From Nitrospira sp. CG24E (lineage in GTDB: Bacteria; Nitrospirota; Nitrospiria; Nitrospirales; Nitrospiraceae), in NCBI GenBank assembly GCA_002869895.2, contig NEWP02000009.1, forward strand, positions 95,421 to 138,020: a stretch of 42,600 bases of DNA. The letters run 5' to 3'. Positions 1 to 42,600 of the stretch are shown here, in pieces (position 1 is the stretch's first letter; every line of letters starts with the position of its first letter). The notes below the pieces were generated by a model that searched no databases, had not been told where the DNA came from, and worked only from the letters and a program-made list of their open reading frames with translations. The position numbers were made by a program, and so were the translations under genes.

Positions 1-6
1 GTCTCG

Positions 7-219
7 CCGAATGCTCAAACAGTTCGCCAGCAAGGCCGCAGCCGATGAAAGCACCGGAGGCGTAGCATTTCTCACCCGCCCGCCCCGAACTGCTCGCACA
101 GTTCTAACCCGATGGGCTACGTTGAGGATGCTTTCGAGGTGAGAACGGCGCATGGGAAGAGGCGCGTCACGGCGCGCCTGGGTCGGGAGGGTGAGAAAAG
201 CGACTTTTTCAGCATTCGG
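7..219. repeat. Palindromic repeat, family 1, compound copy
   Basis: The ends form an inverted repeat: CCGAATGCTCAAACAG at the left, and a right end whose reverse complement is CCGAATGCTGAAAAAG. The body (GCCAGCAAGGCCGCAGCCGA, then GGGCTACGTTGAGGATGCTT) matches the copies at 4201-4330 and 37195-37323. This copy is longer because a second inverted pair (CTCACCCGCCCG near 71, GGGAGGGTGAG near 187) is nested inside it. It lies directly downstream of the minus-strand MoaD-like gene, whose stop is at 223. The element has no coding capacity and looks like a MITE or REP-type sequence. Confidence 0.75.
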
Positions 220-222
220 TTA

Positions 223-501
223 TTAGACGGGAATGTCTCTCGTCCCGTCATACGACGTTCTCGATTGGTGGGAGAGCTTCATGATATCGCCGTCCTTGAT
301 CACCGTATCTTCGCCGCTGACTTTTTTGTTTACGGCAATCATCAATTCTCGGTTCAAGAGGAACTGTAGCAACGGACCCATGCGATCCTGGTTCGCCTCG
401 ATGAGTTTTCTCACCGTGGTCGGCTCGGAAGCCTCACATTCGAATTCTGTTTCTCCGACCGCATCGCGTAGCGTCAATCCAAAGACCAGCACAGTGACCA
501 T
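223..501 (-). CDS. MoaD/ThiS-like beta-grasp protein, copy 1
   Basis: A 92-residue protein with the small ubiquitin-like (beta-grasp) fold pattern of MoaD/ThiS: a start strand MVTVLVFGLTLRDAVG, a TVRKLIEAN helix, an IAVNKKVS strand and a late KDGDIMKLSHQS strand. The start is the ATG at 499-501, which has GGGAG about 11 nt upstream; the open frame continues further 5' only through a remnant of another gene. It is about 83% identical to the copy at 632-910. The C-terminus is TRDIPV, not the GG tail that MoaD and ThiS need for thiocarboxylate formation. A sulfur-carrier role is therefore doubtful unless the tail is processed. It may instead be a structural or regulatory beta-grasp protein linked to the neighbouring dehydrogenase. 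Confidence 0.8.
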   Translation of the reverse strand: MVTVLVFGLTLRDAVGETEFECEASEPTTVRKLIEANQDRMGPLLQFLLNRELMIAVNKKVSGEDTVIKDGDIMKLSHQSRTSYDGTRDIPV

Positions 502-540
502 ATAATGTGTATCTCCCTTACGTCGCCTACTGTAATTATT

Positions 541-617
541 TGGTCTGCCGGTCTGCAGCCTCGTAGGCCTCTTGAAGCAGTTGGGCGACGTGCTTGACCT
601 CCGCAGTGCCTTGCAAT
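541..617 (-). pseudogene. Remnant of the 3' end of the FAD/Fe-S dehydrogenase gene
   Basis: Read on the minus strand this stretch encodes LQGTAEVKHVAQLLQEAYEA, matching the last residues (LQGAAEVKHVAQLLQESYDA) of the complete dehydrogenase at 1016-3856. Nothing else of that gene is present here. Its 5' side is joined directly to the last ~15-19 bp (TTTTTCAGCATTCGG) of the family 1 repeat, just after the stop of the second MoaD-like gene. It marks the junction of a tandem duplication whose unit was dehydrogenase tail, MoaD-like gene and repeat end. Confidence 0.8.
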
Positions 618-631
618 TTTTCAGCATTCGG

Positions 632-910
632 CTAGATGGGGATATCGCGAGTGCCATCATACGTCACCCTCGACTGGTGGGATAACTTCACGGTATCGCC
701 GTCCTTGACCACTGTGTCGTCGGCGCTCACTTTCTTATTGACCGCAATCATCACTTCTCGATTCGCCAAGAACTGTAACAACGGGCCCATGCGGTCCGGG
801 TTCGATTCAAGAAGTTTCCTGACCGTGGTCGGCTCTGAGATCTCGATCTCAAACTCTGTTTCTCCAACCGCATCGCGAAGCGTCAATCCAAAGACCAGAA
901 CTCTGACCAC
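632..910 (-). CDS. MoaD/ThiS-like beta-grasp protein, copy 2
   Basis: A 92-residue paralogue of the gene at 223-501, with 16 differences by eye. It starts at a GTG (908-910) preceded by GAGGTG with about 5 nt spacing. The beta-grasp pattern is the same, and it again lacks a terminal GG (ends TRDIPI). It lies about 105 nt downstream of the FAD/Fe-S dehydrogenase on the same strand. The two are separated by a nonamer hairpin (926-1016) that could attenuate read-through. Substitutions are mostly conservative, so both copies appear to be under selection as proteins. The specific function is not known. Confidence 0.8.
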   Translation of the reverse strand: MVRVLVFGLTLRDAVGETEFEIEISEPTTVRKLLESNPDRMGPLLQFLANREVMIAVNKKVSADDTVVKDGDTVKLSHQSRVTYDGTRDIPI

Positions 911-925
911 TTAACACCTCGTTAT

Positions 926-1016
926 CTGGTTTGTTTTGTTTATTTGGTTGATTTGGTTCATCTGGTTAGTTTCGCTTAACCAAAAAACCAGACAAACCAA
1001 ATAAACAAAACAAACC
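926..1016. repeat. Period-9 T-rich hairpin array at a gene 3' end
   Basis: The left arm reads as five 9-nt units (CTGGTTTGT, TTTGTTTAT, TTGGTTGAT, TTGGTTCAT, CTGGTTAGT). A loop containing TTCG follows, then a right arm of complementary 9-nt units (AACCAAAAA, ACCAGACAA, ACCAAATAA, ACAAAACAA). The array ends on the stop codon of the dehydrogenase (1016-1018). Related arrays lie at 5326-5411 and 26829-26907. It is an AT-rich island in GC-rich DNA and probably acts as a transcript-end hairpin. Confidence 0.75.
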
Positions 1017-3856
1017 TATAGCCTGTCTGCAGCGTCGTAGGATTCCTGAAGCAGTTGCGCCACATGTTTGACTTCCGCTGCGCCCTGCAAGCCGGTCCGC
1101 AATTGAATCATACAGGCTGGGCAACTCGTCGCGACAACCTCAGCGCCACTCAGTTCGACAGCCTGCCGCTTGCGCGCAACAATTCGCTGCGAGGTCTCAA
1201 AGTCCTTCACAAGATAGGTCCCTGCTCCGCCGGCACAGCGATCGGCGTCTTGCATCTCGACGTACTCGACACCAGGCAGGCTTCTGAGAATCGCACGAGG
1301 TTCTTTGGTTACTCCCGCTGCCCTCAGATGACAGGATGAGTGATAGGCAACCTTACACTTTCCGGACAATGGACCGGCCATGGCAGGTTTCACAGATGAC
1401 TGAGCCACGAACTCAGAAATATGCGTGACCCGTTTGGCCAAGGCCTGGGCCGCCGCTTGCTCCGGCTCACCGGCAAATAATGCGGGATAGTCCTTCAGCA
1501 TGAGGGTGCAGGAGGCACAGCCGGTCACCACCTTGTCATACCCTGCCATCGTGGCAAGGTTGACCCGCGCGCCCTCTTTGGCCAACGAACGATGACCATA
1601 GGTTTCGATTGGCGTTCCGGAACAGCGTTGTGGCGGTAGATCCGGCTCGACTCCATGTTTTCGTAGCACGGAAATCACGGCATCCCCCACCCCATCGTCA
1701 AAATAGTTCGCCGCGCAGCCATGGAAATAGGCCACCGGTGAGCGAGGAGCTTGTTTGGCTTCCGGGATCAGTTCGGAATAGCGATCGCGCAGGTGTCGCC
1801 GGGCCAGTTTCGGTAGCACAAGCTGAGGTGACAATGCTGCCGTCGCAGCTAGACGACGCATCAATGGCTTTGTGAGACGATCGAGCAATCCCCGGATGAA
1901 AGGCCGATCCCAGACTGCCTGATACTTCGCGAGAAACTTTAAGAATCGCTCAAATCGTGCTGTCTGTGCGTGAAATCGAAAGATGACACCTGCCATCTCG
2001 TTCGGGTTCTCAGCACGCCGGTCCAGGATAAGCTGAGAGACATCCACCCCGGCAGGACAGGCAGTACGGCAGGACTTGCAGTTGAGGCAGGCCTCCACGA
2101 CCCGCTTGGAATTGAGGTAGCTGTAGTTCTTATCCGTGACGATCTCGAACCAGCCACGCGAACTCATGTCTTCCGATCGAAAGACATCGTAGACCGGACA
2201 GACCGCGTTGCACTTGGCGCAGGTCGCACAGGATTTCGACAGTCGCTCATAGTCGATATGATCTGTGAAGGGCCTGTCGCTGATCTTGATGCCTGGGTTG
2301 AGCACTCCGGTGGGATCAAAGCTCTGCTTCACCCGCACAAACAGGTCATAGAGCTCCGAACCGAACATCGTCTTCACATATTCAGCGCGCACCCGTCCAT
2401 CCCCATGCTCCCCACAGATCGAACCGCCGAAGCGGCCCAAGACCGTTTGGTGAATTTCGTGATAGCCCTGCACCATCTTCTGGAAATCGTTTTGGTCGTT
2501 CACGTCGAGCAAGGGAATGATGTGGGCGTTCCCATTCCCGATATGGCCAAAAATCGCGACCGGCACGCGCTGCCCGGCGAAGAACTCCTCCAGATACCGA
2601 ATGAGTTCACTGATTCGCTCAGCCGGCACGACTACGTCGTCCACAAAGTTGATGGGCTTCTTCTTGGGATCGAATCGATAGAGGGTGGGATAGAGCGCCT
2701 TGCGGGCCTTCCACAATTGCTCCCGTTGCTCAGGATCGAAGGCGATGACAGGGTCGGAGGTCAGACGATACCGTCGGCAGATCTCAGTCATGCGCTCGGC
2801 CTGCGCCTTGAGATCCATCCCTATGGCATCAGCATCCAATTCCACCAAGAGGGTGGCAGCCGCATCTGCCGGGATACCGTGTTTCGCCCGTCCGATCAGA
2901 TTGAGTGTGTTGGCATCCATGACCTCCAATGCGCTCGGACTCAACTCCAGCAGCTTCGGCACAGCCTCGCCCACATCTTCCAATCGGTGAAAATGGATGA
3001 GTGCCGTAAGTGTCGCGCGAGGCTTCTCGACCAGTCGGATGGTGGCTTCACTGAAGAGACCGAGCGTGCCCTCACTGCCGACAAAGAGCTTCGGGAGGTC
3101 GAAACAGCCTCGCGCAAGCCCATCGACGAGACCGAAGAGGTTGTAGCCACAACTGTTCTTGCTGACAGTCGGACGCTTCTGGGCGATCAGCGGGGCATTT
3201 TCTTGTAGCAGCAACCGTAAATCGTGAAGCGACCTGTGCGTTCTCAGAAGATCGGCGCAGGCCAGTTCGTCGAGCCCATAGGCCTTGGCATCCAGCCACT
3301 CTCCAGATTGCAGGCAGACACGGAGCGCTGCCACATTGTCTTTGACGGCGCCATAGCGTAGCGTGTGGGGACCGGACGAATTATTTGCCAACATCCCTCC
3401 CAGCTTGCACATGTCCCCGCTGGAGGGGTCCGGTCCGAACAACAGACCCTGGCGGCTCAGCTGCTTGTTCAGTTCAGCCAGCACGATCCCCGGCTGCACC
3501 CTGGCCCATTGCTCATCCCGATTCACTTCAAGAATCCGATTCAAGCGTGAGACATCCAGAATGATTCCAGCTCCAATAGCAGAACCGGTCAGATTCGTCC
3601 CGGCAGCACGCGGGGTCAGCGGGATGCCTCGCTCTACGGCATACCGCACCGTAGCGGCAATGTCCTCCTCGGACTCGACAAGCACGACGGCCTTGGGCTG
3701 CATCCGGTAGATGCTCGCATCCACTGCATAGGCGGTCAGCGTCGAGTAGTCATCTTTGACTTTTTCAGCACCCAGTGCGGCACGAAGGTCAGAGGCGATA
3801 GCGTGGGAACGTTCAGGCAAAATGAGAGTAGGTGCGGTCATAGTTGAAGGCGTCAT
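1016..3856 (-). CDS. FAD-binding and Fe-S 2-hydroxyacid dehydrogenase (GlcD-GlpC type fusion)
   Basis: A 946-residue soluble or membrane-associated flavoprotein, probably oxidising a 2-hydroxyacid such as D-lactate, glycolate or D-2-hydroxyglutarate and passing electrons through Fe-S clusters to the quinone pool. The N-terminal FAD_binding_4 domain carries GTNLTGSA (86-93). The FAD-oxidase C domain carries GHIGNGNAH (437-445) and GEHGDGR (482-488). Two 4Fe-4S motifs follow (C543/546/549/553 and C590/593/596/600), then two CCG domains (C714, C745, GCASC 779-783; C842, C874, SCPAC 911-915). This is the order of the YdiJ/Dld-II-like family, and all parts are present. The substrate cannot be read from sequence. 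The 2-hydroxyacid dehydrogenase across the intergenic region (4359-5324) fits a glycolate/glyoxylate role. The start is ATG 3854-3856 with no clear ribosome site; Met6 is an alternative. Confidence 0.88.
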   Translation of the reverse strand: MTPSTMTAPTLILPERSHAIASDLRAALGAEKVKDDYSTLTAYAVDASIYRMQPKAVVLVESEEDIAATVRYAVERGIPLTPRAAGTNLTGSAIGAGIILDVSRLNRILEVNRDEQWARVQPGIVLAELNKQLSRQGLLFGPDPSSGDMCKLGGMLANNSSGPHTLRYGAVKDNVAALRVCLQSGEWLDAKAYGLDELACADLLRTHRSLHDLRLLLQENAPLIAQKRPTVSKNSCGYNLFGLVDGLARGCFDLPKLFVGSEGTLGLFSEATIRLVEKPRATLTALIHFHRLEDVGEAVPKLLELSPSALEVMDANTLNLIGRAKHGIPADAAATLLVELDADAIGMDLKAQAERMTEICRRYRLTSDPVIAFDPEQREQLWKARKALYPTLYRFDPKKKPINFVDDVVVPAERISELIRYLEEFFAGQRVPVAIFGHIGNGNAHIIPLLDVNDQNDFQKMVQGYHEIHQTVLGRFGGSICGEHGDGRVRAEYVKTMFGSELYDLFVRVKQSFDPTGVLNPGIKISDRPFTDHIDYERLSKSCATCAKCNAVCPVYDVFRSEDMSSRGWFEIVTDKNYSYLNSKRVVEACLNCKSCRTACPAGVDVSQLILDRRAENPNEMAGVIFRFHAQTARFERFLKFLAKYQAVWDRPFIRGLLDRLTKPLMRRLAATAALSPQLVLPKLARRHLRDRYSELIPEAKQAPRSPVAYFHGCAANYFDDGVGDAVISVLRKHGVEPDLPPQRCSGTPIETYGHRSLAKEGARVNLATMAGYDKVVTGCASCTLMLKDYPALFAGEPEQAAAQALAKRVTHISEFVAQSSVKPAMAGPLSGKCKVAYHSSCHLRAAGVTKEPRAILRSLPGVEYVEMQDADRCAGGAGTYLVKDFETSQRIVARKRQAVELSGAEVVATSCPACMIQLRTGLQGAAEVKHVAQLLQESYDAADRL

Positions 3857-3888
3857 TCATTCTAGACGGTCTTGGCGAGCAAGAACAA

Positions 3889-3923
3889 GTGAAGCGTCGT
3901 TCGTGAAGCGTGAAGCGTCAGAA
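3889..3923. repeat. Short heptamer array
   Basis: Five consecutive 7-nt units on the plus strand: GTGAAGC, GTCGTTC, GTGAAGC, GTGAAGC, GTCAGAA. They lie just upstream of the dehydrogenase start. They share the GTGAARC style of the perfect array at 12081-12129. No complementary arm is visible nearby. Confidence 0.55.
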
Positions 3924-4200
3924 CCGATTGATGAATGACCAGCCTGCGCCAAGGCTTCGGCGGACAGGCCAGTGACGAGTGACTATCCTGCGTTGAAAGC
4001 GCCGGATTACTATTGAACCCAAGCTCAGCGGAGGACGCTGTTCAAGGAAACCCGACATGAGTAGGGGATAGTTGTCGGCCAAGAGAAACTCGTTCTCGAA
4101 GCCACTCTGACTGCCTCCTGCATGCCCGTCCTTCTGCGCGCTATCCACTTGAGGTGGCCCCGAAATAACGGACACCTGGATTAAGACTCACTAGCACACC
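3924..4200. other. Intergenic stretch with no supported gene
   Basis: A minus-strand 85-codon frame (3918-4175) exists, but it has no recognisable domain and no ribosome site. Near 4155-4190 the motif CCCCGAAATAACGGACACC resembles the end of an IS3-type element, which could be a relic; I could not confirm a partner end. Nothing else is seen. Confidence 0.4.
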
Positions 4201-4330
4201 GCAGGATGCTCAAACAGTCTGTCCAGCAAGGCCGCAGCCGAAGAAAGCACCGGAGGCGTAGCCTCTGGGCTACGTTGAGGATGCTTTCAAGGTGAGAACG
4301 CGGCTGGCGGACTTTTTCAGCATCCTGCTA
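4201..4330. repeat. Palindromic repeat, family 1
   Basis: A clean copy of about 130 bp. The left end is GCAGGATGCTCAAACAGTC. The reverse complement of the right end is AGCAGGATGCTGAAAAAGTC, giving near-perfect terminal inverted repeats. The interior has CCAGCAAGGCCGCAGCC and GGGCTACGTTGAGG. It ends 28 bp before the GTG start of the dehydrogenase at 4359, so it occupies that gene's promoter or leader region. Confidence 0.8.
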
Positions 4331-4358
4331 AGATGCGCTGAAAATAGGAGCTGCGCCA

Positions 4359-5324
4359 GTGAGCGATACAGGTCCCACCCTCTACATTTCTCGTCTACTT
4401 CCCGATCCCGTGATGACCATCGTGCGGGAGCAGTTCCAGTTGCTGCTGGAACCACTTGATGCTCTCCCCACTCCCAAATTGCTGCGTGAGGGACTCTGCC
4501 AGGCTGATGCTGCGATCGTGACTCTGGGAGATCGCATCGACGCCGAAACTATTCACGCAGCCACCAGGCTGAAAATTCTGGCGAACTATGCCGTGGGATA
4601 CAACAATATCGATCTCGCCGCCGCGCGACAGCGGGGCCTGATCGTCGCCAATACTCCCGACGTCTTGACGGATGCCACAGCGGATCTGACCTGGGCCTTG
4701 CTCCTGGCAACGACGCGCCGCGTCATCGAAGGCGATGCACTCGTTCGATCCGGTCGTTGGACCGGGTGGAGTCCCACACAACTCTTGGGATCGGAGGTCA
4801 CGGGCAAGACGCTGGGAATTATCGGCATGGGGCGGATCGGGCAAGCGGTGGCCCACCGTGCGGCAGGCTTTCGGATGCCGGTGCTCTATCATACGCGCCA
4901 ACAACCGGATAGCTCATCCTTACCTTCTGAGTGGAAGTGCCGGCCACTGCAGGCGCTTCTCGAAGAAGCCGATATTGTGACGATCCATGCGCCGCTCACA
5001 CCAGTCACCCACCATCTGATCGGCTCGCGAGAATTGGCCTGGATGCGCCCCACCGCCTTTCTCATCAATACAGCTCGCGGTCCGATCGTCGATGAAGCAT
5101 CCTTGGTCGATGCCCTCAAGAGAGGAACCATCGCCGGCGCAGGACTCGACGTCTATGAAGAGGAGCCAACCCTCCATCCGGAACTAACTGCGTTGAAACA
5201 GGTGGTGCTGCTCCCCCATTTGGGCTCAGCCACACTGCATGCGAGGGTTCAGATGGGGCTGGTCTGTTTGAAGAATATTGAAGCGGTGCTCGGCGGCCGT
5301 TCAACCCCAAATCAGGTAACCTGA
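4359..5324 (+). CDS. D-2-hydroxyacid dehydrogenase (glyoxylate/hydroxypyruvate reductase type)
   Basis: A 321-residue NAD(P)-dependent cytosolic dehydrogenase that would reduce glyoxylate or hydroxypyruvate, or act on a related 2-keto acid. The nucleotide-binding glycine motif GIIGMGRIG is at 153-161. The catalytic Arg is R240 in NTARGPIVDE, an acidic residue lies in DVYEEEP (264-270), and the catalytic His is H287 in LLPHLGSAT. Length is normal for the family. Translation starts at GTG 4359-4361, with AGGAG ending 8 nt upstream. The exact substrate is uncertain; phosphoglycerate dehydrogenase is less likely because there is no C-terminal ACT domain. It may cooperate with the flavin dehydrogenase at 1016-3856 in glycolate/glyoxylate interconversion, which is inference. 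Confidence 0.88.
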   Translation: MSDTGPTLYISRLLPDPVMTIVREQFQLLLEPLDALPTPKLLREGLCQADAAIVTLGDRIDAETIHAATRLKILANYAVGYNNIDLAAARQRGLIVANTPDVLTDATADLTWALLLATTRRVIEGDALVRSGRWTGWSPTQLLGSEVTGKTLGIIGMGRIGQAVAHRAAGFRMPVLYHTRQQPDSSSLPSEWKCRPLQALLEEADIVTIHAPLTPVTHHLIGSRELAWMRPTAFLINTARGPIVDEASLVDALKRGTIAGAGLDVYEEEPTLHPELTALKQVVLLPHLGSATLHARVQMGLVCLKNIEAVLGGRSTPNQVT

Positions 5325-5325
5325 G

Positions 5326-5411
5326 CTGGTTTATTTGGTTTGTCTGCTCCCTTTGGTTCATCTGGTTAGATTCGTTCAACCAAACAAACCAAACAAACTA
5401 AATAAACCTAA
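5326..5411. repeat. Period-9 T-rich hairpin array between convergent genes
   Basis: Left arm units CTGGTTTAT, TTGGTTTGT, CTGCTCCCT, TTGGTTCAT, CTGGTTAGA are followed by a TTCG loop and a right arm AACCAAACAAACCAAACAAA and onward. It fills almost the whole gap between the stop at 5324 (plus strand) and the stop at 5418 (minus strand). A bidirectional terminator is the simplest reading. The core is shared with 926-1016. Confidence 0.75.
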
Positions 5412-5417
5412 TACCTG

Positions 5418-7709
5418 CTAGTTTCTGTAGCGGAATTCGGGAAAGGTCTCAGTCGTGGCTCCCTTATGCGCGCGCGCCAATTCGAGCCGTTGCGGCACGT
5501 CGTGGAAGGTTGAAATTGTTTCGTAAATTGCGGCAGCCAAACTCCACTGCTGTTGGGCCTCGTACAGCAGACCGAGCTCATAGCGAATGGCCTGCGCCTT
5601 GGCCCCCTGGCACTTCGGATCCTTCAGCAGCGCCTCGAGCTGTTCGCTCGCCGACTGACCGTCTCCCTGTTCTTTCGAACAGACCGCGAGCATGAGACAG
5701 GAGTCCAAGAAAAAATCCTGGCTCTTCATCGAGAGAGAAAACTCTTCTTTCGCTTCGTCCAGCAACCCCATGTTCTTGTAGGCCACTCCCAGCATGTAAT
5801 GGGTCTCAGGATCGATCATCTCTTTCGCAAGCTGGGCAGAAACCTTCGGTTCGCCGGCTGGAACCGGCACTTGCGGTTTCGGCGAGAATATCGAGGCCCA
5901 CTTGACCAACAGGGGGCTGGCGGGAGCGAGTTCTTTGACTTTCGCAAAGAGACCTGACGGCTGGGTCATATCCTTATCTCTAGTTGAATCTGCCAGGATC
6001 AATTCGAGGGCACGGGAATATTGCAACGCAGCGCCGGCTGTATCACTCTTGGCTTCGAGCAGAGAGCCGAACAATTCTCGAGCCTCTGCGTGATCCGGCT
6101 GCTCTGTAACGAGGCGACTCAGCCATCCTTCCGCCTCAGTCTGCTGTCCCGCTTTCACATAGACCTGGAATTGCTCACTCACCGAAAGGAGCGGCTGTTG
6201 GGGCGCCGTCGGGCCTACCTCTTCCGGCAACGTCCCCCATAGTTGATCCGGCTCGACATTCTCCCATGAGGACCCGTTACCAGGCGTACCCGGTTCTGAG
6301 GCTCTTGACCGTGACGACTCCCATGGGTTTGCCGTTGGTTCCGGCACAACGATCGAGGACTGGTTGTCTTCTAGTGAGGTGCGCTTGGGAGGCAGAGTCC
6401 AAAATTGGTCGTCCGGAACAGCATTGTCCGTCGAAAATGTGTCCGTCTGGACCGGGCTGGGCGAGGGCGCAACTGTTGGAGCCGCGGGGGGCTCTGATTG
6501 AGCAGGAGAGGGCGGTTCCTCCACTGCTGTGCCATGCATGAGAGCAGTGAGTCTCTTCACCGTCAGACTCTCCGGCGCCAGCGCGATGACCTTCTCGAAC
6601 AATTCCTCATGCAATGTCGGCATCCCCGGTTCGGGATGTTTCAGCAACAACTCTATCGCCTTCCCATACTGGATCACGGCATTGGCGGCATCGCCTTTCT
6701 CTCCAAAGAGTTCTCCGTAGAGTTCAAGCATCGCAACCGACTGGGGTTCGACCGCGAGAAAATCTCTAATCAGCTGGTCGGCCTTCTCATAGTCCTGTGC
6801 CCGCAATGCCGCCCCGGCAAGGTAACGATATTCCCCAAGTGCTACCTGAAGATCTCCCCGTTGCAGATGCAACTTGGCCAGCAACTGACAGACATCAGGA
6901 TTTCCCGGTTCTTTCGTCAGCATTTGATTGAGGATGGCCTCAGCCCCGGCGAACTGCTTTGCGTCGATGCGGCGGGTGGCTTCAGAGAGGAGATCAAGCG
7001 GCTCGGCGCTCTTGGGCACCAGTCCTCCGGAACCGACGCCAGGCTTGGCGACACGGCTAGGCGTCCCATCGGCCGTTTTGAAGTGTTCGATGAACTGGGC
7101 GGCTTCACTATTGGCAGGATCGATCCGCAATACAGCTTGATATGCATCCTTCGCTTCGGCATAGCGCTGCTGAGCCGATCGCTCACGCCCTAACTGCAGA
7201 TAGACCTTTGTCGCTTCGTCCTGCATGTTTTCTTGCACGCAGAGCTCCGCCACGCGCTGCTGGGCATCCAGGTTCGAGGGATCCTGGCTGACGATCTTCT
7301 TATAGATGTCCAGCGCATCTTTACTCTTTCCTGCCTTGAGGTAGTGTTTCCCGAGGGTGAGGTAATCTTGCACGGCGCTGCTCAGCAAACCCCGCTCAGC
7401 ATTGAGGTCTCCCAGATGCCGGTACACATCATATCGGGACGGGTCGAGCTTCAATATCTTCTTGTAGGTTGCGATCGCCTTGAGGGTGGCCCCTTCGGCA
7501 CGGAAGGCATTGGCTGCCTGGGCAAAGGCGCCTACGGCATCGGTGGTGGCACGGCGTTTGAGGTGTAACTCCCCGATTGAATTGAAGATACTTCCATCTC
7601 CCGGCGACTCGACGGAGAGTTTCTTCCACTCATTGATCGCAGCGTCAAATTGACCCCGTGACGCGAAGAGTTGCGCGCTATGCAGTACGGTACTACGGTC
7701 GATCGGCAA
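5418..7709 (-). CDS. Tetratricopeptide repeat (TPR) protein
   Basis: A 763-residue protein built from TPR units. The N-terminal block (to about residue 380) has many repeats, e.g. AINEWKKLSVESPGDGSIFN and AIATYKKILKLDPSRYDVYR. A proline/serine-rich linker follows (roughly 400-490, low complexity), then a second TPR block to the C-terminus. No signal peptide or enzyme motif is visible, so it is probably a cytoplasmic scaffold. I chose the TTG at 7707-7709 because GGAGG lies 6 nt upstream; the longer frame to 7760 also begins with TTG but has no ribosome site. It is transcribed alone and convergent with the dehydrogenase. Its partner is unknown. Confidence 0.85.
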   Translation of the reverse strand: MPIDRSTVLHSAQLFASRGQFDAAINEWKKLSVESPGDGSIFNSIGELHLKRRATTDAVGAFAQAANAFRAEGATLKAIATYKKILKLDPSRYDVYRHLGDLNAERGLLSSAVQDYLTLGKHYLKAGKSKDALDIYKKIVSQDPSNLDAQQRVAELCVQENMQDEATKVYLQLGRERSAQQRYAEAKDAYQAVLRIDPANSEAAQFIEHFKTADGTPSRVAKPGVGSGGLVPKSAEPLDLLSEATRRIDAKQFAGAEAILNQMLTKEPGNPDVCQLLAKLHLQRGDLQVALGEYRYLAGAALRAQDYEKADQLIRDFLAVEPQSVAMLELYGELFGEKGDAANAVIQYGKAIELLLKHPEPGMPTLHEELFEKVIALAPESLTVKRLTALMHGTAVEEPPSPAQSEPPAAPTVAPSPSPVQTDTFSTDNAVPDDQFWTLPPKRTSLEDNQSSIVVPEPTANPWESSRSRASEPGTPGNGSSWENVEPDQLWGTLPEEVGPTAPQQPLLSVSEQFQVYVKAGQQTEAEGWLSRLVTEQPDHAEARELFGSLLEAKSDTAGAALQYSRALELILADSTRDKDMTQPSGLFAKVKELAPASPLLVKWASIFSPKPQVPVPAGEPKVSAQLAKEMIDPETHYMLGVAYKNMGLLDEAKEEFSLSMKSQDFFLDSCLMLAVCSKEQGDGQSASEQLEALLKDPKCQGAKAQAIRYELGLLYEAQQQWSLAAAIYETISTFHDVPQRLELARAHKGATTETFPEFRYRN

Positions 7710-7802
7710 GTCAGACCTCCACAACAATGAAACGCTAACAGTGTCGTGGGATATTGTCAACGAATTGGGGGCTTTAGATACGGGCAGACTCGGCAGAAGT
7801 AC

Positions 7803-7835
7803 GAAGGCCCGCCTTCATGTGAAAGGCAGGCCTTC
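7803..7835 (-). terminator. Hairpin downstream of the cold-shock gene
   Basis: GAAGGCCCGCCTT and AAGGCAGGCCTTC form a stem of about 12 bp with one mismatch and a short loop. It lies 31 bp after the stop of the cold-shock gene (minus strand) and before the TPR gene. There is no strong T-run, so the mode of termination is uncertain. Confidence 0.55.
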
Positions 7836-7865
7836 TCTACCACAAAAATCAGCAGCACGAATTCC

Positions 7866-8084
7866 TCAAGACTCGGCAACCGCCATCTTCAGAACATTCG
7901 AAGCCTGAGGCCCCTTCGCGCCTTGTACGACTTCGAACTCAACATTTTCTCCTTCTTTGAGGGTTTTGAATCCTTCTCCTTGCAGCGCCGAATAATGCAC
8001 GAAGACATCATCCCCGCCCTCAAGACGAATGAACCCGAATCCCTTGCGATCGTTGAACCATTTAACCGTGCCTTTTGTCTTCAC
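7866..8084 (-). CDS. Cold-shock domain protein (CspA family)
   Basis: A 72-residue single OB-fold nucleic-acid-binding protein. RNP1 is KGFGFI (14-19) and RNP2 is VFVHY (27-31), both intact, and TVKWFND at the N-terminus is diagnostic. It probably acts as an RNA chaperone. The start is GTG 8082-8084 with AAGGAG about 8 nt upstream; the longer open frame to 8255 is leader sequence. A candidate promoter near 8262-8289 implies a leader of roughly 170 nt, a feature common in cold-inducible csp mRNAs. It is divergent from lptF. Confidence 0.93.
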
Positions 8085-8261
8085 AGAAATGCTCCTTTCC
8101 TCAACAGCCACGACTCGAAACATGGCCGGTCCCGGAACCCAGTTGGCAATGACACGCCTGGTAATGTGAACAAGACGGAAGAAAACGTGGGGTGGAACGA
8201 CGGGTTCATTGGAAAGAAAAGATCGATCACGAAACCCATCTCGGTGATAACGCAAGCAGCA

Positions 8262-8289
8262 TGTATCATGTCATTTCAAATCTTGTCAA
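8262..8289 (-). promoter_or_regulatory. Candidate sigma-70 promoter for the cold-shock gene
   Basis: On the minus strand, TTGACA (8284-8289) is followed after 16 nt by GATACA (8262-8267). The -35 is perfect and the -10 is weak. It is the best promoter match in the divergent gap with lptF. Confidence 0.4.
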
Positions 8290-8393
8290 GCCATTCTTTG
8301 GCCGACGCTTCTGACCGAGCAATGACAGTACGGTGGACAAGCCCTGCTGGCTCACCTATAGTGGTGGACTCGGCGTGGAGCGTGATTCTCCGA

Positions 8394-9485
8394 ATGTTTC
8401 TACGAACGCTGCTTGATCGCTACATCTTCACCGAACTGCTTACCCCCTTCAGCGTCAGCCTCGGGGCCCTCTGTTTTGTGATGCTGACGCGGGAACTCCT
8501 TCGCCTGGTAGAATTGCTGGTTTCCAAAGGGGTCGGGATCCTGGCGGTTCTGCAAGTCTTTGCCCATCTGATGCCTTCGTTCCTCGTGTTGACCCTCCCG
8601 ATCGCCGGGATCATCGCCTCGATCACTGCATTCGGGCGCCTGTCATTCGACAAGGAACTGGTGGCGATGCAGACTGCAGGCCTCAGCCTCATGCGCTTGG
8701 CTCGCCCCGTGCTGCTCTTTGCCCTGCTTGTGTTCGTCTTGACCTTCTGGCTGGCGCAGTGGGGACAACCCTGGAGTTCTGTGAACCTCAAAAAAGTGGC
8801 GCTGAATCTGCTTCGCGACCAGCTGGTTCTGGCGTTGGAACGGGGCACTTTTAACGAGCCCATCCCCAAAATGACGATCTATGTCCCGGATGGGGATCCC
8901 GCGCAGGCCACGCCCGGCATCTTCGTCTCCGATGAGCGGAATGCCGATGATCCTCGTATCATCGTGGCGCAGCAGTTCGAGGTCTTGATGGACGCCCCTA
9001 GTAACCAGATCGCCCTACGGCTACACCACGGAGTCATTCATAGCCAACCGAATCAGACCGATCAATATGAGCAAGCCTCCTTCGCCAGTTACGACTTGAA
9101 AATCCCGCTCAACCAAAGCGACTACTCTGCCACGGAAGAGCGTCCATCGTACGACTCCATTATGGCCCAGCTCGCCCAATCCCAAGGGCGCGACCCTGGC
9201 GCGCTCCGGCGATTGATGGAGTATTATAAAGACCTGGCCTTTCCGACCGCCTCGCTGATATTTTGCATTTTGGGCGTCCCGGTCGGCATCGCGTCGAAGC
9301 GCTCCGGTCGAATGGGAGGATTCGCGGTCGGTGTACTCGTCATCATTGCCTACTACATGCTGAACGTCGCATGCGAATTCCTGGTCACCACAGCACATCT
9401 GCCGCCCTTTGCAGGAGCCTGGCTCCCAAACGGCATTTTCTTTTTCATCACCCTCGGGTGGTTTTACCATATGAGTCGACGGTAG
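8394..9485 (+). CDS. LPS export permease LptF/LptG family, first gene
   Basis: A 363-residue inner-membrane subunit of the LptB2FG complex, which extracts lipopolysaccharide from the inner membrane and feeds it to the LptC/A/D bridge. N-terminal membrane helices (from about residue 15) and a C-terminal helix group (ASLIFCILGVPVGIASKRSG onward) flank a periplasmic beta-jellyroll domain. MLTREL and RLSFDKELVAMQTAG match the family. I start at ATG 8394 because the much longer open frame upstream is antisense to the cold-shock gene; an upstream GTG cannot be excluded. It is followed after 4 nt by the second permease. Assignment as F rather than G is by order only. Confidence 0.85.
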   Translation: MFLRTLLDRYIFTELLTPFSVSLGALCFVMLTRELLRLVELLVSKGVGILAVLQVFAHLMPSFLVLTLPIAGIIASITAFGRLSFDKELVAMQTAGLSLMRLARPVLLFALLVFVLTFWLAQWGQPWSSVNLKKVALNLLRDQLVLALERGTFNEPIPKMTIYVPDGDPAQATPGIFVSDERNADDPRIIVAQQFEVLMDAPSNQIALRLHHGVIHSQPNQTDQYEQASFASYDLKIPLNQSDYSATEERPSYDSIMAQLAQSQGRDPGALRRLMEYYKDLAFPTASLIFCILGVPVGIASKRSGRMGGFAVGVLVIIAYYMLNVACEFLVTTAHLPPFAGAWLPNGIFFFITLGWFYHMSRR

Positions 9486-9489
9486 CCCT

Positions 9490-10581
9490 ATGACCATTCT
9501 GTTCCGCTACCTGTTTCGCGAGTACGGGAAAATCTTCACGATGTGTTTCAGCGGGTTGATGACGATCTATCTCGTCATCGACTTCTTCGAAAAAGTGCGC
9601 CGTTTCCTGCGCTACGACGCAAACTGGCTCGACATTCTGACCTATTTTCTGCTCAAGGCCCCGGCGATTTCCTACCAAATCGCCCCTCTGGCTATCCTGA
9701 TGGCCGCGCTGCTCACGTTTGGCCTGCTCTCCCGCAGTCACGAAATTACCGCCATGCGCAGTTGCGGCATCAGCCTACTCTGGATCACGTCTCCCTTTAT
9801 GGTCTTTGCGGCAGGAGTTTCCCTTGTGCTCTTGATCTTCAGTTCTTCCGTCATCCCGCTGGCCGCGAGCAAATCCGAAGAGATTCGGATCATGCGCATC
9901 GAGAAAAAGCCGCCAGTCGCAGCCGTGATACTCAAACAACCCTGGACCAGAGTGGGAGCCGACAGACTCATGTATGTCAGGAGTGTGTCAGTCGGCGGAG
10001 AACTCTTGGGTGCAGTGCGCCTCTTTCAATTGAATCAGAGCTTCCAACTAGTTGCCATGACCGAAGCCGACGAGGCCAACTATCGCGACGCGACCTGGAC
10101 GCTGAGCCAAGGAAGGCACCGACAATTTTTCCCGGATGGAACCGTATCGACCGATGAATTCGATAGCCGCCCCATCGAACTGACCCTGATTCCAGATGAC
10201 TTCACCACCTGGCTGGGCGGCGATTCCGAGATGATGACACTCCACGATATCCGATCCTACTCCAGACGTCGGCACCAGCAAGGCTCCCAGGCCGCAAGGC
10301 TTCAGACAGACTATTACAGCCGAATCGCATTCCCCTTCGTCACCATCATCATGGTCCTGGTCGGCATCGCGCTGAGTCTCAGACGGAGCGGCGCCAGAGG
10401 GGGCGGCATGGCAATGGGCATTGGGCAGGCCCTCGCCGTCGGCTTCTGCTATTGGTCGACCCATTCTATTGCGATCGCTCTCGGCCGCGGCGGAGTCTTG
10501 ACCCCGATGAATGCCGGCTGGATGGCGAACGTGCTCTTCATGAGCTTCGGTCTTTATCTGATGTTAAAGGTGCGCTATTAA
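9490..10581 (+). CDS. LPS export permease LptF/LptG family, second gene
   Basis: A 363-residue partner permease of the gene at 8394-9485, the same length and 4 nt downstream. It has an N-terminal membrane helix (GKIFTMCFSGLMTIYLVIDF), the family motif SRSHEITAMRSCGISL, a central periplasmic domain, and C-terminal helices including the ALSLRRSG turn. The two genes form an operon without lptB or lptC nearby. The presence of both implies a lipopolysaccharide outer membrane. The stop (TAA 10579-10581) lies in a small GCGC...GCGC palindrome. Confidence 0.85.
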   Translation: MTILFRYLFREYGKIFTMCFSGLMTIYLVIDFFEKVRRFLRYDANWLDILTYFLLKAPAISYQIAPLAILMAALLTFGLLSRSHEITAMRSCGISLLWITSPFMVFAAGVSLVLLIFSSSVIPLAASKSEEIRIMRIEKKPPVAAVILKQPWTRVGADRLMYVRSVSVGGELLGAVRLFQLNQSFQLVAMTEADEANYRDATWTLSQGRHRQFFPDGTVSTDEFDSRPIELTLIPDDFTTWLGGDSEMMTLHDIRSYSRRRHQQGSQAARLQTDYYSRIAFPFVTIIMVLVGIALSLRRSGARGGGMAMGIGQALAVGFCYWSTHSIAIALGRGGVLTPMNAGWMANVLFMSFGLYLMLKVRY

Positions 10582-10584
10582 GCG

Positions 10585-10752
10585 CCGCGAGACTGGCGAG
10601 AATAGCGCGACTGGTGAGGAGCATTGGAAGTGCTGAAATGATTAATGTTCAATTGTCGGAATCACCTGGATCTGATGATTTCCAAACATTCAACGACTCC
10701 GAAGGCCTTCAACCTGTCGCGCTATTCTCGCTCGTCCCGCTCGTCTCGCGGG
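10585..10752. repeat. Period-9 GC-rich inverted array downstream of lptG
   Basis: The left arm reads GCGAGACTG, GCGAGAATA, GCGCGACTG, GTGAGGAGC. The right arm, read on the other strand, gives GCGAGACGA, GCGGGACGA, GCGAGAATA, GCGCGACAG. The arms are separated by about 95 bp of non-repetitive sequence with no gene. Unit length (9) matches the T-rich arrays although composition is opposite. Confidence 0.65.
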
Positions 10753-10835
10753 GCCACTAGCGTGGCCCTTGGTTGACTGCTGTCGGCGCTTCCGGTAAGT
10801 AGGGGCAGGGCTCTCACCGAAAGGATTTCAACAGC

Positions 10836-12098
10836 ATGCGCTCGCGAGTGGTCGTGACGGGATTAGGCATCGTCTCTCCCATCGGCATCGGAATCAGCGA
10901 CTTTTGGAAAGCCGCTCTGGCAGGCCAATCCGGCGTCTCGACCATTACGTCGTTCGACCCCATTCCTATGGAGGGCTACCGCTCAAAGATAGCCGGCCAG
11001 GTGCGGAATTTTTCGGTTGAACGGTTTCTCGACTCGGCCCATGGTGAGCGCGTTGACCGGTATGCCCAATTTGCCCTTGTGTCGACCAAAGAAGCATTGG
11101 CCGACTCGGGTCTTCAAATGGCGAAGGAAAACCCCCATCGCGTCGGGATCATCGTGGGGGCCGGCATGGGCGGAATGGTGATGGGCGAGCGTGAAGTCAC
11201 GCAGCTCTACCAGCAACAGAAACCCCACCGCGTCCACCCAAACTTTATCCCTACCATCACCCTCAATTCAGCTTCCGGCATTCTGGCGATGGCCTACGGC
11301 GCCAAGGGTCCTAACCTGACCATCTCAACCGCCTGCTCCTCCAGTGCCCATGCACTCGGGCAAGCCCTCCACTGTATTCGGGAAGGCCGCGCCGATGTGG
11401 TCATCACCGTAGGAGCCGACGCCAGCATTACCCCGCTCGTATTCGCAGGATTTTGTTCGCTGCGTGCGCTCTCGTCCAAATTTAACGATCATCCGGAGAA
11501 GGCCTCTCGACCCTTCGACCGATTGCGCGACGGGTTCATCATGGGCGAAGGAGCCGGGACACTGATCTTAGAATCGGCCGCTCATGCCAAGAAGCGCAAG
11601 GCGAAAGTCTATGCCGAGATTGCCGGCTACGCCGCGACGAGCGAGGCCTACCACATGGTGATCCCTCATGAGGACGGCATCGAAGTCGCCCACACGATGC
11701 AGCTCGCCCTCGCGGATGCAGGCATGACTCCTTCACAGGTGGATTACATCAATGCCCATGCCACTTCCACAACCATCGGGGACGCCGTCGAAGCCAAGGC
11801 GATTCGACGACTCTTTAAGTCGCGCACGGACAAAATTGCCATCAACGCCACGAAGTCGCTGATCGGCCACACACTCGGAGCCGCCGGCGCAATCGGAGGC
11901 ATTGCCTCGGTGCTGGCCCTCCACAGCGGTACAATTCATCCGACCGCCAACTACGATGACCCGGATCCAGCTTGCCCACTGGCGGGACTCTCTCGATCAG
12001 CACAAGAACGTCGGGTGAAGGTGGCCCTGCTCAATGCTTTTGGATTTGGCAGCAACAACGCCGCTGTGGTATTCAAACACGTGAAACGTGAAACGTGA
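10836..12098 (+). CDS. Beta-ketoacyl-ACP synthase II
   Basis: A 420-residue condensing enzyme of fatty-acid elongation, joining malonyl-ACP to acyl-ACP in the cytosol. The catalytic triad is intact: Cys167 in STACSSSAHA, His308 in NAHATSTT, His345 in LIGHTLGAAG. GMGGM and the closing NAFGFGSNNAAVVFK motif fit KASII (FabF). The start is ATG 10836 with AAAGGA about 11 nt upstream. The last residues, HVKRET, are encoded by the GTGAAAC repeat array, so the natural C-terminus has been replaced or extended by repeat DNA. It stands alone, without acpP or fabG beside it. Confidence 0.9.
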   Translation: MRSRVVVTGLGIVSPIGIGISDFWKAALAGQSGVSTITSFDPIPMEGYRSKIAGQVRNFSVERFLDSAHGERVDRYAQFALVSTKEALADSGLQMAKENPHRVGIIVGAGMGGMVMGEREVTQLYQQQKPHRVHPNFIPTITLNSASGILAMAYGAKGPNLTISTACSSSAHALGQALHCIREGRADVVITVGADASITPLVFAGFCSLRALSSKFNDHPEKASRPFDRLRDGFIMGEGAGTLILESAAHAKKRKAKVYAEIAGYAATSEAYHMVIPHEDGIEVAHTMQLALADAGMTPSQVDYINAHATSTTIGDAVEAKAIRRLFKSRTDKIAINATKSLIGHTLGAAGAIGGIASVLALHSGTIHPTANYDDPDPACPLAGLSRSAQERRVKVALLNAFGFGSNNAAVVFKHVKRET

Positions 12099-13174
12099 AA
12101 CGTGAAACGTGAAACGTGAAACGTGAAACGTGATTGTTTCATCAACTGACCAAACCGCTGAGTCATAAGATTGAACCCGTCCGCCAAGTTTCCGAACACG
12201 TCGGCTGTCACTTCACCGCGCTTCGTGAGGTCTCCCTTGCCGACGTCCGACACCAGAACCAGGAAGACCATCAACCGTTTTTGCATTTCGTCGCGCTCAT
12301 TTTCCGTTGTCTTCAAAGACGTGATAATGCGATCCAACATGGTGTTGAACGCAGTCGCCATCTGGCCCATTTCCTCTTTCGATGTGATGTTTGCGCGTGA
12401 TTGGTAGTTACCGCTGGCGGCCAATTGCGCAACCTGCGCGATGTGGCTGAGGTTGTTCGAGAAGAATTTGGCAATCCAAAACCCGATTCCAAGTCCGACC
12501 GCCATCGCGATAAGTCCGCCGATAATCAAGGTGATCGTCCCATTGAAAGCCGTAGCCTGGGCATCTTCGTTGAGATCCTTCGCCACGTCTTCCAAATCCA
12601 ATACCTGCTCTTGGTGGCGTGCGATAACCAAATCGAATGGCTGCTGCAGATTCACTCGCAGAGCCAACACGCCAAGTTCCCGTAGATTCTCGGCCTGTGC
12701 CGGCGTCAGGGACTTTCCAAAACTGTCGGCCAGCGCACTCAAGGCCCCTTCGGACTCCTTGAAATATTGTTCGATGGCCGGCTTTAAGATCGCCAAGTCC
12801 TTCGTCTCGTCCCGCCCAGATCGAGATACGCGGAGCACAGTCGCTGAATAGTCGGTGAGCACGCGGTTTACCTTCTCGCGATAGGGCGCCAGTCGTTTGA
12901 ACTCCGATACGAAGTCCGCATGCTTTGTAATGTTCGTCATGTTGGTCAAGATCTGATGGTGCACTGTCAGTGCGGAGCCCATTTCTGCGAAGTCGGCCAG
13001 CGGGACCGTATAGTCGACGTACACAGCCTGCGATGCGGCGCTCAACTGCCGAAGCGTCAGCACACCGAAGGTGGCCATCACAATAATAACGAGACTGACA
13101 AGACCGAAGCTCGCAAGCAGCTTTGTCCGTGTCGTGAGATTCAGTAATAGGTTGCTGCGATCTGTCTTAGCCAT
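11951..13174 (-). CDS. Chemoreceptor (MCP/PilJ-like), C-terminally truncated by repeat junction
   Basis: Begins at ATG 13172-13174 with GGGAGG just upstream. The recognisable part is 347 residues (12134-13174): an N-terminal membrane helix (residues ~14-37), a periplasmic four-helix sensor region, a second membrane helix (TLIIGGLIAMAVGLGIGFWI), a HAMP domain (AQVAQLAASGNYQSR) and a second HAMP-like segment (SDVGKGDLTKRGEVTADVFG) ending at FGQLMKQ. At 12133 the frame enters the GTGAAAC array and continues as antisense fabF to a stop at 11951. The whole methyl-accepting signalling domain that binds CheA/CheW is therefore missing. It is the last gene of an operon with CheW and a CheY-like regulator. 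It is probably non-functional or dominant-negative, and the rest of the operon (CheA would be expected) is absent here. Confidence 0.8.
   Translation of the reverse strand: MAKTDRSNLLLNLTTRTKLLASFGLVSLVIIVMATFGVLTLRQLSAASQAVYVDYTVPLADFAEMGSALTVHHQILTNMTNITKHADFVSEFKRLAPYREKVNRVLTDYSATVLRVSRSGRDETKDLAILKPAIEQYFKESEGALSALADSFGKSLTPAQAENLRELGVLALRVNLQQPFDLVIARHQEQVLDLEDVAKDLNEDAQATAFNGTITLIIGGLIAMAVGLGIGFWIAKFFSNNLSHIAQVAQLAASGNYQSRANITSKEEMGQMATAFNTMLDRIITSLKTTENERDEMQKRLMVFLVLVSDVGKGDLTKRGEVTADVFGNLADGFNLMTQRFGQLMKQSRFTFHVSRFTFHVSRFTCLNTTAALLLPNPKALSRATFTRRSCADRESPASGQAGSGSS
12081..12129. repeat. Perfect GTGAAAC tandem array (7 copies)
   Basis: Seven exact copies of GTGAAAC run from 12081 to 12129, with a partial eighth (GTGA). 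The left side encodes the last codons of fabF. The right side abuts the truncated chemoreceptor exactly where its homology stops. It shares the heptamer style of tracts at 3889, 21344, 24965, 28119 and 29900. Confidence 0.95.
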
Positions 13175-13211
13175 CTCGTCCTCCCTCTCTCTGGTATTGG
13201 ATCGTGCTTTG

Positions 13212-13736
13212 CTAGTTCGTTCCTTCGAAATGGGAAAGCACCACCGACGCTTCCAACAGGCCTCGAAATCGATCTTCCAACTTGACAACGGTCGACACGA
13301 TGGGAAAGCCCCCCTCACCCATGCCGGCTGGAGCCGGCATAAATTGCTCCCTGGAGAGGGTCCGAATTTCCGGGACGCTATCGACCATGACACCGACTTG
13401 CCATTTTTCGTGTTTCACCACTACGGCATACCGCAACTGCTCATCTGAGTTCAGGCTAAACATCGGCCGCAGATCGAGCAATGGAATCACCGTTCCGCGG
13501 AGATTCGTCACCCCCACCAAACCAGGTGGCATTCCAGGAACCGGAGTAATGGTTTCAATGACAAAGACTTCTCGAACGCTTTTCAGGTCGATCGTAAAGA
13601 TCTCTCCACCAAGAGAGATGACCGCGGCGCGCATGGTCGAGGCTGCGCCACTCTGGGCCTGGCCGGGATCTGACGAAGCAGTTGCCTCCGTAATCAAGTC
13701 ACGATCGATAACCGGTGTTGGCTGTAGGGAGTCCAT
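13212..13736 (-). CDS. CheW-like chemosensory coupling protein
   Basis: A 174-residue cytosolic adaptor that links receptors to a CheA kinase. The CheW beta-barrel core runs from about residue 38 to the C-terminus: ISLGGEIFTIDLKSVREVFV, TPVPGMPPGLVGVTNLRGTV and PLLDLRPMF are typical. The ~35-residue N-terminal leader is unstructured-looking. It sits 5 nt after the CheY-like gene and 37 nt before the chemoreceptor, all on the minus strand. Confidence 0.9.
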   Translation of the reverse strand: MDSLQPTPVIDRDLITEATASSDPGQAQSGAASTMRAAVISLGGEIFTIDLKSVREVFVIETITPVPGMPPGLVGVTNLRGTVIPLLDLRPMFSLNSDEQLRYAVVVKHEKWQVGVMVDSVPEIRTLSREQFMPAPAGMGEGGFPIVSTVVKLEDRFRGLLEASVVLSHFEGTN

Positions 13737-13741
13737 CAGCG

Positions 13742-14104
13742 TTAACTCAGCACCTTCTTCACAGCGGCCAACAGGTCATCGGACTTAAACGGCTTGACGA
13801 CATAGCCGTTCGCCCCTTGCTGCTGCCCCCAGAACTTATCGCTCTCGTTGCCCTTGGACGTACAGAGTATGATCGGAATGTCCTTGCAGCGGTCGTCGTT
13901 CTTCAGGTCTCGGCAGGTCTGAAAGCCGTTACGCCCAGGCATGACCACGTCCAACACGATCAAATCCGGTTTTTCGATGGCCATCTTGTCTTCCAGCTTG
14001 TCGCTGTTCGGCAAGGAGACAACCGTATGGTTTGCTCCCTTCAAACAGCCTTCGATCAGCTGAAGCTCCGCATAGGAATCATCCACCACGACGATCTTGC
14101 TCAT
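13742..14104 (-). CDS. CheY/PilH-like response regulator
   Basis: A 120-residue single receiver domain. The acidic pocket is D8/D9, the phospho-acceptor is D52 (LIVLDVVMPG), and the switch Lys is K104 (VVKPF). There is no output domain, so it acts through protein contact, probably with a motor or pilus component. The start is ATG 14102-14104 with GGGAG upstream. The operon with CheW and a receptor resembles Pil-Chp type twitching systems; that subtype is inference. Confidence 0.9.
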   Translation of the reverse strand: MSKIVVVDDSYAELQLIEGCLKGANHTVVSLPNSDKLEDKMAIEKPDLIVLDVVMPGRNGFQTCRDLKNDDRCKDIPIILCTSKGNESDKFWGQQQGANGYVVKPFKSDDLLAAVKKVLS

Positions 14105-14170
14105 GAGTCATCTCCCTATCGATGAGGTTTCTGAATCGCACGACGCAGGCGGCTTCGAACCCACCCTTTC

Positions 14171-14905
14171 CTATTGTTTCAGGGGAAAGACCAGGCTGAT
14201 CGCTCCGGCGAACCCACCTTCCTTCCACCCCTCCTTCTTCATTCCTGTAATATCCCGCTCACCCTTCGGCACACCGTGGCAGCTCAGACAGGAAACGGCT
14301 GCATATTCCGGATCCATGACACGCAACACCGGTCTTCCATCGAACATAGTATTGCGAGAATAGACTTGGCCTTTTGGATGGCGCTGATCGCTGAACATGC
14401 GCAGCACTTCCAGCTCAAAATCGTCCGGCTTGCTGTGTGAGTTCCGATAGTCGATACCAGTCAACTTCATACGAACACCGGTCTTCTGATAGAAATGTTC
14501 TCCAACTCGTCTGGCAAACACGGCATGCAGAAAGCCCTTGAACCCAACTCCCTGTCTATTGATGACCGGCTGTGCCTCATCGACCACTTCCTTCTCCGAT
14601 TCGACCAGGGCAACATAGGCGTTGGCTTGAGGCACCACATTGGGAATGCGAAGATCGATCCTGGTTTTCTTCTTGAACCGCTCCATAACCTCAGCCGCCA
14701 CAAACTCTCCGGTAAAACCCTTGTCCGCCTTCGCCGCATCGTTAATGGTGGCTTGATGTTCCAATACCACCGTGCGACCGATGTTCACCAATTCGATCAA
14801 ATGCTCGGCCACTTCAGTCTCGTTGGCAGCTCTTCCTGGCGTGCCCCAGACCAATGAGAGCATCGCCATCCCCACCCCCACCATCATGGGAACCTGTCTG
14901 CGCAT
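14171..14905 (-). CDS. DUF3365 (Tll0287-like) periplasmic c-type haem protein
   Basis: About 244 residues with an N-terminal signal peptide (PMMVGVGMAMLSLVWGTPGRA) and one CLSCH haem c site near the C-terminus (CxxCH at 214-218 when counted from the longest start, 14929). The body (AEHLIELVNIGRTVV, RIPNVVPQANAY, DPEYAAVSCLSCH) matches the DUF3365 sensor family. I use ATG 14903-14905 because GAGGGGG lies about 8 nt upstream; ATG 14929 is possible. It lies 66 nt before the CheY-like gene on the same strand, so it may be a redox or gas sensor feeding the chemosensory operon. That role is inferred. Confidence 0.85.
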   Translation of the reverse strand: MRRQVPMMVGVGMAMLSLVWGTPGRAANETEVAEHLIELVNIGRTVVLEHQATINDAAKADKGFTGEFVAAEVMERFKKKTRIDLRIPNVVPQANAYVALVESEKEVVDEAQPVINRQGVGFKGFLHAVFARRVGEHFYQKTGVRMKLTGIDYRNSHSKPDDFELEVLRMFSDQRHPKGQVYSRNTMFDGRPVLRVMDPEYAAVSCLSCHGVPKGERDITGMKKEGWKEGGFAGAISLVFPLKQ

Positions 14906-14992
14906 AGCCATCCCCCTCTGCCGAATCATTCTCTGTCCACTAGTCGTATATCTCAGATTTAACTGTCAACACTGAGACTTGAGTGTAGCCTG

Positions 14993-15208
14993 TCATTGTC
15001 TATTAGCAAGCGAATCGACAATTTCGACAAGGTGTAACTCACTTGCCATCATCAGCCCTTTGGCCTTCATGAATAGTTCCTCATAGCACCTGCCCGCGGC
15101 CACCCCGCCGGACTCCAGCAACATGCGTGCCGACATAAGAACTTGAAAGGATGATTGATTTTCGTCGAGTCGGTTTGTGTGCACAAATGCTGTGAAATCA
15201 ACAACCAC
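14993..15208 (-). CDS. Hypothetical small protein
   Basis: A 71-codon frame from a GTG at 15206-15208. The sequence ends LHLVEIVDSLANRQ, and its middle (SARMLLESGGVAAGRCYEEL) looks like amphipathic helix rather than random translation. No domain is recognised and the ribosome site is weak (AGGTCA just before the start). It lies between the DUF3365 gene and a regulatory-looking region with TGTGCACA palindromes. It may not be real. Confidence 0.35.
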   Translation of the reverse strand: MVVDFTAFVHTNRLDENQSSFQVLMSARMLLESGGVAAGRCYEELFMKAKGLMMASELHLVEIVDSLANRQ

Positions 15209-15275
15209 TGACCTAAATGCTATCGATTGCCATAGACCTGTCCAGCATCTTCACATTTGTGCACAGTTGTGCATC
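15177..15275. promoter_or_regulatory. Repeated TGTGCACA palindromes (candidate operators)
   Basis: TGTGCACAAATG occurs near 15177. Its exact inverted copy CATTTGTGCACA occurs near 15253, followed immediately by a third half-like site GTTGTGCAT. Each core TGTGCACA is itself palindromic. The spacing of about 75 bp between the two long copies would suit looping by a dimeric regulator. They lie between a minus-strand small ORF and the plus-strand receptor gene at 15605. No regulator gene for them is identified here. Confidence 0.45.
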
Positions 15276-15410
15276 GCAGCCGAATTTTTGACTTTCATTG
15301 ACTGGCTGCCCTATAGGAGCAAACCTGTCGACACACAATCGCGCATGTGCGGATTCCTATTTCCCGCATGGTGACAGGAGAATATGCGCTTTCACGATCT
15401 GCTCCATTTC

Positions 15411-15438
15411 TTGACAAATGCCAGACCTCTGCTAAACC
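15411..15438 (+). promoter_or_regulatory. Candidate promoter upstream of the HAMP protein
   Basis: TTGACA (15411-15416) is followed after 16 nt by TAAACC (15433-15438), giving a perfect -35 with a weak -10. The rest of 15276-15604 shows no gene. A leader of about 160 nt would precede the gene at 15605. Confidence 0.3.
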
Positions 15439-15604
15439 TGAATGAGCGCTTATGTATTGACCACTATGGGTTCATGGACAACTTCCGCTGACCATCGAAG
15501 AAACGAAGGGCTGCCCTGAATCATGACGGCTGTCGCCGCCATCTATATCGATTGACTGAGGGACCATGTCGAAGATCGGCATTCATTGGATGAGGAGGTA
15601 GCGT

Positions 15605-16786
15605 ATGTTTCGCAACCTGACTGTCCCAGGGAAACTTGTATTACTCGGAATCGTATTCAGCCTACCGATCGCCGTGCTGCTATACCTCCTCATCAAAGAG
15701 CAAAACATTGCGATTGAGTTCGGTCAGCAAGAACGCAAAGGTGTCGAATACATCAAGCCGGTTCGACAAATACTCCAGAACATGCAGAAACATCAGGTCG
15801 CGTTTCTCACTGGTTCGTCCGACGCATCGACCTTAGAGAAACAGATCGACCAGGATATTCGAACAGCCCAAGAGGTGGACGCCCGTTATGGCAAAGAATT
15901 CAAGACCACTCATGCCCTCGCAGCACTAGCAGAGAAATGGTCCTCGACCAGATCGTTAGTTCTCCGGAGTTCCAGCTCCGGCAAGCCTGAAAGCATTAAC
16001 TCTGCCTATGACGACCTCGTCGGTAAAACAATCCTCCCGCTCATCATCCAGGCAGGAAACACTTCGAACCTCATCTTGGACCCTGATTTGGACAGTTACT
16101 ACGCAATGGATAGTGTCATCAACGAACTGCCTGAGCTTGGGCAATTGATCGGACAAGCCCACGCCCACGCCGTCGACCTGCTCCTCACTCGCGAGAACAG
16201 CGAATCCAAGAAACAGCTCATCTCGTTCATTCTGGCGAGGATCGAGCCGGCCTTAGAAACAATCAATACCGGACTGCAAACATCCATTACCGAGAATCCC
16301 TCCTTGCGCAGCAAACTCGGCGCTCCCATCCGCGCACATCTTGAAGCAGTGAAATCCTTCGACGACATGCTCCGGCGCCAGGTCCTGGACGCGGGTCCAA
16401 GCGAATTCGCCAGAGTCGATCTCAAGGCCGTCACGGCGATCGGATTGAAAACCCTTGAATCCAATTATGCCTTGTACGATGCCTCGGCAAACGTGCTCGA
16501 CGATCTGCTTGCAAACCGCATCGACAAATTCAATCAACGCCGTGGATTGTCGTTCGTGATTGTCGGAATCAGCGCATTGATCGCGTTGCTCTTCATCGCA
16601 TCGATTGGTCGCAGCATCAGCAGGCCGCTTGCCGAACTCAAAAAGGTAACAGATCGTATCAATAAGGGAGATCTGAGCACCCCGGCCGACATCAATCGGC
16701 ACGATGAAATCGGTCAACTGGCCGATGCGATCAACCGGTTACAGAAGACTTTACAGAGCGGCGGTAAACTAAAGGCAGCAGCCTAA
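15605..16786 (+). CDS. Receptor-like protein ending in a HAMP domain
   Basis: 393 residues. An N-terminal membrane helix (LVLLGIVFSLPIAVLLYLLI), a periplasmic helical sensor domain of ~290 residues, a second membrane helix (FVIVGISALIALLFIASIG) and a HAMP domain (SISRPLAELKKVTDRINKGD to DEIGQLADAINRLQKTL). The protein stops there; no MCP signalling, kinase or cyclase domain follows, and the next 170 bp contain none in any frame I can see. The start is ATG 15605 with GAGGAGG upstream. Unlike the receptor at 11951-13174, this end looks natural (a short basic tail, GGKLKAAA). It may work as a partner subunit or adaptor. Function unknown. Confidence 0.8.
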   Translation: MFRNLTVPGKLVLLGIVFSLPIAVLLYLLIKEQNIAIEFGQQERKGVEYIKPVRQILQNMQKHQVAFLTGSSDASTLEKQIDQDIRTAQEVDARYGKEFKTTHALAALAEKWSSTRSLVLRSSSSGKPESINSAYDDLVGKTILPLIIQAGNTSNLILDPDLDSYYAMDSVINELPELGQLIGQAHAHAVDLLLTRENSESKKQLISFILARIEPALETINTGLQTSITENPSLRSKLGAPIRAHLEAVKSFDDMLRRQVLDAGPSEFARVDLKAVTAIGLKTLESNYALYDASANVLDDLLANRIDKFNQRRGLSFVIVGISALIALLFIASIGRSISRPLAELKKVTDRINKGDLSTPADINRHDEIGQLADAINRLQKTLQSGGKLKAAA

Positions 16787-16934
16787 AGCCTAAACCTCGG
16801 GGCGGCGGAAGAAAGCACGCAATGCGATAGAGCAGAGAGCGGAGGCAGAATAGTGGACGCAACGTTATCAGCGAGGAGGACTCAGCGGTTTCACGTGTAG
16901 AGATTTTCAGTGTGATGGCCCGATTGGAAGGGCG

Positions 16935-16977
16935 ACGGGATACGAAGAATGCAGTTCACATCCCCTTCGTATCCCGT
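16935..16977. terminator. 13-bp perfect hairpin with the pduO stop codon in its loop
   Basis: ACGGGATACGAAG (16935-16947) and CTTCGTATCCCGT (16965-16977) are exact complements with a 17-nt loop. The stop codon of the adenosyltransferase (16956-16958) lies in that loop, so one arm is coding. It probably ends transcripts from both sides. No long T-run is present. Confidence 0.6.
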
Positions 16978-17546
16978 TGCCACAAGAACTCCGGTTCATG
17001 CTGCTGCTTGGCCATCCAGCGGGCCAAAACAAAGAGCGTATCGCTAAGGCGATTGAGAAAGCGCACGAGAGCCGGATCCAGAGGCTCTTCCCTCCCCAAT
17101 CGCACACAGAGACGCTCAGCCCTCCGACAGATCGTTCGAGCCTGGTGCAACAAGCTGGATATCTTCCCTCCTCCTGGGAGAATAAATTCCTTCAGAGGCG
17201 GCAAGTCTTTCTGACAGCGATCCATGAGTTTTTCCAGCCTGGTCACATCCCGAGCTGTGACCGTCGGCATATTCTTGAACGTCTGACCTGGTGCCGTGGC
17301 CAGCAGTCCACCAACATCGAACAGCTTATTTTGCACCCAACGGCGCTCCTCTTCTAAGCGATCAGCCGATGGATGAATCCCGACCGACTCCGCATTAAAG
17401 GCCCGGATAACTCCAATTGCCGAGTTCAATTCATCCACATCCCCATAAGCCTCCACCCGCAAACTATCCTTCCAGACCTGTTGACCACCGGCCAAACGAG
17501 TTTTCCCCTTATCGCCTGTCCTGGTATAGACCTTGGTGATACGCAT
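16956..17546 (-). CDS. pduO: ATP:cob(I)alamin adenosyltransferase, PduO type
   Basis: 196 residues. It transfers the adenosyl group of ATP to cob(I)alamin or cob(I)yrinic acid diamide, giving coenzyme B12, in the cytosol. The N-terminal ATP loop is TRTGDKGKT, followed by YGDVDELNS, with the helical motif RTICRRAERLCV and the closing FLNRLSDTLFVLAR, all diagnostic of the PduO/MMAB trimer family. The start is ATG 17544-17546 with AAGGGAG upstream; an earlier Met is less well placed. It lies 14 nt after cobQ, forming an operon for B12 salvage and final assembly. It probably reads from the riboswitch-controlled TonB receptor transcript. Confidence 0.92.
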   Translation of the reverse strand: MRITKVYTRTGDKGKTRLAGGQQVWKDSLRVEAYGDVDELNSAIGVIRAFNAESVGIHPSADRLEEERRWVQNKLFDVGGLLATAPGQTFKNMPTVTARDVTRLEKLMDRCQKDLPPLKEFILPGGGKISSLLHQARTICRRAERLCVRLGREEPLDPALVRFLNRLSDTLFVLARWMAKQQHEPEFLWQRDTKGM

Positions 17547-17560
17547 GCCATCTCCCTTCT

Positions 17561-19084
17561 TCATTGATTGGTCAAGACAGAATAGATCACATCCATGTTC
17601 ACATGCTGATCCAAATGGTCAGCCCAACGATCGAGTTCAGCCTGCAGCACAGTCCTGACGAGTTCAGACTCATGGAGTGAAATGGGCCAGAGGCCTTTCC
17701 GGGCACGCGCGCGATTCAACCAACTCCTGCGGAACCCAGTCTGATCGAATAGACCATGTATACTCGTGCCCCAGACAAGACCATCTTCACTTGTCGCGCC
17801 TTCATCACTCTGAGAGTTGCTTTCCCAAGTTCCCAACACTTCGACATGAAAACACGGTTTTGTGGTTCCACGACTAGTGCGCCCCATATGGATTTCATAG
17901 CCCTGGACCGGCGCATGTTGTTCCACGTCATGAAGCAATGATGCAGCACGAACTTGCCTGCAGATCTTTGGCGTATCGAGCTCCGTCACGACATCGAGAA
18001 AACATAAGCCTTTTATGGTCCCTCTCCGCTCCAACCCCTTGGGATCCGTGATTTCTTGTCCGAGCATCTGATATCCCGCGCAGATTCCAAGGAGTTCGCC
18101 TCCTCTCTGCACATGGGACTCTAGAACCTCCGAGAATCCTGCTGTGATAAGATAGCCGAGGTCTTCGAGAGTATTCTTGCTCCCGGGAATAATCACCACG
18201 TCAGCTCCTCGGAGATCCCCAGGCAAAGCGGCAAACCGAAGCGCCACATCCTTTTCAGCAGCCAATACATTAAAGTCCGTGAAGTTGCTCATACGAGGCA
18301 GAAGCACCACAGCCACGTTTGTAAGATCCGATTTGAACGGAACCGACCGGAAACAGGCCGGATCAAGACTGTCTTCCTGATCTAGTCGAAGGTCACGAAG
18401 AAAAGGAATGACCCCCAGGACCGGAAGACCCGTGCGCTCCTCGAGTATGCGGACACCATCTTCGAACAATCGACGATCCCCGCGAAACTTATTGACGATC
18501 ACGCCGAAGACCCGCTGACGTTCATGCGGCGCTAATAGATCCAGCGTCCCGATGATCTGGGCGAAAACTCCACCCCGATCAATGTCCGCTACCAAGACGA
18601 CTGATGCATCGGCCATCTCAGCGACAGGCCAGTTCACCATATCCCGATCACGAAGATTTATCTCCGCAGCACTCCCCGCCCCTTCGATCACGACACACTC
18701 ATACTGGCACGCCAGACGTGCATAGCATTCGCGAACAATCTTAAAGAGTGTCTCTTTCCGGTCAAAGTACGCCAACGCGTCCAATGCCTCGTAGACCTTG
18801 CCTCTCACAACCACCTGAGATCGTGAATCCGACTCGGGCTTTAGCAGAAGTGGATTCATATCCACCGTCGGCTCGACCCCACAGGCTTGAGCTTGTAGCG
18901 CCTGCGCTCGACCGATCTCTCCGCCATCAAGCGTGACGAAAGAATTCAGTGCCATGTTCTGCGCTTTAAATGGCGAGACCCTTACACCTTTTCGAGACAA
19001 GAGTCTGCAGATCCCGGCGACAATGAGGCTCTTCCCGACATCAGAGCCGGTCCCAAGAACCGCGACTGCTATTGCTCGTCCCAC
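17561..19084 (-). CDS. cobQ: Cobyric acid synthase
   Basis: 507 residues. It amidates adenosylcobyrinic a,c-diamide at side chains b, d, e and g, using glutamine. The N-terminal synthetase domain has a P-loop (GTGSDVGKS, 11-19) and FKAQNMALNS. The C-terminal class I glutaminase-like domain has Cys335 (LLGICAGYQMLG) and His443 (SIHGLFD). Length is normal. It starts with GTG (19082-19084), with GGAGG about 8 nt upstream. It lies 30 nt after the TonB receptor stop and 14 nt before pduO. Other cob/cbi genes are not in the window, so the context is salvage and late steps. Confidence 0.95.
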   Translation of the reverse strand: MGRAIAVAVLGTGSDVGKSLIVAGICRLLSRKGVRVSPFKAQNMALNSFVTLDGGEIGRAQALQAQACGVEPTVDMNPLLLKPESDSRSQVVVRGKVYEALDALAYFDRKETLFKIVRECYARLACQYECVVIEGAGSAAEINLRDRDMVNWPVAEMADASVVLVADIDRGGVFAQIIGTLDLLAPHERQRVFGVIVNKFRGDRRLFEDGVRILEERTGLPVLGVIPFLRDLRLDQEDSLDPACFRSVPFKSDLTNVAVVLLPRMSNFTDFNVLAAEKDVALRFAALPGDLRGADVVIIPGSKNTLEDLGYLITAGFSEVLESHVQRGGELLGICAGYQMLGQEITDPKGLERRGTIKGLCFLDVVTELDTPKICRQVRAASLLHDVEQHAPVQGYEIHMGRTSRGTTKPCFHVEVLGTWESNSQSDEGATSEDGLVWGTSIHGLFDQTGFRRSWLNRARARKGLWPISLHESELVRTVLQAELDRWADHLDQHVNMDVIYSVLTNQ

Positions 19085-19114
19085 GGCTTTGCCTCCACGC
19101 CTGTATGATTGGGA

Positions 19115-21244
19115 TTACAAGCCCTCAAATCGATAACTCAACCCACCATAGATTGCGATGCCCGGAGCCGGCATCACAAAACGTTCAACTGCACCCCCAC
19201 CCGTTACTGTATTTTGCGCTATTATGCCGGACGTATAGTAGCGCTGATCCAGCATGTTGTTGAGCATCAGGAATCCGCTCAGCTGCCCGCCTGGCACAGA
19301 CTGTTCGTATGCAATGCGACTATTGAGAGTAAAGTAGCCAGGAATACGCGGTTGCGCGTTTTCTTCGTCGCCAGTATGAAACTGCGTGCTCACATAAAGC
19401 CCCATCAACGAGACAGTCCATCCAGGTGCAGGATGATAATTCCCAGTTACACTCAATCGATTCTTCGGAACGAGAGGAATGCTGTCGCCCCTCTTTACGT
19501 TCTCCAGAAATGGCACTGAAAATGGAGTGCCTGGCACAAAATACGGGTTCAGGACTAGATCAGTCTGAAACGTCGCTTGAGTGTAGGTATAGTTCACCAT
19601 TCCATCAAAATACTGGCTGAACTTTGCTTTGAAGGTCGCTTCAACTCCCTGACGCCTCGACTCAGGGATATTCTGATTCGCCGGAGTCCCAAAGTTGCAG
19701 GTACTAGGATCTCCGCAGACGAGATAAATTTCATCCCGCACGTCAGCCCTGAACAGAGCCACACTCGCCTCACCCCAGGATTGTACCTGCACCTTTGCGC
19801 CTACCTCGTAATTATGGGATCGCATAGGCCTGAGGTTCGGGTTGCCCTGGCCGAATGGACCGATGCCAGAGCCGAAGAGCTCGTTATAGGTCGGAACGCG
19901 AAATCCCTGTCCGTAACTGAAATACAAACTCATACCTGACGTGACTAGATAAGTCAGTCCTGCACGAGGAGTTGTCCGGTGAAAGACTTTTGAGCCGTTA
20001 TTCGCTGCGTCCAAATTGTCGATAAAATCAAGATCATTGCGATCGTACCGAACCCCGCCGGTCAAGATCAGTTGGGGTGTCAGATTCAATGTGTCTTGGG
20101 CATAAAGCCCAAGAATTTCCTCGTCCGTGGATCGCAAAGAGGAAGAGGGGCCAAAGGGAAAGAAGGCCAGACTTCGATTCCCAAAATCATTTCTAGTGTA
20201 TTCACTTCCCAAGACAAAAGCATTGGAAAGGCCGAAGGCTTGGCTATTGTGGTTCAGCTGAAAAACCCCACCTCGCGATTCGGTCATGATATTGTTCGTA
20301 CCCCGCCCACTCTGAAACACTGTAAACTGCTCCTGTGCCAAGCGGCGATAGAATCCATTGGCGTTGACAGAAAACCCGAACGGAAACTCATGCCGCGCAT
20401 TCAACCGCACTACGTTCGTCTCTGAATCATAAAAGTCGCCCGGTGTAAAATTTCGCTTTGGGTCGATCGCGGCTTGGCTAAGGGGTAACGTCCCGGCCTG
20501 CTGCAGCCGGTCTTTGACATAGGTATAGGATACGGTGATATCCGTGTGCTCGGTCGGGCGATATCCCAGCTTGCCAAAAACCCGTGAAATCCGTGCAGCC
20601 GATTCATCGCGGAATCCCGACTCTGTCTCCCGACTGAAATTCGTGTAGTAATCAAATTTACCTATCGGCCCGCTCGCATTGAGGCTATATCGTTCACGGT
20701 GGAAACTACCAAACAAGGTCTGACCCGTCGCCTGATGTTTATCTGTGCCACGTTTTGTAATTATATTAATCACACCGCCCATCGCATTCTTGCCATAAAT
20801 TGCAGCAGCTCCCGGGATGATCTCGATCCGGTCGATCGTTTCATAGGGGATAAGGTCAAAATTGACAGTGTTAAAATCCGGTTCGTTCATCCGCTGACCG
20901 TCCACAAAAACTGTTGTGTTCGGGACCGGCTGGCCGTTAAACCCTCGCAGATCGATCGTTTGCTGAAAGGCATTGCCGATACCATCGTACATCACGATAC
21001 CGGTAGCCCCTTGAATCGCCTCTTGAACCGTTTTGGCCCCGGACTTTCGAATGTCCTCTGCCGTAATGACGGTTACTTTTGCCGGAAGGGTTCTGGCATC
21101 GACAGGAGCATCAGGAAGACGGGTGCTGGAAACGACGACCTCTCTGGTCTCAAGCGCATCATCTGACTGGGCATGGGCGGTGGAAGCTATGAGGCAACAC
21201 GACAGGAGAACACAGATAGAGAAACTTGTAAAATAGGTACGCAC
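19115..21244 (-). CDS. btuB: TonB-dependent outer-membrane receptor, BtuB-like
   Basis: 709 residues. A signal peptide (cleavage after STAHA) is followed by a TonB-box-like REVVVSSTR, a plug domain (TVITAEDIRKSGAKTVQEAI; VDGQRMNEPDF; IEIIPGAAAIYGKNAMGGVI), a 22-strand barrel region and a terminal aromatic strand (YGGLSYRFEGL). It imports a chelated ligand across the outer membrane using TonB. A cobalamin riboswitch directly upstream and cobQ/pduO downstream point to cobalamin or cobinamide; the ligand is inferred from context. It starts with GTG (21242-21244), with AAGGGAGG 6 nt upstream. No TonB/ExbBD genes are in the window. Confidence 0.88.
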   Translation of the reverse strand: MRTYFTSFSICVLLSCCLIASTAHAQSDDALETREVVVSSTRLPDAPVDARTLPAKVTVITAEDIRKSGAKTVQEAIQGATGIVMYDGIGNAFQQTIDLRGFNGQPVPNTTVFVDGQRMNEPDFNTVNFDLIPYETIDRIEIIPGAAAIYGKNAMGGVINIITKRGTDKHQATGQTLFGSFHRERYSLNASGPIGKFDYYTNFSRETESGFRDESAARISRVFGKLGYRPTEHTDITVSYTYVKDRLQQAGTLPLSQAAIDPKRNFTPGDFYDSETNVVRLNARHEFPFGFSVNANGFYRRLAQEQFTVFQSGRGTNNIMTESRGGVFQLNHNSQAFGLSNAFVLGSEYTRNDFGNRSLAFFPFGPSSSLRSTDEEILGLYAQDTLNLTPQLILTGGVRYDRNDLDFIDNLDAANNGSKVFHRTTPRAGLTYLVTSGMSLYFSYGQGFRVPTYNELFGSGIGPFGQGNPNLRPMRSHNYEVGAKVQVQSWGEASVALFRADVRDEIYLVCGDPSTCNFGTPANQNIPESRRQGVEATFKAKFSQYFDGMVNYTYTQATFQTDLVLNPYFVPGTPFSVPFLENVKRGDSIPLVPKNRLSVTGNYHPAPGWTVSLMGLYVSTQFHTGDEENAQPRIPGYFTLNSRIAYEQSVPGGQLSGFLMLNNMLDQRYYTSGIIAQNTVTGGGAVERFVMPAPGIAIYGGLSYRFEGL

Positions 21245-21282
21245 AGAGACCTCCCTTAGACTCGAAGGGTCCAGTCGAAAGC

Positions 21283-21510
21283 TCCGTCGGATGGGTCTCC
21301 TGACTTGCGGCTCGTCGTTCCCCTGCGCCTTCCCATCTAGAACGTAAACCGTAAATCGTTATGCGTTAACCGTGAAGATTTCTTCCTGCGTTTAACGGTT
21401 CACGAACAACGTTTAACGTCCCCTGACAGTGGCATTCGTGCAGAGTCACTCCCCGCTTACAGTGGCGGCACCGTGATGGATTTGCACCATCTTCCCCGTC
21501 CCCGACAGTG
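21283..21510 (-). promoter_or_regulatory. Cobalamin riboswitch upstream of the TonB receptor
   Basis: On the minus strand it contains GCCGCCACTGTAAGCGGGGA, AATGCCACTG, GATGGGAAGGCG and a B12 box (AAGTCAGGAGACCC), the core elements of the class. P1 can form between CTGTCGG and CCGACGG. It ends 38 nt before the receptor start. GAGACC in the B12 box region can pair with GGTCTC (21246-21251), which directly follows the Shine-Dalgarno sequence, suggesting control of translation. A heptamer insertion (21344-21417) occupies the variable arm. Confidence 0.93.
21344..21417. repeat. Heptamer hairpin inserted in the riboswitch variable arm
   Basis: Left units on the plus strand are GTAAACC, GTAAATC, GTTATGC, GTTAACC, GTGAAGA. 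Right units on the minus strand are GTTAAAC, GTTGTTC, GTGAACC, GTTAAAC. The two arms are roughly complementary. It lies between the conserved GCCACTG and GGGAAGG elements of the cobalamin aptamer, in a region known to vary in length. Confidence 0.8.
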
Positions 21511-21600
21511 TATTGACTCGAACAACCTATCTCCTCGGTTAAACAGCACCCCCTGGAACCAATAGGCGGCTCTGGTGCAAAAGCTCGCCCATGCTAAAAC

Positions 21601-22500
21601 TCATAGCATCCCGGACACAGCAACGGTCTGATGCCAGTTTTCACCGGGCAAGGAGACACGCGGCAGCCCCGTTTCCGGATGCGAGTCAACCAAGACTCGA
21701 CAGCCATAAACCTCATTCAACACTTGAGGGTGAATCACCTCCTGAGGAGAACCGATGCAGACCACAGTTCCTTGTTTCATGAGCAATATACGATCACAGT
21801 ATTGGCTGGCCAGATTGATGTCGTGTGAAACGAGCAGCACCGTCATCTGCGATTGAGCGTGAATACGTTTGAGAATCCGGCATACATCCAGCTGATGGTT
21901 AAGATCGAGATGCGCGGTCGGTTCATCGAGCATTAGCACGCGAGGGGCCTGGGCCAAGGCGCGCGCGAGCAACACTCGCTGTCTCTCTCCCGCTGACAGC
22001 GTATCGATCATCCGGTGGGCCAGATGCGTAACATCCGTCTGGGCCATAGCCTCTTGTGCGACGGCAAGATCTTCTTGCTGCTCCCACCCGACAAGATTCC
22101 ACAACCCACTTCGGCGATAGGGAAACCGCCCCATCAACACCATGTCCAATACGGAAAACGGAAAGTCATACGAGAGATCCTGTGGCATATAGGCCACCTG
22201 CCTGGCGATTGATTCACGCGACAATGTGCCAAGCTCAACCCCGAAGAGACGTATCACTCCTTTTTCAGGCCGCACGAGCTTCATCAGCAGCTTCAGCAAG
22301 GAGCTTTTCCCGGACCCGTTGGGCCCAATCACACCGAGAATCTCGCCCTGCTGGACGGTGAATTCCATTCCATCGATGGCCCAAGATAAGCGGTTACCGG
22401 GCTGACTGCCCCGAATAGAGTGGTACCGGAACGCTAACTGCCGCACCTCGATGACCGGCAGAGGAGAAGGCCCAATGCTCTCTGATGTTTGTTCGCTCAT
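21601..22500 (-). CDS. btuD: Cobalamin/Fe-siderophore-type ABC importer ATPase
   Basis: 299 residues. The cytosolic ATPase of the importer. Walker A is GPNGSGKSS, then the Q-loop (AYMPQDL), signature (LSAGERQR), Walker B (VLMLDEPT) and H-loop (LVSHD) are all intact. The start is the ATG at 22498-22500, overlapping the btuC stop by 4 nt (ATGA), which marks translational coupling. About 40 extra C-terminal residues follow the core. With a cobalamin riboswitch in front of the operon the substrate is most likely B12; heme or siderophore import is the alternative. Confidence 0.92.
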   Translation of the reverse strand: MSEQTSESIGPSPLPVIEVRQLAFRYHSIRGSQPGNRLSWAIDGMEFTVQQGEILGVIGPNGSGKSSLLKLLMKLVRPEKGVIRLFGVELGTLSRESIARQVAYMPQDLSYDFPFSVLDMVLMGRFPYRRSGLWNLVGWEQQEDLAVAQEAMAQTDVTHLAHRMIDTLSAGERQRVLLARALAQAPRVLMLDEPTAHLDLNHQLDVCRILKRIHAQSQMTVLLVSHDINLASQYCDRILLMKQGTVVCIGSPQEVIHPQVLNEVYGCRVLVDSHPETGLPRVSLPGENWHQTVAVSGML

Positions 22501-23618
22501 GCGAAAAACCGATACTTCCGAGTCATCAAGAGATAGATGAAAAATGGCCCGCCGATCAAGGCCGTGATGACACCGACTGGAATTTCTGCCGGGGCCACGA
22601 CAGTACGGGCAACCGTGTCCGCAACCATGAGCAGGATCCCCCCACCCAACGCGGAAACCGGTAACAGGAGCCGGTGATCTGCCCCGCACAAGATCCGCAC
22701 AAGATGCGGAACGACCATGCCGACGAATCCGATCATGCCGCTGACGGACACGACGGCCCCCGTCAGCACAGCCGAAACAAGGAACACAGTCCGTTGCACT
22801 CGATCCGAATCGACCCCCGAGGAGCGAGCGGCATCTTCACCCACCGCAAGAAGATTCAAGGCCTGGCTTTCACGAAGGAGCAAGACAACAGCGATCAGCA
22901 AGCAGCCGCCAATACCGATCAGTGCCGTGAGGCTCGGTGCAGTGAGAGTCCCCATCAGCCACAGGACAACCCGATAAAGAGAAGTCGGGTTCAAGATGGA
23001 TGTCGCAAACATCATGAGTGCAGAACAGATGGCATTCACAATCACTCCTGCAAGCAACAGTTTGTGCATCGGCAGCTGCCCTTGCGAGGCTGCGATCCCA
23101 TAGACCAGTGCGATCGAGAGACCGCCTCCGATAAAGGCGAACAACGGCAACCCAAGCCCTCCTATTATTGAGCCAAGCCCGATGGCAAACCCGATCGTCG
23201 CTCCAAATGCGGCCCCGCTTGAGATACCCAGCACGTAGGGATCTGCCAGCGGGTTGCGCACGAGAGCTTGCAGCGCAGCTCCTGTGATCGCCAATGCTGC
23301 TCCCACAAATAAGCCCATCAAGACTCGCGGAAACCGGACATCCCAAACGATGATGCCCGCGACATCCTCTCCCTCAGTCTTAGAGAATGTCAGGGCTGAC
23401 CACAGCTCTGCCATGGTCAGTGCGTGAGCTCCGAACTGAAGACAGAACACGATAACCCCGCAGGTCAGAAGAACCATACAGCCCATCACCCCATACCACC
23501 GGCGAGCGCGCAGGGCCTGCCACGATGCGATCCCTTCAAAGGTCGGCAATGGAGCAGACGAGGCTATCGTCGCTGAATCCGACAGGCTGGTCTGGGATGG
23601 AGAGGGATGGACGATCAT
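22497..23618 (-). CDS. btuC: Cobalamin/Fe-siderophore-type ABC importer permease
   Basis: 373 residues in the FecCD/BtuC family. A cytoplasmic N-terminal extension of about 45 residues precedes roughly ten membrane helices. Family motifs: RFPRVLMGLFVGAALAITGA, NPLADPYVLGISSGAAFGA, GMIGFVGMVVPHLVR and EIPVGVITALIGGPFFIYLL. I use ATG 23616-23618, which overlaps the btuF stop as ATGA. The middle gene of btuF-btuC-btuD. Confidence 0.92.
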   Translation of the reverse strand: MIVHPSPSQTSLSDSATIASSAPLPTFEGIASWQALRARRWYGVMGCMVLLTCGVIVFCLQFGAHALTMAELWSALTFSKTEGEDVAGIIVWDVRFPRVLMGLFVGAALAITGAALQALVRNPLADPYVLGISSGAAFGATIGFAIGLGSIIGGLGLPLFAFIGGGLSIALVYGIAASQGQLPMHKLLLAGVIVNAICSALMMFATSILNPTSLYRVVLWLMGTLTAPSLTALIGIGGCLLIAVVLLLRESQALNLLAVGEDAARSSGVDSDRVQRTVFLVSAVLTGAVVSVSGMIGFVGMVVPHLVRILCGADHRLLLPVSALGGGILLMVADTVARTVVAPAEIPVGVITALIGGPFFIYLLMTRKYRFFA

Positions 23619-24625
23619 GGATTCCTTACGGGAAACGGTTCCGTAAACGCTTCGGGATGAATGGCCTTCGCGAGAAGTTCGAGCCCTTCCACGATTCGCG
23701 GCCCCGGTCGGTCGACTAACACACTGGGCACGAGAACCAGACGATTGTGTTTGACCGCTGAGAGGCTCGACCACCGCCGCCACCGTTCCTGATCTTCATC
23801 GGGGATACCTTCCGCTGTACCGACTGGGAAGATAATGAGTTCCGGATCGCGGGCCAGCACCTCCTCCAGCGCGAATCTTGGGTAGGCCACCGCCGTGTCC
23901 GCTGCGATATTAGCGCCGCCCGCTGCTTCGATCAGTTGATGAATAAAACTCCCAGGCCCTACCGTTTGTAGCGGGTCTGTATTCAATACATAGAGGACAC
24001 GCTGGCGGGCCAGTGACTGCGTACGCTCCTTAACAACCGCAATACGTTGCCGAATGGTTGCGGCCAACTCGTCCCCCGCCTTGCTTCGATCAAACAACCG
24101 GGCAATCATTTGAATCTGTCCAAGCACATCGTCAAGCTGTGCGGCTTGCAACACGAAGGTGGGGGTCTTGACCCGATCAAGCTGTTGGAGAAGATCCGGC
24201 TGGATCATGTCCTGAGGCACCAAGACCAGGTCCGGCTTGAGAGCTAGAATTTGCTCGATGCTCGGATTCATTCCTCCCAAGTGTGTCTTGCGTTGCGCTT
24301 CGGAAGGATAATCGCAGAATGGCGTTACTGCCACGACCTTTTCCTCAAGACCGAGCGCAAAGAGTATCTCCGTCACGTTCGGCGCCATCGACACCACACG
24401 ACTTGGCGCCTTTGCAAGAAAAAGCTTTCTCCCCAATGCATCCACAAATGTCCGTGGCGCAACGTGTGCCATAAAAGGCATGCCGGTCAAAATTCCCTGT
24501 TGTCGTCGTTTCATATTATCCGTCTCATCGTCAGGAATAGCCGACGCCGGCCACAAGACAAGCAGCACGACGGCGCCGAGCAAACAACCAGCCACTCGGC
24601 TTGTACGGAATAGGTCAGAGCCCAA
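23615..24625 (-). CDS. btuF: Periplasmic cobalamin-type substrate-binding protein
   Basis: 336 residues. An N-terminal export segment (CLLGAVVLLVLWPASA) is followed by a class III binding-protein fold: RVVSMAPNVTEILFALGLEEKVVAV, PSIEQILALKPDLVL and VDRPGPRIVEGLELLA. It delivers ligand to BtuC. The start is taken as TTG 24623-24625. The only visible Shine-Dalgarno-like sequence, GGGGA, lies within the 3' arm of a terminator-like hairpin (24627-24659), so hairpin formation would both stop transcription and mask the site. The first gene of btuF-btuC-btuD. Confidence 0.88.
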   Translation of the reverse strand: MGSDLFRTSRVAGCLLGAVVLLVLWPASAIPDDETDNMKRRQQGILTGMPFMAHVAPRTFVDALGRKLFLAKAPSRVVSMAPNVTEILFALGLEEKVVAVTPFCDYPSEAQRKTHLGGMNPSIEQILALKPDLVLVPQDMIQPDLLQQLDRVKTPTFVLQAAQLDDVLGQIQMIARLFDRSKAGDELAATIRQRIAVVKERTQSLARQRVLYVLNTDPLQTVGPGSFIHQLIEAAGGANIAADTAVAYPRFALEEVLARDPELIIFPVGTAEGIPDEDQERWRRWSSLSAVKHNRLVLVPSVLVDRPGPRIVEGLELLAKAIHPEAFTEPFPVRNP

Positions 24626-24626
24626 T

Positions 24627-24659
24627 AAAAAATCCCCAAGGCCTGGACAGACCCTGAGG
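24627..24659 (-). terminator. Intrinsic terminator overlapping the btuF ribosome site
   Basis: On the minus strand, CCTCAGGG and CCTTGGGG (8 pairs including G-U) flank a 10-nt loop and run straight into ATTTTTT, then the TTG start of btuF. It is a plausible expression platform for the cobalamin aptamer about 245 nt upstream. Confidence 0.7.
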
Positions 24660-24905
24660 ATTGCACCCGCAACTCATCCTCGCCGATTCCCCAGCCCACG
24701 AGGGAACGTCGGTCTTGGGAACCTACCAGAGGATCGCCATTCTGCTGCGGCGAACGATCTTGGACCATCTGCCGTGTTCTCGGCTTGAAACGATCCTCAA
24801 CGTATTGCAGAGAATACGCTTCCGGTCGTTTTCACGCCTGCGGCCTTGCATCTGATCCAATCTCCTTCGCCTCACGACGAAGGGACCCTCTGGCAGGCTC
24901 CCGTT
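24640..24905. repeat. Palindromic element, family 2 (long copy) in the btuF leader
   Basis: The stretch 24745-24905 aligns with the element at 32275-32458: TGCTGCGGCGAACGA, GTTCTCGG, ATCCTCAACGTATT, AGAGAATACG, GCCTGCGGCC. It is longer at the left by about 80 bp. The ends are only weakly complementary (GCCTGGACAG / GCCTGCCAGA). It fills the gap between the riboswitch and the btuF start. The exact left limit is uncertain. Confidence 0.6.
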
Positions 24906-25126
24906 CCTGGCAGGTCTTCTGGCTCATGGTTCACCCTACTCCCCGCACCTTCCCATCTGGAGACGTGAATCGTAAATCGTTATTCGTTAATCGAGGAGAT
25001 CTACTCTTGCGATTAACGGTTCACGAATAACGTTTAACGTCCCAAAGACAGTGGCATTCACGGGTTTCGTCCCCATTTACAGCGGCGGGACCGCGAGGGA
25101 CTCGCACCCTCTTCCCTTACCCAGGA
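24905..25126 (-). promoter_or_regulatory. Cobalamin riboswitch upstream of btuFCD
   Basis: On the minus strand it shows GCCGCTGTAAATGGGGAC, AATGCCACTG, GATGGGAAGGTGCGGGG and a consensus B12 box GAGCCAGAAGACCTGCC (24909-24925). P1 pairs CTCCTGG with CCAGGA. It is about 280 nt upstream of btuF. A heptamer hairpin is inserted at the same position as in the first riboswitch. Confidence 0.93.
24965..25038. repeat. Heptamer hairpin inserted in the second riboswitch
   Basis: Left units are GTGAATC, GTAAATC, GTTATTC, GTTAATC. Right units on the minus strand are GTTAAAC, GTTATTC, GTGAACC, GTTAATC. The innermost units are exact complements and the others partial. It is the same size and position as the tract at 21344-21417, but the sequences have diverged between the two. 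Confidence 0.8.
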
Positions 25127-25143
25127 GTCACAATGTGGGGGGC

Positions 25144-25173
25144 ACTCTAGGAGACCGGGAAGCGGGTTGTCAA
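25144..25173 (-). promoter_or_regulatory. Promoter for the btuFCD riboswitch transcript
   Basis: On the minus strand, TTGACA (25168-25173), an 18-nt spacer and TAGAGT (25144-25149). Transcription would begin just before the aptamer. The rest of 25174-25376 holds no gene I can support. Confidence 0.6.
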
Positions 25174-25376
25174 GTTCATTAATGTCCGACTTCCCATCCC
25201 CTGCGCAAGTGTGGACAGGAACCTGTCAAAACCCAGCGGAAACAGGGTGAAAGACTGATGTTTTTCACAACAGTCCACGGCATGGGCTTTGCTCAACTCT
25301 GGGGAATGACTTCTGGGCCTCGGACAGAGCCTCACATGAATGACCAACCCCAGTGGCAACGGTTCCTGACATACCT

Positions 25377-26804
25377 ATGAAACACCTGATCATTGGCGTC
25401 GTCGTCATCTGGGCCATCTTCCAGATATCGAGCTTCATTTGGTCTTCAAAAGGTCAATCGCCCAGCGCCACCTATACCAAACTCCTTGAGTCACCGCAGT
25501 ACCGTCTCACCAACCCCTATGAGAACGGCTACTTCTACCTTCTCGGCTTTACGGCAGCTACGTCTCTCGATCCAGCCAAGGTTGGTCACGAAATGTGGCT
25601 GGAAATCTCTGCCGCTCGAGGCTCGAACTCATTCGATTACGGAAAACCAGGACGGGCGGAACTGCAGATTGACACACCGCTAGAAGAGGTCATTCCCGCC
25701 TGGAACTCCGAGAATCCGGCGAATGAGTTCCGTCATCTGCAGACGCGGATTCAGACTCTGTCCGGTCGCGACCGCACCCTCTTGATGCGATACGAACACT
25801 GGCTTGCCATGCCCTTCGAGGACATGGGGTTCGGACACCGAGCCATGCCCCGTTTTCTGGACATGCAGGTGGCGCACCGCCTCTATATCGCCGACGGATT
25901 TTCTCGCCAGACGGCGCTAGGCATGCAGCGACTGAAACAGGATATGCAAATGTGGAGGAACGTACTTCGGAATGCGACGACCGTTAGCACAAAAGTCATG
26001 GCGCAAATCGTCATCACCGACGATCTCCGCCTTCTCTCGAATTTGCTATCGCAGCCGAGCGTCGACCCAACCGTTCTCGCGATGACCCCCAACATTGCCC
26101 CTCCATTCGCGGCAGCAGAATCATCCCTCCACTGGCCGCTTCGACATCAATTTATTCTCGGCGTCCATGCCGATCGTATCGGAGAGTCCTCCACAGAGAA
26201 GCAAACTGAATCCCTGATTGCACAGGAACAATGGTTGGCAAACATGGCTCATCTTCCACAAGAGGCCTTTCGCCGGATCTCACACCCCCGCACGCCCTCA
26301 TTCCTTGGAATCCCACTACAGACACGCGAGACCTGGGAAATGTATGCCACCTACTACGACGCGGTGATTCAAGCGACAGAAACAGGACAGAGCGCCTTAC
26401 CGAAAATTCATGCGCTTGGAGGTACCGCACGTCAGGGCATCTTTGAGAGCCTTGTCAGCCCAAACTCCTTCGAACCGGACTGGGATCCCTTCCATCAGCA
26501 ACTGCGGGAAACCGATGCCAGGCTGCGCCTCGCCTCGCTGCAAGTCGTCTTGCAACGACCAAGCGCACAGACCACGGTGCCGAATCGACTCGCTCAAGTC
26601 GGCTCCTCTTACTACGATCCCTTCAGTGGATTGCCGATGTTATGGAGCCCGACCCAACAGAAGATCTATAGTGTGGGAAAAGACCGTTATGACGATGGGG
26701 GCGACGCAAGTTTCGACATCAGCGTACCTGCTATCGTCTCGCGCACATCTCTGCCTCAAAACTCACAGACAACTGCTCCAACCAAACGAACTAACCGGCG
26801 TTAA
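25377..26804 (+). CDS. Hypothetical membrane-anchored protein
   Basis: 475 residues of unknown function. One N-terminal membrane segment (HLIIGVVVIWAIFQISSFIW) is followed by a large, mostly helical soluble part that should face the periplasm. Motif-like stretches are NPYENGYFYLLGFTAA and HRLYIADGFSRQTALGMQRL. I see no catalytic signature. The start is taken at ATG 25377; GTG 25353 in frame is possible, and neither has a good ribosome site. It stands alone and is closed by a nonamer hairpin array. Confidence 0.75.
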   Translation: MKHLIIGVVVIWAIFQISSFIWSSKGQSPSATYTKLLESPQYRLTNPYENGYFYLLGFTAATSLDPAKVGHEMWLEISAARGSNSFDYGKPGRAELQIDTPLEEVIPAWNSENPANEFRHLQTRIQTLSGRDRTLLMRYEHWLAMPFEDMGFGHRAMPRFLDMQVAHRLYIADGFSRQTALGMQRLKQDMQMWRNVLRNATTVSTKVMAQIVITDDLRLLSNLLSQPSVDPTVLAMTPNIAPPFAAAESSLHWPLRHQFILGVHADRIGESSTEKQTESLIAQEQWLANMAHLPQEAFRRISHPRTPSFLGIPLQTRETWEMYATYYDAVIQATETGQSALPKIHALGGTARQGIFESLVSPNSFEPDWDPFHQQLRETDARLRLASLQVVLQRPSAQTTVPNRLAQVGSSYYDPFSGLPMLWSPTQQKIYSVGKDRYDDGGDASFDISVPAIVSRTSLPQNSQTTAPTKRTNRR

Positions 26805-26828
26805 CTCATCACGTGCAAGGATGTTCAA

Positions 26829-26907
26829 ATTGGTTTGTTCAGTTTATTTGGTTGATTTGGTTTATCCGATTAACCAAACAAACGAAATAGACCAAACAAA
26901 CCAAATA
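26829..26907. repeat. Period-9 T-rich hairpin array between convergent genes
   Basis: Left units ATTGGTTTG, TTCAGTTTA, TTTGGTTGA, TTTGGTTTA lead to a short turn (TCCGATTA). A right arm of AACCAAACAAACGAAATAG and ACCAAACAAACCAAAT follows. It lies between the stop at 26804 and the SemiSWEET stop at 26925. It is the third member of the family at 926-1016 and 5326-5411, though its loop lacks TTCG. Confidence 0.7.
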
Positions 26908-26924
26908 ACGGTTTTAGAGTCCTG

Positions 26925-27182
26925 CTAACTTCGATAGCGCAGCTTGAGTACCAAGATCGCACCAGTCAGCAACAAGGTCACAAAATTAGTCAGGATGATC
27001 GGCCAGGCATGGAGCAGCAGCCCGTAGAGAAACCAGAGGCAAACACCGGCTGAAAATATGGCGAGCATCCCCATCGATACATCGCCCGCAGACTTTGTGA
27101 CCCAGGTCTTCTGCAGCTGGGGCCAGAATGCACAGGTGGTAAACGCCCCTGCCGCAAATCCTAATAAATCGATTCCTGTCAT
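26925..27182 (-). CDS. SemiSWEET-type (PQ-loop) small transporter
   Basis: 85 residues with three membrane helices and the PQ-loop motif in FWPQLQKTWVTKSAGDVS. SemiSWEETs dimerise to form a six-helix pore for small sugars. Length is normal for the family and the sequence is complete (starts MTGIDLLGFAAGAF). No sugar gene is adjacent, so the substrate is unknown. Confidence 0.88.
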   Translation of the reverse strand: MTGIDLLGFAAGAFTTCAFWPQLQKTWVTKSAGDVSMGMLAIFSAGVCLWFLYGLLLHAWPIILTNFVTLLLTGAILVLKLRYRS

Positions 27183-27245
27183 TTTGCGTCACCTTTTCCC
27201 ATCCCAGAGGCTCCCAAGCAACATTGCCCGCCCCATCAAACCTGC

Positions 27246-27274
27246 TTGTCAAGACGAATGGCCCTGTGATAAGT
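27246..27274 (+). promoter_or_regulatory. Candidate promoter for rpmB
   Basis: TTGTCA (27246-27251) and ATAAGT (27269-27274), 17 nt apart, with TGTG just upstream of the -10. It lies about 50 nt before the rpmB start. Confidence 0.5.
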
Positions 27275-27323
27275 TCCTAGCTTCATACGCGAGCTCAATT
27301 CGAGTCGATGAAGGAGTCTACCA

Positions 27324-27515
27324 GTGGCATTTACATGCGATCTCTGCAGCAAACGCCGGCAGTCCGGCCATAACGTCAGTCACGCCAATAACAAGACTAA
27401 ACGGATCTTCAAGCCCAACCTCCAGCCAGTCCGAGCCCTAATCGACGGTCAGACAAAGCGTATTCGGGTTTGTACACGCTGCTTGCGTAGTGGCAAAGTC
27501 CAAAAGTCCGTCTAA
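27324..27515 (+). CDS. rpmB: 50S ribosomal protein L28
   Basis: 63 residues. It begins [20 protein letters not shown] and ends [15 protein letters not shown], the normal L28 pattern with two CxxC pairs (a zinc-binding version). The start is GTG 27324-27326, with AAGGAG 7 nt upstream. A single gene with its own promoter; rpmG is not adjacent. Confidence 0.93.
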
Positions 27516-27595
27516 GGGACTGGCTCCGCCGTCCTCGACGGTGCCTGCCCCGCTATCTGAGGGGGACAGCCACCAACCGGAAAGATGGCAGTCCC

Positions 27596-27910
27596 CTACG
27601 GAGCCGACCAGAGCACGTGGCCGTCCTGATCGGACAGCCTCACAGCAAATCGATCGTCTGGTGAAAAAGCCAGCTTTCGATTCCCATCTCGGCTTACCAT
27701 CACGAGACCTACCTCGCCATTCTTGTCCAGTCCTAATCCTGCTCGCGCTTTGCCATTCGCATCCAATAGGAGAAACTCCTCAGCATTCATCCCGTTGACC
27801 TTCTGCGCCGCAACGGGGGAAGGAGCCAACCACCATCCGCTTAATGCACCTCCTGTAATGCTTCCGACTAACGTCACAACGACTAAGATCCCAAAATGCC
27901 ATCGGCTCAC
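27596..27910 (-). CDS. Hypothetical exported protein
   Basis: 104 residues. An N-terminal hydrophobic segment (FGILVVVTLVGSITGGALSG) could be a signal or anchor. The rest reads as short beta repeats (LLLDANGKARAGLGLDKNGE, VGLVMVSRDGNRKLAFSPDD). It starts at GTG 27908-27910 after a strong GGAGGAG. The function is unknown. It converges on rpmB; the 80-bp gap contains overlapping inverted repeats (GGCTCCG/CGGAGCC). Confidence 0.75.
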   Translation of the reverse strand: MSRWHFGILVVVTLVGSITGGALSGWWLAPSPVAAQKVNGMNAEEFLLLDANGKARAGLGLDKNGEVGLVMVSRDGNRKLAFSPDDRFAVRLSDQDGHVLWSAP

Positions 27911-27952
27911 AACTCCTCCTTCCTGTAACGCACAAACCTATCAGCCATGCTT

Positions 27953-28052
27953 GTGCGTGAGACACGCTAGACGTGCGCGACAGGCGCGACCCGGCTGGAT
28001 CGAGACTCCTGCTCTTCGCGCTCTTCTCGCTCATCGCGCGAGTCCCGCGCGA
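27953..28052. repeat. Period-9 GC-rich inverted array
   Basis: Left units on the plus strand: GCGTGAGAC, ACGCTAGAC, GTGCGCGAC, AGGCGCGAC. Right arm on the minus strand: GCGGGACTC, GCGCGATGA, GCGAGAAGA, GCGCGAAGA, GCAGGAGTC. It resembles the array at 10585-10752. It lies between the hypothetical gene at 27596 and the tRNA terminator. Confidence 0.6.
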
Positions 28053-28064
28053 AGAACGAAACAC

Positions 28065-28101
28065 AAAAAAAGACTTGGAGGCGCATGCCTCTCAAGTCTT
28101 T
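28065..28101 (-). terminator. Rho-independent terminator after tRNA-Gly
   Basis: On the minus strand, AAAGACTTGAGAGGC and GCCTCCAAGTCTTT form a long stem around a 4-nt loop and run into TTTTTTT. It terminates the tRNA (and probably tyrS) transcript. Confidence 0.85.
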
Positions 28102-28118
28102 AATCTCATCCGTGTGAC

Positions 28119-28139
28119 GCTTCACGCCTCACGTTTCAC
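28119..28139 (-). repeat. Three heptamer units
   Basis: On the minus strand: GTGAAAC, GTGAGGC, GTGAAGC, followed by GTCACAC. They lie between the tRNA and its terminator, so they would be in the 3' trailer of the precursor. Confidence 0.6.
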
Positions 28140-28147
28140 GTCTTCTT

Positions 28148-28222
28148 TGGAGCGGGCGAGGGGATTTGAACCCCTGACAACTTGCTTGGGAAGCAAGGAC
28201 TCTACCACTGAGCTACGCCCGC
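28148..28222 (-). tRNA. tRNA-Gly (anticodon CCC)
   Basis: The cloverleaf is clear. The acceptor GCGGGCG pairs with CGCCCGC; the D arm is AGCTCAGTGGTAGAGT; the anticodon stem CTTGC/GCAAG encloses TTCCCAA (CCC, reading GGG); the T arm is AGGGGTTCAAATCCCCT. The 3' CCA is encoded (28148-28150). It is 38 nt after tyrS on the same strand. Confidence 0.96.
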
Positions 28223-28259
28223 TCACTGAGTCGAATCCTACGCTGGGCCTCATGCCAAG

Positions 28260-29489
28260 TCAAGAAACTCCTGGCGATGAAGCTTGCAATTCAACCAGTG
28301 CAAACTTCCGTCGGCCGATTTTCAGTCTATAGGATCGTCCCGCCACGATCGATAACATGGCATTCGCATCGCTCTGTTTCTGCCCATCGATCTCTAAACC
28401 GCCCTGAACGATCAGCCGGCGGGCCTCGCTTTTACTCGGCACCAGCTTTGTCTTGGCAACCAGATCGACTAGACCGATCGCTTGCTCCTCTCGAAAATCG
28501 GCCAGGGTCAAGGTCACACGCACATCCGGCTCGCTTGGAAATTCCCGCTCTTGAAATTTCTGTTGAAAGACCGTCCTCGCCTGCTGACCGGCTTCAGCCC
28601 CATGATACCGGCCGACAATCGAGGCTGCGAGCGCCTGTTTTGCCTCCATCGGGTGAGCCGCCTTCACGCCGACCATCTCTTCAGTCGTAAGCAGCTCGTA
28701 GTACCGAAACATCAAGGCATCGCTAATCGACATGAGTTTCCCGAACATGTCGTTCGGTGTGTCTTCCAGGGCGATATAGTTACCCTGACTCTTACTCATC
28801 TTCTTGACGCCATCGGTTCCCTCAAGCAACGGCATCGTGATTACAACTTGCGGTTCCTGCCCATAATCCCGCTGCAGCTCGCGCCCCATCAACAAATTGA
28901 ACTTCTGATCGGTGCCGCCCAGTTCGACATCGGACTTCAGCGCGACGGAATCATAGCCCTGTACGAGCGGATACATGAACTCATGGATACTGATCGGTTT
29001 TTGTTCATGATAGCGCTTATGAAAATCGTCCCGCTCGAGCATCCGCGCGACACTGCTGTGCGCGCTCAGGTGGATCAACCCTTCCGCCGTCATCGTACTC
29101 ATCCATCGACTGTTAAACTCCACCAGTGTCTTCGCAGGATCGAGAATCTTAAAGATCTGCCGCTCATAGGTTTTGGCATTCTCCAGCACTTTCTCCTTCG
29201 AAAGCGCCACACGCGTCTCCGATTGGCCGGTCGGATCGCCAATCATGCCGGTGAAGTCGCCGATCAAAAAAATGACACGATGTCCGAGCTCCTGAAAATG
29301 CTTGAGCTTGTGGATCAAGACCGTATGGCCCAGATGGAGATCCGGCGCGGTCGGATCAAAGCCGGCTTTCACCCGCAACGGCCGGTTCTCTTTCAAAGAA
29401 CGCGTCAGTTTCGATTCAAGCTCAGCCGGCTGGATGATCTCCACCGCTCCCCGGAGAATCAAGTCGAGTTGACGGGAAAGTTCGCTCAT
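28260..29489 (-). CDS. tyrS: Tyrosyl-tRNA synthetase
   Basis: 409 residues. It charges tRNA-Tyr. The HIGH-type motif is HLGH (52-55), KMSKS is at 230-234, and [20 protein letters not shown] carries the tyrosine and adenylate-binding residues. A C-terminal S4 RNA-binding domain ([20 protein letters not shown]) completes it. This is the TyrZ-like class with KMSKS, not KFGKS. The start codon overlaps the stop of the ComEA-like gene by 4 nt (ATGA), so the two are coupled. Confidence 0.96.
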
Positions 29490-29890
29490 GTCCCCCTCCT
29501 CTCTCTACTGACAGATTCGCTATCCGGCACGACTGTGATCAATGGACGGATACGCTCAAACTTCTTCATCCCAATCCCCTTCACCTGCTGCAATTCATCA
29601 AGGGACCGGAAGGTTCCCACCGATTGTCGATACGCGATGATCCGTTCCGCCAATCGGGCGCCGATCCCCGGCAACGCATCGAATTCCTGTTCCGTCGCCC
29701 GGTTCAAATCGAGCAGAGTCTGGTGAGATCGTTTCGGAGCAGCGGCAGGAGCAACCTTCGACTCCTCTAACGATTGCGCTCCTAAGTCGTTCGGTCGATC
29801 AAATGAATTCGGCAGAGTCCAGCCGATCCAAAACACAACTCCCAGGGTCACCGCAAACATGCCAAGCTTAATCAAAAGTGAAGAGACCAT
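29486..29890 (-). CDS. ComEA-like helix-hairpin-helix protein
   Basis: 134 residues. An N-terminal membrane anchor ([20 protein letters not shown]), a linker, then a double helix-hairpin-helix DNA-binding domain: [25 protein letters not shown] and [19 protein letters not shown]. This matches the ComEA family, which binds DNA at the cell envelope in natural uptake. The start is taken at ATG 29888-29890; a TTG at 29920 is possible but would extend into the heptamer array. Other com genes are not adjacent, so a competence role is only suggested. Confidence 0.82.
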
Positions 29891-29899
29891 AATATTCAA

Positions 29900-29934
29900 G
29901 TCAACTGTCGAACGTCCCAAGTCGAAAGTCCTAT
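29900..29934. repeat. Heptamer array between lpdA and comEA
   Basis: Five contiguous units: GTCAACT, GTCGAAC, GTCCCAA, GTCGAAA, GTCCTAT, then GAC. It begins 5 nt beyond the lpdA stop (29939), between that stop and the next gene of the same strand. The unit is degenerate apart from the leading GTC. Confidence 0.6.
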
Positions 29935-29938
29935 GACT

Positions 29939-31369
29939 TTACGACATCCTTTTCCGCGCCTGGTGAATCGCCTTCCCCGCGACATCTTCAGCCGCTTCCA
30001 TCAAACCTTCCGCCAACGTCGGATGAGCATGGATCATCTCCGCCATTTGCGTCACCGTCGCGCCGACTTGCATCGCCATGGCTGCTTCATGCACCAGATC
30101 GGCTGCGTGGGTTCCGACGATATGGACGCCAAGAATCCTACCGCTTGAGGACTCCGCAATGACCTTGAAGAAGCCCGTCGTATCCCCCGTCGCCTGCGCC
30201 TTGCCCACTCCGGCATACCGAAATCGTCCCACCTTCACCGCCACGTCGGGATTAAGCCCAGCCTTTTGCACACGCTCACGAGCCTGCTGTTCCGTCTCAC
30301 CCACGCGACCGATTTCCGGCAGGGTAAATATGCCTGCAGGAATGACGTCGTAACGAACTACCGCCTGATGCCCCATGATATTCTCGACTGCAACCTTACC
30401 CTGCGCCGAGGCCACATGCGCCAACATGACCTTGCCGACGACGTCGCCGATCGCGTAGATCCCCGGCACAGTGGTTTCCATCCGCTCGTTGACAAGAATC
30501 TCTCCTCGCTTCCCCGTCTGCACTCCCACCTGGCCCAGTCCGATGCCTTGACTATTCAGTCCTCGACCGACAGACACCAGTAACTTCTCAGCCATGACCT
30601 GCGTGCCGTCTTTGAGATGCGCAGTGATGGTTGTTGGTGACTGCTCCAGTCTCTCGACGGTCGTACCGGTCAGGACCGTCACGCCCCGTTTCTTCAGCTC
30701 CGGTTTCATCGTCGATGAGATATCTTCATCCTCCAGCGGCAGAACGTGCGCCATCAATTCAACGATCGTCACCTCCGTCCCTAAGCCGCTATAGAGCGCC
30801 GCGAACTCGCATCCCTCGACACCAGCGCCGACAATCAGCAGACTGGCAGGAATGTGCTCAAGGTCCAAGAGATGTTGGCTCGTCAAAATCTTCGTGCCAT
30901 CGACGGGAAATTGTGGAAGATTCGGCCAGGACGATCCAGTGGCAATCACGATTGCATCGGCCTGAATGTCCCGCATCGCGCCATCGTCTGCTATCACCGT
31001 AACCGTTTGGCGATCCCGCAGCGATCCGGTTCCTCGCACATGTTCGATATCCCATGCCTTGAAAAGCGTCGCGATACCTTTTACGAGCGTCGCCACCACC
31101 CTATTCTTTCGCGCGACCATCCGAGCAAGATCGTAGGTAACCGGTCCCTGGAGCAGCAAGCCCATGTCTTCAGATTTTTTGACCTTGTCGCCAAGTTCGA
31201 CGACCGATAGAAGGGCCTTGCTGGGGATGCAGCCAGAATTCAAGCAGACACCGCCGAGGGCGTGGGATTCAATGACGGTCACACGCGCGCCAAGCTGGGC
31301 TGCCCGGATCGCGGCAACATATCCGCCTGGTCCTGCGCCGAGAATGGCGATGTGCTTTCGAACCGGCAT
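29939..31369 (-). CDS. lpdA: Dihydrolipoyl dehydrogenase
   Basis: 476 residues. The FAD enzyme (E3) that reoxidises dihydrolipoyl groups using NAD+. The FAD motif GAGPGG is near the N-terminus, the redox pair is C42/C47 (GGVCLNSGCIPSK), the second nucleotide fold is VGAGVEGCEFAALYSGLG, and the catalytic His-Glu pair is H449/E454 (HAHPTLAEG). It follows gcvH by 33 nt, so it probably serves the glycine cleavage system here, though E3 is shared between complexes. Confidence 0.95.
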   Translation of the reverse strand: MPVRKHIAILGAGPGGYVAAIRAAQLGARVTVIESHALGGVCLNSGCIPSKALLSVVELGDKVKKSEDMGLLLQGPVTYDLARMVARKNRVVATLVKGIATLFKAWDIEHVRGTGSLRDRQTVTVIADDGAMRDIQADAIVIATGSSWPNLPQFPVDGTKILTSQHLLDLEHIPASLLIVGAGVEGCEFAALYSGLGTEVTIVELMAHVLPLEDEDISSTMKPELKKRGVTVLTGTTVERLEQSPTTITAHLKDGTQVMAEKLLVSVGRGLNSQGIGLGQVGVQTGKRGEILVNERMETTVPGIYAIGDVVGKVMLAHVASAQGKVAVENIMGHQAVVRYDVIPAGIFTLPEIGRVGETEQQARERVQKAGLNPDVAVKVGRFRYAGVGKAQATGDTTGFFKVIAESSSGRILGVHIVGTHAADLVHEAAMAMQVGATVTQMAEMIHAHPTLAEGLMEAAEDVAGKAIHQARKRMS

Positions 31370-31372
31370 ATC

Positions 31373-31408
31373 AAGGTTGAGGTTCAGGCTGAGGCTTAGG
31401 CCTTAACC
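31373..31408. repeat. Period-6 array spanning the gcvH stop codon
   Basis: Six 6-nt units: AAGGTT, GAGGTT, CAGGCT, GAGGCT, TAGGCC, TTAACC. They fill the gcvH-lpdA gap and include the gcvH stop (31403-31405). They are similar in kind, with a shorter period, to the 7- and 9-nt tracts elsewhere. Confidence 0.55.
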
Positions 31409-31792
31409 TTTCTTCTGGCTGGAAAGGAAGGCCTCATACTGTGCGGCGGTCATCAGCTTGTCCACTTCGCCTGCGCTCGACAAATCGATCGTCACCATCC
31501 AGCCTTTGCCATAGGGATCGGAATTCACCACTTCCGGATGATCTTTCAAATCGGCATTGACCTTGGCGACAGTGCCGCTCACGGGTGTGTAGATCGTGGA
31601 AGTGGTCTTGGTCGATTCAACCTCCCCGATCTGCTGCCCAGCCTTGACCGCAGCACCGGGCTTCGGCATGTCGATAAAGACGATATCGCCCAACGCATCC
31701 TGGGCAAAATGACTGATGCCGACCGTAGCCTGTGTGCCGTTCATGCGTACCCATTCATGCTCTTGGTGGTACCGAAGATCATTCGGAATCAT
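31403..31792 (-). CDS. gcvH: Glycine cleavage system H protein
   Basis: 129 residues. The lipoyl carrier that shuttles the aminomethyl group between GcvP, GcvT and Lpd. The lipoylated lysine is K62 in GEVESTKTTSTIYTPVSG, and YHQEHEWVR is the usual N-terminal motif. Full length. gcvP and gcvT are not in the window. The gene lies between ndk and lpdA on the same strand. Confidence 0.95.
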   Translation of the reverse strand: MIPNDLRYHQEHEWVRMNGTQATVGISHFAQDALGDIVFIDMPKPGAAVKAGQQIGEVESTKTTSTIYTPVSGTVAKVNADLKDHPEVVNSDPYGKGWMVTIDLSSAGEVDKLMTAAQYEAFLSSQKKG

Positions 31793-31807
31793 GTCTGCTC
31801 CTGCCCC

Positions 31808-32227
31808 CTATTCGGCTAGATCCATTTCAGGAAAAAAGTAGGCAATTTCGAACTTGGCGGTTTCCGGTGAATCGGATCCGTGCACCGCGTTAAATTCGAT
31901 GTTCGTGCCATGGGCCTTGCGAATCGTGCCAGGCTCTGCCTTGGCCGGATCGGTCGCACCCATCAGTTCGCGATTTTTCTTGATGGCATTGTCGCCTTGC
32001 AGCACCAGCACTACGGACGGACCGGACGACATGAAGCTACAGAGACTTTGAAAAAATGGACGAGCCTTATGCACGGCATAAAACCCCTCGGCTGTCGACA
32101 TTGAGAACTGCATCATGCGGATGGCCACCGGTTTGAGACTGGCCTTTTCATAACGCGCAATAATGTCGCCGATCGCATGCTTCTTCACCGCATCCGGCTT
32201 GATAATGGCTAATGTTCGTTCACTCAT
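31808..32227 (-). CDS. ndk: Nucleoside diphosphate kinase
   Basis: 139 residues. It transfers the gamma-phosphate from ATP to NDPs via a phosphohistidine. The active His is H116 in [18 protein letters not shown] opens the protein. Length is normal. The first gene of ndk-gcvH-lpdA with short gaps, possibly running through comEA, tyrS and the tRNA. A family 2 palindromic element lies 48 bp upstream. Confidence 0.96.
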
Positions 32228-32274
32228 GGGCTCTGAGATTCCTCCAGACAGTTAAAGAATAGATTGTATAGACT

Positions 32275-32458
32275 AGGAGCCTCTCCGACATGAACCTTCT
32301 ACTGCGGCGGACGACGCCCAGGCATCTACGTTGTTCTCGGCCCTGACAAATCCTCAACGTATTCCAGTGAATACGCCTCCGGTTTCTCAGGGCCTGCGGC
32401 CGTGTATCTGTCAGTGCCTCATTCGCCTCGTTACGAAGACAATGTCGGACAGGCTCCT
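32275..32458. repeat. Palindromic element, family 2, with 17-bp terminal inverted repeats
   Basis: The left end AGGAGCCTCTCCGACAT (32275-32291) and right end ATGTCGGACAGGCTCCT (32442-32458) are complementary at 16 of 17 positions. The interior matches the long copy at 24745-24905 (AATCCTCAACGTATT, GAATACGCCTCCGG, GGCCTGCGGCC). 184 bp and non-coding; MITE-like. It lies upstream of ndk. Confidence 0.8.
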
Positions 32459-32513
32459 GGCGCATTATAAGTGGCTGATAATAGGCTTGCAAGCCGAAGA
32501 TGGCCTTCCTGAA

Positions 32514-32930
32514 TCACGAACCGACTACCCGCAATCCGCTGGCTCTAGCCGCAGTCGCCAACGCGTCGTCGTGCGTCGCCATCACGAGGGCGGCGCCGCT
32601 CCGATCCTTCCAAAGCAGGGCGGTCGCCAAATGGATCGCATCCAACGTGCCCAGCGCGGTCGGCAACGGTTGTGACGCTCTCGCAAGAACCGGCCTCGTT
32701 AGTTCAACAACCTCGACAGCCTCCAGAAGCCGGAACACCGCCTCCCGCCTGATCGCAATCTCGGCATCCTCCAATCCTTCGGCCAGTCGCAATCGATCCA
32801 ACGTGCGCAAACACTCAACTTCGACCAGAGCGGACGCCACCCCTTGAGTGATCGACCGCCACTCTTTCAGCGCATTGGCTTGGCCCAGGATGATACGCAG
32901 GACAGTCGAAGAATCGAGGTAGGCAATCAC
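32514..32930 (-). CDS. PIN-domain toxin (VapC-like)
   Basis: 138 residues. Acidic active-site residues are present: D6 (YLDSSTVL), E37/E39, D97 (TLDAIHLATA) and D121/D122 (THDDALATAA). PIN toxins are Mg-dependent RNases that cut tRNA or rRNA. The start overlaps the antitoxin stop by 4 nt (ATGA). This looks like a complete, working pair. Confidence 0.9.
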   Translation of the reverse strand: MIAYLDSSTVLRIILGQANALKEWRSITQGVASALVEVECLRTLDRLRLAEGLEDAEIAIRREAVFRLLEAVEVVELTRPVLARASQPLPTALGTLDAIHLATALLWKDRSGAALVMATHDDALATAARASGLRVVGS

Positions 32931-33196
32931 CGCTCTCCTTGCCGTTCTTCAAGGAGAAGCGCGACAATATCACGACGGAGCCGCAGCGGCGGCGGCAGCG
33001 GAACCTGCTTGAGCGACGGCGCCCCTGGCAACGGACTCCGCACCGTCAATGACGAACTCTGCTCTTCATAAGGCACAATACGCGCAATCGGCGTACTCCG
33101 GTCCAGCACAGTCACCGTTCGTCCGGCCCGTACCTTTCGGAGATGCTCACTGAGCCTGCTTTTCAAGTCTGCAACCCGCACACCAGTCATGGTCAT
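32927..33196 (-). CDS. Phd/YefM-type antitoxin
   Basis: About 89 residues. The N-terminal DNA-binding and dimerisation part is VRVADLKSRLSEHLRKVRAG followed by VTVLDRSTPIARIVPYE, typical of Phd/YefM. The C-terminal proline-rich tail (PLPGAPSLKQVPLPPPLRLR) would bind the PIN toxin encoded next. The start is ATG 33194-33196 or 33188-33190; the longer frame to 33286 lacks family similarity. TGAC repeats at the start region may be its own operator. Confidence 0.8.
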   Translation of the reverse strand: MTMTGVRVADLKSRLSEHLRKVRAGRTVTVLDRSTPIARIVPYEEQSSSLTVRSPLPGAPSLKQVPLPPPLRLRRDIVALLLEERQGER

Positions 33197-33325
33197 AATA
33201 TAGTCATATCTGGTCACATTAGCAAGAAGAACCTGCCAGGGATCCACCGCGATCGCTGGAACGTGCGAATTGAGACGCCAGTGCAAGCAGGTAGCGCTTA
33301 CGCAGCGATCTTGTTGAAAGCCGAG

Positions 33326-33500
33326 CTACTTTCTCGCATTCAACACTGTGATCTTCTGCACTGGGTAATCTTTGACAGTACTGGTAGCCACGGTCGCATC
33401 CCTACATACAGCTCTGCAACTGAGATGACCGAACAGTTTCTCGCCCTCTGAGCACGTCAATTCACACATCCGTATCCAACACAACCGTGGCCGCTGGATG
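33326..33500 (-). pseudogene. Decayed vapC-like PIN toxin
   Basis: Downstream of the orphan antitoxin, one minus-strand frame reads TVVLDTDV*IDVLRGRETV. This is a PIN N-terminus in which the expected Trp codon is TGA (33462-33464). A different frame then gives ATVATSTVKDYPVQKITVLN, a typical PIN C-terminus. Most of the middle is missing. So there is a stop, a frameshift and a large deletion. Confidence 0.7.
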
Positions 33501-33501
33501 C

Positions 33502-33756
33502 CTACCCTGTCGAGCGAGAGGACTTTCGAAGCGAACGGACAAACCGACGAGGGCCTCTGGTCAGTTCCGGATGCGCTCGCGCCTTCCAAGCTCCAAAACT
33601 ACTCTGCAACGCCTTCTTAAACCTGATCCGCTTAAGCTCATGACGCAATGCGTCACCCACGACTTTGCTCTGTTCCCCCTTCGGAACAGTTCGCCTCAAT
33701 TCAACCAGGAGATCTTCTGGTAACGTAACGTTCGCCCTCCTGGTTGTATTTGCCAT
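33502..33756 (-). CDS. Orphan antitoxin-like protein
   Basis: 84 residues, beginning MANTTRRANVTLPEDLLVEL, a ribbon-helix-helix style strand-helix, then EQSKVVGDALRHELKRIRFK. It resembles VapB/CopG antitoxins. The start is ATG 33754-33756 with GGGGAGA upstream. Its toxin partner (33326-33500) is dead. It may persist for DNA binding or to neutralise related toxins. Confidence 0.75.
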   Translation of the reverse strand: MANTTRRANVTLPEDLLVELRRTVPKGEQSKVVGDALRHELKRIRFKKALQSSFGAWKARAHPELTRGPRRFVRSLRKSSRSTG

Positions 33757-33771
33757 GATGTCTCCCCTCAA

Positions 33772-33817
33772 CCTATAGAATGGCCTATATGATGCTATAG
33801 GTACCAAGAGCTGTCAA
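33772..33817 (-). promoter_or_regulatory. Promoter and operator of the orphan antitoxin
   Basis: On the minus strand, TTGACA (33812-33817) and CATCAT 17 nt on. On the plus strand, three half-sites CCTATA (33772), CCTATA (33784) and inverted TATAGG (33796) are spaced exactly 12 bp apart and overlap the -10. This is the layout of an autoregulating ribbon-helix-helix antitoxin. Confidence 0.5.
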
Positions 33818-33865
33818 AAATGCTCCTCATCCAGGTCCCGCCTCACGACCAATGCGCTGCGGATC

Positions 33866-34009
33866 ATGAAACTTGAAGGGCTACCGGTCCAAGAAGATAA
33901 GAATGACCATACGCTTATCGCGCGCATCGAGGATTATGGAATTGGAAGGATTATCGGCACACAAACAAGGAAGAGAGATAGAATGTGTACCTGTTTTCAA
34001 GCCTCATGA
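33866..34009 (+). CDS. Very short ORF, possible gene fragment
   Basis: 47 codons (MKLEGLPVQEDKNDHTLIAR to CTCFQAS) in the otherwise empty stretch 33818-34229. No ribosome site and no recognised family. It may be the tail of an inactivated gene in the toxin-antitoxin region. Low support. Confidence 0.2.
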   Translation: MKLEGLPVQEDKNDHTLIARIEDYGIGRIIGTQTRKRDRMCTCFQAS

Positions 34010-34229
34010 ATGGCTGTATCAGCGTACACGACGGCGATGACACCACACCGGCAGCCGGCCTCACCACCTCGTCATCCCTTGCCCAGCCAAGCCACAGCAG
34101 GAAGCGCACCGAGGTGCCGGATCGAGTGATCAATCCGCCTGCTGTTCCGTTGCTTCAAAGTGTCAAGTCAAGCAATGAGGTGGCCCGCTTCGTTGACACT
34201 GAGCAGGCTAGAATTTCATCAGCACCCAG

Positions 34230-34955
34230 CTAAATCTTATGTTCCAAGACGATGAACAGTCGAAACGCAAGGAGCGGCGCTAACCATCCCAGCTTCCGTT
34301 CAAGTTTGAGAGTGGGACCGAGTAAACATGTTGGAAGCATAGACCGGCGCTCAAATCCTCCGCTCAACGGATAGGCAAAGAACGCAAGCCGTTTGACCTG
34401 TCGGACAACCAAACGTGGATAGCGCGCTCGAAATCGCGCTAATTCCTTTTCAAACAAAATCGTCGCGATGGCTTGATTGGAGTCAAAGGGCAGCCGATCG
34501 GCCTGGGGAGTTGTGTGCAGCAGCGGGTCTTGTGTCAGATCAACCGGCTCGGGATGGAGGTATCGATAGACGGGCCAGGAGGCCCAGGAGATGTAGGGAT
34601 CCATGATGATAATCCGGCCCCCGCCCTTGAGCGTGCGTAGAGCCTCATCGAAGAACAGTGAGACATTTTGAATGTGGTGTAACGCATCAAACAGCACGAG
34701 ATTGGCGAGGGAACTGGTCTGAAACGGCAACCGCTGCGCATCGGCCACCGCATCGAGCCATGGAAGCGAGACAACATCGGTACAGCAGACTCCTGACGCA
34801 TACTCCTTGAGATTTCCTGTTCCACCCCCGACCTCAACCGTCCGACCCGGAACCATCCACGCCGCAATGTCCCGATACCAGTCCCCGTAGAGCTGCCGAA
34901 GCAGCGGCTTACGTTGCCAGACTTCTCGATGTCGATGCAGGACGGCATCGGACAT
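34230..34955 (-). CDS. Class I SAM-dependent methyltransferase
   Basis: 241 residues. The SAM loop is VEVGGGTGN, with LPFQTSSLANLVLFDALHHI as motif II/III and LKGGGRIIIMDPY as the post-motif. A long C-terminal part (LARFRARYPRLVVRQVKRLA...) with hydrophobic stretches may touch the membrane. The start ATG 34953-34955 overlaps the stop of the preceding gene by one base (TAATG), so it is coupled to it. Probably part of a glycan or lipid modification pathway. Substrate unknown. Confidence 0.85.
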   Translation of the reverse strand: MSDAVLHRHREVWQRKPLLRQLYGDWYRDIAAWMVPGRTVEVGGGTGNLKEYASGVCCTDVVSLPWLDAVADAQRLPFQTSSLANLVLFDALHHIQNVSLFFDEALRTLKGGGRIIIMDPYISWASWPVYRYLHPEPVDLTQDPLLHTTPQADRLPFDSNQAIATILFEKELARFRARYPRLVVRQVKRLAFFAYPLSGGFERRSMLPTCLLGPTLKLERKLGWLAPLLAFRLFIVLEHKI

Positions 34956-36415
34956 TACACGGCCTTCAGTCGAAAGAAGCCATAGACCGTCATCTTCAGC
35001 AACAGCCACCCATGGGCAAATCGACGGATATTGGTACTGCCATAGGTTCGATCTTGATAGCGAATCGGAATCTCCAGAATGTGGAGATTCAACTTCGAGG
35101 CACCGAACAGGAGATCGAAATCGCCGAAGGGGTCGAAATCGCCGAAGTAATGCCGATTCGCCACCAATCGCTCATAGTCGCGACGCCATAACACTTTCGT
35201 TCCACAAAGCGTATCTTTGATCCGCTGGTTCAGTAGCCAGGAAAATGCCATGCTAAAAAACTTATTCCCCAATAGATTCAGCACTCGCATCGCCTGGGAC
35301 TCCATAGGATAGACAAGACGGCAACCGTTGACAAACTCGCCTTTGCCGCTCGCAATAGCGTCATAAAACTTGGGAAGATCCTCCGGCGGCATCGTCAGAT
35401 CCGCATCCAGGATCATCAGGATATCCCCTGTCGCCTGCGCGAATCCCTTCCGCACAGCATCGCCTTTCCCTGTTCCATCCTGCACCAGCAATCGGATATC
35501 TTTATCGGGATAGGCCGCCATGACACGCTGAATTTCTTCGATCGTTCCATCGGTCGAATGACCGTCCACGAAAATAATTTCCTGGTGACCTCCGAACGGA
35601 GGTATCCGCTGCACGGCTGCCTCAATATTTCCCCGCTCATTCCGGCACGGAATGACGATCGTGCTAGAGAAGACTGTCTCCATTTCGCGCACATGTGGAC
35701 GTGCGACAACGTAGTGACACAGGCACAGTTTGTTCACCACAGGAAGATAGGCCAAGAACTTATTGCACAGTACGGACAGGAGCGGAATGTACATCGGAAA
35801 CAAGAGCCGCCTTTCTGTTTTCACGACTTCAAAGTCAGCCAAGTGCAGGAGATTGGCAATATCGGCCGGCGACAGCCAATTCTGCTCCAGCTGAGGCATT
35901 TTCATGCCGATCTTCTCCCCCAGTCGGAGGACAGGCTCCCAGAGAGAGTTGTAATACGATACGATGATCCGAGTCTCTGCAGAGCAACCCTGATGCAGCC
36001 GTGTGAGCGCACCCTCGATATCCAGCAAATGCCCGATCACATCGGCCAGAATAATGACGTCGAAGGTTTCGTGCAGCTCCAACGTTTCGGCATCGCCGGC
36101 ATGAAATTCCAACGAAGGATGCCGCCGGGCCGCCTCGCTGACCATCTCCTCACTCAGATCCACTCCGACTCCTCGATAGGGCTTGAGGGCAGCCAGCAGA
36201 TTCCCGAGGCTCGATCCGACTTCGAGCACCCGAAGGCCTTCGGGAACCAGAAATTGGAAATATTTCGCCTGATCTTCATAGTAGGTGGATGCCTTGTCCT
36301 GCCAATAGGCACGCTCACTCGCCAGGCGGTTGAAGTGCTCACGAATCGCCTGTTTCTTCTCACTGATCTGATGGCTCTCGATCAGGGAAAGGTTGGGAAT
36401 CAGGGTAGCAGGCAT
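34955..36415 (-). CDS. Fused SAM methyltransferase and family 2 glycosyltransferase
   Basis: 486 residues. The N-terminal half (about 1-235) is a methyltransferase: LRVLEVGSSLGNLLAAL and FDVIILADVIGHLLDIEGAL. The C-terminal half (about 250-486) is a GT-A glycosyltransferase of the dolichyl/polyprenyl-phosphate mannose synthase type: STIVIPCRNERGNIEAAVQR, IIFVDGHSTDGTIEEI, ILDADLTMPPEDLP (DxD), and a late membrane-associated region. The fusion implies one protein that modifies and builds a polyprenyl-linked sugar. The start ATG 36413-36415 has AGGTG upstream. The cognate methyltransferase gene follows directly. Confidence 0.87.
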   Translation of the reverse strand: MPATLIPNLSLIESHQISEKKQAIREHFNRLASERAYWQDKASTYYEDQAKYFQFLVPEGLRVLEVGSSLGNLLAALKPYRGVGVDLSEEMVSEAARRHPSLEFHAGDAETLELHETFDVIILADVIGHLLDIEGALTRLHQGCSAETRIIVSYYNSLWEPVLRLGEKIGMKMPQLEQNWLSPADIANLLHLADFEVVKTERRLLFPMYIPLLSVLCNKFLAYLPVVNKLCLCHYVVARPHVREMETVFSSTIVIPCRNERGNIEAAVQRIPPFGGHQEIIFVDGHSTDGTIEEIQRVMAAYPDKDIRLLVQDGTGKGDAVRKGFAQATGDILMILDADLTMPPEDLPKFYDAIASGKGEFVNGCRLVYPMESQAMRVLNLLGNKFFSMAFSWLLNQRIKDTLCGTKVLWRRDYERLVANRHYFGDFDPFGDFDLLFGASKLNLHILEIPIRYQDRTYGSTNIRRFAHGWLLLKMTVYGFFRLKAV

Positions 36416-36715
36416 GCAACACCTAGTCGCAATTGTGAGTCGAGATGCAATCGCGGGGAATATTCGATCGGTGAATCCCGCGCAGATATCTTGGAATTTA
36501 CCGTATCACTAGGTTAAAGAATTCGCACCACTTCCGTGCAAATCCAGCAGCCTGGCCTGGACTCTCATGAAACTTGGAGCGTCCCCAATCCCTACTCCAT
36601 TTTCCCGCTTCACGCTGTCACGGACTAAGCCCCACAAGCCAGGGCGAGGGCAAAACAGCCCCTCGCTCTAAACCAGCCTGGTTGACATCATCGCCAGAAC
36701 CGCCACACTGAGCGC
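36416..36715. other. Intergenic stretch with no supported gene
   Basis: The only clear structure is a 7-bp stem, GCGAGGG/CCCTCGC, around 36641-36663. TTGACA at about 36680 lacks a good -10. No ORF is supported. Confidence 0.4.
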
Positions 36716-37030
36716 ATGCTCCACCAAGAACTCATGGCTCGGCCTCAACAAATCGCGCAAGAGGTCGTTGAGCTGCCCCGACGAGTCCTGGGCGCCAATA
36801 TCGATGTTATCTGGTTTGGCTTCTTGCCAAAAGGCACAGCCACAGCCAAACCACACGCCGACATAGACATCGCCATCGCCGGTTCCGAGACATTTCCTCC
36901 TGAGCGGTTGGCCGAACTCCAAGCACTCATCGACGACGTGGCAACGCTGCATGAAATCGATCTCGTAGATATTCACACCGTCGGCGAAGCGTTCAGAAAT
37001 GAAATTCTGCGTCACGGAGTCCGCGTATGA
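36716..37030 (+). CDS. MNT-type nucleotidyltransferase (MntA-like antitoxin)
   Basis: 104 residues. Pol-beta fold with ADIDIAI as the catalytic acidic pair. The helix motif before it, normally GSxxxGxA, reads GFLPKGTATA, so its Ser is replaced. MntA proteins AMPylate or otherwise silence a HEPN RNase toxin encoded next door. It overlaps the following HEPN gene by 4 nt (ATGA). That partner is broken. Confidence 0.75.
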   Translation: MLHQELMARPQQIAQEVVELPRRVLGANIDVIWFGFLPKGTATAKPHADIDIAIAGSETFPPERLAELQALIDDVATLHEIDLVDIHTVGEAFRNEILRHGVRV

Positions 37031-37504
37031 CCACAAGGCACGACAGTTTCAGCCACGCCATTGTGCGCTTCAACGAAGCCCTCAGCGCCACGGAAACAGA
37101 CCTCAAGGGCTGCCTCAACAGGCTACCGGTAAAACTCTGTGGGCTTGCTGGAATTTCACTAGGCTGCACGTCTGTGACAATAAGAATCCGCCATGCAGGA
37201 TGCTCAAAAAGGCTGTCCAGCAAGGCCGCAGCAAGCGAAGAGGCGACGCGTACTCTCTGCCGTACGTTGAGCCTCTGAACGTCGCGAGAACGAAGCTGGC
37301 GGACTTTTTTAGCATCCTGTTAAGCTCGCATACAAGAATGGCTGGATCAGCGACCAAGCCGGGTGGCTGGCCATGCTCGAAGACAGAAATCGCACCGCCC
37401 ACACCTATGACGAAACGCTTGCCAAGGACGTGTATCGCCGCCTCTCCACCCATCTCCCTCTGCTGCAAGCCTTGGATCTAACTCTACGAAGCACGCATGC
37501 CTGA
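37027..37504 (+). pseudogene. HEPN toxin gene disrupted by a palindromic repeat
   Basis: The 5' part encodes MTTRHDSFSHAIVRFNEALS, a HEPN-like N-terminus. The 3' part (from 37328) reads AYKNGWISDQAGWLAMLEDR then NRTAHTYDETLAKDVYRRLS, the C-terminal HEPN helix with its RxxxxH motif (RNRTAH), ending at 37502-37504. Between them lie a frameshifted stretch and a complete family 1 repeat (37195-37323). No intact reading frame joins the halves. Confidence 0.8.
37195..37323. repeat. Palindromic repeat, family 1, inserted in the HEPN gene
   Basis: Left GCAGGATGCTCAAAAAGG and right CTTTTTTAGCATCCTGTT form the terminal inverted repeat. The interior CTGTCCAGCAAGGCCGCAGC and TACGTTGAGCCTCTGAAC match the other copies. 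It is flanked by HEPN coding sequence, so its point of entry is defined at least on the right. Confidence 0.85.
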
Positions 37505-37600
37505 ACAACCGTGCATAGGCATAGAGCGCAGCCTCTGTGCCATCTTGCAATCCACCCAAGGGCATTACAGCCATCGCCAGTCTACCTTCGCCCTTCTTCC

Positions 37601-37645
37601 TTGACCAGAGCACTGTATCTGTCATATTCTGTAAATCTGAATATG
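37601..37645 (+). promoter_or_regulatory. Promoter and operator of the AbrB-PIN pair
   Basis: TTGACC (37601-37606) and TATTCT (37625-37630), 18 nt apart. A perfect inverted repeat CATATTC (37623-37629) and GAATATG (37639-37645) covers the -10, consistent with autorepression by the antitoxin. Confidence 0.55.
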
Positions 37646-37671
37646 TCGGAATTCTAATGGAGGAGGAGTCT

Positions 37672-37935
37672 ATGGCTCTCGTCAAAGTGTGGGGAAGAGG
37701 TCAACTGACCATCCCGGCCTCGATCCGCAAAGAGCTTCAGCTCAAAGACGACGCAGCGCTGACCCTCGTGAAGGTCGGCAATGTGATTCTGATGACCCCC
37801 ATGACGATGCAGATCGACTCAGTCGCCAAGAAAGCCAAAAATGAGCTGAAGAAGACTGGACTGACGATCGACGATGTGCTGGCAGATCTTGACCGGCAAC
37901 GAGCTCAGTACAACAAGGAACGCCGTGGAGCATAG
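37672..37935 (+). CDS. AbrB/SpoVT-type antitoxin
   Basis: 87 residues. The swapped-hairpin DNA-binding domain is VKVWGRGQLTIPASIRKELQLKDDA in family form, followed by a helical tail (AKKAKNELKKTGLTIDDVLADL) that should hold the toxin. The start ATG 37672 follows GGAGGAGGAG. It overlaps the PIN gene by 11 bp. Confidence 0.9.
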   Translation: MALVKVWGRGQLTIPASIRKELQLKDDAALTLVKVGNVILMTPMTMQIDSVAKKAKNELKKTGLTIDDVLADLDRQRAQYNKERRGA

Positions 37936-38374
37936 ACGCTGGCAGGTCTTCATCGATACCAGTGCATTGATTGCAGGTCTACTTTCACCGACCGGCGCAG
38001 CCCATGAGGTGCTGCGACTCTGTGAAGCAGGTGTCGTCAAAGCACTCATCTCACGCCAGGTGCTTGTCGAAGCAGATCGCAACCTGGCGGTCAAGCTGCC
38101 CTCCATCCTGCCGGATTACCGGGCCTTCCTCAAACATCTCGCTCCCCGCATCGCCCCCGATCCGCCGAGCGCGGCCATCGAACAAGCCGAGGGAATTATC
38201 CATCACAACGACGCGCCGATCTTGGCCGCAGCGATTCTGGCCGACGTGGATTACCTCGTCACCTGGAACACCAGACACTTCCAGAAGAAGGCGGTTCGCG
38301 AGGCGGTCGGATTTTCCATCGTCACACCGGGCGAATTCCTCGAAGCATTCCGGCAAGCCATCCTCAACGAATGA
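37925..38374 (+). CDS. PIN-domain toxin
   Basis: 149 residues from GTG 37925 (AAGGA just upstream). The PIN core has D11 (FIDTSALIAGLL), E49 (VLVEADRNL), D96 (HHNDAPILAAA) and an acidic residue near 107-109 (ADVDYLVTWN). It belongs to the group of PIN RNases with a TWNxRHF-like motif. With the antitoxin it forms a complete module. Confidence 0.88.
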   Translation: MEHRRWQVFIDTSALIAGLLSPTGAAHEVLRLCEAGVVKALISRQVLVEADRNLAVKLPSILPDYRAFLKHLAPRIAPDPPSAAIEQAEGIIHHNDAPILAAAILADVDYLVTWNTRHFQKKAVREAVGFSIVTPGEFLEAFRQAILNE

Positions 38375-38498
38375 TGTCCCTTACGTTAAAATTCTTGCAA
38401 CGATTGGCCCAGGGAGCACGCGACACAGTACGACGATTCTCCATGGAAATTGTCCGACACCCCACAGCATAAGCGAACCGGTGAGGCTCGATACAAGG

Positions 38499-38762
38499 TC
38501 AAGAACTGACCCTCGTACACGCGAATTCGTGCCCCCTGGACCATCGCACCGTCACCTGTTCCAGGAACAGCTCGCTGTTCGAATCATCCCGGAAGATGTG
38601 CAGTTGAAGATCATCCCCCGGCGAAACCTTGCTCAGGCTCATAATCCGGCAGCCTCCAGGCGACAGATCCTCTACTAACCCGTCACCAGAGACCTCGCTC
38701 CCCTTCTGAGAGAATGCGCTGCGAAACTGGACCAGGAATCTGCGATGCTTCCGTTGTTCCAT
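38499..38762 (-). CDS. PilZ-domain protein, shortened
   Basis: 87 residues. It has the c-di-GMP-binding RxxxR (RKHRR, near residue 3) and DLSPGGCRI (the D/NxSxxG motif). It ends TVRWSRGHEFACTRVSS; PilZ proteins usually continue another 15-25 residues after RWxRGxEFG with the last strand and helix. A small frameshift near the end is likely. It may still bind c-di-GMP. Confidence 0.78.
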   Translation of the reverse strand: MEQRKHRRFLVQFRSAFSQKGSEVSGDGLVEDLSPGGCRIMSLSKVSPGDDLQLHIFRDDSNSELFLEQVTVRWSRGHEFACTRVSS

Positions 38763-38794
38763 ATCTTAGGATCGGCAACCTCTAAATTGGCGAT

Positions 38795-38829
38795 GGGATA
38801 GGATCACCTGTGTTTGGCGATCCTATCCC
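38795..38829 (-). terminator. 11-bp perfect hairpin after the SBBP protein gene
   Basis: GGGATAGGATC (38795-38805) and GATCCTATCCC (38819-38829) with a 13-nt loop, 13 bp beyond the stop at 38843 (minus strand). There is no T-run; a transcript-end role is likely. Confidence 0.6.
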
Positions 38830-38842
38830 GAGTTCCTCTGCT

Positions 38843-41800
38843 CTATGGTCCAAAGGAGTTGTAGAGCTGCGCCCCTTCGCCCGCCGGATCTTTCTTGTTG
38901 TGCGGCACGCTGACTTTCACGCTGCTGCTGCAAGAAGCCCCGTCAGTATTCGCGGCCGTGAACTGCACCTTGTACACCCGCCCGTTGCCAGTGCCTGCCC
39001 GTTCGGCACGGAGTAGAATCTGGTTACCCGACACCGCGGCATCCGGACTCGTATCGCCATCTCCCAGGCCATTGACTGGCTCGTCCTGCGTCACGGTCCC
39101 AAAGGTGATGGTCACAGACTGGTTGCTTGGGTCCGTAATCCCAGCAATGGTCACCGGCACCATCATATGGTTCGGCGGCCAGAGGAGATTCGGACTGGCT
39201 TGTGCTAGCGTACAGACCGGTGGATCGTTGACGTTCTGGATCACGATCTGCACCAAATCCGCCGCGCTGCTAGCCTGGCTGTCATGGACCACGAGCTGGA
39301 AGGTCAAAAGCGTGCCGCCGACTCCGACATTGGGGGCAGTAAAGGTCGGACTCGGCGTATTGGCGCCGGTTAATGCTACCGACGGCCCTCCGACTTGCGT
39401 CCACGTGTAGCCGAGCAGATCCAGATTTGGATCGCTGCTGGCACTCCCGTCCAAGGTGACCAGCGTCAGTTCATTCCGAGTCTGGTCCGATCCAGCATTC
39501 GCGATCGGCACCTGGTTCACATTTGTGACAGCGACCGAAATCGAATCCGAGCCCGTGAGGGTTCGCGCATCGGTGACCGTCAGATCAAACATGACGGTCG
39601 CCCCACCGGCACCGACTGGCGGCGCACTGAAGACTGGCGTGGCAGTCGTGGGGTTCAGAAGGGTCACTGCCGGACCAGAAAGCTGGGTCCACTGATAGGT
39701 CAGCGATTCCACGTCCGGATCATAGCTGGCGGTGCCATCCAGCATAACCGTACTGCCTTCCTGCACAGTCTGATCCAAACCAGCCTCAGCCACCGGAGGA
39801 TGATTGACGTTGGTGATATGCACATTGATCGTGTCGGGATCACTGCAATTGCTGCTGCTCCCCTCGCAGACTACGAGATCAAACGTGACATTCCCGCCAG
39901 CGGCCGGCACATGGGGCGCCGCAAAGGTCGGATGCACCGTGGTGGCCCCACCGAGAGCGACTACGGGTAGTCCAGGCACCTGGGTCCAGATGTAGGTGAG
40001 TGATCCGCCGGTAGAGCCGGTACCATCCAAGGTAACCAGCGTGCCCTCCGGCACCGATTGGTCCGAGCCCGCGTTGGCCAGGGGCTTGTTGGAGATCTTG
40101 GCAATAAATCCATCCTCGAATCCACCAACGTATGTACTTTGGAAAGCATTCTGCGTTGTGAAATCTGGTGCACGGGTTATCCCAGCTACATAGGCATTAC
40201 CTTGGGTATCGACCGCGATTCCGACCCCGCCACTTACTCCAGTACTACCGGTAAAGGCCATAAGGGATAGGAGGTTAGAGCCAGTTGCATCCAGTTTCGC
40301 AAATAGCACATGATGAAAAGGCGCCCCTAATGAGCAACGATTGAGTTGTAGCGGGTGCGAGAAATTGGGTATGCGGCAGGAGTTGGTGGGCCCGGTCAGG
40401 TAGATATTATCAAACTGGTCAAGGGCAACAGCACTACCGAAATCATCCCCGAGACCACCAAAAAACGTTGACATAATCAACGCCGTCCCTGACGAATTGA
40501 ACTTCGTCACAAAGTAGTCGTGTGCGGCGAGAATGGGTTGGAACGGAGTCCCAGCTAGCGGGAATGACGGCGAACCAGTTTCCCCAGATACAACTGCGTT
40601 GCCTGCGCTGTCTAAAGCCAACCCTCCGGCAACATCATCACTACTGCCACCGAGGTAGGTCGAGTAAACCAACTGCGTTCCGGTGGGGTTCAGTTTGGCC
40701 ACAACTGCGTCTGTGGCGCCTCCGTATGTCGGTTGGAAAGAGGCGAGTGCTGGGACCGAGCTGCTTAACGCTCCAGGAAAATTTGTAGAAGACGATCGTC
40801 CGGCAACGTGAGCGTACCCTGCCGCATCGACACGAACATTTCGCAGCTCATCACGATCGCTTCCACCCAAGTAGGTTGCGTACACAATCTGCCCTAATCC
40901 AAGATTCAACTTCGCGACAAAGCCATCCGTCGCACCTCCTCCATATACAGATTGAATTGAGGTGGGTGTCACACCAGGAAGATTCGTTGAAGAGGTCAGG
41001 CCTGCGAGATGTACAACGGATCCGCTGGCATCAACAGCGATTGAGGTGCCGTTTTCATTGGCGGTGCCTCCATAGTAAGAGGAATACAATAAGGATGAGA
41101 CCGTTGAATCAAATTTTGCGACAAACGCATCACCTCCACCAGCGTAGACCGGCTGAAGGCTCCCTGGTGTGATGGGTAAGCCTCCTCCCGTGGTTCCGGA
41201 TACCCACACATTGTTTGCTGCATCAAGTGCAATCGCAGGCGTATGGTCATTCGCAGTCCCACCGAAATAGGTCCAGGTGAGCAACGCCCCTGCCGGGCTG
41301 ACTTTGGCGATGAATACATCAATAAAACCGTTGAAGCTAGAGTCATAGGCAGTTCCCCCGGAAGACAGGCTGAGTCCGGGCGCCTCAACAAAACCGGCTA
41401 CCCACGCATTGCCCAATGCATCCACGGCAACATCAGTCGCATTATCTCTCCCTGTCCCTCCAATGAACGACGAGTAGATGAGTACCGGATCAATTACAAC
41501 AGACCTGGAGTGGTCATACGCTGCAAGCTGAATGTCGACCGTTTTGGGTGTGTTCGGAGAGACGATGTAGTTGCCCGCCACCAGCGTCTTATGGCCATCC
41601 TTCTCAAGTTGATAAACCACTGGCTTTTGCATCCGCACATCGCCCAGTGCCGTCGTCAGCAAAAGATCGCCGCTGTCGGCAACCTTGATCTCTGACGCGC
41701 CCTCAAACGCCAGTTTGATCTGATTCGGATCGGCGCCTGGCGCGACAATGAAGTCGTACTCCAACTTACCTTGATTGCCGTAGTAGGCCAGATCGATGCC

Positions 41801-42313
41801 GGGATAGGCCTCCGTGTAGCGCACGCGGGCATAGGTGGGAATCTTCGTCCGCCACTTGTCCGGATCATTGCCGATGAAGTAGTTCACGATGCCCGGCAGC
41901 TGCTCCATCCCGTCGATGGCAGGCGAGGGATTCGCTCCTTCGAGCTTCATGCGGACGACGGACTGTTTGATCGGAGCCGGTTCCGTCTTCAATAGCGGAT
42001 CGCTGACCGTCTTATCACTGCCCCGCTCTTTCGCCTCCCGTTGCTGCAACACCATCACGGATTCCGTCGGCGTGAGGAATAGGGTGTACCCGCTCCCTCG
42101 TGCGATAAAGTTCACGGATTTGGCGGTCTGCCCCTGATTCGCCTCGAAGCTCAGCGGCGCCTTTATCATCGTGGCAACGACATTTGATTTGCTTGATGCT
42201 GGGTTGGTCGATACCGGAGGTGTTGACGCGCTGCCGATCGTCGGCACGAGTAAGGAGATCATCAACGCACCGAATATCCCCAAGCTTCTTGCTCGCTGCT
42301 GTGCTTCACTCAT
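38843..42313 (-). CDS. Large exported SBBP-repeat and PKD-like repeat protein
   Basis: 1156 residues. A signal peptide (GALMISLLVPTIGSAS) is followed by a conserved N-terminal region (FEANQGQTAKSVNFIARGSG; YPGIDLAYYGNQGKLEYDF). About ten SBBP beta-propeller repeats (e.g. YSSFIGGTGRDNATDVAVDA, YLGGSSDDVAGGLALDSAGN) then run to ~735. Three PKD/Ig-like repeats follow (ANAGSDQSVPEGTLVTLDGT, AEAGLDQTVQEGSTVMLDGT, ANAGSDQTRNELTLVTLDGS), then a C-terminal domain (NLLWPPNHMMVPVTIAGI). Probably a secreted or surface adhesive protein. ATG 42311-42313 is preceded by GGAGGG with very short spacing. No secretion gene is adjacent. Confidence 0.88.
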   Translation of the reverse strand: MSEAQQRARSLGIFGALMISLLVPTIGSASTPPVSTNPASSKSNVVATMIKAPLSFEANQGQTAKSVNFIARGSGYTLFLTPTESVMVLQQREAKERGSDKTVSDPLLKTEPAPIKQSVVRMKLEGANPSPAIDGMEQLPGIVNYFIGNDPDKWRTKIPTYARVRYTEAYPGIDLAYYGNQGKLEYDFIVAPGADPNQIKLAFEGASEIKVADSGDLLLTTALGDVRMQKPVVYQLEKDGHKTLVAGNYIVSPNTPKTVDIQLAAYDHSRSVVIDPVLIYSSFIGGTGRDNATDVAVDALGNAWVAGFVEAPGLSLSSGGTAYDSSFNGFIDVFIAKVSPAGALLTWTYFGGTANDHTPAIALDAANNVWVSGTTGGGLPITPGSLQPVYAGGGDAFVAKFDSTVSSLLYSSYYGGTANENGTSIAVDASGSVVHLAGLTSSTNLPGVTPTSIQSVYGGGATDGFVAKLNLGLGQIVYATYLGGSDRDELRNVRVDAAGYAHVAGRSSSTNFPGALSSSVPALASFQPTYGGATDAVVAKLNPTGTQLVYSTYLGGSSDDVAGGLALDSAGNAVVSGETGSPSFPLAGTPFQPILAAHDYFVTKFNSSGTALIMSTFFGGLGDDFGSAVALDQFDNIYLTGPTNSCRIPNFSHPLQLNRCSLGAPFHHVLFAKLDATGSNLLSLMAFTGSTGVSGGVGIAVDTQGNAYVAGITRAPDFTTQNAFQSTYVGGFEDGFIAKISNKPLANAGSDQSVPEGTLVTLDGTGSTGGSLTYIWTQVPGLPVVALGGATTVHPTFAAPHVPAAGGNVTFDLVVCEGSSSNCSDPDTINVHITNVNHPPVAEAGLDQTVQEGSTVMLDGTASYDPDVESLTYQWTQLSGPAVTLLNPTTATPVFSAPPVGAGGATVMFDLTVTDARTLTGSDSISVAVTNVNQVPIANAGSDQTRNELTLVTLDGSASSDPNLDLLGYTWTQVGGPSVALTGANTPSPTFTAPNVGVGGTLLTFQLVVHDSQASSAADLVQIVIQNVNDPPVCTLAQASPNLLWPPNHMMVPVTIAGITDPSNQSVTITFGTVTQDEPVNGLGDGDTSPDAAVSGNQILLRAERAGTGNGRVYKVQFTAANTDGASCSSSVKVSVPHNKKDPAGEGAQLYNSFGP

Positions 42314-42387
42314 GCCCTCCGTGTCAAGATGAGTGAGACAGTCAGCTGACTAGAGTTTACAGAGCAGGGCGAGCAAGGATTCTCAGG

Positions 42388-42600
42388 ATGAGTGCACACA
42401 GTTCCGCAGTGGTTCTGGATGATCGGCCGCAGGAGGTCGAAGTCGTGGCGAAGGCGACGCGGCGACGGTTTACGGCCGAGTACAAGCTCACGGTCCTGCA
42501 GGAGGCGGACGCCTGCACGGAGCCGGGGGAGATCGGCGCCTTGCTGAGGCGGGAGGGATTGTACACCTCCCACCTGTGCCTCTGGCGTAAGCAGCGGCGG
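42388..42600 (+). CDS. IS3-family transposase OrfA, partial (runs off the window)
   Basis: 71 codons seen, starting ATG 42388 with AAGGA upstream and open to the last base. RRRFTAEYKLTVLQEADACT and PGEIGALLRREGLYTSHLCL followed by WRKQRR form the helix-turn-helix of IS3-type OrfA. OrfB would lie beyond the window. The left end of the element should be in 42314-42387, but I cannot define its inverted repeat. Confidence 0.85.
   Translation, partial: MSAHSSAVVLDDRPQEVEVVAKATRRRFTAEYKLTVLQEADACTEPGEIGALLRREGLYTSHLCLWRKQRR

Follow-up and report, generated by a model that had tools for sequence, protein, structure and literature searches.

Two cobalamin riboswitches in one Nitrospira genome carry, at the same place in their aptamers, a long hairpin built of 7-nt units. 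Where does such an arm come from, and why do both riboswitches have it? We addressed these questions in a stretch of 42,600 nucleotides from Nitrospira sp. CG24E (contig NEWP02000009.1), hereafter the window, and in related genomes. The genome of the window is a draft of 3.45 Mb and is labelled G000 among the genomes compared. A first-pass annotation of the window offered two origins for the arm: descent of both riboswitches from one duplicated riboswitch, or a repeat family that targets this arm.

Two cobalamin riboswitches with a heptamer arm

Both elements are genuine cobalamin riboswitches of family RF00174. R1 scored 96.5 bits (E 5e-23) and R2 scored 80.3 bits (E 2e-18) against the Rfam gathering score of 31.5, and both matched positions 1-189 of the 189 in the model. 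The first-pass annotation had located them correctly, although its limits (24905-25126 and 21283-21510) were slightly short of those given by Rfam (24892-25174 and 21273-21536), and its account needed correcting in that both elements act on the minus strand. R1 lies upstream of a btuF-like gene and R2 upstream of a btuB-like gene, with like placement in relatives. Judged from sequence, each is apparently an ordinary, functional cobalamin riboswitch. The features under discussion are as follows.

12079..12133, plus strand: perfect one-armed ACGTGAA array, 7.9 copies, outside any riboswitch (TRF, 100% match); spans the 3' end of a gene
19115..21244, minus strand: btuB-like TonB-dependent receptor gene (PF00593 and PF07715)
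21273..21536, minus strand: cobalamin riboswitch R2 (RF00174), leader of the TonB-dependent receptor (btuB-like) gene; the next gene encodes Plug and TonB barrel domains
21335..21427, minus strand: heptamer hairpin of R2, 93 nt, in the same stem as in R1 (period 7 z 6.8; autonomous fold z -2.55)
21601..22500, minus strand: btuD-like ABC ATPase gene (PF00005, E 2e-32)
22497..23618, minus strand: btuC-like FecCD permease gene (PF01032, E 4e-91)
23615..24625, minus strand: btuF-like periplasmic binding protein gene (PF01497, E 1.6e-34)
24892..25174, minus strand: cobalamin riboswitch R1 (RF00174), leader of the btuF-btuC-btuD-like transporter genes; the next gene encodes a Peripla_BP_2 protein
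24955..25049, minus strand: heptamer hairpin of R1, 95 nt, in place of a 14-16 nt stem-loop (arms ~24962-24993 and ~25010-25041; period 7 z 7.2; autonomous fold z -4.85)

In both riboswitches, a hairpin of degenerate heptamers (CGTNANN) lies between the GCCACUG and GGGAAGG elements, where relatives can have a stem-loop of 14-16 nt. Its full length is 93-95 nt, instead of the approximately 75 nt proposed at first. One arm consists of units such as CGTTAAA, CGTTATT, CGTGAAC, and CGTTAAT, and the other arm of complementary units. An inverted-repeat scan of the window found the R1 arms (24962-24993 and 25010-25041) to be complementary at 78%. Self-match at lag 7 gave z-scores of 7.2 for the R1 insert and 6.8 for the R2 insert relative to dinucleotide shuffles, and across all lags between 2 and 15 no shuffle reached either value. 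These values confirm the two arms of 7-nt units reported in both riboswitches, and place their period above shuffled expectation. Across the window, the two-unit pattern CGTKAAHCGTKAAHCGT had 19 matches with two or fewer mismatches, compared to 0.08 expected and a maximum of 2 in any shuffle. We take the heptamer-bearing stem to be part, probably, of the optional P8-P10-P11 domain of Barrick and Breaker.

Predicted folding of R1 and R2 gave identical arm pairing whether the arm was folded alone or within the whole aptamer. The predicted pairs are mostly blocks of CGU with ACG, and small internal loops recur between them every 7 nt. These models point to an arm that folds on its own and leaves the aptamer core unchanged.

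A third RF00174-like element of the same genome fell below threshold (L095, G000:C6:33881-34085, 30.7 bits), as did one in G015 (L094, G015:C100, 23.8 bits). Both have an altered core and are possibly diverged or degraded cobalamin riboswitches.

The same stem in related genomes

We read this stem in 32 genomes of the genus and in a sample from the family that was chosen for length. Cobalamin riboswitches were present in 29 of the 32 genus genomes. Stem length was bimodal, at either 14-16 nt or 60-104 nt. Two odd values in the genus (48 and 55 nt) and a few stems in the family sample (18-48 nt) fell outside this division. Long stems, which we call filled, made up 37 of the 61 genus stems read. 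Together with 17 from the family sample, they gave 54 stems of at least 60 nt that were tested for period. The strongest period was 7 or 14 in 53 of them (lag-7 z at least 2.6, mean z 4.8), the one non-periodic case being the stem of G123. Mean signal at lags besides 7 and 14 was not above 0, and 49 of the 54 stems were significant at 0.05 against the highest score that shuffles gave at any lag. The first-pass annotation had put forward a check for relatives with no 7-nt phase: relatives with an empty stem do exist, yet nearly every filled relative is periodic.

By sequence, the 54 filled stems fall into 15 clusters, and about 14 different period-7 alleles occupy the same stem. At least four unit families are represented (CGTNAAN, GTGATSA, GTCAATS, and GCTGAWR, plus variants), and they took up the stem independently. 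An alignment of 12 homologous inserts showed variation at 13 of its 45 paired columns and at 17 of the 23 unpaired ones (p = 7e-4). Double-sided compensatory changes were few, affecting 1 of 26 pairs in allele A and 4 of 36 in the GTGATSA set. Their rarity is as expected for young copies and is no proof of selection on pairing.

The arms are unlikely to be an artefact of assembly, as both stems are filled in G062, which is reported as a single contig. The btuB-leader heptamer stem of G008 (L267, G008:C1) has a run of N at its apex. This suggests that hairpins of this kind interrupt assemblies, and their number in draft genomes is probably underestimated.

Other RNAs and more distant riboswitches served as controls. 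TPP riboswitches of the genus had no inserts and were all about 103 nt, and RNase P RNAs of the genus were likewise without inserts at about 428 nt, none being longer and a few calls being slightly shorter or at contig ends. As far as these two RNAs go, their insert-free state rules out a general invasion of structured RNAs. Outside the family, we read 15 cobalamin riboswitches at this stem, most of them chosen for length and 10 of them aligned to the model. Their extra sequence was mostly in other loops, and period 7 was absent from all three that had a longer stem at this site. A period-7 arm is therefore not a general trait of long cobalamin riboswitches, whose inserts outside the family lie elsewhere or are without that period.

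Turnover and exchange of arms

Turnover of the arm is rapid. The core of the btuF riboswitch shares 153 of 154 bases between G008 and G009, whereas the stems measure 102 and 15 nt (the btuB stem of G008, with its run of N, was left out of this comparison). Similarly, the cores of G027 and G028 share 152 of 154 bases with stems of 100 and 16 nt. These filled/empty pairs show that the aptamer core stays intact with or without the arm. Filled and empty states were scattered over the BtuF tree, and some species had the arm in one riboswitch and not in the other. In some of the pairs compared, the lower stem changed its base pairs along with the insert, a pattern more in keeping with a replaced stem than with a clean insertion into its loop. 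On a finer scale, R1 of G010 is missing exactly one 7-nt unit from one arm.

Arms are also exchanged between riboswitches. The R1 and R2 inserts of G000 are 82% identical, compared to 60% and 52% for the flanking riboswitch bodies, and the ranges over G000 and G015 are 82-88% for inserts versus 52-60% for bodies. The btuB-leader insert of G015 has an identity of 0.88-0.89 to btuF-type inserts and only 0.80 to the btuB-leader insert of G000, with bodies at 0.94-1.00. As this insert is nearer to the btuF type despite its orthologous body, the arm has passed from one locus to another. A longer module of the btuB arm, CGTTCTTCCAGATAAGCCACTGG ... GGAAGGCGGAAGAA, travels with its insert and occurs in several operon backgrounds. 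Recombination via conserved aptamer motifs would be the simplest route for such exchange.

The btuF-leader insert of G031 (L051, G031:C255) is 97% identical to that of G000, while the adjacent BtuF is only 49% identical, implying that leader and gene of G031 differ in history.

Heptamer hairpins across genomes

The first-pass annotation described the arm unit as a genome-wide repeat, and pattern searches of the window's own genome agreed, with 188 two-unit matches compared to 0 for a reversed-pattern control. Copies outside riboswitches were 70-80% identical across most of the hairpin. According to simple, crude ORF calls, the sampled copies were mostly two-armed hairpins filling short gaps between co-directional genes, and often stopped a few bases short of the start codon. 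This heptamer family was found in all 32 genus genomes, and elsewhere in the genus two more families (GTGATSA and GTCAATS) are common. Riboswitch carriers of CGTNAAN had 24.8 copies per Mb versus 7.4 in non-carriers (p = 9e-5), and the corresponding densities for GTGATSA were 13.0 and 0.9 per Mb (p = 1e-4). Riboswitches carry the unit family that abounds in their own genome, an association that is confounded by shared ancestry because the genomes are non-independent.

The window also contains a one-armed array outside any riboswitch (12079-12133), in which 7.9 copies of ACGTGAA run across the stop codon of a ketosynthase-like ORF. It is probably recent, given that it is one-armed and 100% identical.

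Known classes of mobile repeat did not account for the hairpins. They resemble REP/BIME in being repetitive intergenic palindromes, but REP/BIME are 20-40 bp, whereas the heptamer hairpins span 80-100 nt, have a 7-nt period, share no tag, and are not associated with Y1/RAYT genes. Y1/RAYT transposases were absent from 13 of the 32 genomes, all of which still have heptamers. The numbers of both were not correlated (rho = 0.26, p = 0.15), and no heptamer pairs were found near Y1 genes in 86.8 kb. On these results we reject an origin as REP or REPIN elements mobilised by RAYT. The MITE model fared no better, as the empty/filled alignments contained no target-site duplication, and the alleles had no terminal tag in common and ends unlike one another. 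With no common duplication or tag and no linked transposase, the term insertion rests here on the family match and the empty/filled pairs. A plasmid search returned just short core matches, to Candidatus Manganitrophus.

Origin of the arm

We consider it likely that a tolerant arm of the aptamer has been repeatedly colonised by genome-wide heptamer hairpins and exchanged, with the core left intact. The apex of a peripheral stem, normally a stem-loop of 14-16 nt, would have been replaced by a copy of a heptamer hairpin of the kind that appears to be abundant in short intergenic gaps of the window genome. We infer this physical route for the first insertion, and we suppose the arm to be nearly neutral for ligand response. 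Within the Nitrospiraceae, the arm would act as a recurrent landing and exchange site, occupied independently by unrelated heptamer families and turned over between near-identical relatives. Arms would probably be swapped between riboswitches, within and between genomes, through homologous recombination that is anchored in the conserved motifs of the core. The 7-nt phase would make for a robust arm, in that the stem would fold on itself without disturbing the core and could be resized by whole 7-nt units. Successive units are so alike that the CGU/ACG pairs would stay in register when a unit is gained or lost or when pairing slips. Of the origins offered at the outset, a repeat family that targets the arm stands as a description of the outcome, with about 14 period-7 alleles from at least four families in one stem. 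Active targeting does not follow, as tolerance plus selection could match the same pattern.

Several other explanations were weighed. Slippage during replication, together with template switching at hairpins and a preference for 7 nt, could have made the hairpin grow in place, involving no copying from elsewhere in the genome. According to PMC4692102 and PMC4679880, no long simple repeat is more over-represented than the heptamer in many bacteria, and slippage of the polymerase is given as the cause; both the perfect array at 12079-12133 and the unit lost from R1 of G010 are consistent with such growth. However, the unit family in the riboswitch is the one common in the same genome, and the inserts of R1 and R2 agree in the order of their units and in their apex sequence (82-91% identity), making them too alike for separate growth. 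Moreover, filled/empty pairs with only one or two changes in the core differ by a whole 100-nt arm at once, and no intermediates of 20-60 nt were found in the genus save the two odd readings. In-place growth is thus an unlikely origin. Far less probable still, and rejected on the identities of inserts and bodies, is the duplication proposed at first, in which R1 and R2 would stem from one riboswitch already bearing the arm. The inserts are indeed alike in plan and in 82% of positions, but the bodies are just 52-60% identical, R2 of G015 sets an R1-like insert on an R2 body, and relatives have empty orthologues of both riboswitches.

The arm might instead be an adaptive module, kept by selection for an effect on the kinetics of the riboswitch, the stability of the RNA, or the binding of a protein. 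Conservation is higher in paired than in unpaired columns, filled stems are common and persist across species, and the genome-wide copies also lie in gaps upstream of start codons, all of which would suit a function. Against this, near-identical riboswitches exist both with and without the arm, unrelated unit families replace one another, and some species are filled at one riboswitch only. Independently folding, variable insertions that leave the core undisturbed are also known in riboswitches (PMC2258182). Overall, we regard the adaptive account as quite unlikely. A further, rather doubtful idea extends colonisation itself: heptamer hairpins may be a distinct non-autonomous mobile class whose copying prefers stem-loop apices, such that the riboswitch arm is a true hot spot and the 7-nt period is required for copying (e.g., slip-tolerant priming on a hairpin) instead of being a by-product of slippage.

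Relation to known repeat-built stems

By analogy, the closest precedent for a colonised and exchanged arm is the P6b arm of the trnL(UAA) group I intron of Nostoc and Calothrix, which is built of the heptamer classes TDNGATT and NNTGAGT and has undergone repeated replacement of the whole arm (PMC4476775). In both cases, a peripheral stem of a structured RNA is made of alternative 7-nt motifs whose classes are replaced between close lineages, length changes unit by unit, and a repeat-built stem is tolerated. The Nitrospiraceae stems share with P6b a 7-nt period in both arms (in the window and in 53 of 54 filled stems) and alternative unit classes at one site (15 clusters and at least four families, scattered on the BtuF tree). 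Neither P6b motif describes the CGTNANN units of the window, which makes this arm an analogue of P6b and not a member. The two also differ in host RNA (riboswitch versus group I intron) and lineage (Nitrospiraceae versus cyanobacteria). The P6b stem is always repeat-built, whereas the riboswitch stem alternates between short empty and filled states, has more unit families, and comes with demonstrated genome-wide source copies.

STRR heptamers were reportedly described by Vioque in 1997 within the RNase P RNA gene of heterocystous cyanobacteria. That case likewise places heptamer repeats in the stem of a structured RNA, but here a riboswitch hosts the repeats and the RNase P RNA of the genus is free of inserts. 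Riboswitch aptamers are known to accept variable, non-conserved stem-loop insertions at tolerated sites with no effect on the core (PMC2258182); by comparison, the Nitrospiraceae inserts are non-arbitrary, in that almost every one has a 7-nt period and comes from a repeat family spread through the genome. Intergenic heptamers include TAACTGA in Beggiatoaceae (PMC4679880) and GGGNATC in Xanthomonas and Nostoc (PMC4692102). As far as the available text of these papers goes, they too occupy intergenic gaps, often just before start codons, but mainly as direct arrays, whereas those of Nitrospira are mostly two-armed hairpins; the same text reports no insertion into riboswitches. The open-access literature searched yielded no report that describes heptamers in Nitrospira or repeats within cobalamin riboswitches, and it contained no precedent for a riboswitch arm of heptamer repeats with near-isogenic empty/filled pairs.

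Repeated replacement of the arm, even in near-identical relatives, implies that an RNA sensor of B12 tolerates a fast-changing arm of repeat DNA. The pairs G008/G009 and G027/G028 form a natural, near-isogenic series of riboswitches with and without an arm of 90-100 nt, making the effect of a peripheral insertion on the B12 aptamer directly testable. These arms extend the little-understood heptamer repeats of bacteria from introns and intergenic gaps to riboswitches, and their exchange around an intact core bears on the origin of riboswitch peripheral domains.

Hairpins of period 9

Hairpin families of period 7 and period 9 exist side by side in the window genome. Two-armed intergenic hairpins of period 9 were found at window positions 928-1016, 5328-5408, and 26830-26904, with the unit AACCAAACA / TTTGGTTGA and lag-9 z-scores of 5.3-5.6. 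Outside the family, one cobalamin riboswitch (L309, G219:C129) has an arm of 58 nt in the same stem with a weak 9-nt period (z 3.1) and GTTTAAGCC-like units, and is perhaps a period-9 counterpart of the heptamer arm.
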